47,817 bases of DNA. It comes from Pseudomonadota bacterium. Lineage in GTDB: Bacteria > Pseudomonadota > Gammaproteobacteria > Burkholderiales > Burkholderiaceae_C. Position 1 is the first letter of the stretch; every line of letters begins with the position of its first letter. Of the stretch, positions 1-47,817 are shown piece after piece. The stretch lies in contig JAFECU010000287.1 in NCBI GenBank assembly GCA_018242005.1, positions 1 through 47,817 of the forward strand. The letters run 5' to 3'. The position numbers and the translations under genes are program-made. Under the pieces are notes generated by a model. That model made no database searches. It was not told the origin of the DNA and saw only the letters and a list, made by a program, of their open reading frames with translations.

Positions 1-8
1 CAACGGCC

Positions 9-1691
9 ATGCAAACCCTCTGGCAACAGAACTACGACCCTGCCGGGAACATCTGGATCTCGGCCCTGGTTGCCCTCATTCCCATCGTCTTCTTCTTTCT
101 TGCGCTGACCCGTCTGCGCCTCAAGGGCTACCAGGCCGGCACCATCACGGTGCTGCTGGCCCTGGGCGTGGCGCTGCTGTTCTACCGGATGCCGGCCAGC
201 GCGGCGCTGGCCTCGGCCGTGTACGGCTTCTTCTACGGCCTGTGGCCCATCGCCTGGATCATCGTGGCGGCCGTGTTCCTCTACAAGATTTCGGTCAAGA
301 CGGGGCAGTTCGACGTGATCCGCTCGTCCATCCTCTCGGTCACGCCCGATCAGCGGCTGCAGCTCATTCTGGTGGGCTTTTGCTTCGGCGCGTTTCTGGA
401 GGGCGCGGCGGGCTTCGGCGCGCCCGTGGCCATCACGGCGGCGCTGCTCGTGGGCCTGGGCTTCAAGCCGCTGTACGCGGCCGGCCTGTGCCTGATCGGC
501 AACACGGCGCCCGTGGCCTTTGGCGCCATGGGCATCCCCATCATCGTGGCCGGCCAGGTGTCGGGCGTGGACGCGTTCGCCATCGGCCAGATGGCCGGGC
601 GCCAGCTGCCGTTCATGACCGTGATCGTGCTGTTCTGGCTCATGGCCATCATGGACGGCTGGCGCGGCGTCAAGGAGACCTGGCCCGCCGTGCTCGTCGG
701 CGGCGGCTCGTTTGCGCTGATGCAGTTCCTCACGGCCAACTACATCGGGCCCGAGCTGCCCGACATCACCTCGGCCATCGTCTCGCTCGTGGTGCTCACG
801 GCCTTCCTCAAGGTCTGGCAGCCCCGGCGCATCTTCCGCTTCGAGACCGAGGGCAGCGGCCAGGGCGCCAAGCCCGCGGCCGGCGCAAGCGCCACGTCGC
901 ACCAGCGGCTGACCGCAGGCACCATCCTCAAGGCCTGGTCGCCCTTCATCATCCTCACGGCCATGGTGACGATCTGGAGCGTCAAGCCCTTCAAGGCCCT
1001 GTTTGCCGCGGGCGGGCCGCTGGCCTCCACGGTCATCAACATCCCCGTGCCCATGCTGCACAACCTGGTGCAGAAGATGCCGCCCGTGGTGTCCGCAGCC
1101 ACCCCCTACGGGGCGGTCTACAGCTTCAACTGGCTGCTGGCAACGGGCACGGCCATCATGATCGGCGCCATCATCACCATCGCCTTCGCGCGGCTGTCTC
1201 CGGCCAAGGCCGTGGCCACGCTGGGCGAGACCTTCCGGGAGCTGCTGGTGCCGATCTACTCCATCGGCATGGTCCTGGCCTTTGCCTTCATTGCCAACTA
1301 CTCGGGCCTGTCGGCCACGCTGGCCCTGGCGCTGGCGCACACGGGCCAGGCGTTCACCTTCTTCTCGCCCTTCCTGGGCTGGATTGGCGTGTTCCTCACG
1401 GGCTCGGACACCTCGGCCAACGCGCTGTTTGGCGCGCTGCAGGCCACCACGGCGCAGCAGCTCGGCCTGCCCCAGGTGCTCACCGTGGCGGCCAACACCA
1501 CGGGCGGCGTGACGGGCAAGATGATCTCGCCGCAGTCGATCGCCATCGCCTGCGCGGCCGTGGGCCTGGCGGGCAAGGAGTCGGACCTGTTTCGCTTCAC
1601 CGTCAGGCACAGCCTGATCTTCGCAGTGATCATCGGCCTCATAACGACGTTGCAGGCCTACGTGCTGCCGTGGATGATTCCGGGCCACTGA
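9..1691 (+). CDS. lldP: L-lactate permease
   Basis: This 560-residue polytopic inner-membrane protein belongs to the LctP/LldP family, which imports L-lactate (also D-lactate and glycolate in E. coli) by proton symport. About a dozen hydrophobic segments run through its whole length. The family-typical glycine-rich stretch [16 protein letters not shown] lies near residue 125, and [11 protein letters not shown] lies near residue 465. The length matches the family (about 550). It is followed by a GntR-type regulator and an FMN L-lactate dehydrogenase in the same order as the E. coli lldPRD operon, with a 23-nt gap to the regulator. The ATG at 9 is so near the window edge that the ribosome binding site and promoter are not visible. 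Confidence 0.95.
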
Positions 1692-1714
1692 CCACCTGAA
1701 CCTGGGAACCCGCC

Positions 1715-2503
1715 ATGCGCCTGGCCGATCAAGTCATCGAAAAACTCCTTGCCCTGGTGCAGGCCCGCGGCCTGCAGCCCGGGCAGAGGCTGCCCGCCGA
1801 GCGGCAGTTGGCCGAGGAGCTCGGGGTGTCGCGCACCTCGGTGCGCGAGGCCATACAGAAGCTGACCAGCCAGGGCATGCTGTCGGCGCGCCGGGGCGAC
1901 GGCACCTACCTGCAGCAGCGCCCCACGGCCGACTGGCTGCAGCAGGCCATGCAGCCGCTGGCCGGCCTGATCGACGCCGATCCGCACTACCGCTACGACG
2001 TGCTGGAGGCGCGCCACGCGCTGGAGACCAGCGCCGCGTGGTTGGCCGCGCAGCGGGCCACCGAACAGGACAAGGCCCATATCCAGCACTGCTTCGACGT
2101 CATGGTGCAGCACCAGCAGAGCGGCCATGCCGAGCTCGCCGCGCGCGCCGATGCGCAATTCCACCTGGCGATTGCCGAGGCCTCGCACAACCTGGTGCTG
2201 GTGCAGGTCATGCACAGCCTGTTCACCGTGGTGCTGTCCACCGTGGAGAGCAACCGCCACGACATGTTCCACCTGAGCGCACCCGTGACCGTGCAGGCGC
2301 TGACCGAGCAGCACCAGGCGCTGATGCAGGCCATCCTCGATGGCGACCCGCAGCGCGCACGCGACTGCATAGGCGAGCACCTGGAGCACGTGCGCACCAC
2401 CATCCAGCGCCTGGACGAAGACCGCGCGCGGCGCGAGCGCTCCACGCGCCTGCCGCCGGATCTGGCGCCATCGCTGTTGCCTGACCTCCATCATCACCAC
2501 TGA
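1715..2503 (+). CDS. lldR: GntR/FadR-type regulator of L-lactate genes
   Basis: This 262-residue regulator has an N-terminal winged helix-turn-helix of the GntR family (residues about 5-70, with the typical stretch [19 protein letters not shown]) and a C-terminal FCD ligand-binding domain (about 85-235) of the FadR subfamily. In E. coli the equivalent protein controls lldPRD in response to L-lactate. Its position between the permease and dehydrogenase genes supports the same role. The chain ends in LHHHH, a natural run of four histidines. The gap to lldD is only 10 nt, so the three genes are probably co-transcribed. Repressor versus dual function cannot be told from sequence. Confidence 0.9.
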
Positions 2504-2513
2504 GACCCTTGCC

Positions 2514-3653
2514 ATGATCATTTCCTCCAGCGCCGACTACCGCGCAGCCGCAGAGAAGTTTCTGCCGCCCTTTCTGTTCCACTACATCGACGGCGGCGCC
2601 TATGCCGAGCAGACGCTCAGGCGCAACGTCGACGACCTGTCGGCCGTGGCGCTGCGCCAGCGCGTGCTCAAGGACATGAGCCAGCTCGACACCAGCATCG
2701 AGCTGTTCGGCGAAAAGCTCTCCATTCCAGTGGCGCTGTCGCCCGTGGGCCTGACCGGCATGTACCGCCGCCGCGGCGAGGTGCAGGCCGCGCGCGCGGC
2801 CGACGCGCATGGCATTCCGTTCACCATGTCCAGCGTCTCGGTCTGCCCCATCGAGGAGGTGGTGCCGCAGATCAAGCGCCCGATGTGGTTCCAGCTCTAC
2901 GTGCTCAAGGACCGCGGCTTCATGCAGAACGCGCTCGAACGCGCGCAGGCCGCGGGCTGCTCGACCCTGGTGTTCACCGTGGACATGCCCGTGCCCGGCG
3001 CGCGCTACCGTGACGCGCATTCGGGCATGAGCGGCCCCAACGCCGCCATGCGCCGCTACCTCCAGGCCGTGCTGCACCCGCGCTGGGCGCTGGACGTGGG
3101 CCTGCTGGGCCGCCCGCACGACCTGGGCAACATCTCGGCCTACCGCGGCAGTCCCACGGGCCTGGCGGACTACATGGGCTACCTGGGCGCGAACTTCGAC
3201 CCGTCGATTTCGTGGAAGGACCTGGAGTGGATTCGCGCCTTCTGGAAGGGCCCCATGGTCATCAAGGGCATCCTCGACCCCGAAGACGCCAAGGATGCCG
3301 TGCGCTTCGGCGCCGACGGCATCATCGTCTCCAACCACGGCGGGCGCCAGCTCGACGGCGTGCTGTCCTCGGCGCGTGCGCTGGGGCCAATAGCCGATGC
3401 CGTCAAGGGACAGATCAAGATCCTGGCCGACTCGGGCATACGCAACGGCCTGGACGTGGTGCGCGCCCTGGCCCTGGGCGCGGACTGCGCCATGATAGGC
3501 CGCGCCTACATCTACGCGCTGGCCGCCGCCGGCGAGGCTGGCGTCAAGCAGCTGCTGGAGCTGCTGGAGAAGGAAATGCGCGTCGCCATGACGCTGACCA
3601 GCGTGGGCCGCGTGGCCGACATCTCGGGCGAGATGCTGGTGCGCGAGTCATGA
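2514..3653 (+). CDS. lldD: FMN-dependent L-lactate dehydrogenase
   Basis: This 379-residue protein is a member of the FMN-dependent alpha-hydroxy-acid dehydrogenase family. It oxidises L-lactate to pyruvate and passes electrons to the quinone pool at the inner face of the membrane. The N-terminal region carries [13 protein letters not shown] (around residue 22). The FMN/substrate site has [10 protein letters not shown] (around residue 272, with the catalytic His), followed by ADSGIRNG and [11 protein letters not shown] near residues 300-330. Length and motif order match E. coli LldD (about 396). It is the last gene of the lld operon. Glycolate or mandelate oxidase alternatives are unlikely given lldP and lldR. 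Confidence 0.93.
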
Positions 3654-4085
3654 TCCCCGGAGCCCGGCCCGGGCGGCGCATTCGCAAGGGCCACTTGAGG
3701 GCGCTCGCCGAGTGCTGCCCCTGGTGCGCCACGGCACACTGCTGAACCAGTAGCAGCTGGCCGCCGAGGTGCCCCCCCCCGGGGCAAGCTCTACGACGGC
3801 CACTTCTTCCGCCATGCGGTCCACCAGGCCTACATCGTGAAGAAAGGCCCGGCGCCAAGGTCAGGGCATTTCACATTTGGGAACGGCTGGCCGCGCGCCG
3901 CGCCGAGTCCCCCGCCGGGCACAACATAGGCCACCGCTGCGTGGCCAAGCCGGCATTGGCCCCACCCATTGCGGCGCGTCCACATTCGCGGCCCATACAC
4001 CCCCCATCCCAGCGGCGCAGCCGGCTCTGCCGCGGCTGCCTGTCGCGATCGGAAGTCAGCTCAGGGTTTTCCCCAGCCCCCACCA
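3654..4085. other. Gene-poor stretch after lldD, with C9 tract and possible gene remnant
   Basis: No convincing gene is seen here. Around 3690-3860 the plus strand reads like degraded coding sequence: an in-frame stop (TAG at 3751) is followed by a run of nine C then four G (3772-3784), then an open stretch reading GKLYDGHFFRHAVHQAY before protein-like signal is lost. I could not assign the remnant to a family. The poly-C run is the longest homopolymer tract noticed in the window. The stretch separates the lld operon from the signalling operon. Confidence 0.4.
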
Positions 4086-4103
4086 CACCGTCGAACAATT
4101 GCT

Positions 4104-4119
4104 TGCAAATTAATTTGCA
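4104..4119. promoter_or_regulatory. Perfect 16-bp palindrome upstream of signalling operon
   Basis: TGCAAATTAATTTGCA is identical on both strands and lies in a strikingly AT-rich patch (about 4095-4190), 194 nt upstream of the ATG at 4313. Perfect palindromes of this size in an AT-rich upstream region are typical of binding sites for dimeric regulators. Which protein binds, and the exact promoter hexamers, cannot be decided from sequence. Confidence 0.5.
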
Positions 4120-4230
4120 CTTAGTTACTCTTGCAACAAACAAAGGCGTAACAACAAGTTAACAAAGACAAGACAAAGTGCGCCAGAAAGACGTCGATAA
4201 CAGTTCATGCCTGCCTTCAGCCTGCTGCAC

Positions 4231-4263
4231 CCAGATCCTTCGAACCGTTCGAACGAGATCTGG
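4231..4263 (+). promoter_or_regulatory. Inverted repeat in the leader of the signalling operon
   Basis: The outer arms CCAGATC (4231-4237) and GATCTGG (4257-4263) enclose inner arms TTCGAAC (4239-4245) and GTTCGAA (4247-4253). Together they could form a strong hairpin in the 5' leader, about 50 nt before the start codon at 4313. As DNA, it could also be an operator with TTCGAA half-sites. No T-run follows, so it does not look like a terminator. Confidence 0.45.
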
Positions 4264-4312
4264 CTTGCAGCCTTGAAGGCGGCAGCAGCACAACAGTCCC
4301 GAGGAGCATGCA

Positions 4313-6145
4313 ATGACCGAGATTTTCGGTGACCAACCGCCTGAACGAGAGGCAACGAAGATCCTGCTGGTGGAGGACAGCTTCGCGAATCGCGACATGC
4401 TGACGCGGCGGTTGACACGCCGCGGCTTCACGGTCTGCAGCGCAGCCGATGGCCCCACCGGCGTCGCCATGTCGGTCTCGGAGCGGCCCGACCTCATCCT
4501 GATGGACGTGGCCCTGGGCGAGATGGACGGCTGGCAGGCCACCCGGCTCATCAAGGCCGATGTCCGGACGCAGGCCATCCCCATCATTGCATTGACCGCC
4601 CACGCGCTTGCCAGCGACAGGGCGCAGAGCATCGAGGTCGGCTGCGCCGACTTCGATACCAAACCTGTCGACCTGTCGCGCCTGCTGAGCAAGATCGACG
4701 GCTGCCTGACGAGCGCGGCCCAAGGTGCCAATACCAACCAGCGTGACCCCGAAGCTCATGAAGAGCACCTCAAAGGAGTGAAATCCATGTCGAAGCTTGA
4801 TCCAGTTGCAGCGCTGACAGGCAGCGTGCGCGACTTCCGCGAACTTCAGGGTATCGACCTGATGGCCCGCGTCGACGCCTTCTACGAATGGCAGGATCTA
4901 CGGCGCAAGAGTAGCCTGTGGCCGTACTCTCGATCGACACAAGAGGCGCCGCTATCCGTCTGCACTGCACTCGACGACAATGGACAGAAATTCAAAGGAC
5001 TGAATTTTGGGACGCAGGACTACCTCGCTCTTTCGTCGCACCCCTCGATCAAAGAGGTAGCCAAGGCGGTGATTGATGAATACGGGGTTCACAGCGCCGG
5101 CTCATCAGCCCTGGCGGGCAACACCAAATACTCGCTTCTGCTGGAGCAGACGATCTCCGGTTTCCTCAACCTGGAACACACGACGCTCTATCCAACGGGC
5201 TGGGCTGCCGGCTACGGTGTCATCAAGGCTCTGATCAGGCCGACAGACCACATCGTGATGGACGGCCTCGCGCACGCCTGCCTGCAGGAGGGCGCGTACT
5301 CGGCGACCGCGAACGTGCACCTGCATGGCCACCTCAACCTCGACTCGGTTCGTCGCCACCTGAAACGAATTCGTGCCAAGGACACGGTCAACGGCATCCT
5401 CGTGGTGACGGAAAGCCTGTTCTCCATGGATTCGGACACGCCAGACCTGCGGGCGTTGCAAAGCCTGTGCGACGAGTATGACGCGACTCTGCTCGTCGAT
5501 GTTGCCCATGACCTGGGCGCCATGGGCCCGGGCGGCAGGGGTTTCATTGGCGAGCAGGACATGCTGGGCAAGGTTGATATCGTCATGGGGAGCTTCTCCA
5601 AGACGTTCGCGTCAAACGGCGGCTTTGTTTCCAGCAATTCGCCTGCCGTCAAGCAATACCTCAAGTACTACGGCTGCACGGCAACGTTTTCCAACGCGCT
5701 GTCGCCGGTCCAGGCCGCCACGGTCACCAAGGCATTTGACATCATCAAGTCCGAAGAAGGCCTGCGACTTCGCACGGTACTCAGGCAACGTATTGAGGAA
5801 ATGCGCGAGGCCTTGACACAGGCCGGTCTGCAGCACATGGGCAACCCCTCTCCCATCGTGCCGGTCCGCGTGGGCGACGAGGCCCTGGCGCGTCTCGTGA
5901 GCCGGCGCCTGCCGGCGCTGGAGGTCATCGCCAACCTGGTCGAGTATCCCGCCGTCGCCAAGGGTGACGCCCGCCTGCGCCTGCAAATGATGCCGACGCA
6001 CAGCCTGGAGAACGTGCGGATGCTGGCCTCAAGGCTGCGCACGGCCATCGATCATGCACAGATCGAGCATGTGCGCCATCGCGCCGCCGTAGCCGGGTTC
6101 GCCCGCCCGGTCGCCGCAGATACCGAGGCAGCCGAAACGGCGTGA
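4313..6145 (+). CDS. Response-regulator receiver fused to PLP-dependent alpha-oxoamine synthase
   Basis: This 610-residue protein has two parts. Residues about 15-130 are a CheY-like receiver with the acidic pair E21/D22, phospho-acceptor D65, T95 and K117 all present. Residues about 200-590 are an alpha-oxoamine synthase (the fold of BioF, KBL, ALAS and serine palmitoyltransferase, and of the autoinducer synthases CqsA and LqsA). This part has the PLP-stacking His in DGLAHACLQEG (H321), the pyridine-binding Asp and His in DVAHDLG (D396, H399) and the Schiff-base Lys in GSFSKTF (K430). Such enzymes condense an acyl thioester with an amino acid; the substrates here are unknown. The start at 4313 has GAGGAG at 4301-4306. 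An in-frame ATG at 4787 with its own Shine-Dalgarno sequence could yield the enzyme alone (452 residues). The stop overlaps the next gene by 4 nt. GC content looks lower than in flanking genes. Confidence 0.85.
   Translation: MTEIFGDQPPEREATKILLVEDSFANRDMLTRRLTRRGFTVCSAADGPTGVAMSVSERPDLILMDVALGEMDGWQATRLIKADVRTQAIPIIALTAHALASDRAQSIEVGCADFDTKPVDLSRLLSKIDGCLTSAAQGANTNQRDPEAHEEHLKGVKSMSKLDPVAALTGSVRDFRELQGIDLMARVDAFYEWQDLRRKSSLWPYSRSTQEAPLSVCTALDDNGQKFKGLNFGTQDYLALSSHPSIKEVAKAVIDEYGVHSAGSSALAGNTKYSLLLEQTISGFLNLEHTTLYPTGWAAGYGVIKALIRPTDHIVMDGLAHACLQEGAYSATANVHLHGHLNLDSVRRHLKRIRAKDTVNGILVVTESLFSMDSDTPDLRALQSLCDEYDATLLVDVAHDLGAMGPGGRGFIGEQDMLGKVDIVMGSFSKTFASNGGFVSSNSPAVKQYLKYYGCTATFSNALSPVQAATVTKAFDIIKSEEGLRLRTVLRQRIEEMREALTQAGLQHMGNPSPIVPVRVGDEALARLVSRRLPALEVIANLVEYPAVAKGDARLRLQMMPTHSLENVRMLASRLRTAIDHAQIEHVRHRAAVAGFARPVAADTEAAETA
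4772..4789 (+). promoter_or_regulatory. Internal ribosome binding site and start for the synthase domain
   Basis: AAAGGAG (4772-4778) is followed after 8 nt by an in-frame ATG (4787-4789). It lies exactly in the linker between the receiver and the synthase domain. The spacing and match to the anti-Shine-Dalgarno sequence are as good as at any start in this window. It suggests either a second, synthase-only product or the relic of a formerly separate gene whose upstream stop codon was lost. Confidence 0.55.
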
Positions 6146-7548
6146 GGGACATGCAAGTGGTACTCACCCATCGCCTGATCCAAACGGTGGACTGGTTCAT
6201 CCCAGTCAGGCTGCAAAAGAGTACCGCAACGCTGTGGCGGGCCAGAATCTTTGTCATCAGCCATGCTCTGGGGCCCTTCAGCGGAGTCGCCATACTGGGG
6301 TACCTTCATCAGGTGCTCACGGTGCACGATTGGGCGTTCTGGCTCCTCAGCGTCCTCTGCGCCTCGTTCTGGACTTTGCCGTTCGCACTCAGGCTGTCGG
6401 GCGATCTGTTCAGGCCTGCGCTCTACTCCTTCTGCACCCTTACCAGCATCAGCATCTTTGGATCCTTCTTCTACGGCGGCGTAAGTTCCCCGCTCCTGCC
6501 GTGGTTTCTGACGGCGCAGATGATCGGGTTCTTCTATCTGGGTGATAGGCCGCGTCTCGTGCTCGGCGTCATCGGCGCGAACCTGGCGGCTTTCGCCGCA
6601 GCCTATCTCATCAATGGATCGTTCCCCGACCAGGTATCGCTTCAAGATCTTTCCACCGCAGGCATGATTTCCGCCTGCGCGGCCACGCTCTACAGCTCGA
6701 TGATGGCGATCTACTACGCCTACGTCATGGTCGCGCATTCGGCGCTACAGGAGGAAATCAAAAGCCACCTAGAAACCGCCGCCAGGCTGCGCGTCGCCAA
6801 GCATGAGGCGGAGCGCGCCAACGAGGCCAAGGCCGTCTTCCTGGCGAAGATGAGCCATCAACTGCGAACCCCCCTGAACGCCATCATTGGCTACAGCGAA
6901 ATTCTCCTGGAGGACGCAGAGACGAGCGGACCGGGGGGGAGCAGCGATGAATTGCGATCCATCAACAATGCGGGCCGCCACCTGTTGTCGCTGGTCTCGG
7001 ATGTCCTGCGCATGCCGACGGGCGATACCGAATCGGACGATGTGGATGTCAGACTTCAAACGGTCGATCTCGATCGCTGCCTGGAAGAGCTGTCCGCCAC
7101 CTGCCGTACCCTGGTGGCGAGCAATGGGAATCGGTTTGCCCTGGAAAAATCTGGCGAACTGGGCTCAATCCAGACCGATGAGGTTCGACTGCGACAGATC
7201 CTGATCAACCTACTCGGCAATGCAGGAAAGTTCACACGCAACGGCACCGTGGTAGTGCGCGCGCGGCGCGCAACCGAAGGGGAACGCGAACAGGTGCTCA
7301 TCTCCGTGAAGGACACGGGCATCGGAATTTCCACCGAAGCCATTCCCAAGCTGTTCAAGAATTTCAACCAGCTCAATGCAGGCCAGTTTGCCGGAAGTGG
7401 ACTGGGCCTGGCCGTGAGCCAGAAGTTGGCCCACCTGTTGGGCGGTGATATTTCGGTCGAAAGCCAACTGCACCGCGGATCGGAGTTCACGCTACGACTG
7501 CCAGCGATGAACCCGGCAAGCGCCCCGGCAATGGCGCTTGCGGCGTGA
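6142..7548 (+). CDS. Membrane sensor histidine kinase, first of a tandem pair
   Basis: This 468-residue kinase has about six hydrophobic segments in residues 25-205, including the motif YGGVSSPLLPW. A short helical linker is followed by a HisKA domain with KMSHQLRTPLNAIIGYSE (phospho-acceptor H239). The HATPase_c domain has the N-box NLLGNAGKFT (N360), DTGIGIS and GSGLGLAVSQ. The residue after the phospho-His is Gln rather than the usual Glu/Asp. The chosen start is GTG at 6142, overlapping the previous stop (GTGA). An ATG at 6151 is possible, but the GTG places the shared VDWFIP motif at the same distance as in the downstream paralogue. It has no receiver domain of its own, and receivers are encoded on both sides of the pair. 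Confidence 0.87.
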   Translation: MRDMQVVLTHRLIQTVDWFIPVRLQKSTATLWRARIFVISHALGPFSGVAILGYLHQVLTVHDWAFWLLSVLCASFWTLPFALRLSGDLFRPALYSFCTLTSISIFGSFFYGGVSSPLLPWFLTAQMIGFFYLGDRPRLVLGVIGANLAAFAAAYLINGSFPDQVSLQDLSTAGMISACAATLYSSMMAIYYAYVMVAHSALQEEIKSHLETAARLRVAKHEAERANEAKAVFLAKMSHQLRTPLNAIIGYSEILLEDAETSGPGGSSDELRSINNAGRHLLSLVSDVLRMPTGDTESDDVDVRLQTVDLDRCLEELSATCRTLVASNGNRFALEKSGELGSIQTDEVRLRQILINLLGNAGKFTRNGTVVVRARRATEGEREQVLISVKDTGIGISTEAIPKLFKNFNQLNAGQFAGSGLGLAVSQKLAHLLGGDISVESQLHRGSEFTLRLPAMNPASAPAMALAA

Positions 7549-7579
7549 CGGGCCCCATGAATACGAACAGGTGAATGCC

Positions 7580-9010
7580 GTGAAAATCCGACTCGCAAAC
7601 CTGGCGCCAAGACTGAACGCGGCGGTTGACTGGTTCATCCCCGCAGGCCTGAAGCCGTCGCGAGACACCTTGCAGGGCGTGCGGATGTTCCTGTTCAGCC
7701 ATTTCTTCGGCCCTTTCCTGGGGAACACGGTCACGCTGTCGATGCTGTATCTCGGCGCTGAGGCCGACCTCTCCTGGTGGATACTCTTCCTCGCGGTGTC
7801 GGGCTTCTGGATCTATCCGATCCTGCTGCGACTGACCGGCTGGTATGTGCCCCTGGCATTGATCTCGATCGAAGAACTCCTGTTCTGTATTTTTTGGGGC
7901 TCCTATCAGTACGGCGGCATCAACTCGCCGATCATGCCGTGGCTGGTCACCGTTCCGCTGCTGGCCTTCTTCTACCTGCCCGAGCGCTCGACCCGCATCA
8001 TTGTCGCGGTGCAGATCGTCGCCAATCTCCTGCTGTTTTATGGCATGTATGCCATGGTGGGGTTCAACGAAACCATGTCGAGTGACGGCCTGGTCTCCCT
8101 CGGCCTGATATCGACCTTCTGCGCCAGCGTCTACGTGTCGATGATGGCGCTCTACTTCGCGAGCATCGTGTATTCGCAGGGTGAACTCGAGCAGGAGATC
8201 AGCCAACACAAGGCGACCGAGCAGCAGTTGCTGGACGCCACCGACCAGGCACAGCGCGCACTGCTGGCCAAGTCGGTGTTCCTCGCCAAGATGAGCCACG
8301 AGTTGAAAAACCCGCTCAACGCCATCATCGGCTACAGCGAACTCCTCATCGAGGAGGCCGACACAGCGGATTCGCAGAAGCGCAAGGATCTGACCTCGAT
8401 CGAGGGTGCGGGCCACCGGCTGCTGGGGCTGATCGACAACCTCCTCGAGCTCTCGAAACTCGAAGCCGGCAGGGTTGAGGTGAATGCCAGGGACGTTGAC
8501 TTTGCGGCGTGGTTCGAGAAGCTCGCTGCCCGTGCCGGGCCGTCGATTGCGGCCAACCGGAACGAATGGATAGTTCAGGCGCCGAAGGAGGGGCGCATCG
8601 TCTGCGACGTGCAGATGCTGCAGCGTGTGCTCGATGGTCTGCTGAGCAACGCCGCCAAATACACCCGAGGCGGGCGGGTCATATTCTCGGCCTGCATGAG
8701 TGATGGCTGCTGGATAGTGTCCATCGTGGACACCGGCGCCGGGATTCCACAGTCACGGATGGCAAGCCTGTTCGAGACCTTTGGCAGTTCCGAAGATGAA
8801 ACGTCGAGCAGGTACGGGGACGAGGCCGGCCTCGGACTTCCGCTGGCCTATCGGTATTGCCAATTGATGGGCGGCACGCTGTCCGTGTACAGCGAGGTCG
8901 GCGTGGGCACCAGAGTCACCGTCACCTTGCCTGCGCAAGCGCGCGGCGCAGCGAAGGTTCTCCCTGCACCGGCTGCTCCCCTGATCCAGATCCCGATGTT
9001 GACCCCTTAG
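7580..9010 (+). CDS. Membrane sensor histidine kinase, second of a tandem pair
   Basis: This 476-residue paralogue of the preceding kinase has the same layout: VDWFIP near the N terminus, about six membrane segments with YGGINSPIMPW, and a HisKA domain with KMSHELKNPLNAIIGYSE (H240). The HATPase_c domain has the N-box LLSNAAKYT (N357), DTGAGIP and a late glycine loop AGLGLPLA. Here the canonical His-Glu pair is intact. The GTG at 7580 was chosen because AGGTGA lies just upstream and its N terminus then aligns residue for residue with the upstream kinase. The frame is open back to 7538. The conserved membrane region suggests that both kinases sense related signals. The stop is 9 nt before the next gene. 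Confidence 0.85.
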   Translation: MKIRLANLAPRLNAAVDWFIPAGLKPSRDTLQGVRMFLFSHFFGPFLGNTVTLSMLYLGAEADLSWWILFLAVSGFWIYPILLRLTGWYVPLALISIEELLFCIFWGSYQYGGINSPIMPWLVTVPLLAFFYLPERSTRIIVAVQIVANLLLFYGMYAMVGFNETMSSDGLVSLGLISTFCASVYVSMMALYFASIVYSQGELEQEISQHKATEQQLLDATDQAQRALLAKSVFLAKMSHELKNPLNAIIGYSELLIEEADTADSQKRKDLTSIEGAGHRLLGLIDNLLELSKLEAGRVEVNARDVDFAAWFEKLAARAGPSIAANRNEWIVQAPKEGRIVCDVQMLQRVLDGLLSNAAKYTRGGRVIFSACMSDGCWIVSIVDTGAGIPQSRMASLFETFGSSEDETSSRYGDEAGLGLPLAYRYCQLMGGTLSVYSEVGVGTRVTVTLPAQARGAAKVLPAPAAPLIQIPMLTP

Positions 9011-9019
9011 GCGGTACCG

Positions 9020-10927
9020 ATGAACGCAAACCACTCCATTTCGCAAACCGGTCGTGAGCTTCAGGATATCGGCCGCGCCATTGACGGCAGGCCAAGCGCG
9101 GCCAACGAGGACAAGCCGCGCCTGCTCATCGTTGATGATGTCTTCGAGAACCGCGAAATACTGAGGCGCCGTTTCCAGCGGCAAGGCTTCGATGTGACCG
9201 ATGCCGCCGGCGGCATCGAAGCGCTTGACTTGCTGGAGCGCGAGGCGTTCGATCTCGTCCTGCTGGACATGATGATGCCCGACCTGAGCGGGCTCGAAGT
9301 GCTGGCGCATATCCGATCCAAGCACTCGCAGGGTTCGCTGCCGGTCATCATGGTGACGGCCAAGACCCAGAGCGAAGACGTCGTGGAAGCCTTGAACCAC
9401 GGCGCGAACGACTACATCACGAAGCCGGTGGATTTTTCGATCGCGCTGGCCCGCGTCGTCACGCAGGTCGAACGACGGCGTGCGGAGGTGAAGATCCACC
9501 AAATGAACGAGGAGCTTGCGCGCGCCAACGAGGCGCTCGAACGTCGCGTTGCCGATCGGACCAAGGACCTCGTTCACGTCAATCAACAGCTTCGCAGCGA
9601 GATCGAGCAGCGCGAGAGAACGCAGGCGACGATCACGCACCTGGCCCACCATGACGCGCTGACGGGACTTGGCAATCGCCTGCTGTTCCACAAGGAGCTT
9701 GGCGATGCGCTGGCGCACCGGCAAAGGCATGGCGGCGATCTGGCCGTTATGTTCATCGACCTGGATGGCTTCAAGGCCATCAACGACACGCTCGGGCATG
9801 CGACCGGAGACTTGTTGCTCAAGCACCTGGCCACGCGCTTGCGCAACACGCTGCGCGAAGGCGACAAGATCGGTCGGTTGGGTGGCGACGAATTCGCCAT
9901 CATCCAGTTCGGCGCGGGACAGCCGGACGAAGCCGGGGCCCTTGCCAAGCGCTTGATCGAGACCATACAAGTCCCCTTCAGCGTCGATGGTCAGAATCTG
10001 GTCGTCGGCGCCAGCATCGGCATTGCGCTGGCGGGGGGCGACTACCAGGACTCCGCCCAGCTGCTCAGGGCGGCGGATCTGGCGATGTACCGGGCAAAGA
10101 CAGAAGGACGCGGCCGATTCCTGTTCTTCGAAACCGACTTCGACCGGCAGGTCAAGGAGCGCCGCGAGCTCGAAGTCGCCCTGCGTACCGCCGTCGAACA
10201 GGACGCACTCGAAATTCACTACCAGCCCCAGGTCAACCTGCAGACCGGCCGCGTAAGCGGGTTCGAGGCGTTGTCGCGCTGGCAGGATCCACAGCGCGGC
10301 TACGTGCCGCCTAACATCTTCATCACGCTGGCCGAGGAAATCGGGCTGATCGGCGTCATTGGCGAGCGGATACTCAAGCGCGCCTGCGCCGAGGCAGCAA
10401 GCTGGCCGCCTGATACCACGGTCGCCGTGAACCTGTCCGCCGCGCAATTTCAGCGCGGAGACCTGGTGTCCGTGGTACAGGAGGCCCTAGCCGCTTCAGG
10501 GCTGGAGCCAGGGCGGCTGGAGGTGGAGATCACCGAGTCGATCTTTCTCCAGGGCAGCGAATCGAATCTTCAGGTTCTCAGCCAGCTCGGGGCGCTCGGT
10601 GTCAAGATTTCCATGGACGACTTCGGCACGGGCTATTCGAGCCTGAGCTACCTGCGCAGCTTTCCGTTTCACAAAATCAAGATCGATAGATCCTTCGTCG
10701 GCGATCTGCCGGACGGGCAAAGCAGCGTTGCCATCGTGCGCGCCGTCTGCGGGCTGGCGCGCAGCTTCGGCGCAGCGACGACGGCCGAAGGTGTCGAAAC
10801 CGAAGGCCAGCTCGCGCATATCCGCACCGAGGGGTGCACCGAGGTGCAGGGCTACATCTTCAGCAAGCCGATACCCGCCAGCGAGATTCCAGCACTTCTG
10901 TCGGGGTCGCTTCTGCCATCGACATAG
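9020..10927 (+). CDS. Response regulator with GGDEF and EAL domains (c-di-GMP turnover)
   Basis: This 635-residue cytoplasmic protein has three domains. The receiver (about 33-150) has D39/D40, phospho-acceptor D83, T113 and K135, and is followed by a coiled-coil linker (about 150-200). The diguanylate cyclase domain has an intact GGDEF (288-292) and an upstream RxxD inhibitory site (REGD). The phosphodiesterase domain has an intact EAL (416-418), DDFGTGYSS and KIDRSF. Both catalytic signatures are complete, so it could make or break c-di-GMP. The receiver is the likely target of the two upstream kinases. It is the last gene of the operon. Which activity dominates cannot be read from sequence. 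Confidence 0.93.
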   Translation: MNANHSISQTGRELQDIGRAIDGRPSAANEDKPRLLIVDDVFENREILRRRFQRQGFDVTDAAGGIEALDLLEREAFDLVLLDMMMPDLSGLEVLAHIRSKHSQGSLPVIMVTAKTQSEDVVEALNHGANDYITKPVDFSIALARVVTQVERRRAEVKIHQMNEELARANEALERRVADRTKDLVHVNQQLRSEIEQRERTQATITHLAHHDALTGLGNRLLFHKELGDALAHRQRHGGDLAVMFIDLDGFKAINDTLGHATGDLLLKHLATRLRNTLREGDKIGRLGGDEFAIIQFGAGQPDEAGALAKRLIETIQVPFSVDGQNLVVGASIGIALAGGDYQDSAQLLRAADLAMYRAKTEGRGRFLFFETDFDRQVKERRELEVALRTAVEQDALEIHYQPQVNLQTGRVSGFEALSRWQDPQRGYVPPNIFITLAEEIGLIGVIGERILKRACAEAASWPPDTTVAVNLSAAQFQRGDLVSVVQEALAASGLEPGRLEVEITESIFLQGSESNLQVLSQLGALGVKISMDDFGTGYSSLSYLRSFPFHKIKIDRSFVGDLPDGQSSVAIVRAVCGLARSFGAATTAEGVETEGQLAHIRTEGCTEVQGYIFSKPIPASEIPALLSGSLLPST

Positions 10928-10939
10928 TGCCCGCCCGGA

Positions 10940-10956
10940 GCCCTGACAGCCAGGGC
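10940..10956. terminator. Short hairpin between convergent genes
   Basis: GCCCTG (10940-10945) and CAGGGC (10951-10956) form a 6-bp stem with a 5-nt loop, 12 nt after the GGDEF-EAL stop. It lies between convergent genes. No T-run follows, so intrinsic termination is doubtful. Confidence 0.3.
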
Positions 10957-10972
10957 AGGCCATAGAACGGGC

Positions 10973-11407
10973 TCAGCAGCCGCCCTCGACCTTGCAAGTT
11001 GGAACGATCTGGCCGCTGGAATCACGCCACTGAATCTCGCCGCCGCCAGGGACCGGTGCGCTAGCTGGCGCCGCTGAAGGCGCGGCGTGCCGCTGCGGGT
11101 CATGCAGCACGGTTGCTGCGCCCACGCCCGCACCGACTCGCGCCCCACCCACGCCGGTGGACGCGCCCACACCCGCACCGCCAGTCACCTGTCCGCGCTG
11201 GTTCACACCGACGCCTACGCCCACGGGCCCCGCACCCGCCCCCAGCCCGGCACTGACGCCGCCCGTGCCCACGCCCACGCCAACGGAGAGCGGACCGACG
11301 GGGATGCCGACCCCCACGCCGGCGCCCAGCGAGCCGCAGCCCGTCAGCATGGCGGCCAGTGCCAAGGCCGGTGCGGCGCCGGACAGTGCGTTCGATGGGC
11401 TCAGCAT
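10973..11407 (-). CDS. Gly/Val-rich putative lipoprotein
   Basis: This 144-residue protein has a short signal sequence ending in a lipobox-like MLTGC, so it is probably an outer-membrane or periplasmic lipoprotein. The body is dominated by alternating Gly-Val/Gly-Ala repeats (GVGVG-type, about residues 30-105) with almost no charge. A short polar tail follows, containing EIQWRDSSG and two cysteines at the end. No family was recognised. The ATG at 11407 was chosen because it starts the signal sequence. It lies 22 nt downstream of the htpG stop on the same strand and may be read through from it. Confidence 0.6.
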   Translation of the reverse strand: MLSPSNALSGAAPALALAAMLTGCGSLGAGVGVGIPVGPLSVGVGVGTGGVSAGLGAGAGPVGVGVGVNQRGQVTGGAGVGASTGVGGARVGAGVGAATVLHDPQRHAAPSAAPASAPVPGGGEIQWRDSSGQIVPTCKVEGGC

Positions 11408-11429
11408 GGCGGGCCGTTGTGCGGGCCAA

Positions 11430-13391
<1,962 letters not shown>

Positions 13392-13630
13392 GGGTGTGGG
13401 ATACGGATCGGATGAAGATGAATAGCCAAGATTTCCGGCGCGACCGGAACGCCCCCGAAGCTGGGGGCGAATTGGCAAGCTTCAAGGGCAGGCTCGCGCG
13501 CAGCCCGTTTCCGCCATGCGCAGGGAGGCGGGCCACACCGGGCTGCGCCCGGCCCCATGGACAAGCCGGCGCGCGGCACGCGGCGTCAGCGGGAAAGGGC
13601 CAACGCGCTACACCTGGGCCGGCATGACCG

Positions 13631-14218
13631 TCAAGCCGAAGCCGCGCCTGCAGCCGGGCGCCGACGCAGGCCCATCAGGCCGAGCAGGCCCAGCCCCAGC
13701 AGGGCAAGGGCACCGGGCTCCGATACGGCGCGCCAAACACCCGAGTAGATGGGGCGATTGTTTGGAGTGGTCGGCCCATAGTCCGAGTTCAGGTAGCCAG
13801 ACCACAGATCGGTGCCGCTCGTGGACATGAAAATGTCGTGAAACTGGGAGTTGGTCCTGATGCTTCCCTGGAGATGGTCGCCGCCTTGCAGGCTTGCATC
13901 CATCAGGCACAGCCACGGGGATTCGCAGCGTTTGTCCACCATGTTCACAAAAATATCCAGCGCGGAAAAATTGACGGCGGAAATGTTGGAGTTGGAATAC
14001 TGGGTCGCCGGATCCAACGGCCAACCGGCGGTTCTCACATGCAGTTCCCCCGTGAGCCCGCTCATGCTGATCGTCAGGGAATTCAGCGCGCTGCTCCAAT
14101 CCGTGCAGAACGGCCCCGAGCACCCCATGTCAGTCACTTCAAACTGGTAGACGGTCGTGGCGTTGGCCCCTGCCGTCATACAAGCAGCCGTGGCAATTGC
14201 AACGAATATCTTGCGCAT
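13631..14218 (-). CDS. PEP-CTERM sorting-domain exported protein
   Basis: This 195-residue protein begins with a Sec signal peptide (MRKIFVAIATAACMTAGANA) and ends with a PEP-CTERM-type signal. The C-terminal signal consists of SEPGALALLG, a hydrophobic helix and an RRR basic cluster. Such proteins are processed by an exosortase and sent to the envelope or exopolysaccharide matrix. The middle part has four cysteines and no recognised domain. The start at 14218 has GGAGG nine bases upstream. No exosortase gene is in the window. It shares a divergent upstream region with the gene at 14440. Confidence 0.8.
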   Translation of the reverse strand: MRKIFVAIATAACMTAGANATTVYQFEVTDMGCSGPFCTDWSSALNSLTISMSGLTGELHVRTAGWPLDPATQYSNSNISAVNFSALDIFVNMVDKRCESPWLCLMDASLQGGDHLQGSIRTNSQFHDIFMSTSGTDLWSGYLNSDYGPTTPNNRPIYSGVWRAVSEPGALALLGLGLLGLMGLRRRPAAGAASA

Positions 14219-14439
14219 ATGCTCGTACCTCCATCTAGTCGTCAATGTCGATAGGACAGCACAAGGGTAGCAAAAAAATAAGTGCTCACTTACGCAAAAT
14301 CAGCCATCAAATCACGAGATTTTGTAAAAGCAGACTCGGACAGTGGCAACCGTTGCCGGCCAGTTCCTGCAGCTGCTTGTGCGAAGGAGTGCTCCTTACT
14401 ACGATGCAGGCTTGCTCACACCGATATTGGAGTGTTTTC

Positions 14440-14934
14440 ATGACCCGCTATCTCAAGGCCTTGTTGGCCGCAGCCGGCCTGCTTGGCGCCATGGCCGTCC
14501 AGGCGCAGTCCTTGCCAGCCGACGCGCCTGCCGGCACCACGGTCCAATGCCGGGACGGCAGCTACGCAGCGCCCACCCAGAAGGCCGGGGCCTGCAAGGG
14601 CCACAAGGGCATCAAGAACTGGTATGGCAGCGCCACCAAGGCAGCGGCGGCGGGTGGCGCCGCCGCCGTGGAAACGCAGTCGTCCGCGGTGAGCAAGACC
14701 GGCGTGGCGCCAGCCACCGGCAGCACCAGCAAGAGCCCCGGTTCGCCCGACCGGCTGGACATGCCGGCCGCCCCCGGCGGCGGCCCGGGCAAGGTCTGGG
14801 TCAATGAATCGTCCAAGGTCTATCACTGCCAGAGCGACCGCTACTACGGCAAGACCAAGAATGGCGAATACATGAGCGAGGCCGACGCCAAGGCCAAGGG
14901 CATGCGCCCGGCCGGCAAGAAAAGCTGCAGCTGA
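14440..14934 (+). CDS. Secreted DUF3761-like protein
   Basis: This 164-residue protein has a signal peptide (about 1-22, ending AVQAQ). The segment TVQCRDGSYAAPTQKAGACKG, followed by HKGIKNWYG, resembles the DUF3761 cysteine/glycine pattern. After an Ala/Ser-rich linker, a C-terminal segment carries YHCQSDRYYGKTKNGEYMS and ends in KKSCS. Function is unknown. The ATG at 14440 was chosen because TGGAG stands about 8 nt upstream and the signal peptide begins there; the open frame further upstream has no signal. It is transcribed divergently from the PEP-CTERM gene. Confidence 0.7.
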   Translation: MTRYLKALLAAAGLLGAMAVQAQSLPADAPAGTTVQCRDGSYAAPTQKAGACKGHKGIKNWYGSATKAAAAGGAAAVETQSSAVSKTGVAPATGSTSKSPGSPDRLDMPAAPGGGPGKVWVNESSKVYHCQSDRYYGKTKNGEYMSEADAKAKGMRPAGKKSCS

Positions 14935-14959
14935 TCGGGCTTGACGGTGCCCGCCGGCT

Positions 14960-14984
14960 GGGCGAGCTTCAGAAGCGCTCGCCC
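14960..14984. terminator. Hairpin at a convergent gene junction
   Basis: GGGCGAGC (14960-14967) and GCTCGCCC (14977-14984) form an 8-bp stem with a 9-nt loop between the convergent genes ending at 14934 and 14969. It overlaps the last codons of the pseudouridine synthase. There is no T-run, so its role as a terminator is uncertain. Confidence 0.3.
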
Positions 14985-15889
14985 GGCGCCAGGTAGCGCC
15001 ATTGGCCCTGCGGCAGCTTGCCCAGCAGCACATGGCCTATGCGGATGCGCTTCAGGCCGACCACCTTCAGGCCGACCTGCTCGCACATGCGGCGGATCTG
15101 GCGCTTCTTGCCTTCGGTGAGCACGAAGCGCAGCTGCTCGGGATTCTGCCAGTCCACCTGCGCGGGCTTGAGCGCCTGACCGTCCAGGACCAGGCCATGG
15201 CGCAGCCGCGTCAGCTGTTCGCGCGGGAAGGCAGCCTGCACATTGGTGCCCACATCGCCGTATTGCACACGCACCAGGTATTCCTTGTCCACGGCCGAGT
15301 CCTCGCCAATCAGCTGGCGCGCCACGCGCCCGTCCTGTGTCAGCACCAGAAGGCCCACGGAGTCGATGTCCAGCCGCCCGCAGGGCGCCAGGCCCTTGAG
15401 TTGCGACGGGGAAAAGCGCGTGCGGCTGACGTCGCCCTGCCAATGCGTGCGCGGGTTGATGAGGGTCACGGCCGGGGTGTGGCCGTCCTCGGCCTGGCCG
15501 CTGACATAGCCCACGGGCTTGTGCAGCAAGATGGTGACCTGCTGGCTCTGGCGGCCCTGGGCGGCGCGGTCGACCTCGATGCGGTCCTGCGGCACGACCT
15601 GCAGGCCCATGACCGCCACCTGGCCGTTGACGCGCACCCAGCCCTGGGCGATCCAGTCGTCGGCCTCGCGGCGCGAGCACAGGCCCAGGTCGGCCATGCG
15701 CTTGTTCAGGCGCATGCGCCCATCGGTTGCGGCAGCGGTCTGCACCTTCGGAGCGCGCGCCGGCATCGGGCGCGACGCAGCGGGCGCCGCCGCAATGGCG
15801 TCGGGGCGGCGCAGCACCAGGCGCTGGCGCGGCGCGGCGGTTGACGGTGCGGGGGCGGGAGCTTGGGGGCGGGAGGGCGTATCGGGCAT
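14969..15889 (-). CDS. rluF: 23S rRNA pseudouridine synthase, RluF type
   Basis: This 306-residue protein has a Pro/Ala-rich N-terminal extension (about 1-58) and an S4 RNA-binding domain (MRLNKRMADLGLCSRREAD, from about residue 60). A catalytic RsuA/RluB/RluE/RluF-family domain follows, with GRLDIDSVGLLVLT carrying the catalytic Asp. Within the family, VDKEYLV and RQIRRMCEQVGLKV resemble E. coli RluF (Psi2604 in 23S rRNA) more than RluB or RsuA. The start is set at 15889 (MPDTPSRPQ). It stands alone between a convergent gene and a Crp/Fnr regulator. The exact target uridine is inferred from similarity only. Confidence 0.8.
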   Translation of the reverse strand: MPDTPSRPQAPAPAPSTAAPRQRLVLRRPDAIAAAPAASRPMPARAPKVQTAAATDGRMRLNKRMADLGLCSRREADDWIAQGWVRVNGQVAVMGLQVVPQDRIEVDRAAQGRQSQQVTILLHKPVGYVSGQAEDGHTPAVTLINPRTHWQGDVSRTRFSPSQLKGLAPCGRLDIDSVGLLVLTQDGRVARQLIGEDSAVDKEYLVRVQYGDVGTNVQAAFPREQLTRLRHGLVLDGQALKPAQVDWQNPEQLRFVLTEGKKRQIRRMCEQVGLKVVGLKRIRIGHVLLGKLPQGQWRYLAPGERF

Positions 15890-15914
15890 GGCGCTATTGT
15901 CGCGCCCGGCGCGT

Positions 15915-16694
15915 TCAGGGTGCAGCTTGGGCCATGCCCGGCGCCGCCCTGCGGCGCAAGCGCACACCCTCGTCGTCATGGCTGCGATCAAACGGCTTGC
16001 AGCGCAGCGCCTGCAGGTCCAGCACTCGCAGGCCGCCGTATTCCACGCGTATCGCACCCTGTGCCTCCAGGAAGGCCAGGGCCTCGTTCACGCGCTGGCG
16101 CGACAGGCCAACCAGGTAGGCCAGCTCCTGCTGAGTGATGCGCAGCACCTGCCCCACGCCGGGGTAGAGCACGGGGTGGAAAAGCGCGGCCAGGCTGCGC
16201 GCCACGCGGGCATCGGGATTGCCCAGGCGATCGTTCTCGCGCATCGCGATGAATTGGCCCAGGCGCTCATTGAGCTGGCTCATGACAAAGCGGTTGAAGC
16301 CTATGGAATGGTCCAGCAGCCAGTGAAAGGTGTCGATCGGCAGGCCCGCCACCACGCTCTTGCGCAAGGCCTGGACGTTGTAGCGGTAGGGTTCGCGCTT
16401 GACGGCCGTGCCCTCGCCAAACCAGCCGCCGGGCGGCAGGCCGGCCAGTGTCATGCTCAGGCCATCAGCGTTGTCGGTATTCATCTTGAGCAGCCCCTCG
16501 ACCACGCCAAACCAGTAGGTCACGGGCCGGCCCACGCGGCACACATAGTCGCCCGCCTGAGCGTCGCCCACCACCAGCGCGGCCACAGCGCGTTCGCGCT
16601 CGGGGGGCTGCAGCCGGTCCAGCCAGGGAATGCCGCCAAGCTCATGCACGGTGGGCGGGCGGCGGCGTTGGTGCAGGGACGCGTCTTGATTCAT
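15915..16694 (-). CDS. Crp/Fnr-family transcriptional regulator
   Basis: This 259-residue protein has an N-terminal cyclic-nucleotide-binding-type beta roll (about residues 25-140, including GGWFGEGTAV). A long dimer helix leads to a C-terminal winged helix with QQELAYLVGLSRQRVNEAL as the recognition region. It lacks the N-terminal cysteine cluster of FNR, so direct oxygen sensing by an iron-sulfur cluster is not supported. The effector is unknown. The start is at 16694; an ATG at 16706 would add four residues. The upstream gap is AT-rich and holds the palindrome described at 16758. Confidence 0.85.
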   Translation of the reverse strand: MNQDASLHQRRRPPTVHELGGIPWLDRLQPPERERAVAALVVGDAQAGDYVCRVGRPVTYWFGVVEGLLKMNTDNADGLSMTLAGLPPGGWFGEGTAVKREPYRYNVQALRKSVVAGLPIDTFHWLLDHSIGFNRFVMSQLNERLGQFIAMRENDRLGNPDARVARSLAALFHPVLYPGVGQVLRITQQELAYLVGLSRQRVNEALAFLEAQGAIRVEYGGLRVLDLQALRCKPFDRSHDDEGVRLRRRAAPGMAQAAP

Positions 16695-16757
16695 GCGCGC
16701 TAGCATGGTGCGAAATGGCCGTGATCGGGCAGCGGGAATACCACGATCAAGCTCCGA

Positions 16758-16768
16758 TTGCGTCGCAA
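16758..16768. promoter_or_regulatory. Palindrome upstream of the Crp/Fnr gene
   Basis: TTGCGTCGCAA is a perfect 5-1-5 palindrome about 64 nt upstream of the regulator start, next to an AT-rich stretch (16768-16785) that could hold its minus-strand -10 region. It may be an autoregulatory site; this is inference. Confidence 0.3.
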
Positions 16769-16834
16769 ATACTATTAAATATGTAGCATTTTGCGCTGTA
16801 TGGACACGCGAAATCCGGTTTTTTCCCAATACCT

Positions 16835-17524
16835 CTACTGCGCAGGCAGGGCGTAGCGATAGCCGCGAAACGCCCACACCGTGCGGCCGGGCTCGATGCG
16901 TTCGAGCACCAGCCCTGGCGCCGCCTGGTCGCCCTCGTGCAGTACCTGGCCGTTGACGATGACCATGCGGTATTTCGGGTTGGAGGAATAGGTCACGCCC
17001 GCCAGCTGCAGCGTGGGCAGCTGCTCGCGCACGGCCGGCGGCAGGTCGGCCTGGGCATAGACCGGGGCCGACTGCGCCTCGGCCGACTTTGGCGCTGCGG
17101 GCGGCGCGGCGCGGGGGGGCGCAGGCCTTGCTGCCGGCGTGGGACCGGCATCGGCGGCACGCGCCGCGGGCCTGGAAGGGCGCGGTGGCGGCACGGCCGG
17201 CGCGGGCTGCGCCGCCGGTACCGTCGCGGCGATGGGGGGGGCGGGCGTGGCCGGCAAGGCGGCCGCTGGCGTCGCGGCCACAACCGGAGCGGGCGGCGTG
17301 GTCACGGCCTCCGGAGCCGACGGGGAGTGCCACAGCCACCAGCCGCCAACGGCCAAACCAGCAGCCAGAACCAGCACGAGCAAGGCCCAAAGCAGGTCGC
17401 GCGCCGGACCAGCGGCCGCATCGGGCAGCCTGGCCACGGGCGTGGCCGGCGTGTGCAGGCCCGGCACGCTGCCGCGGCCACGCTCGGCCTGGGCGCGCAT
17501 GAGAGCATCAAGAATATAGGACAT
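16835..17524 (-). CDS. gspB: Type II secretion accessory protein GspB
   Basis: This 229-residue protein begins with the family-typical MSYILDALMRAQAERGRG. It has one transmembrane segment (about residues 45-65) and a long Pro/Ala-rich periplasmic linker (about 70-155). It ends in a GspB C-terminal domain (about 160-229) with YSSNPKYRMVIVNGQVLHEG. GspB/ExeB works with the ATPase GspA/ExeA to help the outer-membrane secretin assemble through peptidoglycan. It starts 7 nt after the gspA stop, so the two are one operon. No other type II secretion gene is in the window. Confidence 0.87.
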   Translation of the reverse strand: MSYILDALMRAQAERGRGSVPGLHTPATPVARLPDAAAGPARDLLWALLVLVLAAGLAVGGWWLWHSPSAPEAVTTPPAPVVAATPAAALPATPAPPIAATVPAAQPAPAVPPPRPSRPAARAADAGPTPAARPAPPRAAPPAAPKSAEAQSAPVYAQADLPPAVREQLPTLQLAGVTYSSNPKYRMVIVNGQVLHEGDQAAPGLVLERIEPGRTVWAFRGYRYALPAQ

Positions 17525-17531
17525 GGGTGGT

Positions 17532-19253
17532 TCAGCCTCCGCCGCGCAAGCGCGGCTCCTGCACGCCGGCGGCGCGGTTGAGCAGCATCAGGGTCAGGGG
17601 GCCGGCCTGGCCGTCGGGCGTAAGGCCCTGGCCGAGCTGGAACTGGTGCACGCGCGCGCGCCGTTGCTGCTCTGGCGACCGGCCGGACGAGCCTGACGGC
17701 GCGGCACCGGCCAGGGACAGCTGCCGGTCCAGCCAGGCGGCACCGGCGGCCGTGGCCGCAACGTCATTGCCGGAGGGCAGGTTGACCGGCGCCCGCCACA
17801 GCGTCGCGATCTCGCCGCGCCACAACGGCGCCAACTCGGCCACCGGCACCTGCAGCAGCGTGCCGTCCACTCCCTGCAAGGTGGCCATGGTGCCATCGAG
17901 CCCGCGCAGCAGGGCGCTGACGCCGGCATGCCCTTCGCCGGGCTGCAGCGTCAGCAGCACCGGCCGATCCAGCAGGCGCAGCAGGTTCAGGCTGGCGCGG
18001 CGGCTGCGCCAGCAGCGCAGCCCCTCGGGCGCCAGCGCGGCGCAGGGGTCGGCCGCATCGGCGGGCAGGTCGGCCTTCCAGGCCTGCGCCAGCAGCCGCC
18101 AGGCAGGGGCCGTGTCCTGCGCCGGCTGCGCCGCCAGGAACTGCGCCAGCGTCGCGGCGGGCGCGGCGGGCGCGGAATGCGCGGCGGCGGGGGCGGCAGA
18201 GGCCGCGGGCGCCGCGGCCGTTGCACTGGCGCCCGGAGCCGCTGCCGAGGCGGCCACGGATGGCGCAGCCAGCACTGGCTTCTGCGCCGGCGCCTGTGCG
18301 CTGGCGCGTTCGCCGACCGTGGCCAGCGGCGGCCACCATTCCATGGCCCAACCCAGCCAGGCCAAGGCGACCAGGCCCATCAGGCCTGCGGCCAGGGCCG
18401 GCCACCAGCGTCCGCGCTCTGCGCCGGCGCCTGAGTCGAACACCTCGCGTGCGGCCTTGCGCACCATGGCGTCGCTGACCTCGCGCACTCCGGCGGAGTA
18501 GGCGCCGAGCAGCGCGCGGTCGCACAGCAGGTTGATGCGCCGCGGCACGCCCCGCGTCAGACCGTGCACGCGCGCCAGCGCACGGCGCTGGAAGGGCTGC
18601 GGTCCCTGCAGCCCCGCCACGGCCAGGCGGTGGGCAATGTACTGCCGTGTTTCCTCCGGGCTCAGGGCATCGAGGTGGTAGCGCGCAATCACGCGCTGGG
18701 CAAGCTGCTCCAGCTCGGGTCGGGCGACCATGGTGCGCAGCTCGGGCTGGCCGATGAGGATGATCTGCAGCAACTTGCGTTCGCTGGTTTCCAGGTTTGT
18801 GAGCAAGCGCAGCTGCTCGAGCACATCGGGCGCCAGGCTCTGCGCCTCGTCGATGATGAGCACGTTGTTGCGCCCGGCGGCGTGCTGCTGCAACAGGAAT
18901 TCGTTGAGCGGGTCCAGGCAGTCCTTGACGGTTTCGGCACCCTCTGCCGCCGCAGGCCGGTGGGCCACGCCGAACTCGTCGCAGATGGAGCGCAGCAGCT
19001 CGGGCACCGTGAGCCTGGGGTTGAAGATGTAGGCCACGTTGCAGTGCGCCGGTATCTGCTCCAGAAAGCAGCGGCACACGGTGGTCTTGCCGGTGCCGAT
19101 CTCGCCCGTGAGCAGCACGAAGCCGCCGCCCGCGTCCAGCCCGTAGAGCAGGTGCGCCAGCGCCTCGCGGTGGCGCGCGCTCATGAACAGGTAGCGCGGA
19201 TCCGGGGCGATGGAGAAGGGCGCATGCGCGAGGCCGAAGAACGGGGCGTACAT
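17532..19253 (-). CDS. gspA: GspA/ExeA-type AAA ATPase with peptidoglycan-binding domain
   Basis: This 573-residue inner-membrane protein starts with the family signature YAPFFGLAHAPFSIAPDPRY. It has an AAA domain with Walker A GEIGTGKTT (residues about 50-58) and Walker B VLIIDEAQ. A single membrane helix lies around residues 285-310, followed by an Ala-rich linker. The C-terminal part has a peptidoglycan-binding type 1 motif (FQLGQGLTPDGQAGPLT). With GspB it supports placement of the type II secretin. The start at 19253 begins the signature. It is divergent from the ligase gene at 19472. Confidence 0.87.
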   Translation of the reverse strand: MYAPFFGLAHAPFSIAPDPRYLFMSARHREALAHLLYGLDAGGGFVLLTGEIGTGKTTVCRCFLEQIPAHCNVAYIFNPRLTVPELLRSICDEFGVAHRPAAAEGAETVKDCLDPLNEFLLQQHAAGRNNVLIIDEAQSLAPDVLEQLRLLTNLETSERKLLQIILIGQPELRTMVARPELEQLAQRVIARYHLDALSPEETRQYIAHRLAVAGLQGPQPFQRRALARVHGLTRGVPRRINLLCDRALLGAYSAGVREVSDAMVRKAAREVFDSGAGAERGRWWPALAAGLMGLVALAWLGWAMEWWPPLATVGERASAQAPAQKPVLAAPSVAASAAAPGASATAAAPAASAAPAAAHSAPAAPAATLAQFLAAQPAQDTAPAWRLLAQAWKADLPADAADPCAALAPEGLRCWRSRRASLNLLRLLDRPVLLTLQPGEGHAGVSALLRGLDGTMATLQGVDGTLLQVPVAELAPLWRGEIATLWRAPVNLPSGNDVAATAAGAAWLDRQLSLAGAAPSGSSGRSPEQQRRARVHQFQLGQGLTPDGQAGPLTLMLLNRAAGVQEPRLRGGG

Positions 19254-19333
19254 GGGCGGGGAGGATACCGCCCCGGCGACCTACCCTCTTCACACCAAGG
19301 CGACGTAACCGGGCGCAGCCGGGGCGGCAGGGT

Positions 19334-19361
19334 TTGACTCTCTAGGAATTACCCTTGAATT
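19334..19361 (+). promoter_or_regulatory. Candidate promoter of the ligase/Liv operon
   Basis: TTGACT (19334-19339) and TGAATT (19356-19361) are spaced by 16 nt, in the AT-richer part of the 218-nt divergent region between gspA and the ligase gene. The -10 match is weak, and the call rests on position and the good -35 hexamer. Confidence 0.3.
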
Positions 19362-19471
19362 GTCATCCCAAAGACACTACGGCGTCAAAGTAGCCCCTAA
19401 CATCGCCGGCAATTCTGCGATGGCATGCCCTGGCCTGCCCGTCCCTTTCACAGATTCCAACAGGAACAGGA

Positions 19472-21403
19472 ATGACGACAACATTCCCCCAATTGCTGCT
19501 GCAGCACGCTGCCCAACGCCCGCAAGCGCCGGCGCTGCGCGAGAAGGAATATGGCATCTGGCAGACCTGGAGCTGGAAGGCCGCGGCCACCGAGGTGCGC
19601 CACATGGCCTGCGGCCTGCTGTCACTGGGCTTTGTCCGGGGCCAGAACCTGGCGCTCATCAGCGACAACCGGCCCCATGTGTACATGGGCTTCGTCGCCG
19701 TGCAGAGCATTGGCGGGGTGCCGATTCCGCTCTACCAGGATGCGGTGGCCAGCGAAATGAGCTTCGTCATCGAGGACGCCGAGATTCACTTTGCCTTTGC
19801 CGAAAACCAGGAGCAGGTGGACAAGCTGCTCGAAGTGCGCGAATCCACGGCCGGCCTGACGCACATCATCTACGACGACCCGCGCGGCCTGCGCAATTAC
19901 GACCAGCCAGGGCTCATCAGCACGGCCGACCTGGTGGCCAGGGGCGCCGAATGGGACAAGGCTCACCCCGGTGTGTGGGAGTCCATGCTCGGGCAGATCG
20001 GCCCGCAGGACGTGTCCGTCATCCTCTACACCTCGGGCACCACGGGCAAGCCCAAGGGCGTGTGCCAGACGCATGCGGCCTTCATCGGCGCGGCCAGCGG
20101 TGCTGCGCAGGTGGACGGGCTCGGGCCCACTGACAGCATCATTTCCTACCTGCCGCCGGCCTGGGTGGGCGACCATCTGTTCTCGCTGGCGCAGTGGCTG
20201 GTGGCGGGCTACACCATCAACTGCCCGGAGTCGTCCGGCACGGTGAGCATCGACATGCGCGAGATCGGCCCGACCTACTACTTCGCGCCGCCGCGCGTGT
20301 TCGAGGGCATGCTGACCTCCATCCAGATCCGCATGGAAGACGCCGCACCCTTCAAGCGCCGCATGTACGAGCGTGCCATGCAGCTGGCGCGCCGCGTGGG
20401 CTCGGACATTCTGGACGGCAAGCCCGTGGGCGCGCTCGACCGGCTCAAGTACCGACTGGCCGACCTGGCCGTGTACGGCCCGCTGCGCAACGTCATGGGC
20501 CTGTCGCGCATCCGCGTGGCCTATACGGCGGGCGCGGCCATCGGGCCCGAGCTGTTCCGTTTCTACCGCTCCATCGGCATCAACCTCAAGCAGTTCTACG
20601 GCCAGACCGAGACCTGCGCCTACGTCTGCCTGCAGCGCGACGGCCAGGTCGACCTGAACACCGTGGGCCAGGCCGCGCCGGGCATCGAGCTCAAGCTCGC
20701 CGACAACGGCGAGGTGCTGGTCAAGGGCGTGTCGGTGCTCAAGGAGTACTACAAGCGCCCCGACGCCACGGCCGAGGTGATCGACGCCAACGGGTGGTTT
20801 CACACCGGCGACGCGGGCGTGATCGACGCCCATGGCCAGCTGCGCATCATCGACCGCGCCAAGGACGTGGGCAAGCTCGCCGGCGGCGCCATGTTCGCGC
20901 CCAACTACATCGAGAACAAGCTCAAGTTCTTCCCGCACGTGAAAGAGGCCGTGTGCTTTGGACACAACCGAGACCAGGTCTGCGCCTTCATCAATATCGA
21001 CTTCGACGCCGTGGGCAACTGGGCCGAGCGCCAGAACCTGCCCTACGCGGGCTATGTGGACCTGGCCTCCAAGGCCAAGGTGCTGGAGCTGGTCGCCGAC
21101 TGCGTGGCCCAGGTGAACGCCGACCTGGCCGCCGAGACCGGCATGGCCGACACCCAGGTGGCGCGCTTTCTGGTGCTGCACAAGGAGCTGGACCCCGACG
21201 ACGACGAGCTCACGCGCACGCGCAAGGTGCGGCGCAATTTCATCGCCGACAAATATGGCGTGCTCATCGACGCGCTGTACGCGGGCAAGAGCGAGCAGTT
21301 CATCGAGACCCAGGTGAAGTTCGAGGACGGGCGAAAGGGCAGCGTGAGCGCCACGCTCAAGATCGTCGACGCCAAGACCCACCCGGCCCGCGCTGCCGCC
21401 TGA
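19472..21403 (+). CDS. AMP-binding long-chain-type acyl-CoA ligase
   Basis: This 643-residue ANL-superfamily adenylate-forming enzyme is of the long-chain acyl-CoA synthetase type. It has the P-loop-like signature LYTSGTTGKPKGV (around residue 190), YGQTE (around 380), GWFHTGDAG (around 445) and the hinge region LRIIDRAKDV. It would activate a carboxylic acid to its CoA thioester. It is the first gene of an operon with a Liv-type ABC importer, 10 nt before the ATPase gene. This suggests that the imported acid is activated at once. The substrate (fatty, branched or aromatic acid) is not decided by sequence. AGGAACAGGA precedes the ATG. Confidence 0.85.
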   Translation: MTTTFPQLLLQHAAQRPQAPALREKEYGIWQTWSWKAAATEVRHMACGLLSLGFVRGQNLALISDNRPHVYMGFVAVQSIGGVPIPLYQDAVASEMSFVIEDAEIHFAFAENQEQVDKLLEVRESTAGLTHIIYDDPRGLRNYDQPGLISTADLVARGAEWDKAHPGVWESMLGQIGPQDVSVILYTSGTTGKPKGVCQTHAAFIGAASGAAQVDGLGPTDSIISYLPPAWVGDHLFSLAQWLVAGYTINCPESSGTVSIDMREIGPTYYFAPPRVFEGMLTSIQIRMEDAAPFKRRMYERAMQLARRVGSDILDGKPVGALDRLKYRLADLAVYGPLRNVMGLSRIRVAYTAGAAIGPELFRFYRSIGINLKQFYGQTETCAYVCLQRDGQVDLNTVGQAAPGIELKLADNGEVLVKGVSVLKEYYKRPDATAEVIDANGWFHTGDAGVIDAHGQLRIIDRAKDVGKLAGGAMFAPNYIENKLKFFPHVKEAVCFGHNRDQVCAFINIDFDAVGNWAERQNLPYAGYVDLASKAKVLELVADCVAQVNADLAAETGMADTQVARFLVLHKELDPDDDELTRTRKVRRNFIADKYGVLIDALYAGKSEQFIETQVKFEDGRKGSVSATLKIVDAKTHPARAAA

Positions 21404-21413
21404 GGAACAGAGA

Positions 21414-22199
21414 ATGACCAGCAAGAAGATCGGCGATGTCATCCTGGACATCAAGAACATCAGCCTGCGCTTTGGCGGAGTAAAGGCGTTGACCGACATC
21501 TCGTTCAACGTCAAGGAGCACGAGATCCGCTCCATCATCGGCCCCAACGGCGCGGGCAAGAGCTCCATGCTCAACTGCATCAACGGGGTCTATACGCCCA
21601 GCGAAGGCTCCATCACCTTCCGCGGCAAGACCTTCGACCACATGAACAGCCGCCAGGTGGCCGAGATGGGCGTGGCGCGCACCTTCCAGAACCTGGCGCT
21701 GTTCAAGGGCATGAGCGTGATCGACAACATCATGTCCGGGCGCAACCTGAAGATCAAAAGCAACCTGCTCATGCAGGCACTGCGCATAGGTCCGGCCGAG
21801 CGCGAAGAGATTGCGCACCGCGAATTCGTCGAACACATCATCGACTTCCTGGAAATCCAGGCCTATCGCAAGACTCCGGTGGGCCAGCTGCCCTACGGCC
21901 TGCAAAAGCGCGTGGACTTAGGGCGCGCGCTCGCCATGGAGCCGCAGGTGCTGCTGCTCGACGAGCCCATGGCCGGTATGAACGTCGAGGAAAAGCAGGA
22001 CATGTGCCGCTTCATCCTCGATGTGAACGACGAGTTCGGCACCACCATCGTGCTCATCGAGCATGACATGGGCGTGGTGATGGACATCAGCGACCGCGTC
22101 GTGGTGCTGGACTACGGCAAGAAGATCGGTGACGGCGCCCCCGACGAGGTGCGCGACAACGAAGACGTGATCCGCGCCTACCTCGGCGCCGGGCACTGA
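21414..22199 (+). CDS. livG: Liv-type ABC transporter ATP-binding protein (LivG)
   Basis: This 261-residue cytoplasmic ATPase has Walker A GPNGAGKSS (about residues 43-51). In place of the strict LSGGQ signature it has QLPYGLQKRVDLGRAL, as is common in LivG proteins. Walker B is VLLLDEPMAGMN. The C-terminal LivG extension ends VIRAYLGAGH. It energises import with LivF across the LivH/LivM pores. It is embedded in the operon 19472-27954. Confidence 0.92.
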   Translation: MTSKKIGDVILDIKNISLRFGGVKALTDISFNVKEHEIRSIIGPNGAGKSSMLNCINGVYTPSEGSITFRGKTFDHMNSRQVAEMGVARTFQNLALFKGMSVIDNIMSGRNLKIKSNLLMQALRIGPAEREEIAHREFVEHIIDFLEIQAYRKTPVGQLPYGLQKRVDLGRALAMEPQVLLLDEPMAGMNVEEKQDMCRFILDVNDEFGTTIVLIEHDMGVVMDISDRVVVLDYGKKIGDGAPDEVRDNEDVIRAYLGAGH

Positions 22200-22220
22200 G
22201 GGCAAGGCAGGAGAGCAACC

Positions 22221-23150
22221 ATGGCATTCTTTTTGGAAACCCTCATCGGCGGCCTGATGGCGGGCATGCTGTACTCGCTGGTCGCGCTCGGCTTCGTGCT
22301 GATCTTCAAGGCCTCGGGCGTGTTCAACTTCGCGCAGGGCGCAATGGTGCTGTTCGCGGCCCTGGCCATGGCGCGCTTCGCCGAATGGATCCCGAAGTGG
22401 ACCGGCATCGAGAACATGCTGCTGGCCAACCTGGCGGCCTTCATCATCGCGGGCGCCATCATGTTCGTCTGCGCATGGATCATCGAGCGCCTGGTGCTGC
22501 GCCACCTGGTGAACCAGGAAGGCGCCACGCTGCTGATGGCCACGCTGGGCATCACCTACTTCCTCGAAGGCCTGGGCCAGACGCTGTTTGGCAACGACAT
22601 CTACAAGATCGACATAGGAATGCCCAAGGATCCGGTGTTCCTGTTCGAGTCCATGTTCGAGGGCGGCGTGCTGGTGAACAAGGAAGACGTGATCGCCGCC
22701 GCCATCGCCGCCGCGCTGGTGGTGCTGCTGAGCCTGTTCTTCCAGAAGACCGGCACGGGCCGCGCGCTGCGCGCCGTGGCCGACGACCACCAGGCGGCGC
22801 AGTCCATCGGCATTCCGCTCAACCGCATCTGGGTCATCGTCTGGTGCGTGGCCGGCGTGGTGGCCCTGGTGGCCGGGATGATCTGGGGCAGCAAGCTCGG
22901 CGTGCAGTTCTCGCTGACCACCGTGGCGCTGCGCGCGCTGCCGGTGGTGATCCTGGGCGGCCTGACCTCGGTGCCCGGCGCCATCATCGGCGGCCTGATC
23001 ATCGGCGTGGGCGAGAAGCTCTCCGAGGTCTACCTCGGCCCCTTCGTGGGCGGCGGCATCGAGATCTGGTTTGCCTATGTGCTGGCCCTGGTGTTTCTCT
23101 TGTTCAGACCCCAGGGGCTCTTTGGGGAAAAAATCATCGATCGCGTCTAA
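22221..23150 (+). CDS. livH: Liv-type ABC transporter permease (LivH)
   Basis: This 309-residue inner-membrane permease of the branched-chain amino acid family has about eight hydrophobic segments. It carries the family-typical GLMAGMLYSLVALGFVLIFK near the N terminus and FNFAQGAMV, with RALRAVADDHQAAQSIGI in the cytoplasmic loop around residue 185. It pairs with the next gene product to form the channel. AGGAGAG stands upstream of the ATG at 22221. Confidence 0.92.
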   Translation: MAFFLETLIGGLMAGMLYSLVALGFVLIFKASGVFNFAQGAMVLFAALAMARFAEWIPKWTGIENMLLANLAAFIIAGAIMFVCAWIIERLVLRHLVNQEGATLLMATLGITYFLEGLGQTLFGNDIYKIDIGMPKDPVFLFESMFEGGVLVNKEDVIAAAIAAALVVLLSLFFQKTGTGRALRAVADDHQAAQSIGIPLNRIWVIVWCVAGVVALVAGMIWGSKLGVQFSLTTVALRALPVVILGGLTSVPGAIIGGLIIGVGEKLSEVYLGPFVGGGIEIWFAYVLALVFLLFRPQGLFGEKIIDRV

Positions 23151-23162
23151 GGGGAGCCGAGA

Positions 23163-24239
23163 ATGTTCTACAGAGAAAACGGCCAGTTCAAGACCAGCTA
23201 CCGCACCGATCAGCAGATCTTCCCGATCGCCCAGGACCGCATCGTCGTCCTTGCGCTGCTTGCCGCCGCCTTCGTGCTGCTTCCCCTGCTGGCCAGCGAC
23301 TACTACTACCGCGCCATTCTGATTCCGCTGGTCATCATGTCGATGGCGGCGCTGGGCGTGAACATCCTGGTGGGCTACTGCGGGCAGATTTCGCTGGGCT
23401 CGGGCGCCTTCATGGCCGTTGGCGCCTATGGCGCGTTCAACTTTTTCGTGCGCTTTCCGGGGATTCCACTCATCGTCGCGTTGATCCTCGGCGGGCTGTG
23501 CGCAACCTTCTTCGGCATCCTGTTCGGCCTGCCCAGCCTGCGCGTGCGCGGTCTGTACCTGGCGGTGGCCACACTGGCGGCGCAGTTCTTCAGCGACTGG
23601 ATGTTCCTGCGCATCAAATGGCTCACCAACAACTCCGACTCCGGCTCGGTGTCGGTGAACAACTTGCAGGTGTTGGGCATGCCCATCGAAAGTGCGATGA
23701 GCAAGTACCTGTTCTGCCTGGCGCTGCTCGTGGTCGTCGCACTGCTGGCCAAGAACCTGGTGCGCAGCGCCATCGGCCGCGAGTGGATGGCCATTCGCGA
23801 CATGGACGTGGCCGCGGCCGTGATTGGCATTCGCCCCATGTATGCCAAGCTCTCGGCCTTTGCGGTGAGCAGCTTCATCATCGGCATGGCGGGTGCGCTG
23901 TGGGCCTTCATCCACCTGAGCTCTTGGGAGCCGGCCGCCTTCTCGGTCGAGGTTTCCTTCAAGCTGCTGTTCATGGTCATCATCGGCGGCCTGGGCTCGA
24001 TCATGGGCAGCTTTTTCGGCGCGGCCTTCATCGTGGTGCTGCCGATCTTCCTCAATCAGTTCCTGCCCGGCCTCATGGGGCTGTTCGGCATCGAAATCTC
24101 CACCGCCGGGCTCTCGCACGCCGAGCTCATGATCTTTGGCGCGCTCATCGTCTGGTTTCTCATCGTCGAGCCGCATGGCCTGGCCAAGCTGTGGTCCACG
24201 GCCAAACAGAAGCTGCGCGTGTGGCCCTTCCCGCAGTGA
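23163..24239 (+). CDS. livM: Liv-type ABC transporter permease (LivM)
   Basis: This 358-residue inner-membrane permease is the second pore subunit. It has about nine hydrophobic segments, with the family motif VGYCGQISLGSGAFMAVGAY (around residue 70). The cytoplasmic loop IGREWMAIRDMDVAAAVIGI lies around residue 200. The N-terminal 20-30 residues are hydrophilic (FYRENGQFKTSY), as in Liv systems linked to aromatic or acyl substrates. It follows livH by 12 nt. Confidence 0.92.
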   Translation: MFYRENGQFKTSYRTDQQIFPIAQDRIVVLALLAAAFVLLPLLASDYYYRAILIPLVIMSMAALGVNILVGYCGQISLGSGAFMAVGAYGAFNFFVRFPGIPLIVALILGGLCATFFGILFGLPSLRVRGLYLAVATLAAQFFSDWMFLRIKWLTNNSDSGSVSVNNLQVLGMPIESAMSKYLFCLALLVVVALLAKNLVRSAIGREWMAIRDMDVAAAVIGIRPMYAKLSAFAVSSFIIGMAGALWAFIHLSSWEPAAFSVEVSFKLLFMVIIGGLGSIMGSFFGAAFIVVLPIFLNQFLPGLMGLFGIEISTAGLSHAELMIFGALIVWFLIVEPHGLAKLWSTAKQKLRVWPFPQ

Positions 24240-24280
24240 ATTTTTCCCGCGTTTCACCCACCTCTAACCAGGAGACAACC

Positions 24281-25609
24281 ATGAAGCTATCGAAGATCGT
24301 GATCGCTGCCGCCGTAGTGGCCGCCGGCGCCTCTGGCATGGCCACCAGCGCCTTCGCGCAGGCCAAGGAGCAGTTCTTCCCGCTGCTGTCCTACCGCACG
24401 GGCCCCTATGCCCCCAACGGCACGCCCTGGGCCAACGGCAAGCAGGACTACATCAAGATGGTCAACGCACGCGATGGCGGCATCAACGGCGTGAAGATCA
24501 CGTTTGAAGAGTGCGAAACCGGCTACGCCACCGACCGCGGCGTCGAGTGCTACGAGCGCCTCAAGAGCCGCCCCGGCGTGACGCTGTTCGACCCGCAGGC
24601 CACCGGCATCACCTTCGCGCTGACCGAGAAGGCGCCCGTGGACAAGATCCCGCTGATGACGCTGGGCTATGGCCTGTCCGTCGCGCAGGACGGCATGGCC
24701 TTCAAGTGGAACTTTCCGCTCATGGGCAGCTACTGGACGGGGGCCGACATCCTGATCCAGCACATCGGCAAGAACGCCGGTGGCCTGGACAAGCTCAAGG
24801 GCAAGAAGATCACGCTGGTCTACCACGACAGCCCGTTCGGCAAGGAGCCCATCCCGCTCCTGCAGGAGCGCGCCAAGATGCACGGCTTCGAGCTGCAGCT
24901 GCTGCCCGTGACGGCCCCCGGCGTGGAGCAAAAGGCCACCTGGTTGCAGGTGCGCAAGGACAGGCCCGACTACGTGCTGCTGTGGGGCTGGGGCGTGATG
25001 AACTCCACCGCCCTCAAGGAAGCCCAGGCCACGGGCTACCCGCGCGACAAGATGTATGGCGTCTGGTGGGCCGGCGCCGAGCCCGATGTGCGCGACGTGG
25101 GCGATGGCGCCAAGGGCTACCACGCACTGGCGCTCAACGGCCATGGCACGCAGTCCAAGGTGATGCAGGACATTCTCAAGCACGTGCACGACAAGGGCCA
25201 GGGAACGGGACCCAAGGACGAGGTGGGCTCCGTGCTCTACACGCGCGGCGTCATCATCCAGATGCTGAGCGTGGAAGCGGTGCGCCGCGCGCAGGAGCGC
25301 TTTGGCAAGGGCAAGGTCATGACGGGCGAGCAGGTGCGCTGGGGCCTGGAAAACCTGGCGCTGGACCAGAAGAAGCTGGACGCGCTGGGCTTCAACGACG
25401 TGATCCGCCCGATCTCGACCAGCTGCGCCGATCACATGGGATCGACCTGGGCGCGCGTGCAAACCTGGGACGGCAAGAACTGGAAGATGGACAGCGACTG
25501 GTATCAGGCCGATGAGCAAATCATCAAACCCCTGGTGAAGGCGGGCGCGGACAAGTACCTGGCCGACAAGAAGATGCAGCGCCGCGACGTGAAGGACTGC
25601 CAGTCTTGA
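24281..25609 (+). CDS. Liv-type periplasmic substrate-binding protein
   Basis: This 442-residue protein has a signal peptide (about 1-27, ending SAFAQA). It carries a type I periplasmic-binding fold of the LivJ/LivK superfamily, with four cysteines. It is longer than E. coli LivJ (about 367) and resembles receptors of Liv clusters that include CoA ligases rather than true amino-acid receptors. The ATG at 24281 is preceded by CAGGAGA; the frame is open far upstream, but only this start gives a signal peptide. The ligand is unknown. Confidence 0.88.
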   Translation: MKLSKIVIAAAVVAAGASGMATSAFAQAKEQFFPLLSYRTGPYAPNGTPWANGKQDYIKMVNARDGGINGVKITFEECETGYATDRGVECYERLKSRPGVTLFDPQATGITFALTEKAPVDKIPLMTLGYGLSVAQDGMAFKWNFPLMGSYWTGADILIQHIGKNAGGLDKLKGKKITLVYHDSPFGKEPIPLLQERAKMHGFELQLLPVTAPGVEQKATWLQVRKDRPDYVLLWGWGVMNSTALKEAQATGYPRDKMYGVWWAGAEPDVRDVGDGAKGYHALALNGHGTQSKVMQDILKHVHDKGQGTGPKDEVGSVLYTRGVIIQMLSVEAVRRAQERFGKGKVMTGEQVRWGLENLALDQKKLDALGFNDVIRPISTSCADHMGSTWARVQTWDGKNWKMDSDWYQADEQIIKPLVKAGADKYLADKKMQRRDVKDCQS

Positions 25610-25619
25610 GTACAACCCC

Positions 25620-25740
25620 CTGAGGCGCTGCGCGCCTTCCCCCTTCTCTCGGCTTCGCCGGGAAGGGGGACGACGCCAGCGCGGCGGGGCGGCCCTTGCG
25701 CGGCGTCTGCACGCCTGGGCCGCGCCAGTTTCAAGCGGCT
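25620..25740. repeat. Dispersed-type intergenic element
   Basis: The stretch starts TGAGGCGCTGCGCGCCTT, passes through an imperfect stem around the CTTCG/CGAAG centre (CCCCCTTC...GAAGGGGG, about 25638-25669) and ends near CCGCGCCAGTTTC. From memory, near-identical blocks occur between genes in many Comamonadaceae genomes. No second copy was seen in this window, so the repeat status is prior knowledge rather than shown here. Confidence 0.45.
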
Positions 25741-25792
25741 GTGTTCACAGCCGCCAATCGAAAGGGCTGCTCCTGCAACCCTTTCGATTGGC
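25735..25792 (+). promoter_or_regulatory. Two adjoining perfect hairpins just before livF
   Basis: Hairpin one is GCGGCTGTG (25735-25743) with CACAGCCGC (25746-25754). Hairpin two has 14-bp perfect arms, 25753-25766 (GCCAATCGAAAGGG) and 25779-25792 (CCCTTTCGATTGGC), with a 12-nt loop. The two overlap by 2 nt, so they may exclude one another. The second ends 17 nt before the livF ATG at 25810. They could stabilise the upstream mRNA end or control livF translation. Confidence 0.55.
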
Positions 25793-25809
25793 AAAGCGAA
25801 GGCACCACC

Positions 25810-26619
25810 ATGGACAGCAAAAACATCGTTCTGAGCGTCAACGGCATCGAGGTCATCTACAACCATGTGATCCTGGTGCTCAAGGGCGTCTCGCTCTCGG
25901 TGCCCGAGGGCAGCATCGTCGCCATCCTGGGCGGCAACGGCGCGGGCAAGACGACCACGCTGCGCGCCATCTCCAACCTGCTCAAGGCCGAGCGCGGCGA
26001 GGTCACCAAGGGCAGCATCGAGCTGCGCGGCGAGCGCATCGAAAACCTCTCTCCGGCCGAGCTGGTCAAGCGCGGCGTGGTGCAGGTGATGGAAGGGCGC
26101 CACTGTTTTGCGCACCTGACGATCGAGGAAAACCTCATGACCGGCTCCTACACGCGCACCGACAAGGCCGAGATCGCGCGCAACCTGGAGAAGGTCTACA
26201 GCTACTTCCCGCGCCTGAAGACCCGGCGCACCAGCCAGGCGGCCTACACCTCTGGCGGCGAGCAGCAGATGTGCGCCATCGGCCGCGCCATCATGTGCAA
26301 CCCCAGCATCGTGCTGCTCGACGAGCCCTCCATGGGCCTGGCGCCGCAGATCGTCGACGAGGTGTTCCACATCGTCAAGGACCTCAACAGCAAGGAAAAG
26401 GTCACCTTCGTGCTCGCCGAGCAGAACACCAACATGGCGCTCAAGTACGCCGACTACGGCTACATCATGGAGAGCGGCCGCATCGTCATGGACGGCCCCG
26501 CGCAGGACCTGGCCAACAACGAGGACGTCAAGGAGTTCTACCTGGGCGTGGGCGGCGGTGAACGCAAAAGCTTCAAGGATGTGAAAAGCTACAAGCGGCG
26601 CAAGCGCTGGCTCGCCTGA
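25810..26619 (+). CDS. livF: Liv-type ABC transporter ATP-binding protein (LivF)
   Basis: This 269-residue ATPase has Walker A GGNGAGKTT (about residues 41-49) and a degenerate signature TSGGEQQMCAIGRA. Walker B is IVLLDEPSMGLAP, and the switch histidine is replaced by AEQN, as in many LivF proteins. The C-terminal tail is basic (SYKRRKRW). The start at 25810 begins MDSKNIVL; the open frame upstream runs through the hairpin region and is not coding. It is separated from the receptor gene by 200 nt with repeats. Confidence 0.92.
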   Translation: MDSKNIVLSVNGIEVIYNHVILVLKGVSLSVPEGSIVAILGGNGAGKTTTLRAISNLLKAERGEVTKGSIELRGERIENLSPAELVKRGVVQVMEGRHCFAHLTIEENLMTGSYTRTDKAEIARNLEKVYSYFPRLKTRRTSQAAYTSGGEQQMCAIGRAIMCNPSIVLLDEPSMGLAPQIVDEVFHIVKDLNSKEKVTFVLAEQNTNMALKYADYGYIMESGRIVMDGPAQDLANNEDVKEFYLGVGGGERKSFKDVKSYKRRKRWLA

Positions 26620-26624
26620 TCACA

Positions 26625-26680
26625 ATTTTCATAGCTGCTCACGCTTTACTGGCAAGCGTTGGCGGCCATTTTTACCCATA
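26625..26680 (+). repeat. Copy A of a 56-bp dispersed repeat
   Basis: The unit starts ATTTTCATAGCTGC and ends TTTTTACCCATA. It shares both ends and the exact 42-nt distance after ATAGCTGC with the reverse-strand copy at 33717-33772, and shares its core with the copy at 37788-37840. It lies between livF and the ligase gene. Confidence 0.6.
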
Positions 26681-26706
26681 GTCCACCTGCACAGGAAAGC
26701 ATGGCC

Positions 26707-27954
26707 ATGAATCCGTTTTACGACGCGCTGGAAACCCGCAGTCCCGAGGAGCGCGAAGCTGCGCTGATGGCGGCCCTTCCGCAGCAGATTGCGCACGCGC
26801 AAAAGTCCAGCAGCGCATTCGCGAGCATTCTGTCCGGCGTCGACGCCCGGGCCGTCACCAGCCGCGCGGTGCTGGCCCAGTTGCCCGTGACACGCAAGTA
26901 CGAGCTGCACGAGCGCCAGCAGGCCCATCGCGCGGACAACGCCTTCGGCGGCTTTGCCAGCATAGGTTTCGGCGCCGCCATGCCACGCGTGTTCGCCAGC
27001 CCCGGCCCCATCTATGAACCCGAGGGCGCCCGGCCCGACTACTGGCGCATGGCGCGCGCGCTGTACGCCGCGGGCTTTCGCGCGGGCGAGCTGGCGCACA
27101 ACTGTTTCTCCTACCACTTCGTGCCCGCGGGCTCGATGATGGAATGCGGCGCCCATGCGCTGGGCTGCACGGTGTTTCCGGGCGGCACGGGCCAGACCGA
27201 GCAGCAGGTGCAGGCCATGGCCGAGCTCAGGCCCGCCGGCTACATCGGCACGCCGAGCTTTCTGAAGATCATTCTGGACAAGGCCGCCGAGATGGGCGTC
27301 AAGCTGCCCAGCCTGACCAAGGCCCTGCTCTCGGCCGAGGCCTTCCCGCCCTCACTGCGCGACTGGTTTGCCGAGCGCGGCGTGAGCGGCTACCAGTGCT
27401 ATGGCACGGCCGACCTGGGCCTGATCGCCTACGAGACCGCCGCGCGCGAGGGCCTGGTGCTCGACGAGGGCGTGATCGTCGAGATCGTGCGCCCCGGCAC
27501 GGGCGACCCCGTGCCCGAGGGCGAGGTGGGCGAGCTGGTCATCACCACCCTCAACCCCGACTACCCGCTGATCCGCTTCGGCACCGGCGACCTCTCGGCA
27601 GTGCTGCCCGGCGCCTGCCCCACGGGGCGCACCAACACCCGCATCAAGGGCTGGATGGGACGCGCCGACCAGACCACCAAGGTGCGCGGCATGTTCGTGC
27701 ACCCGGGCCAGGTGGCGGCCGTGATCAAGCGCTTTCCGCAGATCGGCAAGGCGCGCCTGGTCGTCAGCGGCGAAATGGCCAATGACCAGATGGTGCTGCA
27801 GGTCGAGACCATGGAGACCGCGCCCGGCCTGGCGCAGCTGGTGCAGGACGCCCTGCGCGAGGTCACCAAACTGCGCGGCGAGGTGCAGATGCTGCCGCCG
27901 GGCAGCCTGCCCAACGACGGCAAGGTCATCGAGGACGCTCGCAGCTATCGCTGA
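26707..27954 (+). CDS. PaaK-like phenylacetate/aryl-CoA ligase family protein
   Basis: This 415-residue adenylate-forming enzyme resembles phenylacetate-CoA ligase (PaaK, about 430 residues). It has the nucleotide-site region QCYGTADLGLIAYE (where PaaK has YG.TE.) around residue 230. YPLIRFGTGDLSA lies around 285, and IKGWMGRADQTTKVRGMFVHPGQV (shown as IKGWMGRADQTTKVRG then MFVHPGQV) around 315-340. It is the second ligase in the Liv operon. Two start codons are close together: 26707 has AGGAAAG at a good distance, while 26701 is too close to it. The substrate is probably an aryl or acyl acid taken up by the importer; this is inference. Confidence 0.78.
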   Translation: MNPFYDALETRSPEEREAALMAALPQQIAHAQKSSSAFASILSGVDARAVTSRAVLAQLPVTRKYELHERQQAHRADNAFGGFASIGFGAAMPRVFASPGPIYEPEGARPDYWRMARALYAAGFRAGELAHNCFSYHFVPAGSMMECGAHALGCTVFPGGTGQTEQQVQAMAELRPAGYIGTPSFLKIILDKAAEMGVKLPSLTKALLSAEAFPPSLRDWFAERGVSGYQCYGTADLGLIAYETAAREGLVLDEGVIVEIVRPGTGDPVPEGEVGELVITTLNPDYPLIRFGTGDLSAVLPGACPTGRTNTRIKGWMGRADQTTKVRGMFVHPGQVAAVIKRFPQIGKARLVVSGEMANDQMVLQVETMETAPGLAQLVQDALREVTKLRGEVQMLPPGSLPNDGKVIEDARSYR

Positions 27955-28023
27955 ATAGGACTAAACACCGAGAGCGATGCGCACCCCGGCTCTTTATCAT
28001 TGCGTTTTTTTACAAGGAGCATC

Positions 28024-29013
28024 ATGAACCACCGCTTCAAGATCGCGCTCGGCGCGGCCGCCATCCTGGCCGCCTTCGGCACGTCGGCCCAGACCTTCCC
28101 GGCCGCGGGCAAGACCATCACCATCGTCGTGCCCTTCACCGCCGGCGGCCCCACCGACCGCGTGGCGCGTGATTTGGCAGAAGCCCTGCGCAAGCCCCTT
28201 GGTGGTGCCACCATCGTCGTGGACAACACGGCCGGCGCCGGCAGCTCCATCGGTGCCGCCAAGGTGGCGCGCGCCGCACCCGATGGCTACACCTTGCTGC
28301 TGAGCCACATCGGCCTGGCGACCATCCCCACGCTGTATCGCAAGCTGCCGTTCAACGTCGAGACCGACTTCGAGTACCTGGGCATCATCAACGACGTGCC
28401 CATGACGCTGATCGGCAAGCCCGCGCTGCCTGCGAATAACTACAAGGAACTCACCGCCTGGATCGCCGCCAACAAGGGCAAGGTCAACCTGGCCAATGCC
28501 GGCGTGGGCTCGGCATCGCACCTGTGCGGCCTGATGTTCCAAAGCGCGCTCAAGACCGAGATGACGCCCGTGCCCTACAAGGGTGCCGCGCCCGCGATCG
28601 CCGACCTGATGGGCAACCAGGTGGACCTGCTGTGCGACCAGACCACCAACACCACGGGCCAGATCGAGGCCAAGAAGGTCAAGGCCTACGCCGTCACCAC
28701 GCCCAAGCGCCTGGCGATGCCCCTGCTCAAGGACCTGCCCACGCTGCAGGAGGCCGGCATGAAGGACTTCTCGGTCACCATCTGGCACGGCCTGTACGCC
28801 CCCAAGGGCACGCCCGCGGCCGTGGTCAAGACCATCAACGACGCGCTCAAGGTCGCCCTCAAGGACCCCGACTTCATCAAGCGCGAGGAGGCCCTGGGCG
28901 CCGTGGTGGCCACCGACAAGCGCATCGAGCCGGCCGAGCACAAGAAGTTCGTGCAGGCCGAGATCGCCAAATGGGGTGCGGTCATCAAGGCTGCCGGCGC
29001 GTACGCCGACTGA
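28024..29013 (+). CDS. Bug/TctC-family periplasmic binding protein
   Basis: This 329-residue protein has a signal peptide (about 1-24). It carries the Bug-family fold typical of Bordetella/Comamonadaceae, with ITIVVPFTAGGPTDRVAR after the signal. GAGSSIGAAKVARAAPDGYT follows around residue 75 and MTPVPYKGAAPAIADLMG around 180. Bug proteins are extracytoplasmic receptors for carboxylates and similar small molecules. No TctA/TctB membrane subunits are nearby, as is usual for this expanded family. AAGGAG precedes the ATG at 28024. A strong terminator follows. Confidence 0.88.
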   Translation: MNHRFKIALGAAAILAAFGTSAQTFPAAGKTITIVVPFTAGGPTDRVARDLAEALRKPLGGATIVVDNTAGAGSSIGAAKVARAAPDGYTLLLSHIGLATIPTLYRKLPFNVETDFEYLGIINDVPMTLIGKPALPANNYKELTAWIAANKGKVNLANAGVGSASHLCGLMFQSALKTEMTPVPYKGAAPAIADLMGNQVDLLCDQTTNTTGQIEAKKVKAYAVTTPKRLAMPLLKDLPTLQEAGMKDFSVTIWHGLYAPKGTPAAVVKTINDALKVALKDPDFIKREEALGAVVATDKRIEPAEHKKFVQAEIAKWGAVIKAAGAYAD

Positions 29014-29033
29014 TCCACAACCTGCCCCGCTGA

Positions 29034-29065
29034 AGCCCGGCGCCCATGCACCGGGCTTTTTTTTT
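29034..29065 (+). terminator. Intrinsic terminator after the first Bug gene
   Basis: AGCCCGG (29034-29040) and CCGGGCT (29051-29057) form a 7-bp stem with a 10-nt loop, followed at once by nine T in a row. It ends transcription of the gene 28024-29013. Confidence 0.85.
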
Positions 29066-29150
29066 GGCCGGCCTGCGGGTAATCCTGCGGCCCACAATTA
29101 CGGCTGCGGACCTACAAATGGTGCTTTCTTCACACTCCAAGGGGGGACGC

Positions 29151-30167
29151 ATGATCATCAACCATCCACGCCGCCGGTCACTGCGCGCCATCGCCGCCGT
29201 CTTCGCGCTGGGCCTGGGGGCGGCCGGCGCCACCCAGGCCCAGACGCACTGGCCTACCAAGCCGGTGCGCATCGTGGTGCCATTTGCGGCCGGTGGCACC
29301 ACCGACCTGCTGGCGCGCGCCATCGCACCCGAGCTGGGCCGCGCCTTCGGCCAGCAGTTCGTCGTGGACAACCGCGGTGGCGCGGGCGGCAACATTGGCG
29401 CCGACCTGGTGGCCAAGTCACCGGGCGACGGCTACACGCTGCTCATGGGCACGGTGGGCACGCATGGCATCAATCGCGCGCTCTACAAGCAGCTTCCCTA
29501 TGACCCGATCAAGGACTTCGTGCCCATCACGCTGGTGGCCTCCGTGCCCAACGTCATGGTCATGAACGCCGACAAGGCGCGCAGCCTGGGCATCAACAAT
29601 GTGCAGGACTTCATACGCTACGCGCGCGCCAACCCGGGCAAGCTCAACATGGCGTCAAGCGGCAACGGCACCTCCATCCACCTGGCGGGCGAGCTGTTCA
29701 AGGCCATGACCGGCAGCTACATGCTGCACATGCCCTACCGTGGCTCGGCCCCCGCCCTGCTGGACATGGTGGGAGGCAATATGGATGTGATGTTCGACAA
29801 CCTGCCGTCGGCCATGGTGCACATCAAGTCCGGCAAGCTCAAGGCCCTGGCCGTGACCAGCATGCAGCGCTCGGCCGCGCTGCCCGACGTGCCCACGGTG
29901 GAGGAGGCCGGCGGCCCCGCGCTCAAGGGCTACGAGGCCAGCTCCTGGTTCGGCCTGCTCGCGCCCGCGGGCACGCCGGCCGACGTGGTGCAGCGCCTGC
30001 AGCAGGAAGTCGCCAAGGCTCTGGCCAGCCCGGCCGTCAAGGAGCGGCTGCTGTCGCAGGGCGCGATACCTGGCGGCAACACGAGTGCCGAATTCGCCGC
30101 CATGATCGACCGGGAGCACCGCAAATGGGCGCAGGTGGTCAAGGCATCGGGCGCGAAGGTCGATTGA
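29151..30167 (+). CDS. Bug/TctC-family periplasmic binding protein
   Basis: This 338-residue paralogue of the preceding protein has a signal peptide (about 1-32, with a twin-arginine-like RRRSLR start). [38 protein letters not shown] and [19 protein letters not shown] follow. The start at 29151 has AAGGGGGG upstream. It has its own transcription unit, since a terminator separates the two Bug genes. The ligand is unknown and no membrane subunits are adjacent. Confidence 0.88.
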
Positions 30168-30197
30168 CCGGCAGGGCAGGCCGCACCCGGATACCGC

Positions 30198-30518
30198 TCA
30201 CCAGACCACGTCGCGATCCTCGGCTGCGCTGCGCCGCAGCATGTCGATGAAGGGCGCGGCGCGCTGACGCAGGCGCACGGTATCGCGCGGGGGCTGCGTG
30301 CCCTCGTCGGCCGCCTCATCCTCGTCGGCGCTGGCGCCGGCATGGGCTTCATCGGCGAGCACAGCGGCCTCCAGGGCGGCGATGGCGGCCGGAATCTGCG
30401 CCGCGGTCACGATGCCATGGGGGTCGGGTGTCTTGCCGATGATTTCCAGCAGCTGGCGGCCATTGGGCTCGAGCATGATGAGGTCGGCCGTGGCGCGGGA
30501 CTTGAATTTGAAGAGCAT
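30198..30518 (-). CDS. DUF1840 family protein
   Basis: This 106-residue cytoplasmic protein starts MLFKFKSRATADLIMLEPNG, which is characteristic of the DUF1840 family of betaproteobacteria. It has an acidic Ala/Glu/Asp-rich middle (about 65-80) and a C-terminal helix RQRAAPFIDMLRRSAAEDRDVVW. Function is unknown. The ATG at 30518 was chosen at the conserved N terminus. It follows the methyltransferase gene by 10 nt on the same strand, so they are probably co-transcribed. Confidence 0.82.
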   Translation of the reverse strand: MLFKFKSRATADLIMLEPNGRQLLEIIGKTPDPHGIVTAAQIPAAIAALEAAVLADEAHAGASADEDEAADEGTQPPRDTVRLRQRAAPFIDMLRRSAAEDRDVVW

Positions 30519-30528
30519 ATGAAACCTG

Positions 30529-31845
30529 CTATGGATCCAGGGGAACAGGCCCGGGCGCGGTGTGCGCCCCGGACCGGTCTTCGTACATGTAGGTGCGGTT
30601 GAAAGGATAGTCGCACTGCGCACCCCGGAGCGCGCCGCCCGCGATATCGCCCGACGGGCGCGCGGCCAGCATCTGGTGCAGCGCGATCCAGCCATGCTCG
30701 AAGGCGAGTGCGCAGCCCGCCAGATACAGCCGGTAGGCACGCAAGGCCTTCTCGCCCTGGTCCTGGCCGTGCTGGCTCACGAGGATGCGGTGCGCTTCGT
30801 CGAGCCTCGCCTCAAGCGCGTCCGACCAGGCCCATAGCGTGCGCGCGTAGTGCGGGCGCAGGTTTTCGGTGTCCACCATTTCAAGGCCCGAGCGCGCCAT
30901 CTCCTGCAGCGCCCGGCTCACATGCAGCAGTTCGCCGCCTGGGAAGATGTAGTGTTCTATGAAGTCGCCCATGCCCGCGCCCAGGCCGCCGGTGTTGTCC
31001 AGGCCGCCGGCGGTGATGCCGTGGTTCATCAGCAGGCCGCCGGGGCGCAACAGGCGGTGCACGGTGGCGAAGTAATGACCCATTTGCGCATGGCCCACAT
31101 GCTCGAACATGCCGACCGAGGCGATCTTGTCAAAGGGCTGCTCCACCTGCAGCGCGCGGTAGTCCAGCAGCTGCATGCGCACCCGTCCCTGCAGGCCGCG
31201 CTCCTCAACAAGTCTCTGCACATGGGCATGCTGGTGGTGCGACAGGGTGATGCCGGTGGCGTCCACACCGTAATGCTCGGCGGCCCACAGCAGCAGGCCG
31301 CCCCAGCCCGCGCCTATGTCCAGGAAGCGCTCGCCGGGGCGCAGCAGGAGCTTGCGGCAGATATGGTCGAGCTTGGCCTCCTGTGCCTGGGCCAGGCTCA
31401 TGCCGCCCTGGCGGAAATACGCGCAGGAGTAGACGCGCCGCGGGTCCAGCCACAGGGCGTAGAACTCATCGGACAGGTCGTAGTGGTACTCGATATGCTG
31501 CGCGTCCTGGGCCCGGGTATGCCGGGCACGCGAGCGCGCGCGCAGCAGCACACGCCGCCACCATTTGACCTGCTCGTCACGCGCAGGGTCGAAGCGCAGC
31601 ATGGCCGCGGCCGCGGCCATGAGCTGGCGCATGCTGCCCTGCAGCTCCACACGGCCTTCGACGATGGCCGCACCCACGTTGCCGACCTCGCCCATGGCCA
31701 GGGCCACGACGGCCATGCGGTCATGAAACTTAAGGCGCAGATCGGCCTTGGAATTGCCCAGGCGCATGCCACCGGGCAGTTCCACGGCGATGGCCACCGG
31801 AGACTGGGCCAGACTGGCCTCCAGGGAATCGAGCAGTTGCTTCAT
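30529..31845 (-). CDS. Cyclopropane-fatty-acid-synthase-like SAM methyltransferase
   Basis: This 438-residue protein has an N-terminal sterol-carrier-like region (about 1-100). The Cfa/CmaA-type methyltransferase domain carries the SAM-binding motif FLDIGAGWGGLLLWA (around residue 173). The stretch IEYHYDLSDEFYALWLDPRR, then VYSCAYF and GMFEHVGH, is typical of CFA synthases. These enzymes methylate membrane-lipid acyl double bonds. The start at 31845 has GGAGG about 8 nt upstream. Related tuberculostearic-acid-type methyltransferases remain an alternative. Confidence 0.85.
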   Translation of the reverse strand: MKQLLDSLEASLAQSPVAIAVELPGGMRLGNSKADLRLKFHDRMAVVALAMGEVGNVGAAIVEGRVELQGSMRQLMAAAAAMLRFDPARDEQVKWWRRVLLRARSRARHTRAQDAQHIEYHYDLSDEFYALWLDPRRVYSCAYFRQGGMSLAQAQEAKLDHICRKLLLRPGERFLDIGAGWGGLLLWAAEHYGVDATGITLSHHQHAHVQRLVEERGLQGRVRMQLLDYRALQVEQPFDKIASVGMFEHVGHAQMGHYFATVHRLLRPGGLLMNHGITAGGLDNTGGLGAGMGDFIEHYIFPGGELLHVSRALQEMARSGLEMVDTENLRPHYARTLWAWSDALEARLDEAHRILVSQHGQDQGEKALRAYRLYLAGCALAFEHGWIALHQMLAARPSGDIAGGALRGAQCDYPFNRTYMYEDRSGAHTAPGPVPLDP

Positions 31846-32014
31846 GCCGCGCCTCCATCTCTTGCGAAAACGCGATTCTTGAAGGCCCGGCGCGGCGCCG
31901 TCAATGGCTGCGGACCGACAGCCGGACGGGGTCTTGGCTGACAAGGCGCGCCCAGGGGTTTCGCGTCTATGGCCTAATAGCGGGTTTCCACCGTCCATTT
32001 TTGCAGGAGCCACC

Positions 32015-32176
32015 ATGGGCAACAAAATCGTCACCGAAGCCGACCGCAAGCGCACTCCCCGTCCCACCCCCATGCCCGGCATGCCCGCGACCACGCATGG
32101 CCGTGGCCAGCGCGTGAGCCTGGAGCGCGGCACGGCCACACGCAGCAAGAAGAACCCGGGCAAGCGCCACGGCTGA
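32015..32176 (+). CDS. Small basic hypothetical protein
   Basis: This 53-residue protein starts MGNKIVTEADRKRTPRP and ends TRSKKNPGKRHG. It is very rich in Arg, Lys, Pro and Thr and has no hydrophobic segment, so it is probably nucleic-acid associated or disordered. CAGGAG stands at a good distance before the ATG, and a clean terminator follows 26 nt after the stop. These support a real gene. No family was recognised. Confidence 0.6.
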   Translation: MGNKIVTEADRKRTPRPTPMPGMPATTHGRGQRVSLERGTATRSKKNPGKRHG

Positions 32177-32204
32177 TCTTCCGCCACTGCCAGTGCAGTC
32201 GGGC

Positions 32205-32227
32205 AGCCCTCCTTGGAGGGCTGTTTT
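32205..32227. terminator. Intrinsic terminator shared by convergent genes
   Basis: AGCCCTCC (32205-32212) and GGAGGGCT (32215-32222) form an 8-bp stem, followed by GTTTTTC on the plus strand. It ends the small gene 32015-32176 and lies just beyond the tag stop on the other strand. Confidence 0.8.
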
Positions 32228-32884
32228 TCATTGGGGCGGCACAAACGCCGCGCGCGCCGCCTCGGCCAGGGTTCGCACGCCGCAGCCCTCGATATGGTCG
32301 TTGACCAGGCCCATGGCCTGCATGAAGGCATACATGGTCGTGGGGCCGACAAAGCTGAAACCGCGCTTCTTCAGGTCCTTTGACAGCGCCAGCGCCGCTT
32401 CCGAGGTGGTGAGCGCGCGCACTGCCGCCACCGTCATGCGCACAGGGCGCTGGCGCGCCGCCTGCGGTGCGTAGCGCCAGACATAGGCGGCCAGCGAGCC
32501 GAATTCACGCCTGAGTTCGAGCGCACGCTGCGCGTTGTTGATGGCCGATTCAATTTTGCCGCGATGGCGCACGATGGCGGCATTGCCCATCAGGCGCTCG
32601 ACCTCGGGCGGGCCGAAGCGCGCCAGCTCCTCGGCCTCGAAGTTGGCCATGGCGGCCCGGAAGGCCTCGCGCTTGTTGAGGATGGTGATCCACGACAGGC
32701 CGGCCTGAAAGCCCTCCAGGCACAGCTTTTCAAACAGCCGACGCTCATCGACGACGGGGAAGCCCCATTCATGGTCGTGGTAGTGGCGGTACAGGGGCGA
32801 CGCGCGGCACCAGAAGCAGCGCGCGTGACCGCTGTCGTCCATGAACAAGCCGCTATCGTGAAGGGGGCTGCTGGCGTCGGGCAT
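32228..32884 (-). CDS. tag: DNA-3-methyladenine glycosylase I
   Basis: This 218-residue base-excision-repair enzyme removes 3-methyladenine. The N-terminal zinc/substrate region is RCFWCRASPLYRHYHDHEWG (about residues 22-41). The helix-hairpin region carries GLSWITILNKREAFR, and the C-terminal zinc ligand region is LVNDHIEGCGV. The length fits Tag (about 190-210). The start is set at 32884 (MPDASSP), since upstream residues overlap the divergent gene region. It is a single gene with a terminator at its end. Confidence 0.93.
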   Translation of the reverse strand: MPDASSPLHDSGLFMDDSGHARCFWCRASPLYRHYHDHEWGFPVVDERRLFEKLCLEGFQAGLSWITILNKREAFRAAMANFEAEELARFGPPEVERLMGNAAIVRHRGKIESAINNAQRALELRREFGSLAAYVWRYAPQAARQRPVRMTVAAVRALTTSEAALALSKDLKKRGFSFVGPTTMYAFMQAMGLVNDHIEGCGVRTLAEAARAAFVPPQ

Positions 32885-32945
32885 GGCGCCATTGTGGCCC
32901 ATGGGCCTTGCTATGCTGACCCTTTCGCCGCCACCCTCGCCCGCC

Positions 32946-34070
32946 ATGACCGTCACCGCCGCCCCACTCCGCGTCCTGCTGCTGGCCGGCGCCCTGTTGC
33001 TGGCCGGCTGCGCGCAATCGGGCGGCCAGCTGGGCTACTACTGGCAGTCGCTGCGCGGGCATCTGGCCATTTTGCAGGCGGCGCGGCCGGTGCAGGACTG
33101 GATCGACAACCCCGACACTCCGGCGCCCCTGCGTGCGCGCTTGGTGTTGGCGCAGAAGGCGCGCGCCTTTGCCGTCACCGATCTGGGCCTGCCTGACAAC
33201 GCCAGCTACCGGCGCTATGCGCGCCTTGATCGCAGCGCCGCCGTATGGAACGTGGTGGCGGCCGGCCCCTACTCGCTGGAGCTCTACCGCTGGTGCTTTC
33301 CCATCACCGGTTGCATAGGCTACCGTGGCTATTTCGACGAGGCCGACGCCCGCGCCGAGGGCGAGCGGTTGGCGGCCACGGGCCTGGAAGTCAATGTGTA
33401 CGGTGTGCCCGCCTATTCCACGCTGGGCTACAGCAACTGGCTGGGCGGCGACCCGCTGCTGTCCACCTTCATCGCCTGGCCCGAGGGCGACTTCGTGCGC
33501 CTGCTGTTCCACGAGCTGGCGCACCAGCAGGTCTATGCCGAGGGCGACACGACCTTCAACGAGTCCTATGCCACGGCCGTGGAGCGCCTGGGCGTGCAGC
33601 GCTGGCTGCAATTGCACGCCACGCCCGCGGTGCGCGCGCAATACGCCGCCAGCGAGCAGCGGCGCGCTCAGTTTCGCGCCCTCACGCGCGCGACGCGCGA
33701 GCGCCTGGCCGTTATTTATGCGTCAAACACGGCTGAGGCGCCCGACTATCAATCGCTTGCAGCTATGAAATTAGAAGTAATGCGGCGATTTCACGCCGAC
33801 TATGCCGCGCTGCGCGCGCGCTGGCTGGCCGAGCAGATCGCACCCAGGCAGCTCGCGGCCCAGGACCAATGGGTGAGCGAGGCCAACAACGCCAGCTTCG
33901 CCGCCCAGGGCGCCTATGACGAGCTGGTGCCGGCCTTTGTGGCGCTGTTTGAGCGCGAGGGGCGCGACTGGCCGCGCTTTCATGCGGCCGTGCGGGCTCT
34001 GGCCCGGCTGCCGCAGGGCGAGCGGGACGATGCGCTCAAGTCGCTGGCGCCGCCGGCGGGCGGCGGCTGA
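32946..34070 (+). CDS. Putative aminopeptidase lipoprotein (COG4324-like)
   Basis: This 374-residue protein has a lipoprotein signal ending LLLAGC. It carries a zinc-metallopeptidase motif, HELAH (189-193), followed by FNESYAT, where the Glu could be the third ligand. This pattern matches the family annotated as predicted aminopeptidase. It is probably anchored in the envelope. The ATG at 32946 begins the signal peptide. Residues about 258-276 are encoded by a copy of a dispersed repeat (33717-33772) that is open in this frame and more AT-rich than its surroundings. Confidence 0.8.
   Translation: MTVTAAPLRVLLLAGALLLAGCAQSGGQLGYYWQSLRGHLAILQAARPVQDWIDNPDTPAPLRARLVLAQKARAFAVTDLGLPDNASYRRYARLDRSAAVWNVVAAGPYSLELYRWCFPITGCIGYRGYFDEADARAEGERLAATGLEVNVYGVPAYSTLGYSNWLGGDPLLSTFIAWPEGDFVRLLFHELAHQQVYAEGDTTFNESYATAVERLGVQRWLQLHATPAVRAQYAASEQRRAQFRALTRATRERLAVIYASNTAEAPDYQSLAAMKLEVMRRFHADYAALRARWLAEQIAPRQLAAQDQWVSEANNASFAAQGAYDELVPAFVALFEREGRDWPRFHAAVRALARLPQGERDDALKSLAPPAGGG
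33717..33772 (-). repeat. Copy C of the 56-bp dispersed repeat, inside a coding region
   Basis: Read on the minus strand, the stretch starts AATTTCATAGCTGC and ends TTTGACGCATA. It has the same 42-nt length after ATAGCTGC as copy A at 26625-26680 and conserved positions at both ends. It keeps the aminopeptidase frame open and encodes about 19 residues. Confidence 0.5.
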
Positions 34071-34328
<258 letters not shown>

Positions 34329-34371
34329 GCGGGTCTCCCTGTGATGAAAACCCACAGTGTAGCCAATACGC

Positions 34372-34383
34372 GAACGATCGTTC
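34372..34383. promoter_or_regulatory. Palindromic candidate operator of the acyl-CoA-binding gene
   Basis: GAACGATCGTTC is a perfect 12-bp palindrome 43 nt upstream of the acyl-CoA-binding start. On the minus strand TACACT (a possible -10) follows, so the palindrome would sit in the spacer of the promoter. Sites of this type are often bound by TetR-family regulators. The T-run at 34384-34390 lies on the plus strand, where no gene needs termination. Confidence 0.4.
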
Positions 34384-34394
34384 TTTTTTTGCGA

Positions 34395-35600
34395 TCACGC
34401 CGTGGGCGAAGCCAGCCACTGGCGCGCCAGCTCGACCCAGTAGGTGCCGCCCAGCGGGATCAGCTCGTCGTTGAAGTCGTAGCTCGGGTTGTGCAGCGTG
34501 CAGGGGCCAGCGCCATGGCCCATGTCACGGTGGTCGCCGTCGCCGTTGGCGATGAAGACATAGGCGCCGGGCTTGGCCTGCAGCATGAAGGAGAAGTCCT
34601 CCGCGCCGCCCGTGGGCTCCTGCACCAGCACGTTCTGCTCGCCCACGATGCCGACCATGACGCGGCGCGCAAACTCGGCCTCGGCCTCGGAGTTGATCGT
34701 AGGCGGGTAGTTGCGCAGAAACTCAAATTCGCAGCGCGCCTCGAAGGCCGTGCAGGTGTGCTCGGCCACCTGGCGCATGCGGCGCTCGATCATGTCCAGC
34801 ACCTCGATGGAGAAAGTGCGCACCGTGCCCTGCAGCACGCAGAAGTCGGGCACCACGTTGGTGGCCTCGCCGGCCTGGATCATGGTGACGGAGATCACGG
34901 CCGCGTCAATGGGCTTCTTGTTGCGGCTGATGATGGTCTGGAAGGCCTGCACCATCTGGCAGGCCACGGGCACGGGGTCTATGCCCAGGTGCGGCATGGC
35001 GCCGTGGCTGCCCTTGCCGTGGATGGTGATCTTGAACTCGTTGGAGGAGGCCATCACCGGCCCCGGGCTCACGGCGAAGCTACCCGCCGCCATGCCGGGC
35101 CAGTTGTGCATGCCGAACACGGCCTGCATGGGGAAGCGCTCGAACAGGCCGTCCTTGATCATCTCGCGCGCGCCGCCGCCGCCCTCCTCGGCCGGCTGGA
35201 AGATCAGGTACACCGTGCCGTCGAAGTCGCGGTGCTTGGAGAGATACTGCGCTGCGGCAAGCAGCATGGCCGTGTGGCCGTCATGGCCGCAGGCGTGCAT
35301 CTTGCCCGCATGCTTGCTGGCATGGGCGAAGGTGTTGAACTCCTGCATGGGCAGGGCGTCGATGTCGGCGCGCAGGCCCACGGCGCGGCCGCAGGCGCCG
35401 CCGTCACGGCCATGGACGATGCCGACCACGCCCGTCGTGCCCATGCCGCGGTGGATGGGAATGCCCCATTCGGTGAGCTTGGCCGCAACCACGTCGGCCG
35501 TGCGCACCTCCTTGAAACACAGCTCGGGGTGGGCGTGGATGTCGCGGCGCACGGTGGCGATGGCAGGGGCTGCGGCTGCGATGGCGTCTAGGAGTTTCAT
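34395..35600 (-). CDS. M20-family amidohydrolase (hippurate hydrolase-like)
   Basis: This 401-residue metal-dependent enzyme of the M20D family has the typical HAHPELCFKE (around residue 22). LRADIDALPM and the metal site MHACGHDGHTAMLLAA follow (around 103-120), and EPTGGAEDFSFML comes late in the chain. It cleaves N-acyl or N-aroyl amino acids. Whether hippurate, an N-acetyl amino acid or a peptide is the substrate is not clear. It is transcribed divergently from the molybdopterin enzyme gene. Confidence 0.9.
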   Translation of the reverse strand: MKLLDAIAAAAPAIATVRRDIHAHPELCFKEVRTADVVAAKLTEWGIPIHRGMGTTGVVGIVHGRDGGACGRAVGLRADIDALPMQEFNTFAHASKHAGKMHACGHDGHTAMLLAAAQYLSKHRDFDGTVYLIFQPAEEGGGGAREMIKDGLFERFPMQAVFGMHNWPGMAAGSFAVSPGPVMASSNEFKITIHGKGSHGAMPHLGIDPVPVACQMVQAFQTIISRNKKPIDAAVISVTMIQAGEATNVVPDFCVLQGTVRTFSIEVLDMIERRMRQVAEHTCTAFEARCEFEFLRNYPPTINSEAEAEFARRVMVGIVGEQNVLVQEPTGGAEDFSFMLQAKPGAYVFIANGDGDHRDMGHGAGPCTLHNPSYDFNDELIPLGGTYWVELARQWLASPTA

Positions 35601-35747
35601 GATTGGCTCGGGCTTGTTTCCTTGGAGCCCAGCAGTCTAGCCCCGAGCGGCAGGCCTGCCAAACACGAGGGAGAAACCATGCGGGCGGCCCCCGCCGCGC
35701 TTCATGGTGAAATATTCGCCCGCACCGGATCCAGCCCCCACGACACC

Positions 35748-37781
35748 ATGACCACCACCACCGTCCGCGGCGCCTGCCCGCACGACTGCCCCGATACCTG
35801 CGCGCTGATCACCACCGTGGAAGACGGCCGCGCCCTGCGCGTGCAGGGCAACCCGGCGCATGCGCAGACGGGCGGCGTGCTCTGCGCCAAGGTCTCGCGC
35901 TATGCCGAGCGCACGCACCACCCCGATCGCATCCTCACGCCGCTCAAGCGCATCGGCCCCAAGGGCAGCGGGCAGTTTGCGCCCGTGTCATGGGACGAAG
36001 CCCTTGCCGAAATCGCAGGACGCCTCTCGCAAATCGCCGCGCGCGACCCGCAGGCCATCCTGCCCTACAGCTACGCGGGCACCATGGGCCTGGTGCAGGG
36101 CGAGAGCATGGACCGTCGCTTCTTTCACCGCCTGGGCGCTTCGCTGCTGCACCGCAGCATCTGCTCGACGGCCGGCGGCGAGGCCCTGGTCCACACCCTG
36201 GGCGGCAAGCTGGGCATGAAGGTGGAGTTCTTTGCCGAGTCCAAGCTCATCCTGATCTGGGGCAGCAATTCGATTGGCAGCAACCTGCATTTCTGGCGCA
36301 TTGCCCAGCAGGCCAAGCGGGACGGCGCGCGCCTGGTGTGCATAGACCCGCGCAGGAGCGAAACGGCCGAGAAATGCCACGAACACCTGCAGTTGCGCCC
36401 CGGCACCGACGCCGCGCTGGCCCTGGCGCTGATGCACGAGCTGATCGCCAACGACTGGCTCGACCACGACTACATAGACCGCCACACGCTGGGTTGGGAG
36501 CGGCTGCGCGCACGTGCGCTCAAATGGCCGCCCGAGCGCGCGGCCGAGGTCTGCGGATTGAGCGTGGAGCAAATTCGCCGCCTGGCGCGCGACTATGGAA
36601 CGACGAAACCCGCCGCCATCCGCCTGAACTACGGCGTGCAGCGCGTGCACGGCGGCGGCAACGCGGTGCGCGCCGTGGCCTGCCTGCCCGCGCTCACTGG
36701 CGCCTGGCGCCATCGCTCGGGCGGCGTGCTGCTGTCAAGCTCGGGCGCGTTTCCCGTGGACCGTGCGGCCCTGCAGCGCCCGGAGCTGCTGGCCGGCCGC
36801 CGGCCGCGCACCATCAACATGGTGACCCTTGGCGACGACCTGCTGCGCGCCGCCTCGCCCGCATTCGGCCCGAAGATCGAGGCCCTGGTGGTCTACAACA
36901 GCAACCCCGTGGCCGTGGCACCGGATTCGCCCAAGGTGGTGCAGGGCTTTGCGCGCGAGGATTTGTTCACCGTGGTGCTGGAGCATTTCCAGACCGACAC
37001 CGCCGACTGGGCCGACTTCATCCTGCCCGCCACCACGCAGCTCGAGCATTGGGACGTGCACCTGGCCTACGGCCACACCGACGTGCTGCTCAACCGCCCG
37101 GCCATTGCCCCCCAGGGCCTCTCGCGCAGCAACGCGCAGATCTTCCGCGACCTGGCGGCGCGCATGGGCTACAACGAACCCTGCTTTGCCGACAGCGACG
37201 AACAGCTCTGCCGCCAGGCCTATGGCGACAAGGTGGACTTCCGGCTGCTGCTGGACCAGGGCTTCGCGCCGCTGGCCGTGGCCGATGCGCCCTTCGCCGA
37301 GGGCGGCTTCCCCACGCCGTCCGGCCGGTGCGAATTCTTCAGCCAGCGCCTGGTCGACCAGGGGCTGGACCCGCTGCCCGGCCATGTGCCCAACCACGAG
37401 GTGGCCGAGGGCTCGGCCGACTACCCGCTGGCCATGATCTCGCCGCCGGCGCGCAACTTCCTCAACTCCAGCTTCGTCAACCTGCAAAGCCTGCGCGACA
37501 TCGAAGGCCGGCCGCTTCTGGAGATCCACCCCGAGGACGCGGCGGCACGCGGCATTGCCGACGGCGCCCTGGTGCGCGTGTTCAACGACCGCGGCAGCTA
37601 CGCATGCCATGCGGCGCTCAACGGCCGGGCGCGGCCGGGCGTGGTCAACGGCCTGGGGATCTGGTGGCGCAAGCTGGGCCACGGCGGCACCAACGTCAAC
37701 GAGCTCACCAGCCAGGCGCTGACCGACCTGGGCGCGGGGCCGACGTTTTACGACTGCCGCGTGCAGGTGGAGGCTGTTTAG
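35748..37781 (+). CDS. Molybdopterin-dependent oxidoreductase
   Basis: This 677-residue protein of the DMSO-reductase superfamily has an N-terminal [4Fe-4S] motif ACPHDCPDTC, with the fourth Cys in GVLCAKVSRY (about residues 10-48). Molybdopterin-binding stretches include ILIWGSNSIGSNLHFWR and YNSNPVAVAPDSPKV. No twin-arginine signal is present, so it is cytoplasmic. No electron-transfer subunit is adjacent and the substrate is unknown. The start at 35748 (MTTTTVRGACPHDC) fits the family. An in-frame ATG at 35679 has a better Shine-Dalgarno sequence (GAGGGAG) and would add 23 residues. Confidence 0.85.
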   Translation: MTTTTVRGACPHDCPDTCALITTVEDGRALRVQGNPAHAQTGGVLCAKVSRYAERTHHPDRILTPLKRIGPKGSGQFAPVSWDEALAEIAGRLSQIAARDPQAILPYSYAGTMGLVQGESMDRRFFHRLGASLLHRSICSTAGGEALVHTLGGKLGMKVEFFAESKLILIWGSNSIGSNLHFWRIAQQAKRDGARLVCIDPRRSETAEKCHEHLQLRPGTDAALALALMHELIANDWLDHDYIDRHTLGWERLRARALKWPPERAAEVCGLSVEQIRRLARDYGTTKPAAIRLNYGVQRVHGGGNAVRAVACLPALTGAWRHRSGGVLLSSSGAFPVDRAALQRPELLAGRRPRTINMVTLGDDLLRAASPAFGPKIEALVVYNSNPVAVAPDSPKVVQGFAREDLFTVVLEHFQTDTADWADFILPATTQLEHWDVHLAYGHTDVLLNRPAIAPQGLSRSNAQIFRDLAARMGYNEPCFADSDEQLCRQAYGDKVDFRLLLDQGFAPLAVADAPFAEGGFPTPSGRCEFFSQRLVDQGLDPLPGHVPNHEVAEGSADYPLAMISPPARNFLNSSFVNLQSLRDIEGRPLLEIHPEDAAARGIADGALVRVFNDRGSYACHAALNGRARPGVVNGLGIWWRKLGHGGTNVNELTSQALTDLGAGPTFYDCRVQVEAV

Positions 37782-37787
37782 CTATTC

Positions 37788-37840
37788 ATTCAATAGCTGC
37801 TCGCGCTTGCCCCACAAGCGTAGCAATGCGTTTTCGCATC
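37788..37840 (+). repeat. Copy B of the dispersed repeat
   Basis: CAATAGCTGCTCGCGCTTG, a spacer, and CAAGCG followed by TTTTCGCAT match the core and end of copy A at 26625-26680. It lies immediately after the stop of the molybdopterin enzyme gene. Confidence 0.55.
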
Positions 37841-37924
37841 ATTCCCGCGAAGGCGGGAATCCATGAGCCTGGCGCCACACCCGCCCTGCAGGGCGCGTGG
37901 ATCCCCGCCTTCGCGGGGATGACG
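37840..37924. repeat. REP-like doublet of inverted hairpins
   Basis: ATTCCCGCGAAGGCGGGAAT (from about 37841) and ATCCCCGCCTTCGCGGGGAT (from about 37902) are each a self-complementary hairpin around GCGAAGGC / GCCTTCGC and are in inverted orientation to each other. About 40 nt lie between them, including TGGCGCCA and CCCTGCAGGG palindromes. This is the layout of a REP doublet between the convergent genes ending at 37781 and 37983. Confidence 0.7.
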
Positions 37925-37982
37925 TCGCTGCGGCGCACCTGCATGTCCGCCGGCCTGCATGCCAGCCGAGCGGGATCGAGGC

Positions 37983-38966
37983 TCAGCGCGGCGCCGCTAT
38001 GCCCTGCTCGATCGCCCCGAAAAGGCTCTGCCCGTCCGGGCCCTTCATCTCTATGCGTATCGTGTCGCCGTACTGCATGAACTCGGTCGTGGGCTGGCCG
38101 TCTTCTATGGTCTCAATGCAGCGCTTCTCGGCAATGCAGCTGTAGCCGCGTGTCCAGTCCTTGTTGCTCACCGTGCCGCTGCCCACGATGGAGCCGGCGC
38201 GCACGTTGCGCGTCGTGGCGATATGGGCGATGAGCTGGCCGAAATGAAACGTCATCTCGGGCCCCGCCTCGCACATGCCGACCTTGCGGCCGTTCCAGGT
38301 CGATTGCAGCGTCAGGTGCACGCGCCCGCCCTTCCAGGCGTCGCCGAGCTCGTCGGGCGTCACGGCCACGGGGCTGAAGGCGGTGGCGGGCTTGGACTGG
38401 ACGAAGCCGAAGCCCTTGGCGAGCTCGGCCGGGATCAGGTTGCGCAGGCTCACGTCGTTGGCCAGCATCACGAGGCGCACGCCTTCAAGCGCCTGATCGG
38501 GACTCGCGCCCATTCTCACGTCGCCGGTGATGACGGCGATCTCGGCCTCGAAGTCTATGCCCATGGCCTCGGACGGCACGACCACATCGTCGCAGGGGCC
38601 GAGGAAGTCGTCGCTGCCGCCCTGGTACATGAGCGGGTCGGTGTAAAAGCTTTCGGGCACCTCGGCGCCGCGCGCCCGGCGCACCAGCTCCACATGATTG
38701 AGGTAGGCCGACCCGTCTGCCCACTGGTAGGCACGCGGCAGGGGCGCCATGCACTGGCTCGGATCAAACGGGAATGGGTGGCGCGCGCGGCCGGCATTGA
38801 GCTGCTCGTACAGTTCGTGCAGCTGGGGCGAGAGGAAGCTCCAGTCGTCCAGCACCTGCTGCAGGCGGCTCGCTATGCCGGTCGCATAATGGGCCATCCC
38901 CAGGTCGCGCGCGACGACGACGAGTTGGCCGTCGCGTGATCCGTCCTTGTAGGTCGCCAGTTTCAT
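37983..38966 (-). CDS. Fumarylacetoacetate hydrolase family protein
   Basis: This 327-residue protein of the FAH superfamily has an N-terminal region starting MKLATYKDGSRDGQLVVV. The metal-binding stretch GIDFEAEIAVITGDV lies around residue 155. NDVSLRNLIPAEL follows around 190, and SIVGSGTVSNKDW around 265. These enzymes hydrolyse C-C bonds of diketo acids or related compounds in aromatic breakdown. The length is close to prokaryotic fumarylacetoacetase-like proteins. The start at 38966 has GGAGGG about 8 nt upstream. The exact substrate is open. Confidence 0.87.
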   Translation of the reverse strand: MKLATYKDGSRDGQLVVVARDLGMAHYATGIASRLQQVLDDWSFLSPQLHELYEQLNAGRARHPFPFDPSQCMAPLPRAYQWADGSAYLNHVELVRRARGAEVPESFYTDPLMYQGGSDDFLGPCDDVVVPSEAMGIDFEAEIAVITGDVRMGASPDQALEGVRLVMLANDVSLRNLIPAELAKGFGFVQSKPATAFSPVAVTPDELGDAWKGGRVHLTLQSTWNGRKVGMCEAGPEMTFHFGQLIAHIATTRNVRAGSIVGSGTVSNKDWTRGYSCIAEKRCIETIEDGQPTTEFMQYGDTIRIEMKGPDGQSLFGAIEQGIAAPR

Positions 38967-39022
38967 GGGCCATACCCTCCACATGGGGTTGATTTCAAAG
39001 CCGAAAATTCTAGACCCCAACC

Positions 39023-40198
39023 ATGCCGCGCCGCGCCCTGCTGCTGCTCACCGTCCTGGTGCTGATTCTTCACTGGCTGCTGCTGGCCGATCTGCCGCTG
39101 GGTGGCACGGGTCAGGGCACGGTGCAGAGCATGGCTTTTCATACGCGCATGCTTCAGGCGCCGATTGCACCGCCGGCACCCGAGGCCGCGCCCGTGCCGC
39201 CACCGGCCGTCCCGCGCCCGGTGCGCAAACCTCGACCGAAGCACAGGCCAGCGCCACCGCCCGCCGAAGCCACAACTCCCGAGCCCCCGCCGACCGCGGA
39301 GCCGGACGCGCCCAGTGGCGAGGCCGTGCCCACCCCACCAGAGCCGTCCGAGCCGGCCCAGGCCGATGGCGATGCCGACGCCACGGCCGCAGCACCCGCG
39401 GCCCCGGCATCGGCGGCGTCCGAGCCGGCGCCGGCGCCCGGTGGCGCCGCCTCCGCGCCGCAGGCACCCGAAGCGCCATCGATGGAAAGCGCGGGGGTCG
39501 AAATCAGCCCTCCCGGCGCAACCGGCGCCGCTGCCAGCACCACAGCACCGCCCGTACGCCTGCCGCCATCGACGCGGCTGAGCTTCGACGTGGTCGGCGA
39601 GGTCAAGCGCTTTCACTACAACGCCAGCGCCGAACTGGTCTGGCGCCAGGACGGCTCACGCTACGAGGCGCGCCAGCAGATCAAGGTATTTTTGCTCGGC
39701 TCGCGCTCGCAGAGCAGCGTTGGCAGCATCACGCCCCGGGGCCTGCGGCCCGAACGCTTTGGCGACAAGGCGCGCAGCGAGCAGGCGGCGCATTTCGACT
39801 TCGACAAGCACGAGGTGATCTTCAGCGCCAACACCCCGCGCGCAGCAATAGCCGATGGCGCGCAGGACCGTCTGAGCGTGTTCATACAGCTGGGCGCCAT
39901 GCTGGCCGCCGCGCCCGAACGCTACCCCCCGGGCACGCAGATCACGCTGACCACCGTGGGTGCACGCAGTGCCGACCGCTGGAGCTTCACCGTCGTTGGC
40001 CCCGAAACGCTGGATCTTCCCGCCGGCAGCACGCCGACCCTCAAGCTCGAGCGCCTGCCGCGCGAGGGCCAGCATTTCGAGCAAAAGGCCGAGCTGTGGC
40101 TGGGCACGGCGCTCGACTATCTTCCGGTGCGCATACGGCTGAGCCAGAGCAATGGCGACTTTGTCGATCTGTTGCTCTCGGGCCACGAGTCGCCCTGA
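39023..40198 (+). CDS. DUF3108 domain-containing envelope protein
   Basis: This 391-residue protein has an N-terminal membrane anchor or signal (about 5-25, LLLLTVLVLILHWLLLADL). A long Pro/Ala/Glu-rich linker (about 50-185) follows, then a C-terminal DUF3108 domain (about 190-391) starting near SFDVVGEVKRFHYNASAELV. The domain is predicted to be beta-rich and periplasmic; its function is unknown. It is divergent from the fumarylacetoacetase-family gene. Confidence 0.8.
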   Translation: MPRRALLLLTVLVLILHWLLLADLPLGGTGQGTVQSMAFHTRMLQAPIAPPAPEAAPVPPPAVPRPVRKPRPKHRPAPPPAEATTPEPPPTAEPDAPSGEAVPTPPEPSEPAQADGDADATAAAPAAPASAASEPAPAPGGAASAPQAPEAPSMESAGVEISPPGATGAAASTTAPPVRLPPSTRLSFDVVGEVKRFHYNASAELVWRQDGSRYEARQQIKVFLLGSRSQSSVGSITPRGLRPERFGDKARSEQAAHFDFDKHEVIFSANTPRAAIADGAQDRLSVFIQLGAMLAAAPERYPPGTQITLTTVGARSADRWSFTVVGPETLDLPAGSTPTLKLERLPREGQHFEQKAELWLGTALDYLPVRIRLSQSNGDFVDLLLSGHESP

Positions 40199-40205
40199 AA
40201 GGACC

Positions 40206-40269
40206 ACCCCGCAGCGGGGGCGTGACTTTCGTGAAATACTGCCCTACAGCAACACCCCGCTGGCGGGGG
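40206..40269. repeat. Pair of similar G/C hairpins in a 5' leader
   Basis: CACCCCGCAGCGGGGGCGTGA (40206-40226) recurs as CACCCCGCTGGCGGGGGCTTGA (40254-40275) in the same orientation, 48 nt apart. Each forms a CCCCGC/GCGGGG stem. They lie between the DUF3108 and DUF3567 genes, 60-120 nt before the latter's start. Confidence 0.5.
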
Positions 40270-40327
40270 CTTGAACTCCTGCCTCGCGTTGCCATCTGAC
40301 AGGCATACCTATAGGGGGAACCACGCC

Positions 40328-40618
40328 ATGCAAATGCTCTACGACTCCGAATCCTTCGTGGTGGTCCACATGCTGCCGGATGCCGGGCACAGTGGCGCCG
40401 CCGACAACCACAACCCGCAGCCTCCCCAGTTGATGCGCCACGGCTTCGAGATCGTGGACAAGCGCTCGGGCAAAGAGGTCTACCTCGACGGCTCCTGGGC
40501 CGAGATGTTCCAGCTTCAGATTCTGGCCTGGCAGCGCAATACCCCTACACAGGACGAGGTGGAGGACACACTGGACAGCTACATTGGACTGGCGCAGAAT
40601 CCAGTCGTAGTGCATTGA
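40328..40618 (+). CDS. DUF3567 family protein
   Basis: This 96-residue cytoplasmic protein of the betaproteobacterial DUF3567 family starts MQMLYDSESFVVVHM. It contains RHGFEIVDKRSGKEVYLDG and AEMFQLQILAWQRNTPTQ. Function is unknown. The ATG at 40328 is chosen because it begins the family-typical N terminus, with AGGGGGA upstream. A good terminator follows. Confidence 0.85.
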   Translation: MQMLYDSESFVVVHMLPDAGHSGAADNHNPQPPQLMRHGFEIVDKRSGKEVYLDGSWAEMFQLQILAWQRNTPTQDEVEDTLDSYIGLAQNPVVVH

Positions 40619-40686
40619 GAGTTTCAGGGGCCTTGGCCCCTTAGCGGCCCACCCCCGGTAGGCCGCCGCCCCGCGAGGGGCACAGA

Positions 40687-40721
40687 GCGCCGTGGTCAAC
40701 CGCCACGGCGCCTTCGTTTTT
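40687..40721 (+). terminator. Intrinsic terminator after the DUF3567 gene
   Basis: GCGCCGTGG (40687-40695) and CCACGGCGC (40703-40711) form a 9-bp perfect stem with a 7-nt loop, followed by CTTCGTTTTT. It separates the gene from the convergent hemerythrin gene. Confidence 0.8.
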
Positions 40722-40738
40722 GGGTCGCAGAACTCGAT

Positions 40739-41287
40739 TCAGCGCACACCGCGGCGCAGCGCCATCTCCTTGCCCATGGTCTGCTGGGCCTGCATGGTCA
40801 GCAGTGCCCGTGCGGCCGGATAGATGCTGTCGTCCTCGTGGCGCAGGTGGTCGGCGTAGCATTCCATGAAGCGATCAAAGGCAGCCTCCTGCTCGGGCGT
40901 GAAGGCCTGGATGCGCGCCTGGGTCATGTCCTGCAGGGCGCCGCGTGCGGCGGACCAGCGCTCGGCCATCAGCATATGGTCGCGCTGCAGCTGGCGCACC
41001 AGGGCCGCCAGGCCCTCATCGCCGCCTCGTGCCAGCAGCGGCGGGAAGACGTGCAACTCCTCATCCTCATGGTGCAGCGGCGCTGCGATATCGAAGTAGC
41101 GCAGCACGTCGCGTGCCGCCTGGCGTGCGGAGTCGTCGCAGCCCCTGTCGCGCAGGTAGGCGCGCAGGCGCGCGAGCAGGTCGAGCGAGCGGCGCACGCG
41201 GTCGTGGCAGGCGTCGAGCATGGCAAAGGGCTCGTCGAAGCCGGCGCCAGGCGTATGCATGCCGGGCAGGGAAACACGGGTGGTCAT
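40739..41287 (-). CDS. Hemerythrin-like (HHE) protein
   Basis: This 182-residue four-helix protein has the iron-ligand pattern of a hemerythrin domain: H28, LHHEDEE (H72, H73, E74 or E76), H104, and a C-terminal HLRHEDD. Such proteins carry a di-iron site that binds oxygen or nitric oxide, or helps in iron-sulfur repair. It is the last gene of the minus-strand train that starts with narG, which fits a link to nitrosative or oxygen stress during nitrate respiration. The link is inference. Confidence 0.85.
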   Translation of the reverse strand: MTTRVSLPGMHTPGAGFDEPFAMLDACHDRVRRSLDLLARLRAYLRDRGCDDSARQAARDVLRYFDIAAPLHHEDEELHVFPPLLARGGDEGLAALVRQLQRDHMLMAERWSAARGALQDMTQARIQAFTPEQEAAFDRFMECYADHLRHEDDSIYPAARALLTMQAQQTMGKEMALRRGVR

Positions 41288-41326
41288 GGGTAAATTTTGC
41301 TGCGCCGATTTTTTCAGACGCCAAGC

Positions 41327-41746
41327 TTAGCCCAGGCGCACCGGCTGGCCTTGGCGATTAAAGGGCAGGTAGGAACTGATGGCGCCGGTCTTCACGGCCT
41401 CCACCATGCGGCGCAGCACGCGCTCGGCATCGTCTTCCGTGGGAGCCTTGGCCGGCGTGCCCGACAGCGCGGCGGTGAATACCAGGCGCCACGGCTGCGC
41501 CGGGTTTTCGAACTGCTGCGACTCGCGCAGCAGGGTATCGAAGGAGACCAGCTCCTCGGGCAGCTTGTCCACGCACATCAGCGGCACCAGGGCGCCGCCC
41601 TCGCCCTGGGCAAAGCGCTCGCGCTGCTCGGGCGTGGCGTCGTCGGGCAGCTCGGTGCCGGCGAACACGAACAGCAGGCGCTGGCGCTCGCGGTGCGCGC
41701 GCGCAGCGTGCAGCAGGTCGTCAAAGCTGTTGATCTCGGTCTTCAT
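41327..41746 (-). CDS. Conserved small protein of unknown function
   Basis: This 139-residue protein starts MKTEINSFDDLLHAARAH and contains RLLFVFAGTELPDDATPEQ, GEGGALVPLMCVDKLPEEL and SYLPFNRQGQPVRLG. No signal peptide or membrane helix is seen. From memory, close relatives in Comamonadaceae are often labelled ribonucleotide reductase subunit alpha. Nothing here resembles a ribonucleotide reductase (no active-site cysteines, a fifth of the length), so that label should not be used. The start at 41746 has AGGGAGG upstream. It lies 13 nt after the nitroreductase stop. Confidence 0.75.
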   Translation of the reverse strand: MKTEINSFDDLLHAARAHRERQRLLFVFAGTELPDDATPEQRERFAQGEGGALVPLMCVDKLPEELVSFDTLLRESQQFENPAQPWRLVFTAALSGTPAKAPTEDDAERVLRRMVEAVKTGAISSYLPFNRQGQPVRLG

Positions 41747-41759
41747 GCATCCTCCCTCT

Positions 41760-42413
41760 TCATGATGATTCCCAGGGCCGCACGCCCTGGCCCGGCACCA
41801 GTGTGCCCAGATATTGCGCCGGCGCGGGGCGCACGCGTGGCGGCTTGCGCGACAGCACCGTGCCCAGGCTGACGAAGCACAGCGCCTGCTCGCCCTCGGC
41901 AAGCGCAAACAGCGTTCGCAGCGCCCGCGACTGCAGTGCCTTGCCACTGGTGAGCGCCGAACCGAAACCCAGCGCCGTGGCCGACAGCAGCAGGTTCTGC
42001 ACGGCGCAACCGGCGGACAGGATGCGCTCGGCCGGTGGGATACCGGCATCGCCCCCAAGCGTGTCGACCACCAGCAGGAGCAGCACGGGCGCACGGTAGG
42101 CCTTCTCGCGCGCCTGCGCCTGCTGCTCGGGCGTGGCCGCCGCATCGCGCTCGCGAAGGGCCTGGGCGAATGCCTCTGCCAGCGCCTGGCGTGCGTCCTG
42201 CGGCACGAACACAAAGCGCCAGGGCAGCAGGCAGCCATGGTCGGGCGCATGGGCCGCGGCGGCCAATATGGCCTGCAGCTGCGCCGCTTCGGGTCCGGGT
42301 GCGCCCAGGCGCTTGGGCAGGATGGTCTGGCGCGCCTGCAGCAGCGAGGCGAGCCAATCGGCCGGCGGCGCAGTCAGCCGTTGCACCCCGTCTTCATCAA
42401 TGCGGCAGGCCAT
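41760..42413 (-). CDS. Nitroreductase family protein (YdjA-like)
   Basis: This 217-residue FMN-binding oxidoreductase has RQTILPKRLGAPGPE (around residue 30), where the nitroreductase family has the phosphate-binding RxS/RxT loop. AAHAPDHGCLLPWRFVFV lies around 53-70, and SAGCAVQNLLLSATALGFGS around 132-151. This pattern is close to the minimal nitroreductase YdjA. It shares one base with the carbonic anhydrase stop (TGATG), so the two are translationally coupled. The substrate is unknown. Confidence 0.87.
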   Translation of the reverse strand: MACRIDEDGVQRLTAPPADWLASLLQARQTILPKRLGAPGPEAAQLQAILAAAAHAPDHGCLLPWRFVFVPQDARQALAEAFAQALRERDAAATPEQQAQAREKAYRAPVLLLLVVDTLGGDAGIPPAERILSAGCAVQNLLLSATALGFGSALTSGKALQSRALRTLFALAEGEQALCFVSLGTVLSRKPPRVRPAPAQYLGTLVPGQGVRPWESS

Positions 42414-43090
42414 CAGTCCACCAGTATCTGTCCGTCATGTTCAACATAGGGAGGATAAGGGCCGGTGCCACTCGATTGCGCCTTGGAGGCCGCCACAAAG
42501 CCGCCGCTGTGCACGTCGAACACGTGGACCTCGCCGTCCTCGATCACGTAGTGCCAGCCATGCAGCGTGATGCGCCCTTCCTGCACGCGGCGGCGCACCA
42601 TGGGGTAGTCCATCAGGCGTTCGAGTTGCAGCACGACGGCGCGCTGCTCGGTGCGGCGCAGGGCCTCGGGGCCGGGCTGCACGGGCAGCACGGCCTCGCG
42701 CCCCAGGTCCAGCCAGCGCTGCAGGTTCCGGGCCTCGGGCGAGACCTCGCCGTACAAGGCCTTGATGGCGCCGCAGTGGCTGTGGCCGCAGACCACGATG
42801 CGGCTCACGTTGAGGTTGAGCACCGCGAACTCTATGGCCGCCGCCGTGCCATGGTGGCCATAGGAGCCGTCGTAGGGCGGCACGAAGGCTCCCACGTTGC
42901 GCACCAGGAACAGCTCGCCCGGGCCCGCGCCCGTCAGGAGATAGGGAACAAGGCGCGAGTCCGAGCAGCCTATGAACAGCGTCGTAGGCTGCTGCCCGTG
43001 GTCCACCAGGGCCTGGAACTGCTCCCGGTACTGGGGAAAGTCGTCCAGGTGGAAGCGTCGCAGCCGCTGCAGCAGCTCGTCGTCAGGCAT
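42413..43090 (-). CDS. Beta-class carbonic anhydrase
   Basis: This 225-residue enzyme interconverts CO2 and bicarbonate. The zinc ligands are visible: C42 and D44 in GCSDSRLVP, and H103 and C106 in CGHSHCGA. The length fits the beta class (about 200-230). It follows the parvulin gene by 24 nt and is coupled to the nitroreductase gene. It may supply bicarbonate or buffer pH during anaerobic growth; this is inferred from context. Confidence 0.94.
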   Translation of the reverse strand: MPDDELLQRLRRFHLDDFPQYREQFQALVDHGQQPTTLFIGCSDSRLVPYLLTGAGPGELFLVRNVGAFVPPYDGSYGHHGTAAAIEFAVLNLNVSRIVVCGHSHCGAIKALYGEVSPEARNLQRWLDLGREAVLPVQPGPEALRRTEQRAVVLQLERLMDYPMVRRRVQEGRITLHGWHYVIEDGEVHVFDVHSGGFVAASKAQSSGTGPYPPYVEHDGQILVD

Positions 43091-43114
43091 GGTGAGGATC
43101 TTTGCGTTGCGGGG

Positions 43115-43942
43115 CTATTGCACCAGGGGCGTGTCGGCGGCGTCGAGGCGCACGCCTTCGACATCGGCCGCGCCCGCCAGCAGTTGCAGGTATTGGCGCA
43201 GTGCGTTGACCCAGGCCTGCTGGCGCAGCAGCAGGGCCACCGAGGCCTGCACCTCCTCGAAGGCCAGGGGACGGCCGGGCTCGCGCTCGCAGACCTCGAC
43301 CACATGCAGACCAAAGCGGCTGTGCACCAGACGGGACAGGACGCCGATCTCGCTCTTGCCGAAGACGTCGCGCGCAAATTCGGGCGCGCAGTCGGCCTGG
43401 GTGAGCCAGCCCAGATCGCCGCCCTGACTGGAGCTCGGGCAGTTGGACCATTGGCGCGCAGACTCGGCAAAGCGCGTGCCACCGTCGTCGGCGCAGCGCA
43501 GGTCCAGCAGCACGCTCTCGGCGCGCTCGCGCAGCAACTTCACATCGACACCCGGCGTCACGGCGAACAGGACATGGCGCAGACGCAGACGCTCGCCCTC
43601 GCCGGCCAGTGTGGGGTGGGCGGCGTGGTAGCGACGGCATGCCTCTTCGGATGGCTCGGGCACCTGCAACGCGCGCTCCAGCAGCTGCTCTATGGCCTGG
43701 GTGGCCGCCTGGCTGGTGGCGCCGTCCAGGCCGGGCTCGTCGTCCTGGGCCAGCAACCCTTCGCGTTGCGCCTCCTGGCGCAGCAGTTCGGTGCAGGCGC
43801 GCTGGCGCAGCAGCTCTTCTGGCAACTGCTCGCCCGCGGCGTGCAGGGCAATGCCGTTGATGCGGGCGACGGGGGTGTTCACGGCGGTGGCGGCGCTGCC
43901 GCCGCAGCCGCAGGCATGTGATTCGCAGGAGGAGATGGTCAT
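43115..43942 (-). CDS. Parvulin-type peptidyl-prolyl isomerase of the nar operon
   Basis: This 275-residue protein has a parvulin domain (about residues 120-225) with LRLRHVLFAVTPGV, SSSQGGDLGWLTQADCAPEF and SRFGLHVVEV. The N terminus is Cys-rich (SCESHACGCGG) and no signal peptide is present, so it acts in the cytoplasm. Parvulins of this kind (NifM/PpiC type) often lie after narI in betaproteobacteria and probably assist folding of nitrate reductase subunits. The gap to narI is 59 nt. Confidence 0.85.
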   Translation of the reverse strand: MTISSCESHACGCGGSAATAVNTPVARINGIALHAAGEQLPEELLRQRACTELLRQEAQREGLLAQDDEPGLDGATSQAATQAIEQLLERALQVPEPSEEACRRYHAAHPTLAGEGERLRLRHVLFAVTPGVDVKLLRERAESVLLDLRCADDGGTRFAESARQWSNCPSSSQGGDLGWLTQADCAPEFARDVFGKSEIGVLSRLVHSRFGLHVVEVCEREPGRPLAFEEVQASVALLLRQQAWVNALRQYLQLLAGAADVEGVRLDAADTPLVQ

Positions 43943-44001
43943 TGAATATTCCTCAAATTAGCCTATAGCCCATATATACCAAGCGAATGGCGCTCCGATT
44001 T

Positions 44002-44730
44002 TCAGAGCGAACGGCGTGGCTGGTTCTGCCCGGTCGGCACATTCAGGCGCCGAGCACGCACCAGCTGGTAGGGACGCAGCACATAGGCCAGGGTGCCAAA
44101 GCCGCTCCAGACATGCACCAGGCGCGTGAACGGGAAGATCAGAAACACCGTCATGCCCAGGAACATATGGGTCTTGAAGATCCAGCCAGCCGGGGCCAGC
44201 AGGTCTGCCGCGCCGGAGCGGAAGGTGACGATGCGCTGGGCCCATTCGGCCAGCAGCATCATCATCGAGCCGTCCAGATGCTGTGCCGACAGCGGAATGG
44301 TGGCCAGGCCCAGCGCCAGTTGCACCCAGAAAATCCACAGCAGCGCGATGTCGCTGGTCTTGCTGGTGGCACGGATGCGCGCGTCCGTCAGGCGGCGGTG
44401 CAGCAGCAGGGTTACGCCGATGAAGCCCATCAGCCCGGCGATGCCGCCAGAGATCATGGCCAGCAGCTGCTTGTCATGGGCCGTGATGAGTACGTCGTAC
44501 ACCGCATGCGGCGTGAGCATGCCGACGAAGTGGCCAAAGAACAGAAACAGCACGCCAACGTGGAACAGGTTGTTGGCCCAGCGCAGGCTGCCCGTGCGCA
44601 GGAGCTGAGAGGAGTCGCTCTTCCAGGTGTACTGGTCACGGTCGAAACGTATCCAACTGCCGACGAAGAACACCACGAGGCAGAGGTAGGGATACAGGCC
44701 GAACAGGAAATGGTCGATCCAGGCGGTCAT
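44002..44730 (-). CDS. narI: Respiratory nitrate reductase gamma subunit
   Basis: This 242-residue membrane subunit holds two b-type haems and takes electrons from quinol. About five transmembrane helices are seen, with the N-terminal HFLFGLYPYLCLVVFFVGSW and the His-containing helices NNLFHVGVLFLFFGHFVGM and MFLGMTVFLIFPFTRLVHVW. The length matches NarI (about 225-240). It overlaps narJ by 4 nt. Confidence 0.95.
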   Translation of the reverse strand: MTAWIDHFLFGLYPYLCLVVFFVGSWIRFDRDQYTWKSDSSQLLRTGSLRWANNLFHVGVLFLFFGHFVGMLTPHAVYDVLITAHDKQLLAMISGGIAGLMGFIGVTLLLHRRLTDARIRATSKTSDIALLWIFWVQLALGLATIPLSAQHLDGSMMMLLAEWAQRIVTFRSGAADLLAPAGWIFKTHMFLGMTVFLIFPFTRLVHVWSGFGTLAYVLRPYQLVRARRLNVPTGQNQPRRSL

Positions 44731-45428
44731 GGCGAGACTCCTTGGGAAGAAGAATTGGAACGCGCATTGCGCACGAAATGCAGGGGCTGGGCTTGGCCCG
44801 GGCGGTTCTGGCCCCGGGTGGCACAGCCGTCGAAGGCCTCGGGTTCGGCCCAGGCCTCGTCCATGTCGGGCTCGGGCGTGATGGCCACGGCCTGCGCTTT
44901 TTCACCGGCAGCCTCCAGCACCGCGGCGATCACGCTGGCGTAGGGGCTGGCCTTGGTATCGAGAGCGGTGAACAGTGCATTCAGGATATGCGCCATCTCG
45001 GCCAGGAACTCGCGCGCCACCGGCGTGGGCTGGGTCGATGCGAACTCCAGCACCACGCCCAGATGGTCGGGCAGCTCCTGTGCATCGAGGAACAGGCCGG
45101 CCTTTTCGTAGGTCTGCGTCAGATCGACCAGCGCCGGGCCGCGTTCGCGCGAGTCACCGTGGATATGCTCGAACAGGTGCAGCGAGGTCTGGCGGCCACG
45201 GTCGAAGGTCTCGACATAGCGCGCCTCGGCCTCGTAGGGGTCCATGGCGCAGACCTGCTGCACCAGCGCCTCCAACTCGGCCACGCGGTCGGCGGGCAGG
45301 ACCTGCTCGGCCCGCAGCGCGTCGATCAGCGAGGGCATCTGCGCGCGCAGCTCGGCATCGGGATAGGCCAGCAGGCGCGCCAGGGCGCGCAGCGTCAGGC
45401 GCATGCTATCGGGTGTTTTCTTGAACAT
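44727..45428 (-). CDS. narJ: Nitrate reductase molybdenum cofactor assembly chaperone
   Basis: This 233-residue cytoplasmic chaperone of the TorD/NarJ type helps insert the molybdenum cofactor into NarG before membrane docking. It is an all-helical protein with LRALARLLAYPDAELRAQ and the family-typical YVETFDRGRQTSLHLFEHIH (around residue 66). It overlaps narI by 4 nt and lies 11 nt after narH. Confidence 0.94.
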   Translation of the reverse strand: MFKKTPDSMRLTLRALARLLAYPDAELRAQMPSLIDALRAEQVLPADRVAELEALVQQVCAMDPYEAEARYVETFDRGRQTSLHLFEHIHGDSRERGPALVDLTQTYEKAGLFLDAQELPDHLGVVLEFASTQPTPVAREFLAEMAHILNALFTALDTKASPYASVIAAVLEAAGEKAQAVAITPEPDMDEAWAEPEAFDGCATRGQNRPGQAQPLHFVRNARSNSSSQGVSP

Positions 45429-45439
45429 CTGTACGCTCC

Positions 45440-46963
45440 TCAGACCACGGCCTTGATGGGGATGGTGCGCGGCTTCTTGCCGCCGAAGATGCTTACGTCG
45501 GAGGCTCCGTCGGAGCAGCCGTTGCCGAACGAGAAGCCGCAGCCGCCGCGCACGTCGAACGCGTTCTCGGCGTATTCGCGGTGGGTGGACGGGATCACGA
45601 AGCGATCCTCGTAGTTGGCGATGGCCATGACCTGGTACATGTCCTGCACGTCATGCGCCGACAGGCCGACCTGCTTGAGCACTTCCATGTTCTGCACCTT
45701 GTCCACATGCACGCCGCGCTGGTAGGCGCGCATGGCCAGCATGCGCTCGAGCGCGCGCACCACGGGCCCGGTGTCGCCCGCGGTGAGCAGGTTGGCCAGG
45801 TACTGCACGGGAATGCGCAGCTGCGAGACGTCGGGGATCTCGCCATTGACGCCCAGGTGGCCGGCGTTGGCCGCCGACGTGATGGGCGAGAGCGGCGGCA
45901 CGTACCAGACCATGGGCAGCGTGCGGTACTCGGGGTGCAGCGGCAGCGCGATCTTCCAGTCCACGGCCATCTTGTAGACGGGGCTGTTCTTCGCGGCCTC
46001 GAGCCAGTTGTCGGGAATGCCGTCGGCCCTGGCCTGGCGGATCACCTCGGGGTCATGCGGGTCGAGGAAGATGTCGAGCTGCGCCTGGTACAGGTCGCGG
46101 TCGCGCTCCACGCTCGCGGCCTCCTGGATGCGGTCGGCGTCGTAGAGCAGCACGCCCAGGTAACGGATGCGGCCCACGCAGGTCTCGGAGCACACGGTGG
46201 GCTGGCCCGCTTCGATGCGTGGGTAGCAGAAGATGCACTTCTCGGCCTTGCCGGTCTGCCAGTTGTAGTAGATCTTCTTGTACGGGCAACCCGAGACGCA
46301 CATGCGCCAGCCGCGGCACTTGTCCTGGTCGATGAGCACGATGCCGTCTTCCTCGCGCTTGTAGATCGAGCCCGAGGGGCAGGATGCGACGCAGGCGGGG
46401 TTCAGGCAATGCTCGCACAGGCGCGGCAGGTACATCATGAAGGTGTTTTCGAACTGGCCGTACATGTCCTTCTGGACCTGCTCGAAGTTCACGTCGCGCG
46501 AGCGCTTGGAGAATTCGCCGCCGAGGATTTCCTCCCAGTTCGGGCCCCACTCGATCTTCTCCATGCGCTGGCCCGTGATCAGGCTGCGCGCGCGTGCCAC
46601 GGGTGGCGCCTTCATCTCGGGCGCCGACTGCAGGTGGTCGTAGTCGAAGGTGAAGGGCTCGTAGTAGTCGTCGATCTGCGGCAGGTTGGGGTTGGCGAAG
46701 ATGCGCATGAGCAGCTTCCACTTGCCACCCTGGCGCGGGACGATGGAGCCGTCGGCCAGGCGGCTCCAGCCGCCGTTCCACTTGTCCTGGTTCTCCCATT
46801 CCTTGGGGTAGCCGATGCCGGGCTTGGTCTCGACGTTGTTGAACCAGGCGTACTCCATGCCGGGGCGGCTGGTCCAGACGTTCTTGCAGGTGACGGAACA
46901 GGTGTGGCAGCCGATGCACTTGTCCAGGTTCAGCACCATGCCGATTTGTGCGCGTATTTTCAT
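45440..46963 (-). CDS. narH: Respiratory nitrate reductase beta subunit
   Basis: This 507-residue electron-transfer subunit has four Fe-S clusters. Cysteine groups are CIGCHTCSVTC (from about residue 19), CEHCLNPACVASCP and CRGWRMCVSGCP. The last group has a Trp in place of one Cys, as is typical for the [3Fe-4S] cluster of NarH. The fourth group is CIFCYPRIEAGQPTVCSETC. It carries electrons from NarI haems to NarG. The gap to narG is 18 nt. Confidence 0.97.
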   Translation of the reverse strand: MKIRAQIGMVLNLDKCIGCHTCSVTCKNVWTSRPGMEYAWFNNVETKPGIGYPKEWENQDKWNGGWSRLADGSIVPRQGGKWKLLMRIFANPNLPQIDDYYEPFTFDYDHLQSAPEMKAPPVARARSLITGQRMEKIEWGPNWEEILGGEFSKRSRDVNFEQVQKDMYGQFENTFMMYLPRLCEHCLNPACVASCPSGSIYKREEDGIVLIDQDKCRGWRMCVSGCPYKKIYYNWQTGKAEKCIFCYPRIEAGQPTVCSETCVGRIRYLGVLLYDADRIQEAASVERDRDLYQAQLDIFLDPHDPEVIRQARADGIPDNWLEAAKNSPVYKMAVDWKIALPLHPEYRTLPMVWYVPPLSPITSAANAGHLGVNGEIPDVSQLRIPVQYLANLLTAGDTGPVVRALERMLAMRAYQRGVHVDKVQNMEVLKQVGLSAHDVQDMYQVMAIANYEDRFVIPSTHREYAENAFDVRGGCGFSFGNGCSDGASDVSIFGGKKPRTIPIKAVV

Positions 46964-46981
46964 CGTGGTTCTCCTTCGTTC

Positions 46982-47817
46982 TTACGCATGGGCACCGGCG
47001 GTGGTGCTGCCCGCCACCTCATCGAGCCAGTCGACGCGGCGCATCTTGCGCACCAGCACGAACTCGTCGCGGTTGGTGCCGATGGTTCCGTAGTAGTTGA
47101 AGCCGTAGCTGTACTGCGCGTAGCCGCCGATCATGTGCGTGGGCTTCAGGACGATGCGCGTGACCGAGTTGTGGATGCCGCCACGCGTGCCCGTGATCTC
47201 CGAGCCCGGGGTGTTGATGGTCTTTTCCTGCGCGTGGTACTTGAGCACCATGCCGGGCTTGACGCGCTGGCTGACCACCGCGCGCGCCGCAATGGCGCCG
47301 TTGGCGTTGAACAGCTCGACCCAGTCGTTGTCCACGATGCCGCCGCGCTTGGCGTCTTCCTCGCTGAGCCAGACCACGGGACCGCCGCGGTTGAGCGTGA
47401 GCATGTGCAGGTTGTCGCTGTACGTGCTGTGGATGCCCCATTTCTGGTGCGGCGTGATGAAGTTGAGCGCGATCTCCGGGTTGCCGTTGGGCTTCTTGCC
47501 CTCGACCTCGTGCAGCGTCTTCAAGTGCACGGGCGGGCGGTAGCTCACGAAGCCCTCGCCGAAATCGCGCATCCACGGGTGGTCCTGGTAGAACTGCTGG
47601 CGGCCCGTGAGGGTGCGCCATGGGATCAGCTCATGCACGTTGGTGTAGCCGGCGTTGTAGCTGACCTTTTCGCTCTCCAGGCCCGACCAGGTGGGCGAGC
47701 TGATGATCTTGCGCGGCTGCGCCTGGATGTCGCGAAAGCGAATCTTCTCGTCCTCGCGGTGCAGCGCCAGGTGCACATGGTCGCGCCCGGTCTGCTTGCC
47801 CAGAGCCTCCCAGGCCT
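46982..47817 (-). CDS. narG: Respiratory nitrate reductase alpha subunit (C-terminal part)
   Basis: This is the last 277 residues of the catalytic molybdenum subunit; the frame stays open to the window edge, so the start lies outside. Recognisable stretches are HELIPWRTLTGRQQFYQDHP, GIHSTYSDNLHMLTLNRGGP, WVELFNANGAIAARAVVSQR and the end region HMIGGYAQYSYGFNYYG, all typical of the NarG C-terminal domain. It heads the minus-strand train narGHJI-parvulin-carbonic anhydrase-nitroreductase-small protein-hemerythrin. Confidence 0.97.
   Translation of the reverse strand, partial: AWEALGKQTGRDHVHLALHREDEKIRFRDIQAQPRKIISSPTWSGLESEKVSYNAGYTNVHELIPWRTLTGRQQFYQDHPWMRDFGEGFVSYRPPVHLKTLHEVEGKKPNGNPEIALNFITPHQKWGIHSTYSDNLHMLTLNRGGPVVWLSEEDAKRGGIVDNDWVELFNANGAIAARAVVSQRVKPGMVLKYHAQEKTINTPGSEITGTRGGIHNSVTRIVLKPTHMIGGYAQYSYGFNYYGTIGTNRDEFVLVRKMRRVDWLDEVAGSTTAGAHA

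Follow-up and report, generated by a model that had tools for sequence, protein, structure and literature searches.

A four-gene locus of a Burkholderiales bacterium encodes an oxoamine synthase of an unnamed clade within a candidate c-di-GMP signalling module

Does an operon that places an alpha-oxoamine synthase beside two membrane histidine kinases and a c-di-GMP enzyme encode a signalling system of its own, or does it belong to a known quorum-sensing or metabolic family? The question is raised by a locus in a 47,817-nucleotide stretch of Burkholderiales DNA, here called the window. A preliminary description had proposed a system related to, but distinct from, Cqs and Lqs, in which a self-made small molecule is sensed by one or both kinases and acts on c-di-GMP and the synthase. 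Our analysis, which rests on sequence comparison, supports this interpretation in part: the locus may be a separate, self-contained oxoamine-synthase signalling module with a small-molecule signal and a c-di-GMP output, a reading to which we give a probability of about 0.57.

Four ORFs were found on the + strand, at 4313-6145, 6142-7548, 7538 or 7580-9010, and 9020-10927. The first (4313..6145; P0001, 610 aa) encodes a receiver (REC)-alpha-oxoamine synthase fusion with Pfam matches to Response_reg and Aminotran_1_2. The second and third encode paralogous membrane histidine kinases, HK1 (6142..7548, 468 aa) and HK2 (7580..9010), each with a GTG start and HisKA and HATPase_c matches, and the fourth (9020..10927, 635 aa) encodes a REC-GGDEF-EAL protein with Response_reg, GGDEF and EAL matches. 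The HK2 frame has its first TTG at 7538, upstream of the GTG at 7580, and either could open it; with the start at 7580 the intergenic gaps are -4, 31 and 9 nt. Gene content and spacing were thus as first described. The window proteins match the motif patterns for the REC sites, the H, N, G1, F and G2 boxes of HK1 and HK2, GGDEF with its RxxD, and EAL.

In comparison with a same-genus relative (L052), the dN/dS values of genes 1 to 4 were 0.13, 0.15, 0.17 and 0.08, respectively, and since the gene order also recurs in other genomes, the set is more than a chance assembly. Burkholderiales relatives preserve the order receiver/synthase, kinase 1, kinase 2, REC-GGDEF-EAL wherever the contig is long enough (L052, L054, L055, L056, L057 and L058, as well as L042, there without the receiver, its synthase being truncated at a point equivalent to about residue 206 of the window protein, beyond which the upstream DNA is unrelated). 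The flanks of the operon mostly differ among the relatives; those of L052 are the same as in the window, and an OmpW gene is common to L056 and L058. Scattering of the four genes in related genomes had been named as an outcome that would speak against a common system, and it was not observed. Linkage of the membrane sensor to the synthase was seen in four layouts: 1) the four-gene operon, 2) locus L068 of genome G511, 3) a plasmid of Pseudorhodobacter turbinis (L147), and 4) genomes G585, G928 and G955, in which a sensor-GGDEF-GGDEF-EAL protein adjoins the synthase.

The PLP synthase domain (residues 229-575; 4997..6037, + strand) was placed in a tree of 63 rows, two short sequences (L074 and L111) of the 65 gathered having been left out. 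It sits in an unnamed oxoamine-synthase clade comprising 22/22 rows with a support of 100/100 and a long stem (1.49), outside the clades of CqsA/LqsA, BioF, KBL, ALAS and serine palmitoyltransferase (SPT), the last represented by proteobacterial sequences with those of Bacteroidota left out. The synthase phylogeny, the other check proposed at the outset, therefore did not place the enzyme inside any biosynthetic clade. The position of the clade relative to the others is less sharply drawn, as constraining it to be sister to CqsA, SPT, KBL or BioF gave AU test p values of 0.43, 0.42, 0.16 and 0.08, respectively, none of which rejects the arrangement.

Curated models were also considered. For SPT, the synthase scored 204, 230 and 143 bits with three NCBIfam models (cut-offs 500, 640 and 670), and for KBL and ALAS, 197 bits with TIGR01822 (cut-off 493) and 184 bits with TIGR01821 (cut-off 338.55); since it also lies outside the respective clades, membership in these families was rejected. 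BioF was likewise rejected, the TIGR00858 score being 262 bits against a cut-off of 426 and the presence of the synthase not following that of bioB. Genomes G004, G226 and G295 encode bioB but gave no synthase match at E ≤ 1e-40; conversely, G046 and G511 contain a clade synthase, and bioB was not found in either. It is therefore highly improbable that a routine metabolic enzyme (BioF, KBL or a sphingolipid synthase) came to lie in a signalling operon by happenstance, even though the clade synthase is the sole BioF-like match at E ≤ 1e-50 in G000, G142 and G046: the window enzyme scores below the cut-offs of all the synthase models listed, and its linkage with the sensor is repeated.

All nine positions fixed in 63/63 rows are present in the window synthase, including K430, H321, D396, H399 and R556; it thus shares the PLP-binding lysine and the other fixed positions with BioF, KBL, SPT and ALAS, from which its own long-stemmed clade and its low scores separate it, and has the same core residues as CqsA/LqsA-type enzymes. 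However, it has Q235, G300 and V397 where five other families have near-invariant N, N and E/D. The claim that all catalytic residues of the synthase are present consequently holds for the core set and not for these three positions.

The kinases carry a common membrane sensor domain, at 6142..6768 in HK1 and 7580..8209 in HK2 (both + strand), for which no Pfam match was found. Alignment and hhalign show the two to be homologous (E 2.4e-48). Compared with nine CqsS-like sensors, taken from 9/11 neighbourhoods, the domain gave hhalign probabilities below 1%, as judged at the sequence level.

These results bear on whether the locus is a Cqs/Lqs alpha-hydroxyketone system that has diverged. The general logic of an oxoamine synthase with a membrane kinase is shared, and in the window and its relatives, as in Cqs, the genes for the synthase and a sensor kinase are neighbours. 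According to a published account, the Lqs system of Legionella (LqsA, LqsS/LqsT, LqsR) has two homologous kinases, and LqsR couples a receiver to a GGDEF-like output that is degenerate (PMC10653808), a composition resembling that of the window. In contrast, the window REC-GGDEF-EAL protein has intact motif patterns, and the receiver-bearing synthase of the window scores 174 bits with NF005526 (cut-off 428) and lies outside the CqsA-type clade (11 rows), each of the two clades being supported at 100/100, so that assignment to CqsA/LqsA was rejected. A CqsS/LqsS-type sensor was not detected by hhalign, and orthology fails by sequence. Differences from Cqs of Vibrio also include the altered Q235, G300 and V397, the c-di-GMP enzyme encoded in the operon, and the absence from the window kinases of a receiver match, which is found within the ORF of 5/9 CqsS-like kinases. 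Descent from within Cqs/Lqs is thus very unlikely, and "related but distinct" fits the cut-off, the tree and the sensor comparison, with the sister relation to CqsA left standing by the AU test. Among the literature matches listed (titles and abstract beginnings), no system with this four-gene layout was found.

We then considered how regularly the sensor and the synthase occur together, using strong sensor matches (E at most 1e-50) in two scans of genomes not selected by synthase, with a sensor alignment that was built from synthase-linked loci and is biased toward finding such relatives. Such matches were found in G000, G439 and G511 among 219 genomes, and in G000, G142, G040, G046, G074 and G094 among 190. 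A clade synthase accompanies them in 7/8 genomes, the window's own included; G094 has the sensor kinases without it, on a 4380-base contig that stops where the synthase should start. Weaker sensor matches in G305 and G027 have no clade synthase. Among the genomes picked for a clade synthase, 8/15 contain the sensor. A Fisher test of 11/18 against 1/216 gave p 1.6e-13, a value from which we draw no conclusion, as 8/11 positives stem from the scan of synthase-picked genomes, the 216 were presumed synthase-negative, and the genomes are non-independent.

Co-occurrence also bears on a regulated pathway, in which the kinases would respond to a cue from the surroundings or the envelope, and the enzyme would make an effector (a lipid, a pigment or an antibiotic precursor) whose production is switched through the receiver alongside c-di-GMP, with no self-sensing. 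The sensor match is absent from 7/18 clade-synthase genomes tested (G076, G030, G259, G159, G582, G453 and G483), suggesting that the enzyme family is also used otherwise. Other clade synthases have carrier-protein, acyl-AMP-ligase-like or ketosynthase-like genes in their vicinity (L071, L072, L073, L074 and L149; partly named by eye), suggesting that the clade also serves metabolite pathways, and in L059 the synthase is fused to a cyclic-nucleotide domain. However, no further biosynthetic gene interrupts the four-gene set of the window, the synthase accompanies the strong sensor in the unselected scans, and G439 and G562 hold both the sensor module and the synthase although on different contigs. 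We consider this pathway a rather unlikely explanation of the window locus.

Under the signalling reading, the data suggest that the bacteria produce a chemical signal and perceive it themselves, linkage and co-occurrence pointing to the self-made molecule as the kinase ligand. From the chemistry of its enzyme class, the synthase would condense an amino acid with a fatty acyl thioester into an alpha-aminoketone-type molecule, which, itself or as a derivative, may be sensed by the membrane domain common to both kinases. The kinase tree, drawn without the sensor-GGDEF-GGDEF-EAL proteins and the partial L053 HK1, unites HK1 and HKa in one group and HK2 and HKb in another, both at 100/100. In L068, L144 and L136/L141 the gene after HKb encodes the receiver and that after HKa encodes REC-GGDEF-EAL, and this gene pairing suggests that HK1 drives REC-GGDEF-EAL and HK2 the receiver of the synthase. 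HK1 would then phosphorylate the REC-GGDEF-EAL receiver and set c-di-GMP, the direction of any change being, like the phosphotransfer pairs, a matter of prediction; HK2 would phosphorylate the synthase-joined receiver, encoded just before the synthase in relatives, and adjust signal production.

If true, this would add a signal and receptor family outside Cqs/Lqs, present in Burkholderiales and at least one named alphaproteobacterium. It would also tie c-di-GMP directly, at the genetic level, to a signal that the cell makes itself. A more far-reaching version is offered tentatively, at somewhat less than even odds: that this is a second, separately evolved form of oxoamine-synthase cell-cell signalling, in which an undescribed synthase subfamily with an altered active site makes an aminoketone-type signal, an undescribed membrane sensor is wired straight to c-di-GMP enzymes in two protein architectures, and phosphorylation feeds back on the synthase through a receiver fused to it in some lineages.

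The receiver of the fusion (residues 17-128; 4361..4696, + strand) belongs to a set in which the phosphorylation-site patterns were matched in 11/11 rows checked. The fusion described for the window is not universal, receiver and synthase being two separate genes in five relatives (L055-L058 and L060). The position at which the synthase begins in unfused relatives corresponds to Met159 of the window protein, whose ATG (4787..4789, + strand), preceded by AAAGGAG at 4772-4778, is a candidate internal start for a free synthase.

Rfam gave zero matches in the whole window at the gathering score, and a scan of 3640-4400 found no promoter-like site and one terminator-like site, on the - strand, at a frequency no higher than in shuffles. 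In the region upstream of the operon (3900..4312, + strand), alignment with the same-genus L052 shows good conservation of the 3' half, and a perfect 16-bp palindrome lies at 4104-4119.

The receiver-synthase gene (4313–6145), the kinase genes HK1 (6142–7548) and HK2 (7580–9010) and the REC-GGDEF-EAL gene (9020–10927) lie on the forward strand of the window, contig C207 of a 3.96-Mb genome in 313 contigs. Their domains were found by Pfam and the motif patterns matched, which bears out the domain content claimed in the preliminary description. The genes 5' of this operon were named by eye as lactate permease, a GntR-type regulator and lactate dehydrogenase, with HtpG, also named by eye, on the 3' side; among the loci compared, these flanking genes recur only in the same-genus locus L039/L052. 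An AT-rich region ahead of the operon contains TGCAAATTAATTTGCA (4104–4119), a perfect 16-bp palindrome whose L052 counterpart is imperfect, and TTTGCAC was found again upstream in L054 and L056. On the reverse strand, the protein encoded at 13631–14245 has, by eye, an apparent C-terminal PEP-CTERM sorting signal.

In a tree of 63 rows, the window synthase and 21 relatives formed one clade (100/100), separate from the 11 CqsA-type (NF005526), 8 SPT (NF047599) and 7 ALAS (TIGR01821) rows and likewise from the groups that contain the KBL and BioF of E. coli; the tree and topology tests favoured no single sister family. With two ungrouped rows (L018 and L019) left out, Q235 is present in all 22 clade rows, the residue being N in 37 of the 39 rows of five other groups; position 300 is G, A or C in 22/22 (N in 38/39 others), and V397 occurs in 21/22 (E or D in at least 38/39 others). 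These clade-specific residues suggest that the substrate pocket probably differs from that of the other families. The synthase is probably not a biotin enzyme, since its occurrence does not track that of bioB: bioB is present in the same-genus genomes G004, G226 and G295, where the synthase search gave no match, and a search for it found none in G046 or G511, both with a clade synthase. Against this, the synthase is the only BioF-like match in the window's own genome, G142 and G046.

A synthase search of 299 family genomes gave a match at E ≤ 1e-40 in 107, with only nine genomes, the window's own among them, in the upper tier: G142, G040, G074 and G046 at 76–90% identity and G076, G030, G259 and G159 at 50–52%. 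The remaining matches listed were at 29–36%, save G155 (57%, receiver only). Clade-level matches were obtained in 3 of 398 other genomes in the order scan and 7 of 397 in the phylum scan, G585 being common to both. A genome-contig collection yielded nine loci, eight at 75–91%, a partly redundant set in that several are genomes already found in the preceding scans. The order receiver/synthase, HK1, HK2, REC-GGDEF-EAL is intact in L052, L054, L055 and L057, and also in L056 and L058, where REC-GGDEF-EAL extends to the contig end; L058, filed as an Acidobacteria bin, may be misbinned. L053 and L060 run off their contigs. L042 retains the order, with a synthase that is cut at window residue ~206 and lacks an upstream receiver; at 10800–11400 the 5' end of receiver-synthase gives way to unrelated DNA, in which a YCII-like ORF is seen by eye, reflecting either a real truncation or misassembly.

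Receiver and synthase are fused into a single ORF in the window, L052, L053 and L054; L055, L056, L057, L058 and L060 encode them as two genes. The fusion would appear to be the derived state. Since the fused linker retains an ATG (Met159, 4787) preceded by AAAGGAG, free synthase may still be produced from the fused gene. In L059, a cyclic-nucleotide-binding domain is fused to a clade synthase (10386–12185), and the receiver protein encoded next to it matches GCV_H.

Other layouts were found in G511, G439 and G562, which are assigned only to the same phylum and which may be Alphaproteobacteria. In G511 (L068), a kinase termed HKa is followed by REC-GGDEF-EAL on one strand and its partner HKb by a receiver on the other; beyond these units lie a barrel-protein gene (opposite strand) and then the synthase. 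G439 and G562 have the same units, with the synthase on a separate contig. In a tree of 24 kinases, HK1 grouped with HKa and HK2 with HKb (each 100/100), and the duplication therefore predates the split of these lineages. The gene order in three genomes, HKb then receiver and HKa then REC-GGDEF-EAL, suggests that HK2 likely pairs with the receiver-synthase and HK1 with REC-GGDEF-EAL. On plasmid NZ_CP039965.1 of Pseudorhodobacter turbinis (L147), the synthase is preceded by what is, by eye, a barrel-protein gene and followed by a sensor kinase and then a receiver. This agrees with the second of these pairs, as the kinase is of the HK1/HKa type (long branch) and the receiver after it is closest to that of REC-GGDEF-EAL (50%). 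Narrow patterns gave no match to the G2 box in HK2 of L042 and L054–L058, or to RxxD-GGDEF and KxD in the L068 REC-GGDEF-EAL protein; activity may differ among lineages.

In profile comparison, the membrane sensors of HK1 and HK2 (residues 1 to ~210) matched each other at E 2.4e-48. The sensor also matched the N-terminal part of the sensor-GGDEF-GGDEF-EAL proteins from L072, L077 and L078 over 112–128 columns (probability 97%; E 5e-11 and 2.6e-12), but did not match nine CqsS-like sensors (probability under 1%); a Pfam search of the proteins scanned gave no family match for this part. Scans with a sensor alignment made from synthase-linked loci gave matches in 4 of 219 phylum and 7 of 190 family genomes (own genome in both), and in 8 of 15 genomes selected for the clade synthase. 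Strong matches (E at most 1e-50) in the two unselected scans came from eight genomes (G000, the window's own, and G142, G040, G046, G074, G439, G511 and G094), seven of which carry a clade synthase (6/7 without the window's genome); the exception is G094, where a 4380-base contig stops at the HK1 start. Weaker matches lacking a clade synthase were found in G305 (E 1.6e-9) and G027 (E 4.9e-18), and no sensor match was obtained in G076, G030, G259, G159, G582, G453 and G483, all with a clade synthase.

By layout the nearest known system is Lqs, in which, according to PMC10653808 and PMC3376566, a synthase is combined with a homologous pair of kinases and with a receiver protein of GGDEF-resembling output. 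The tests run did not place the present system within Lqs by descent; the likeness is one of layout, and the system is therefore better said to work like Lqs than to be one. The earlier reading of a related but distinct signalling system is upheld in part, and the ligand step in it is a proposed one. No such system was described among the matches listed from the open-access literature, and our claim of novelty is limited to these.

An OmpW gene lies immediately 5' of the receiver in L056 and L058, and a hydrophobic molecule may have an outer-membrane path. In G585 (L072), the order is sensor-GGDEF-GGDEF-EAL, synthase, a long multidomain protein and, 3' of the latter, a free sensor domain (14637–15260); the long protein, encoded directly 3' of the synthase (~10.7 kb to 14630), seems by eye to combine an acyl-AMP ligase with an acyl-CoA dehydrogenase and a carrier domain. 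In L073 (839–8014), a clade synthase is followed by a 1937-aa ORF that starts acyl-AMP-ligase-like (by eye) and contains a second oxoamine-synthase match (33%, 6989–7990). On a Streptomyces clavuligerus plasmid (L149), a synthase of 44% identity has carrier, ketosynthase and adenylation genes alongside (by eye).
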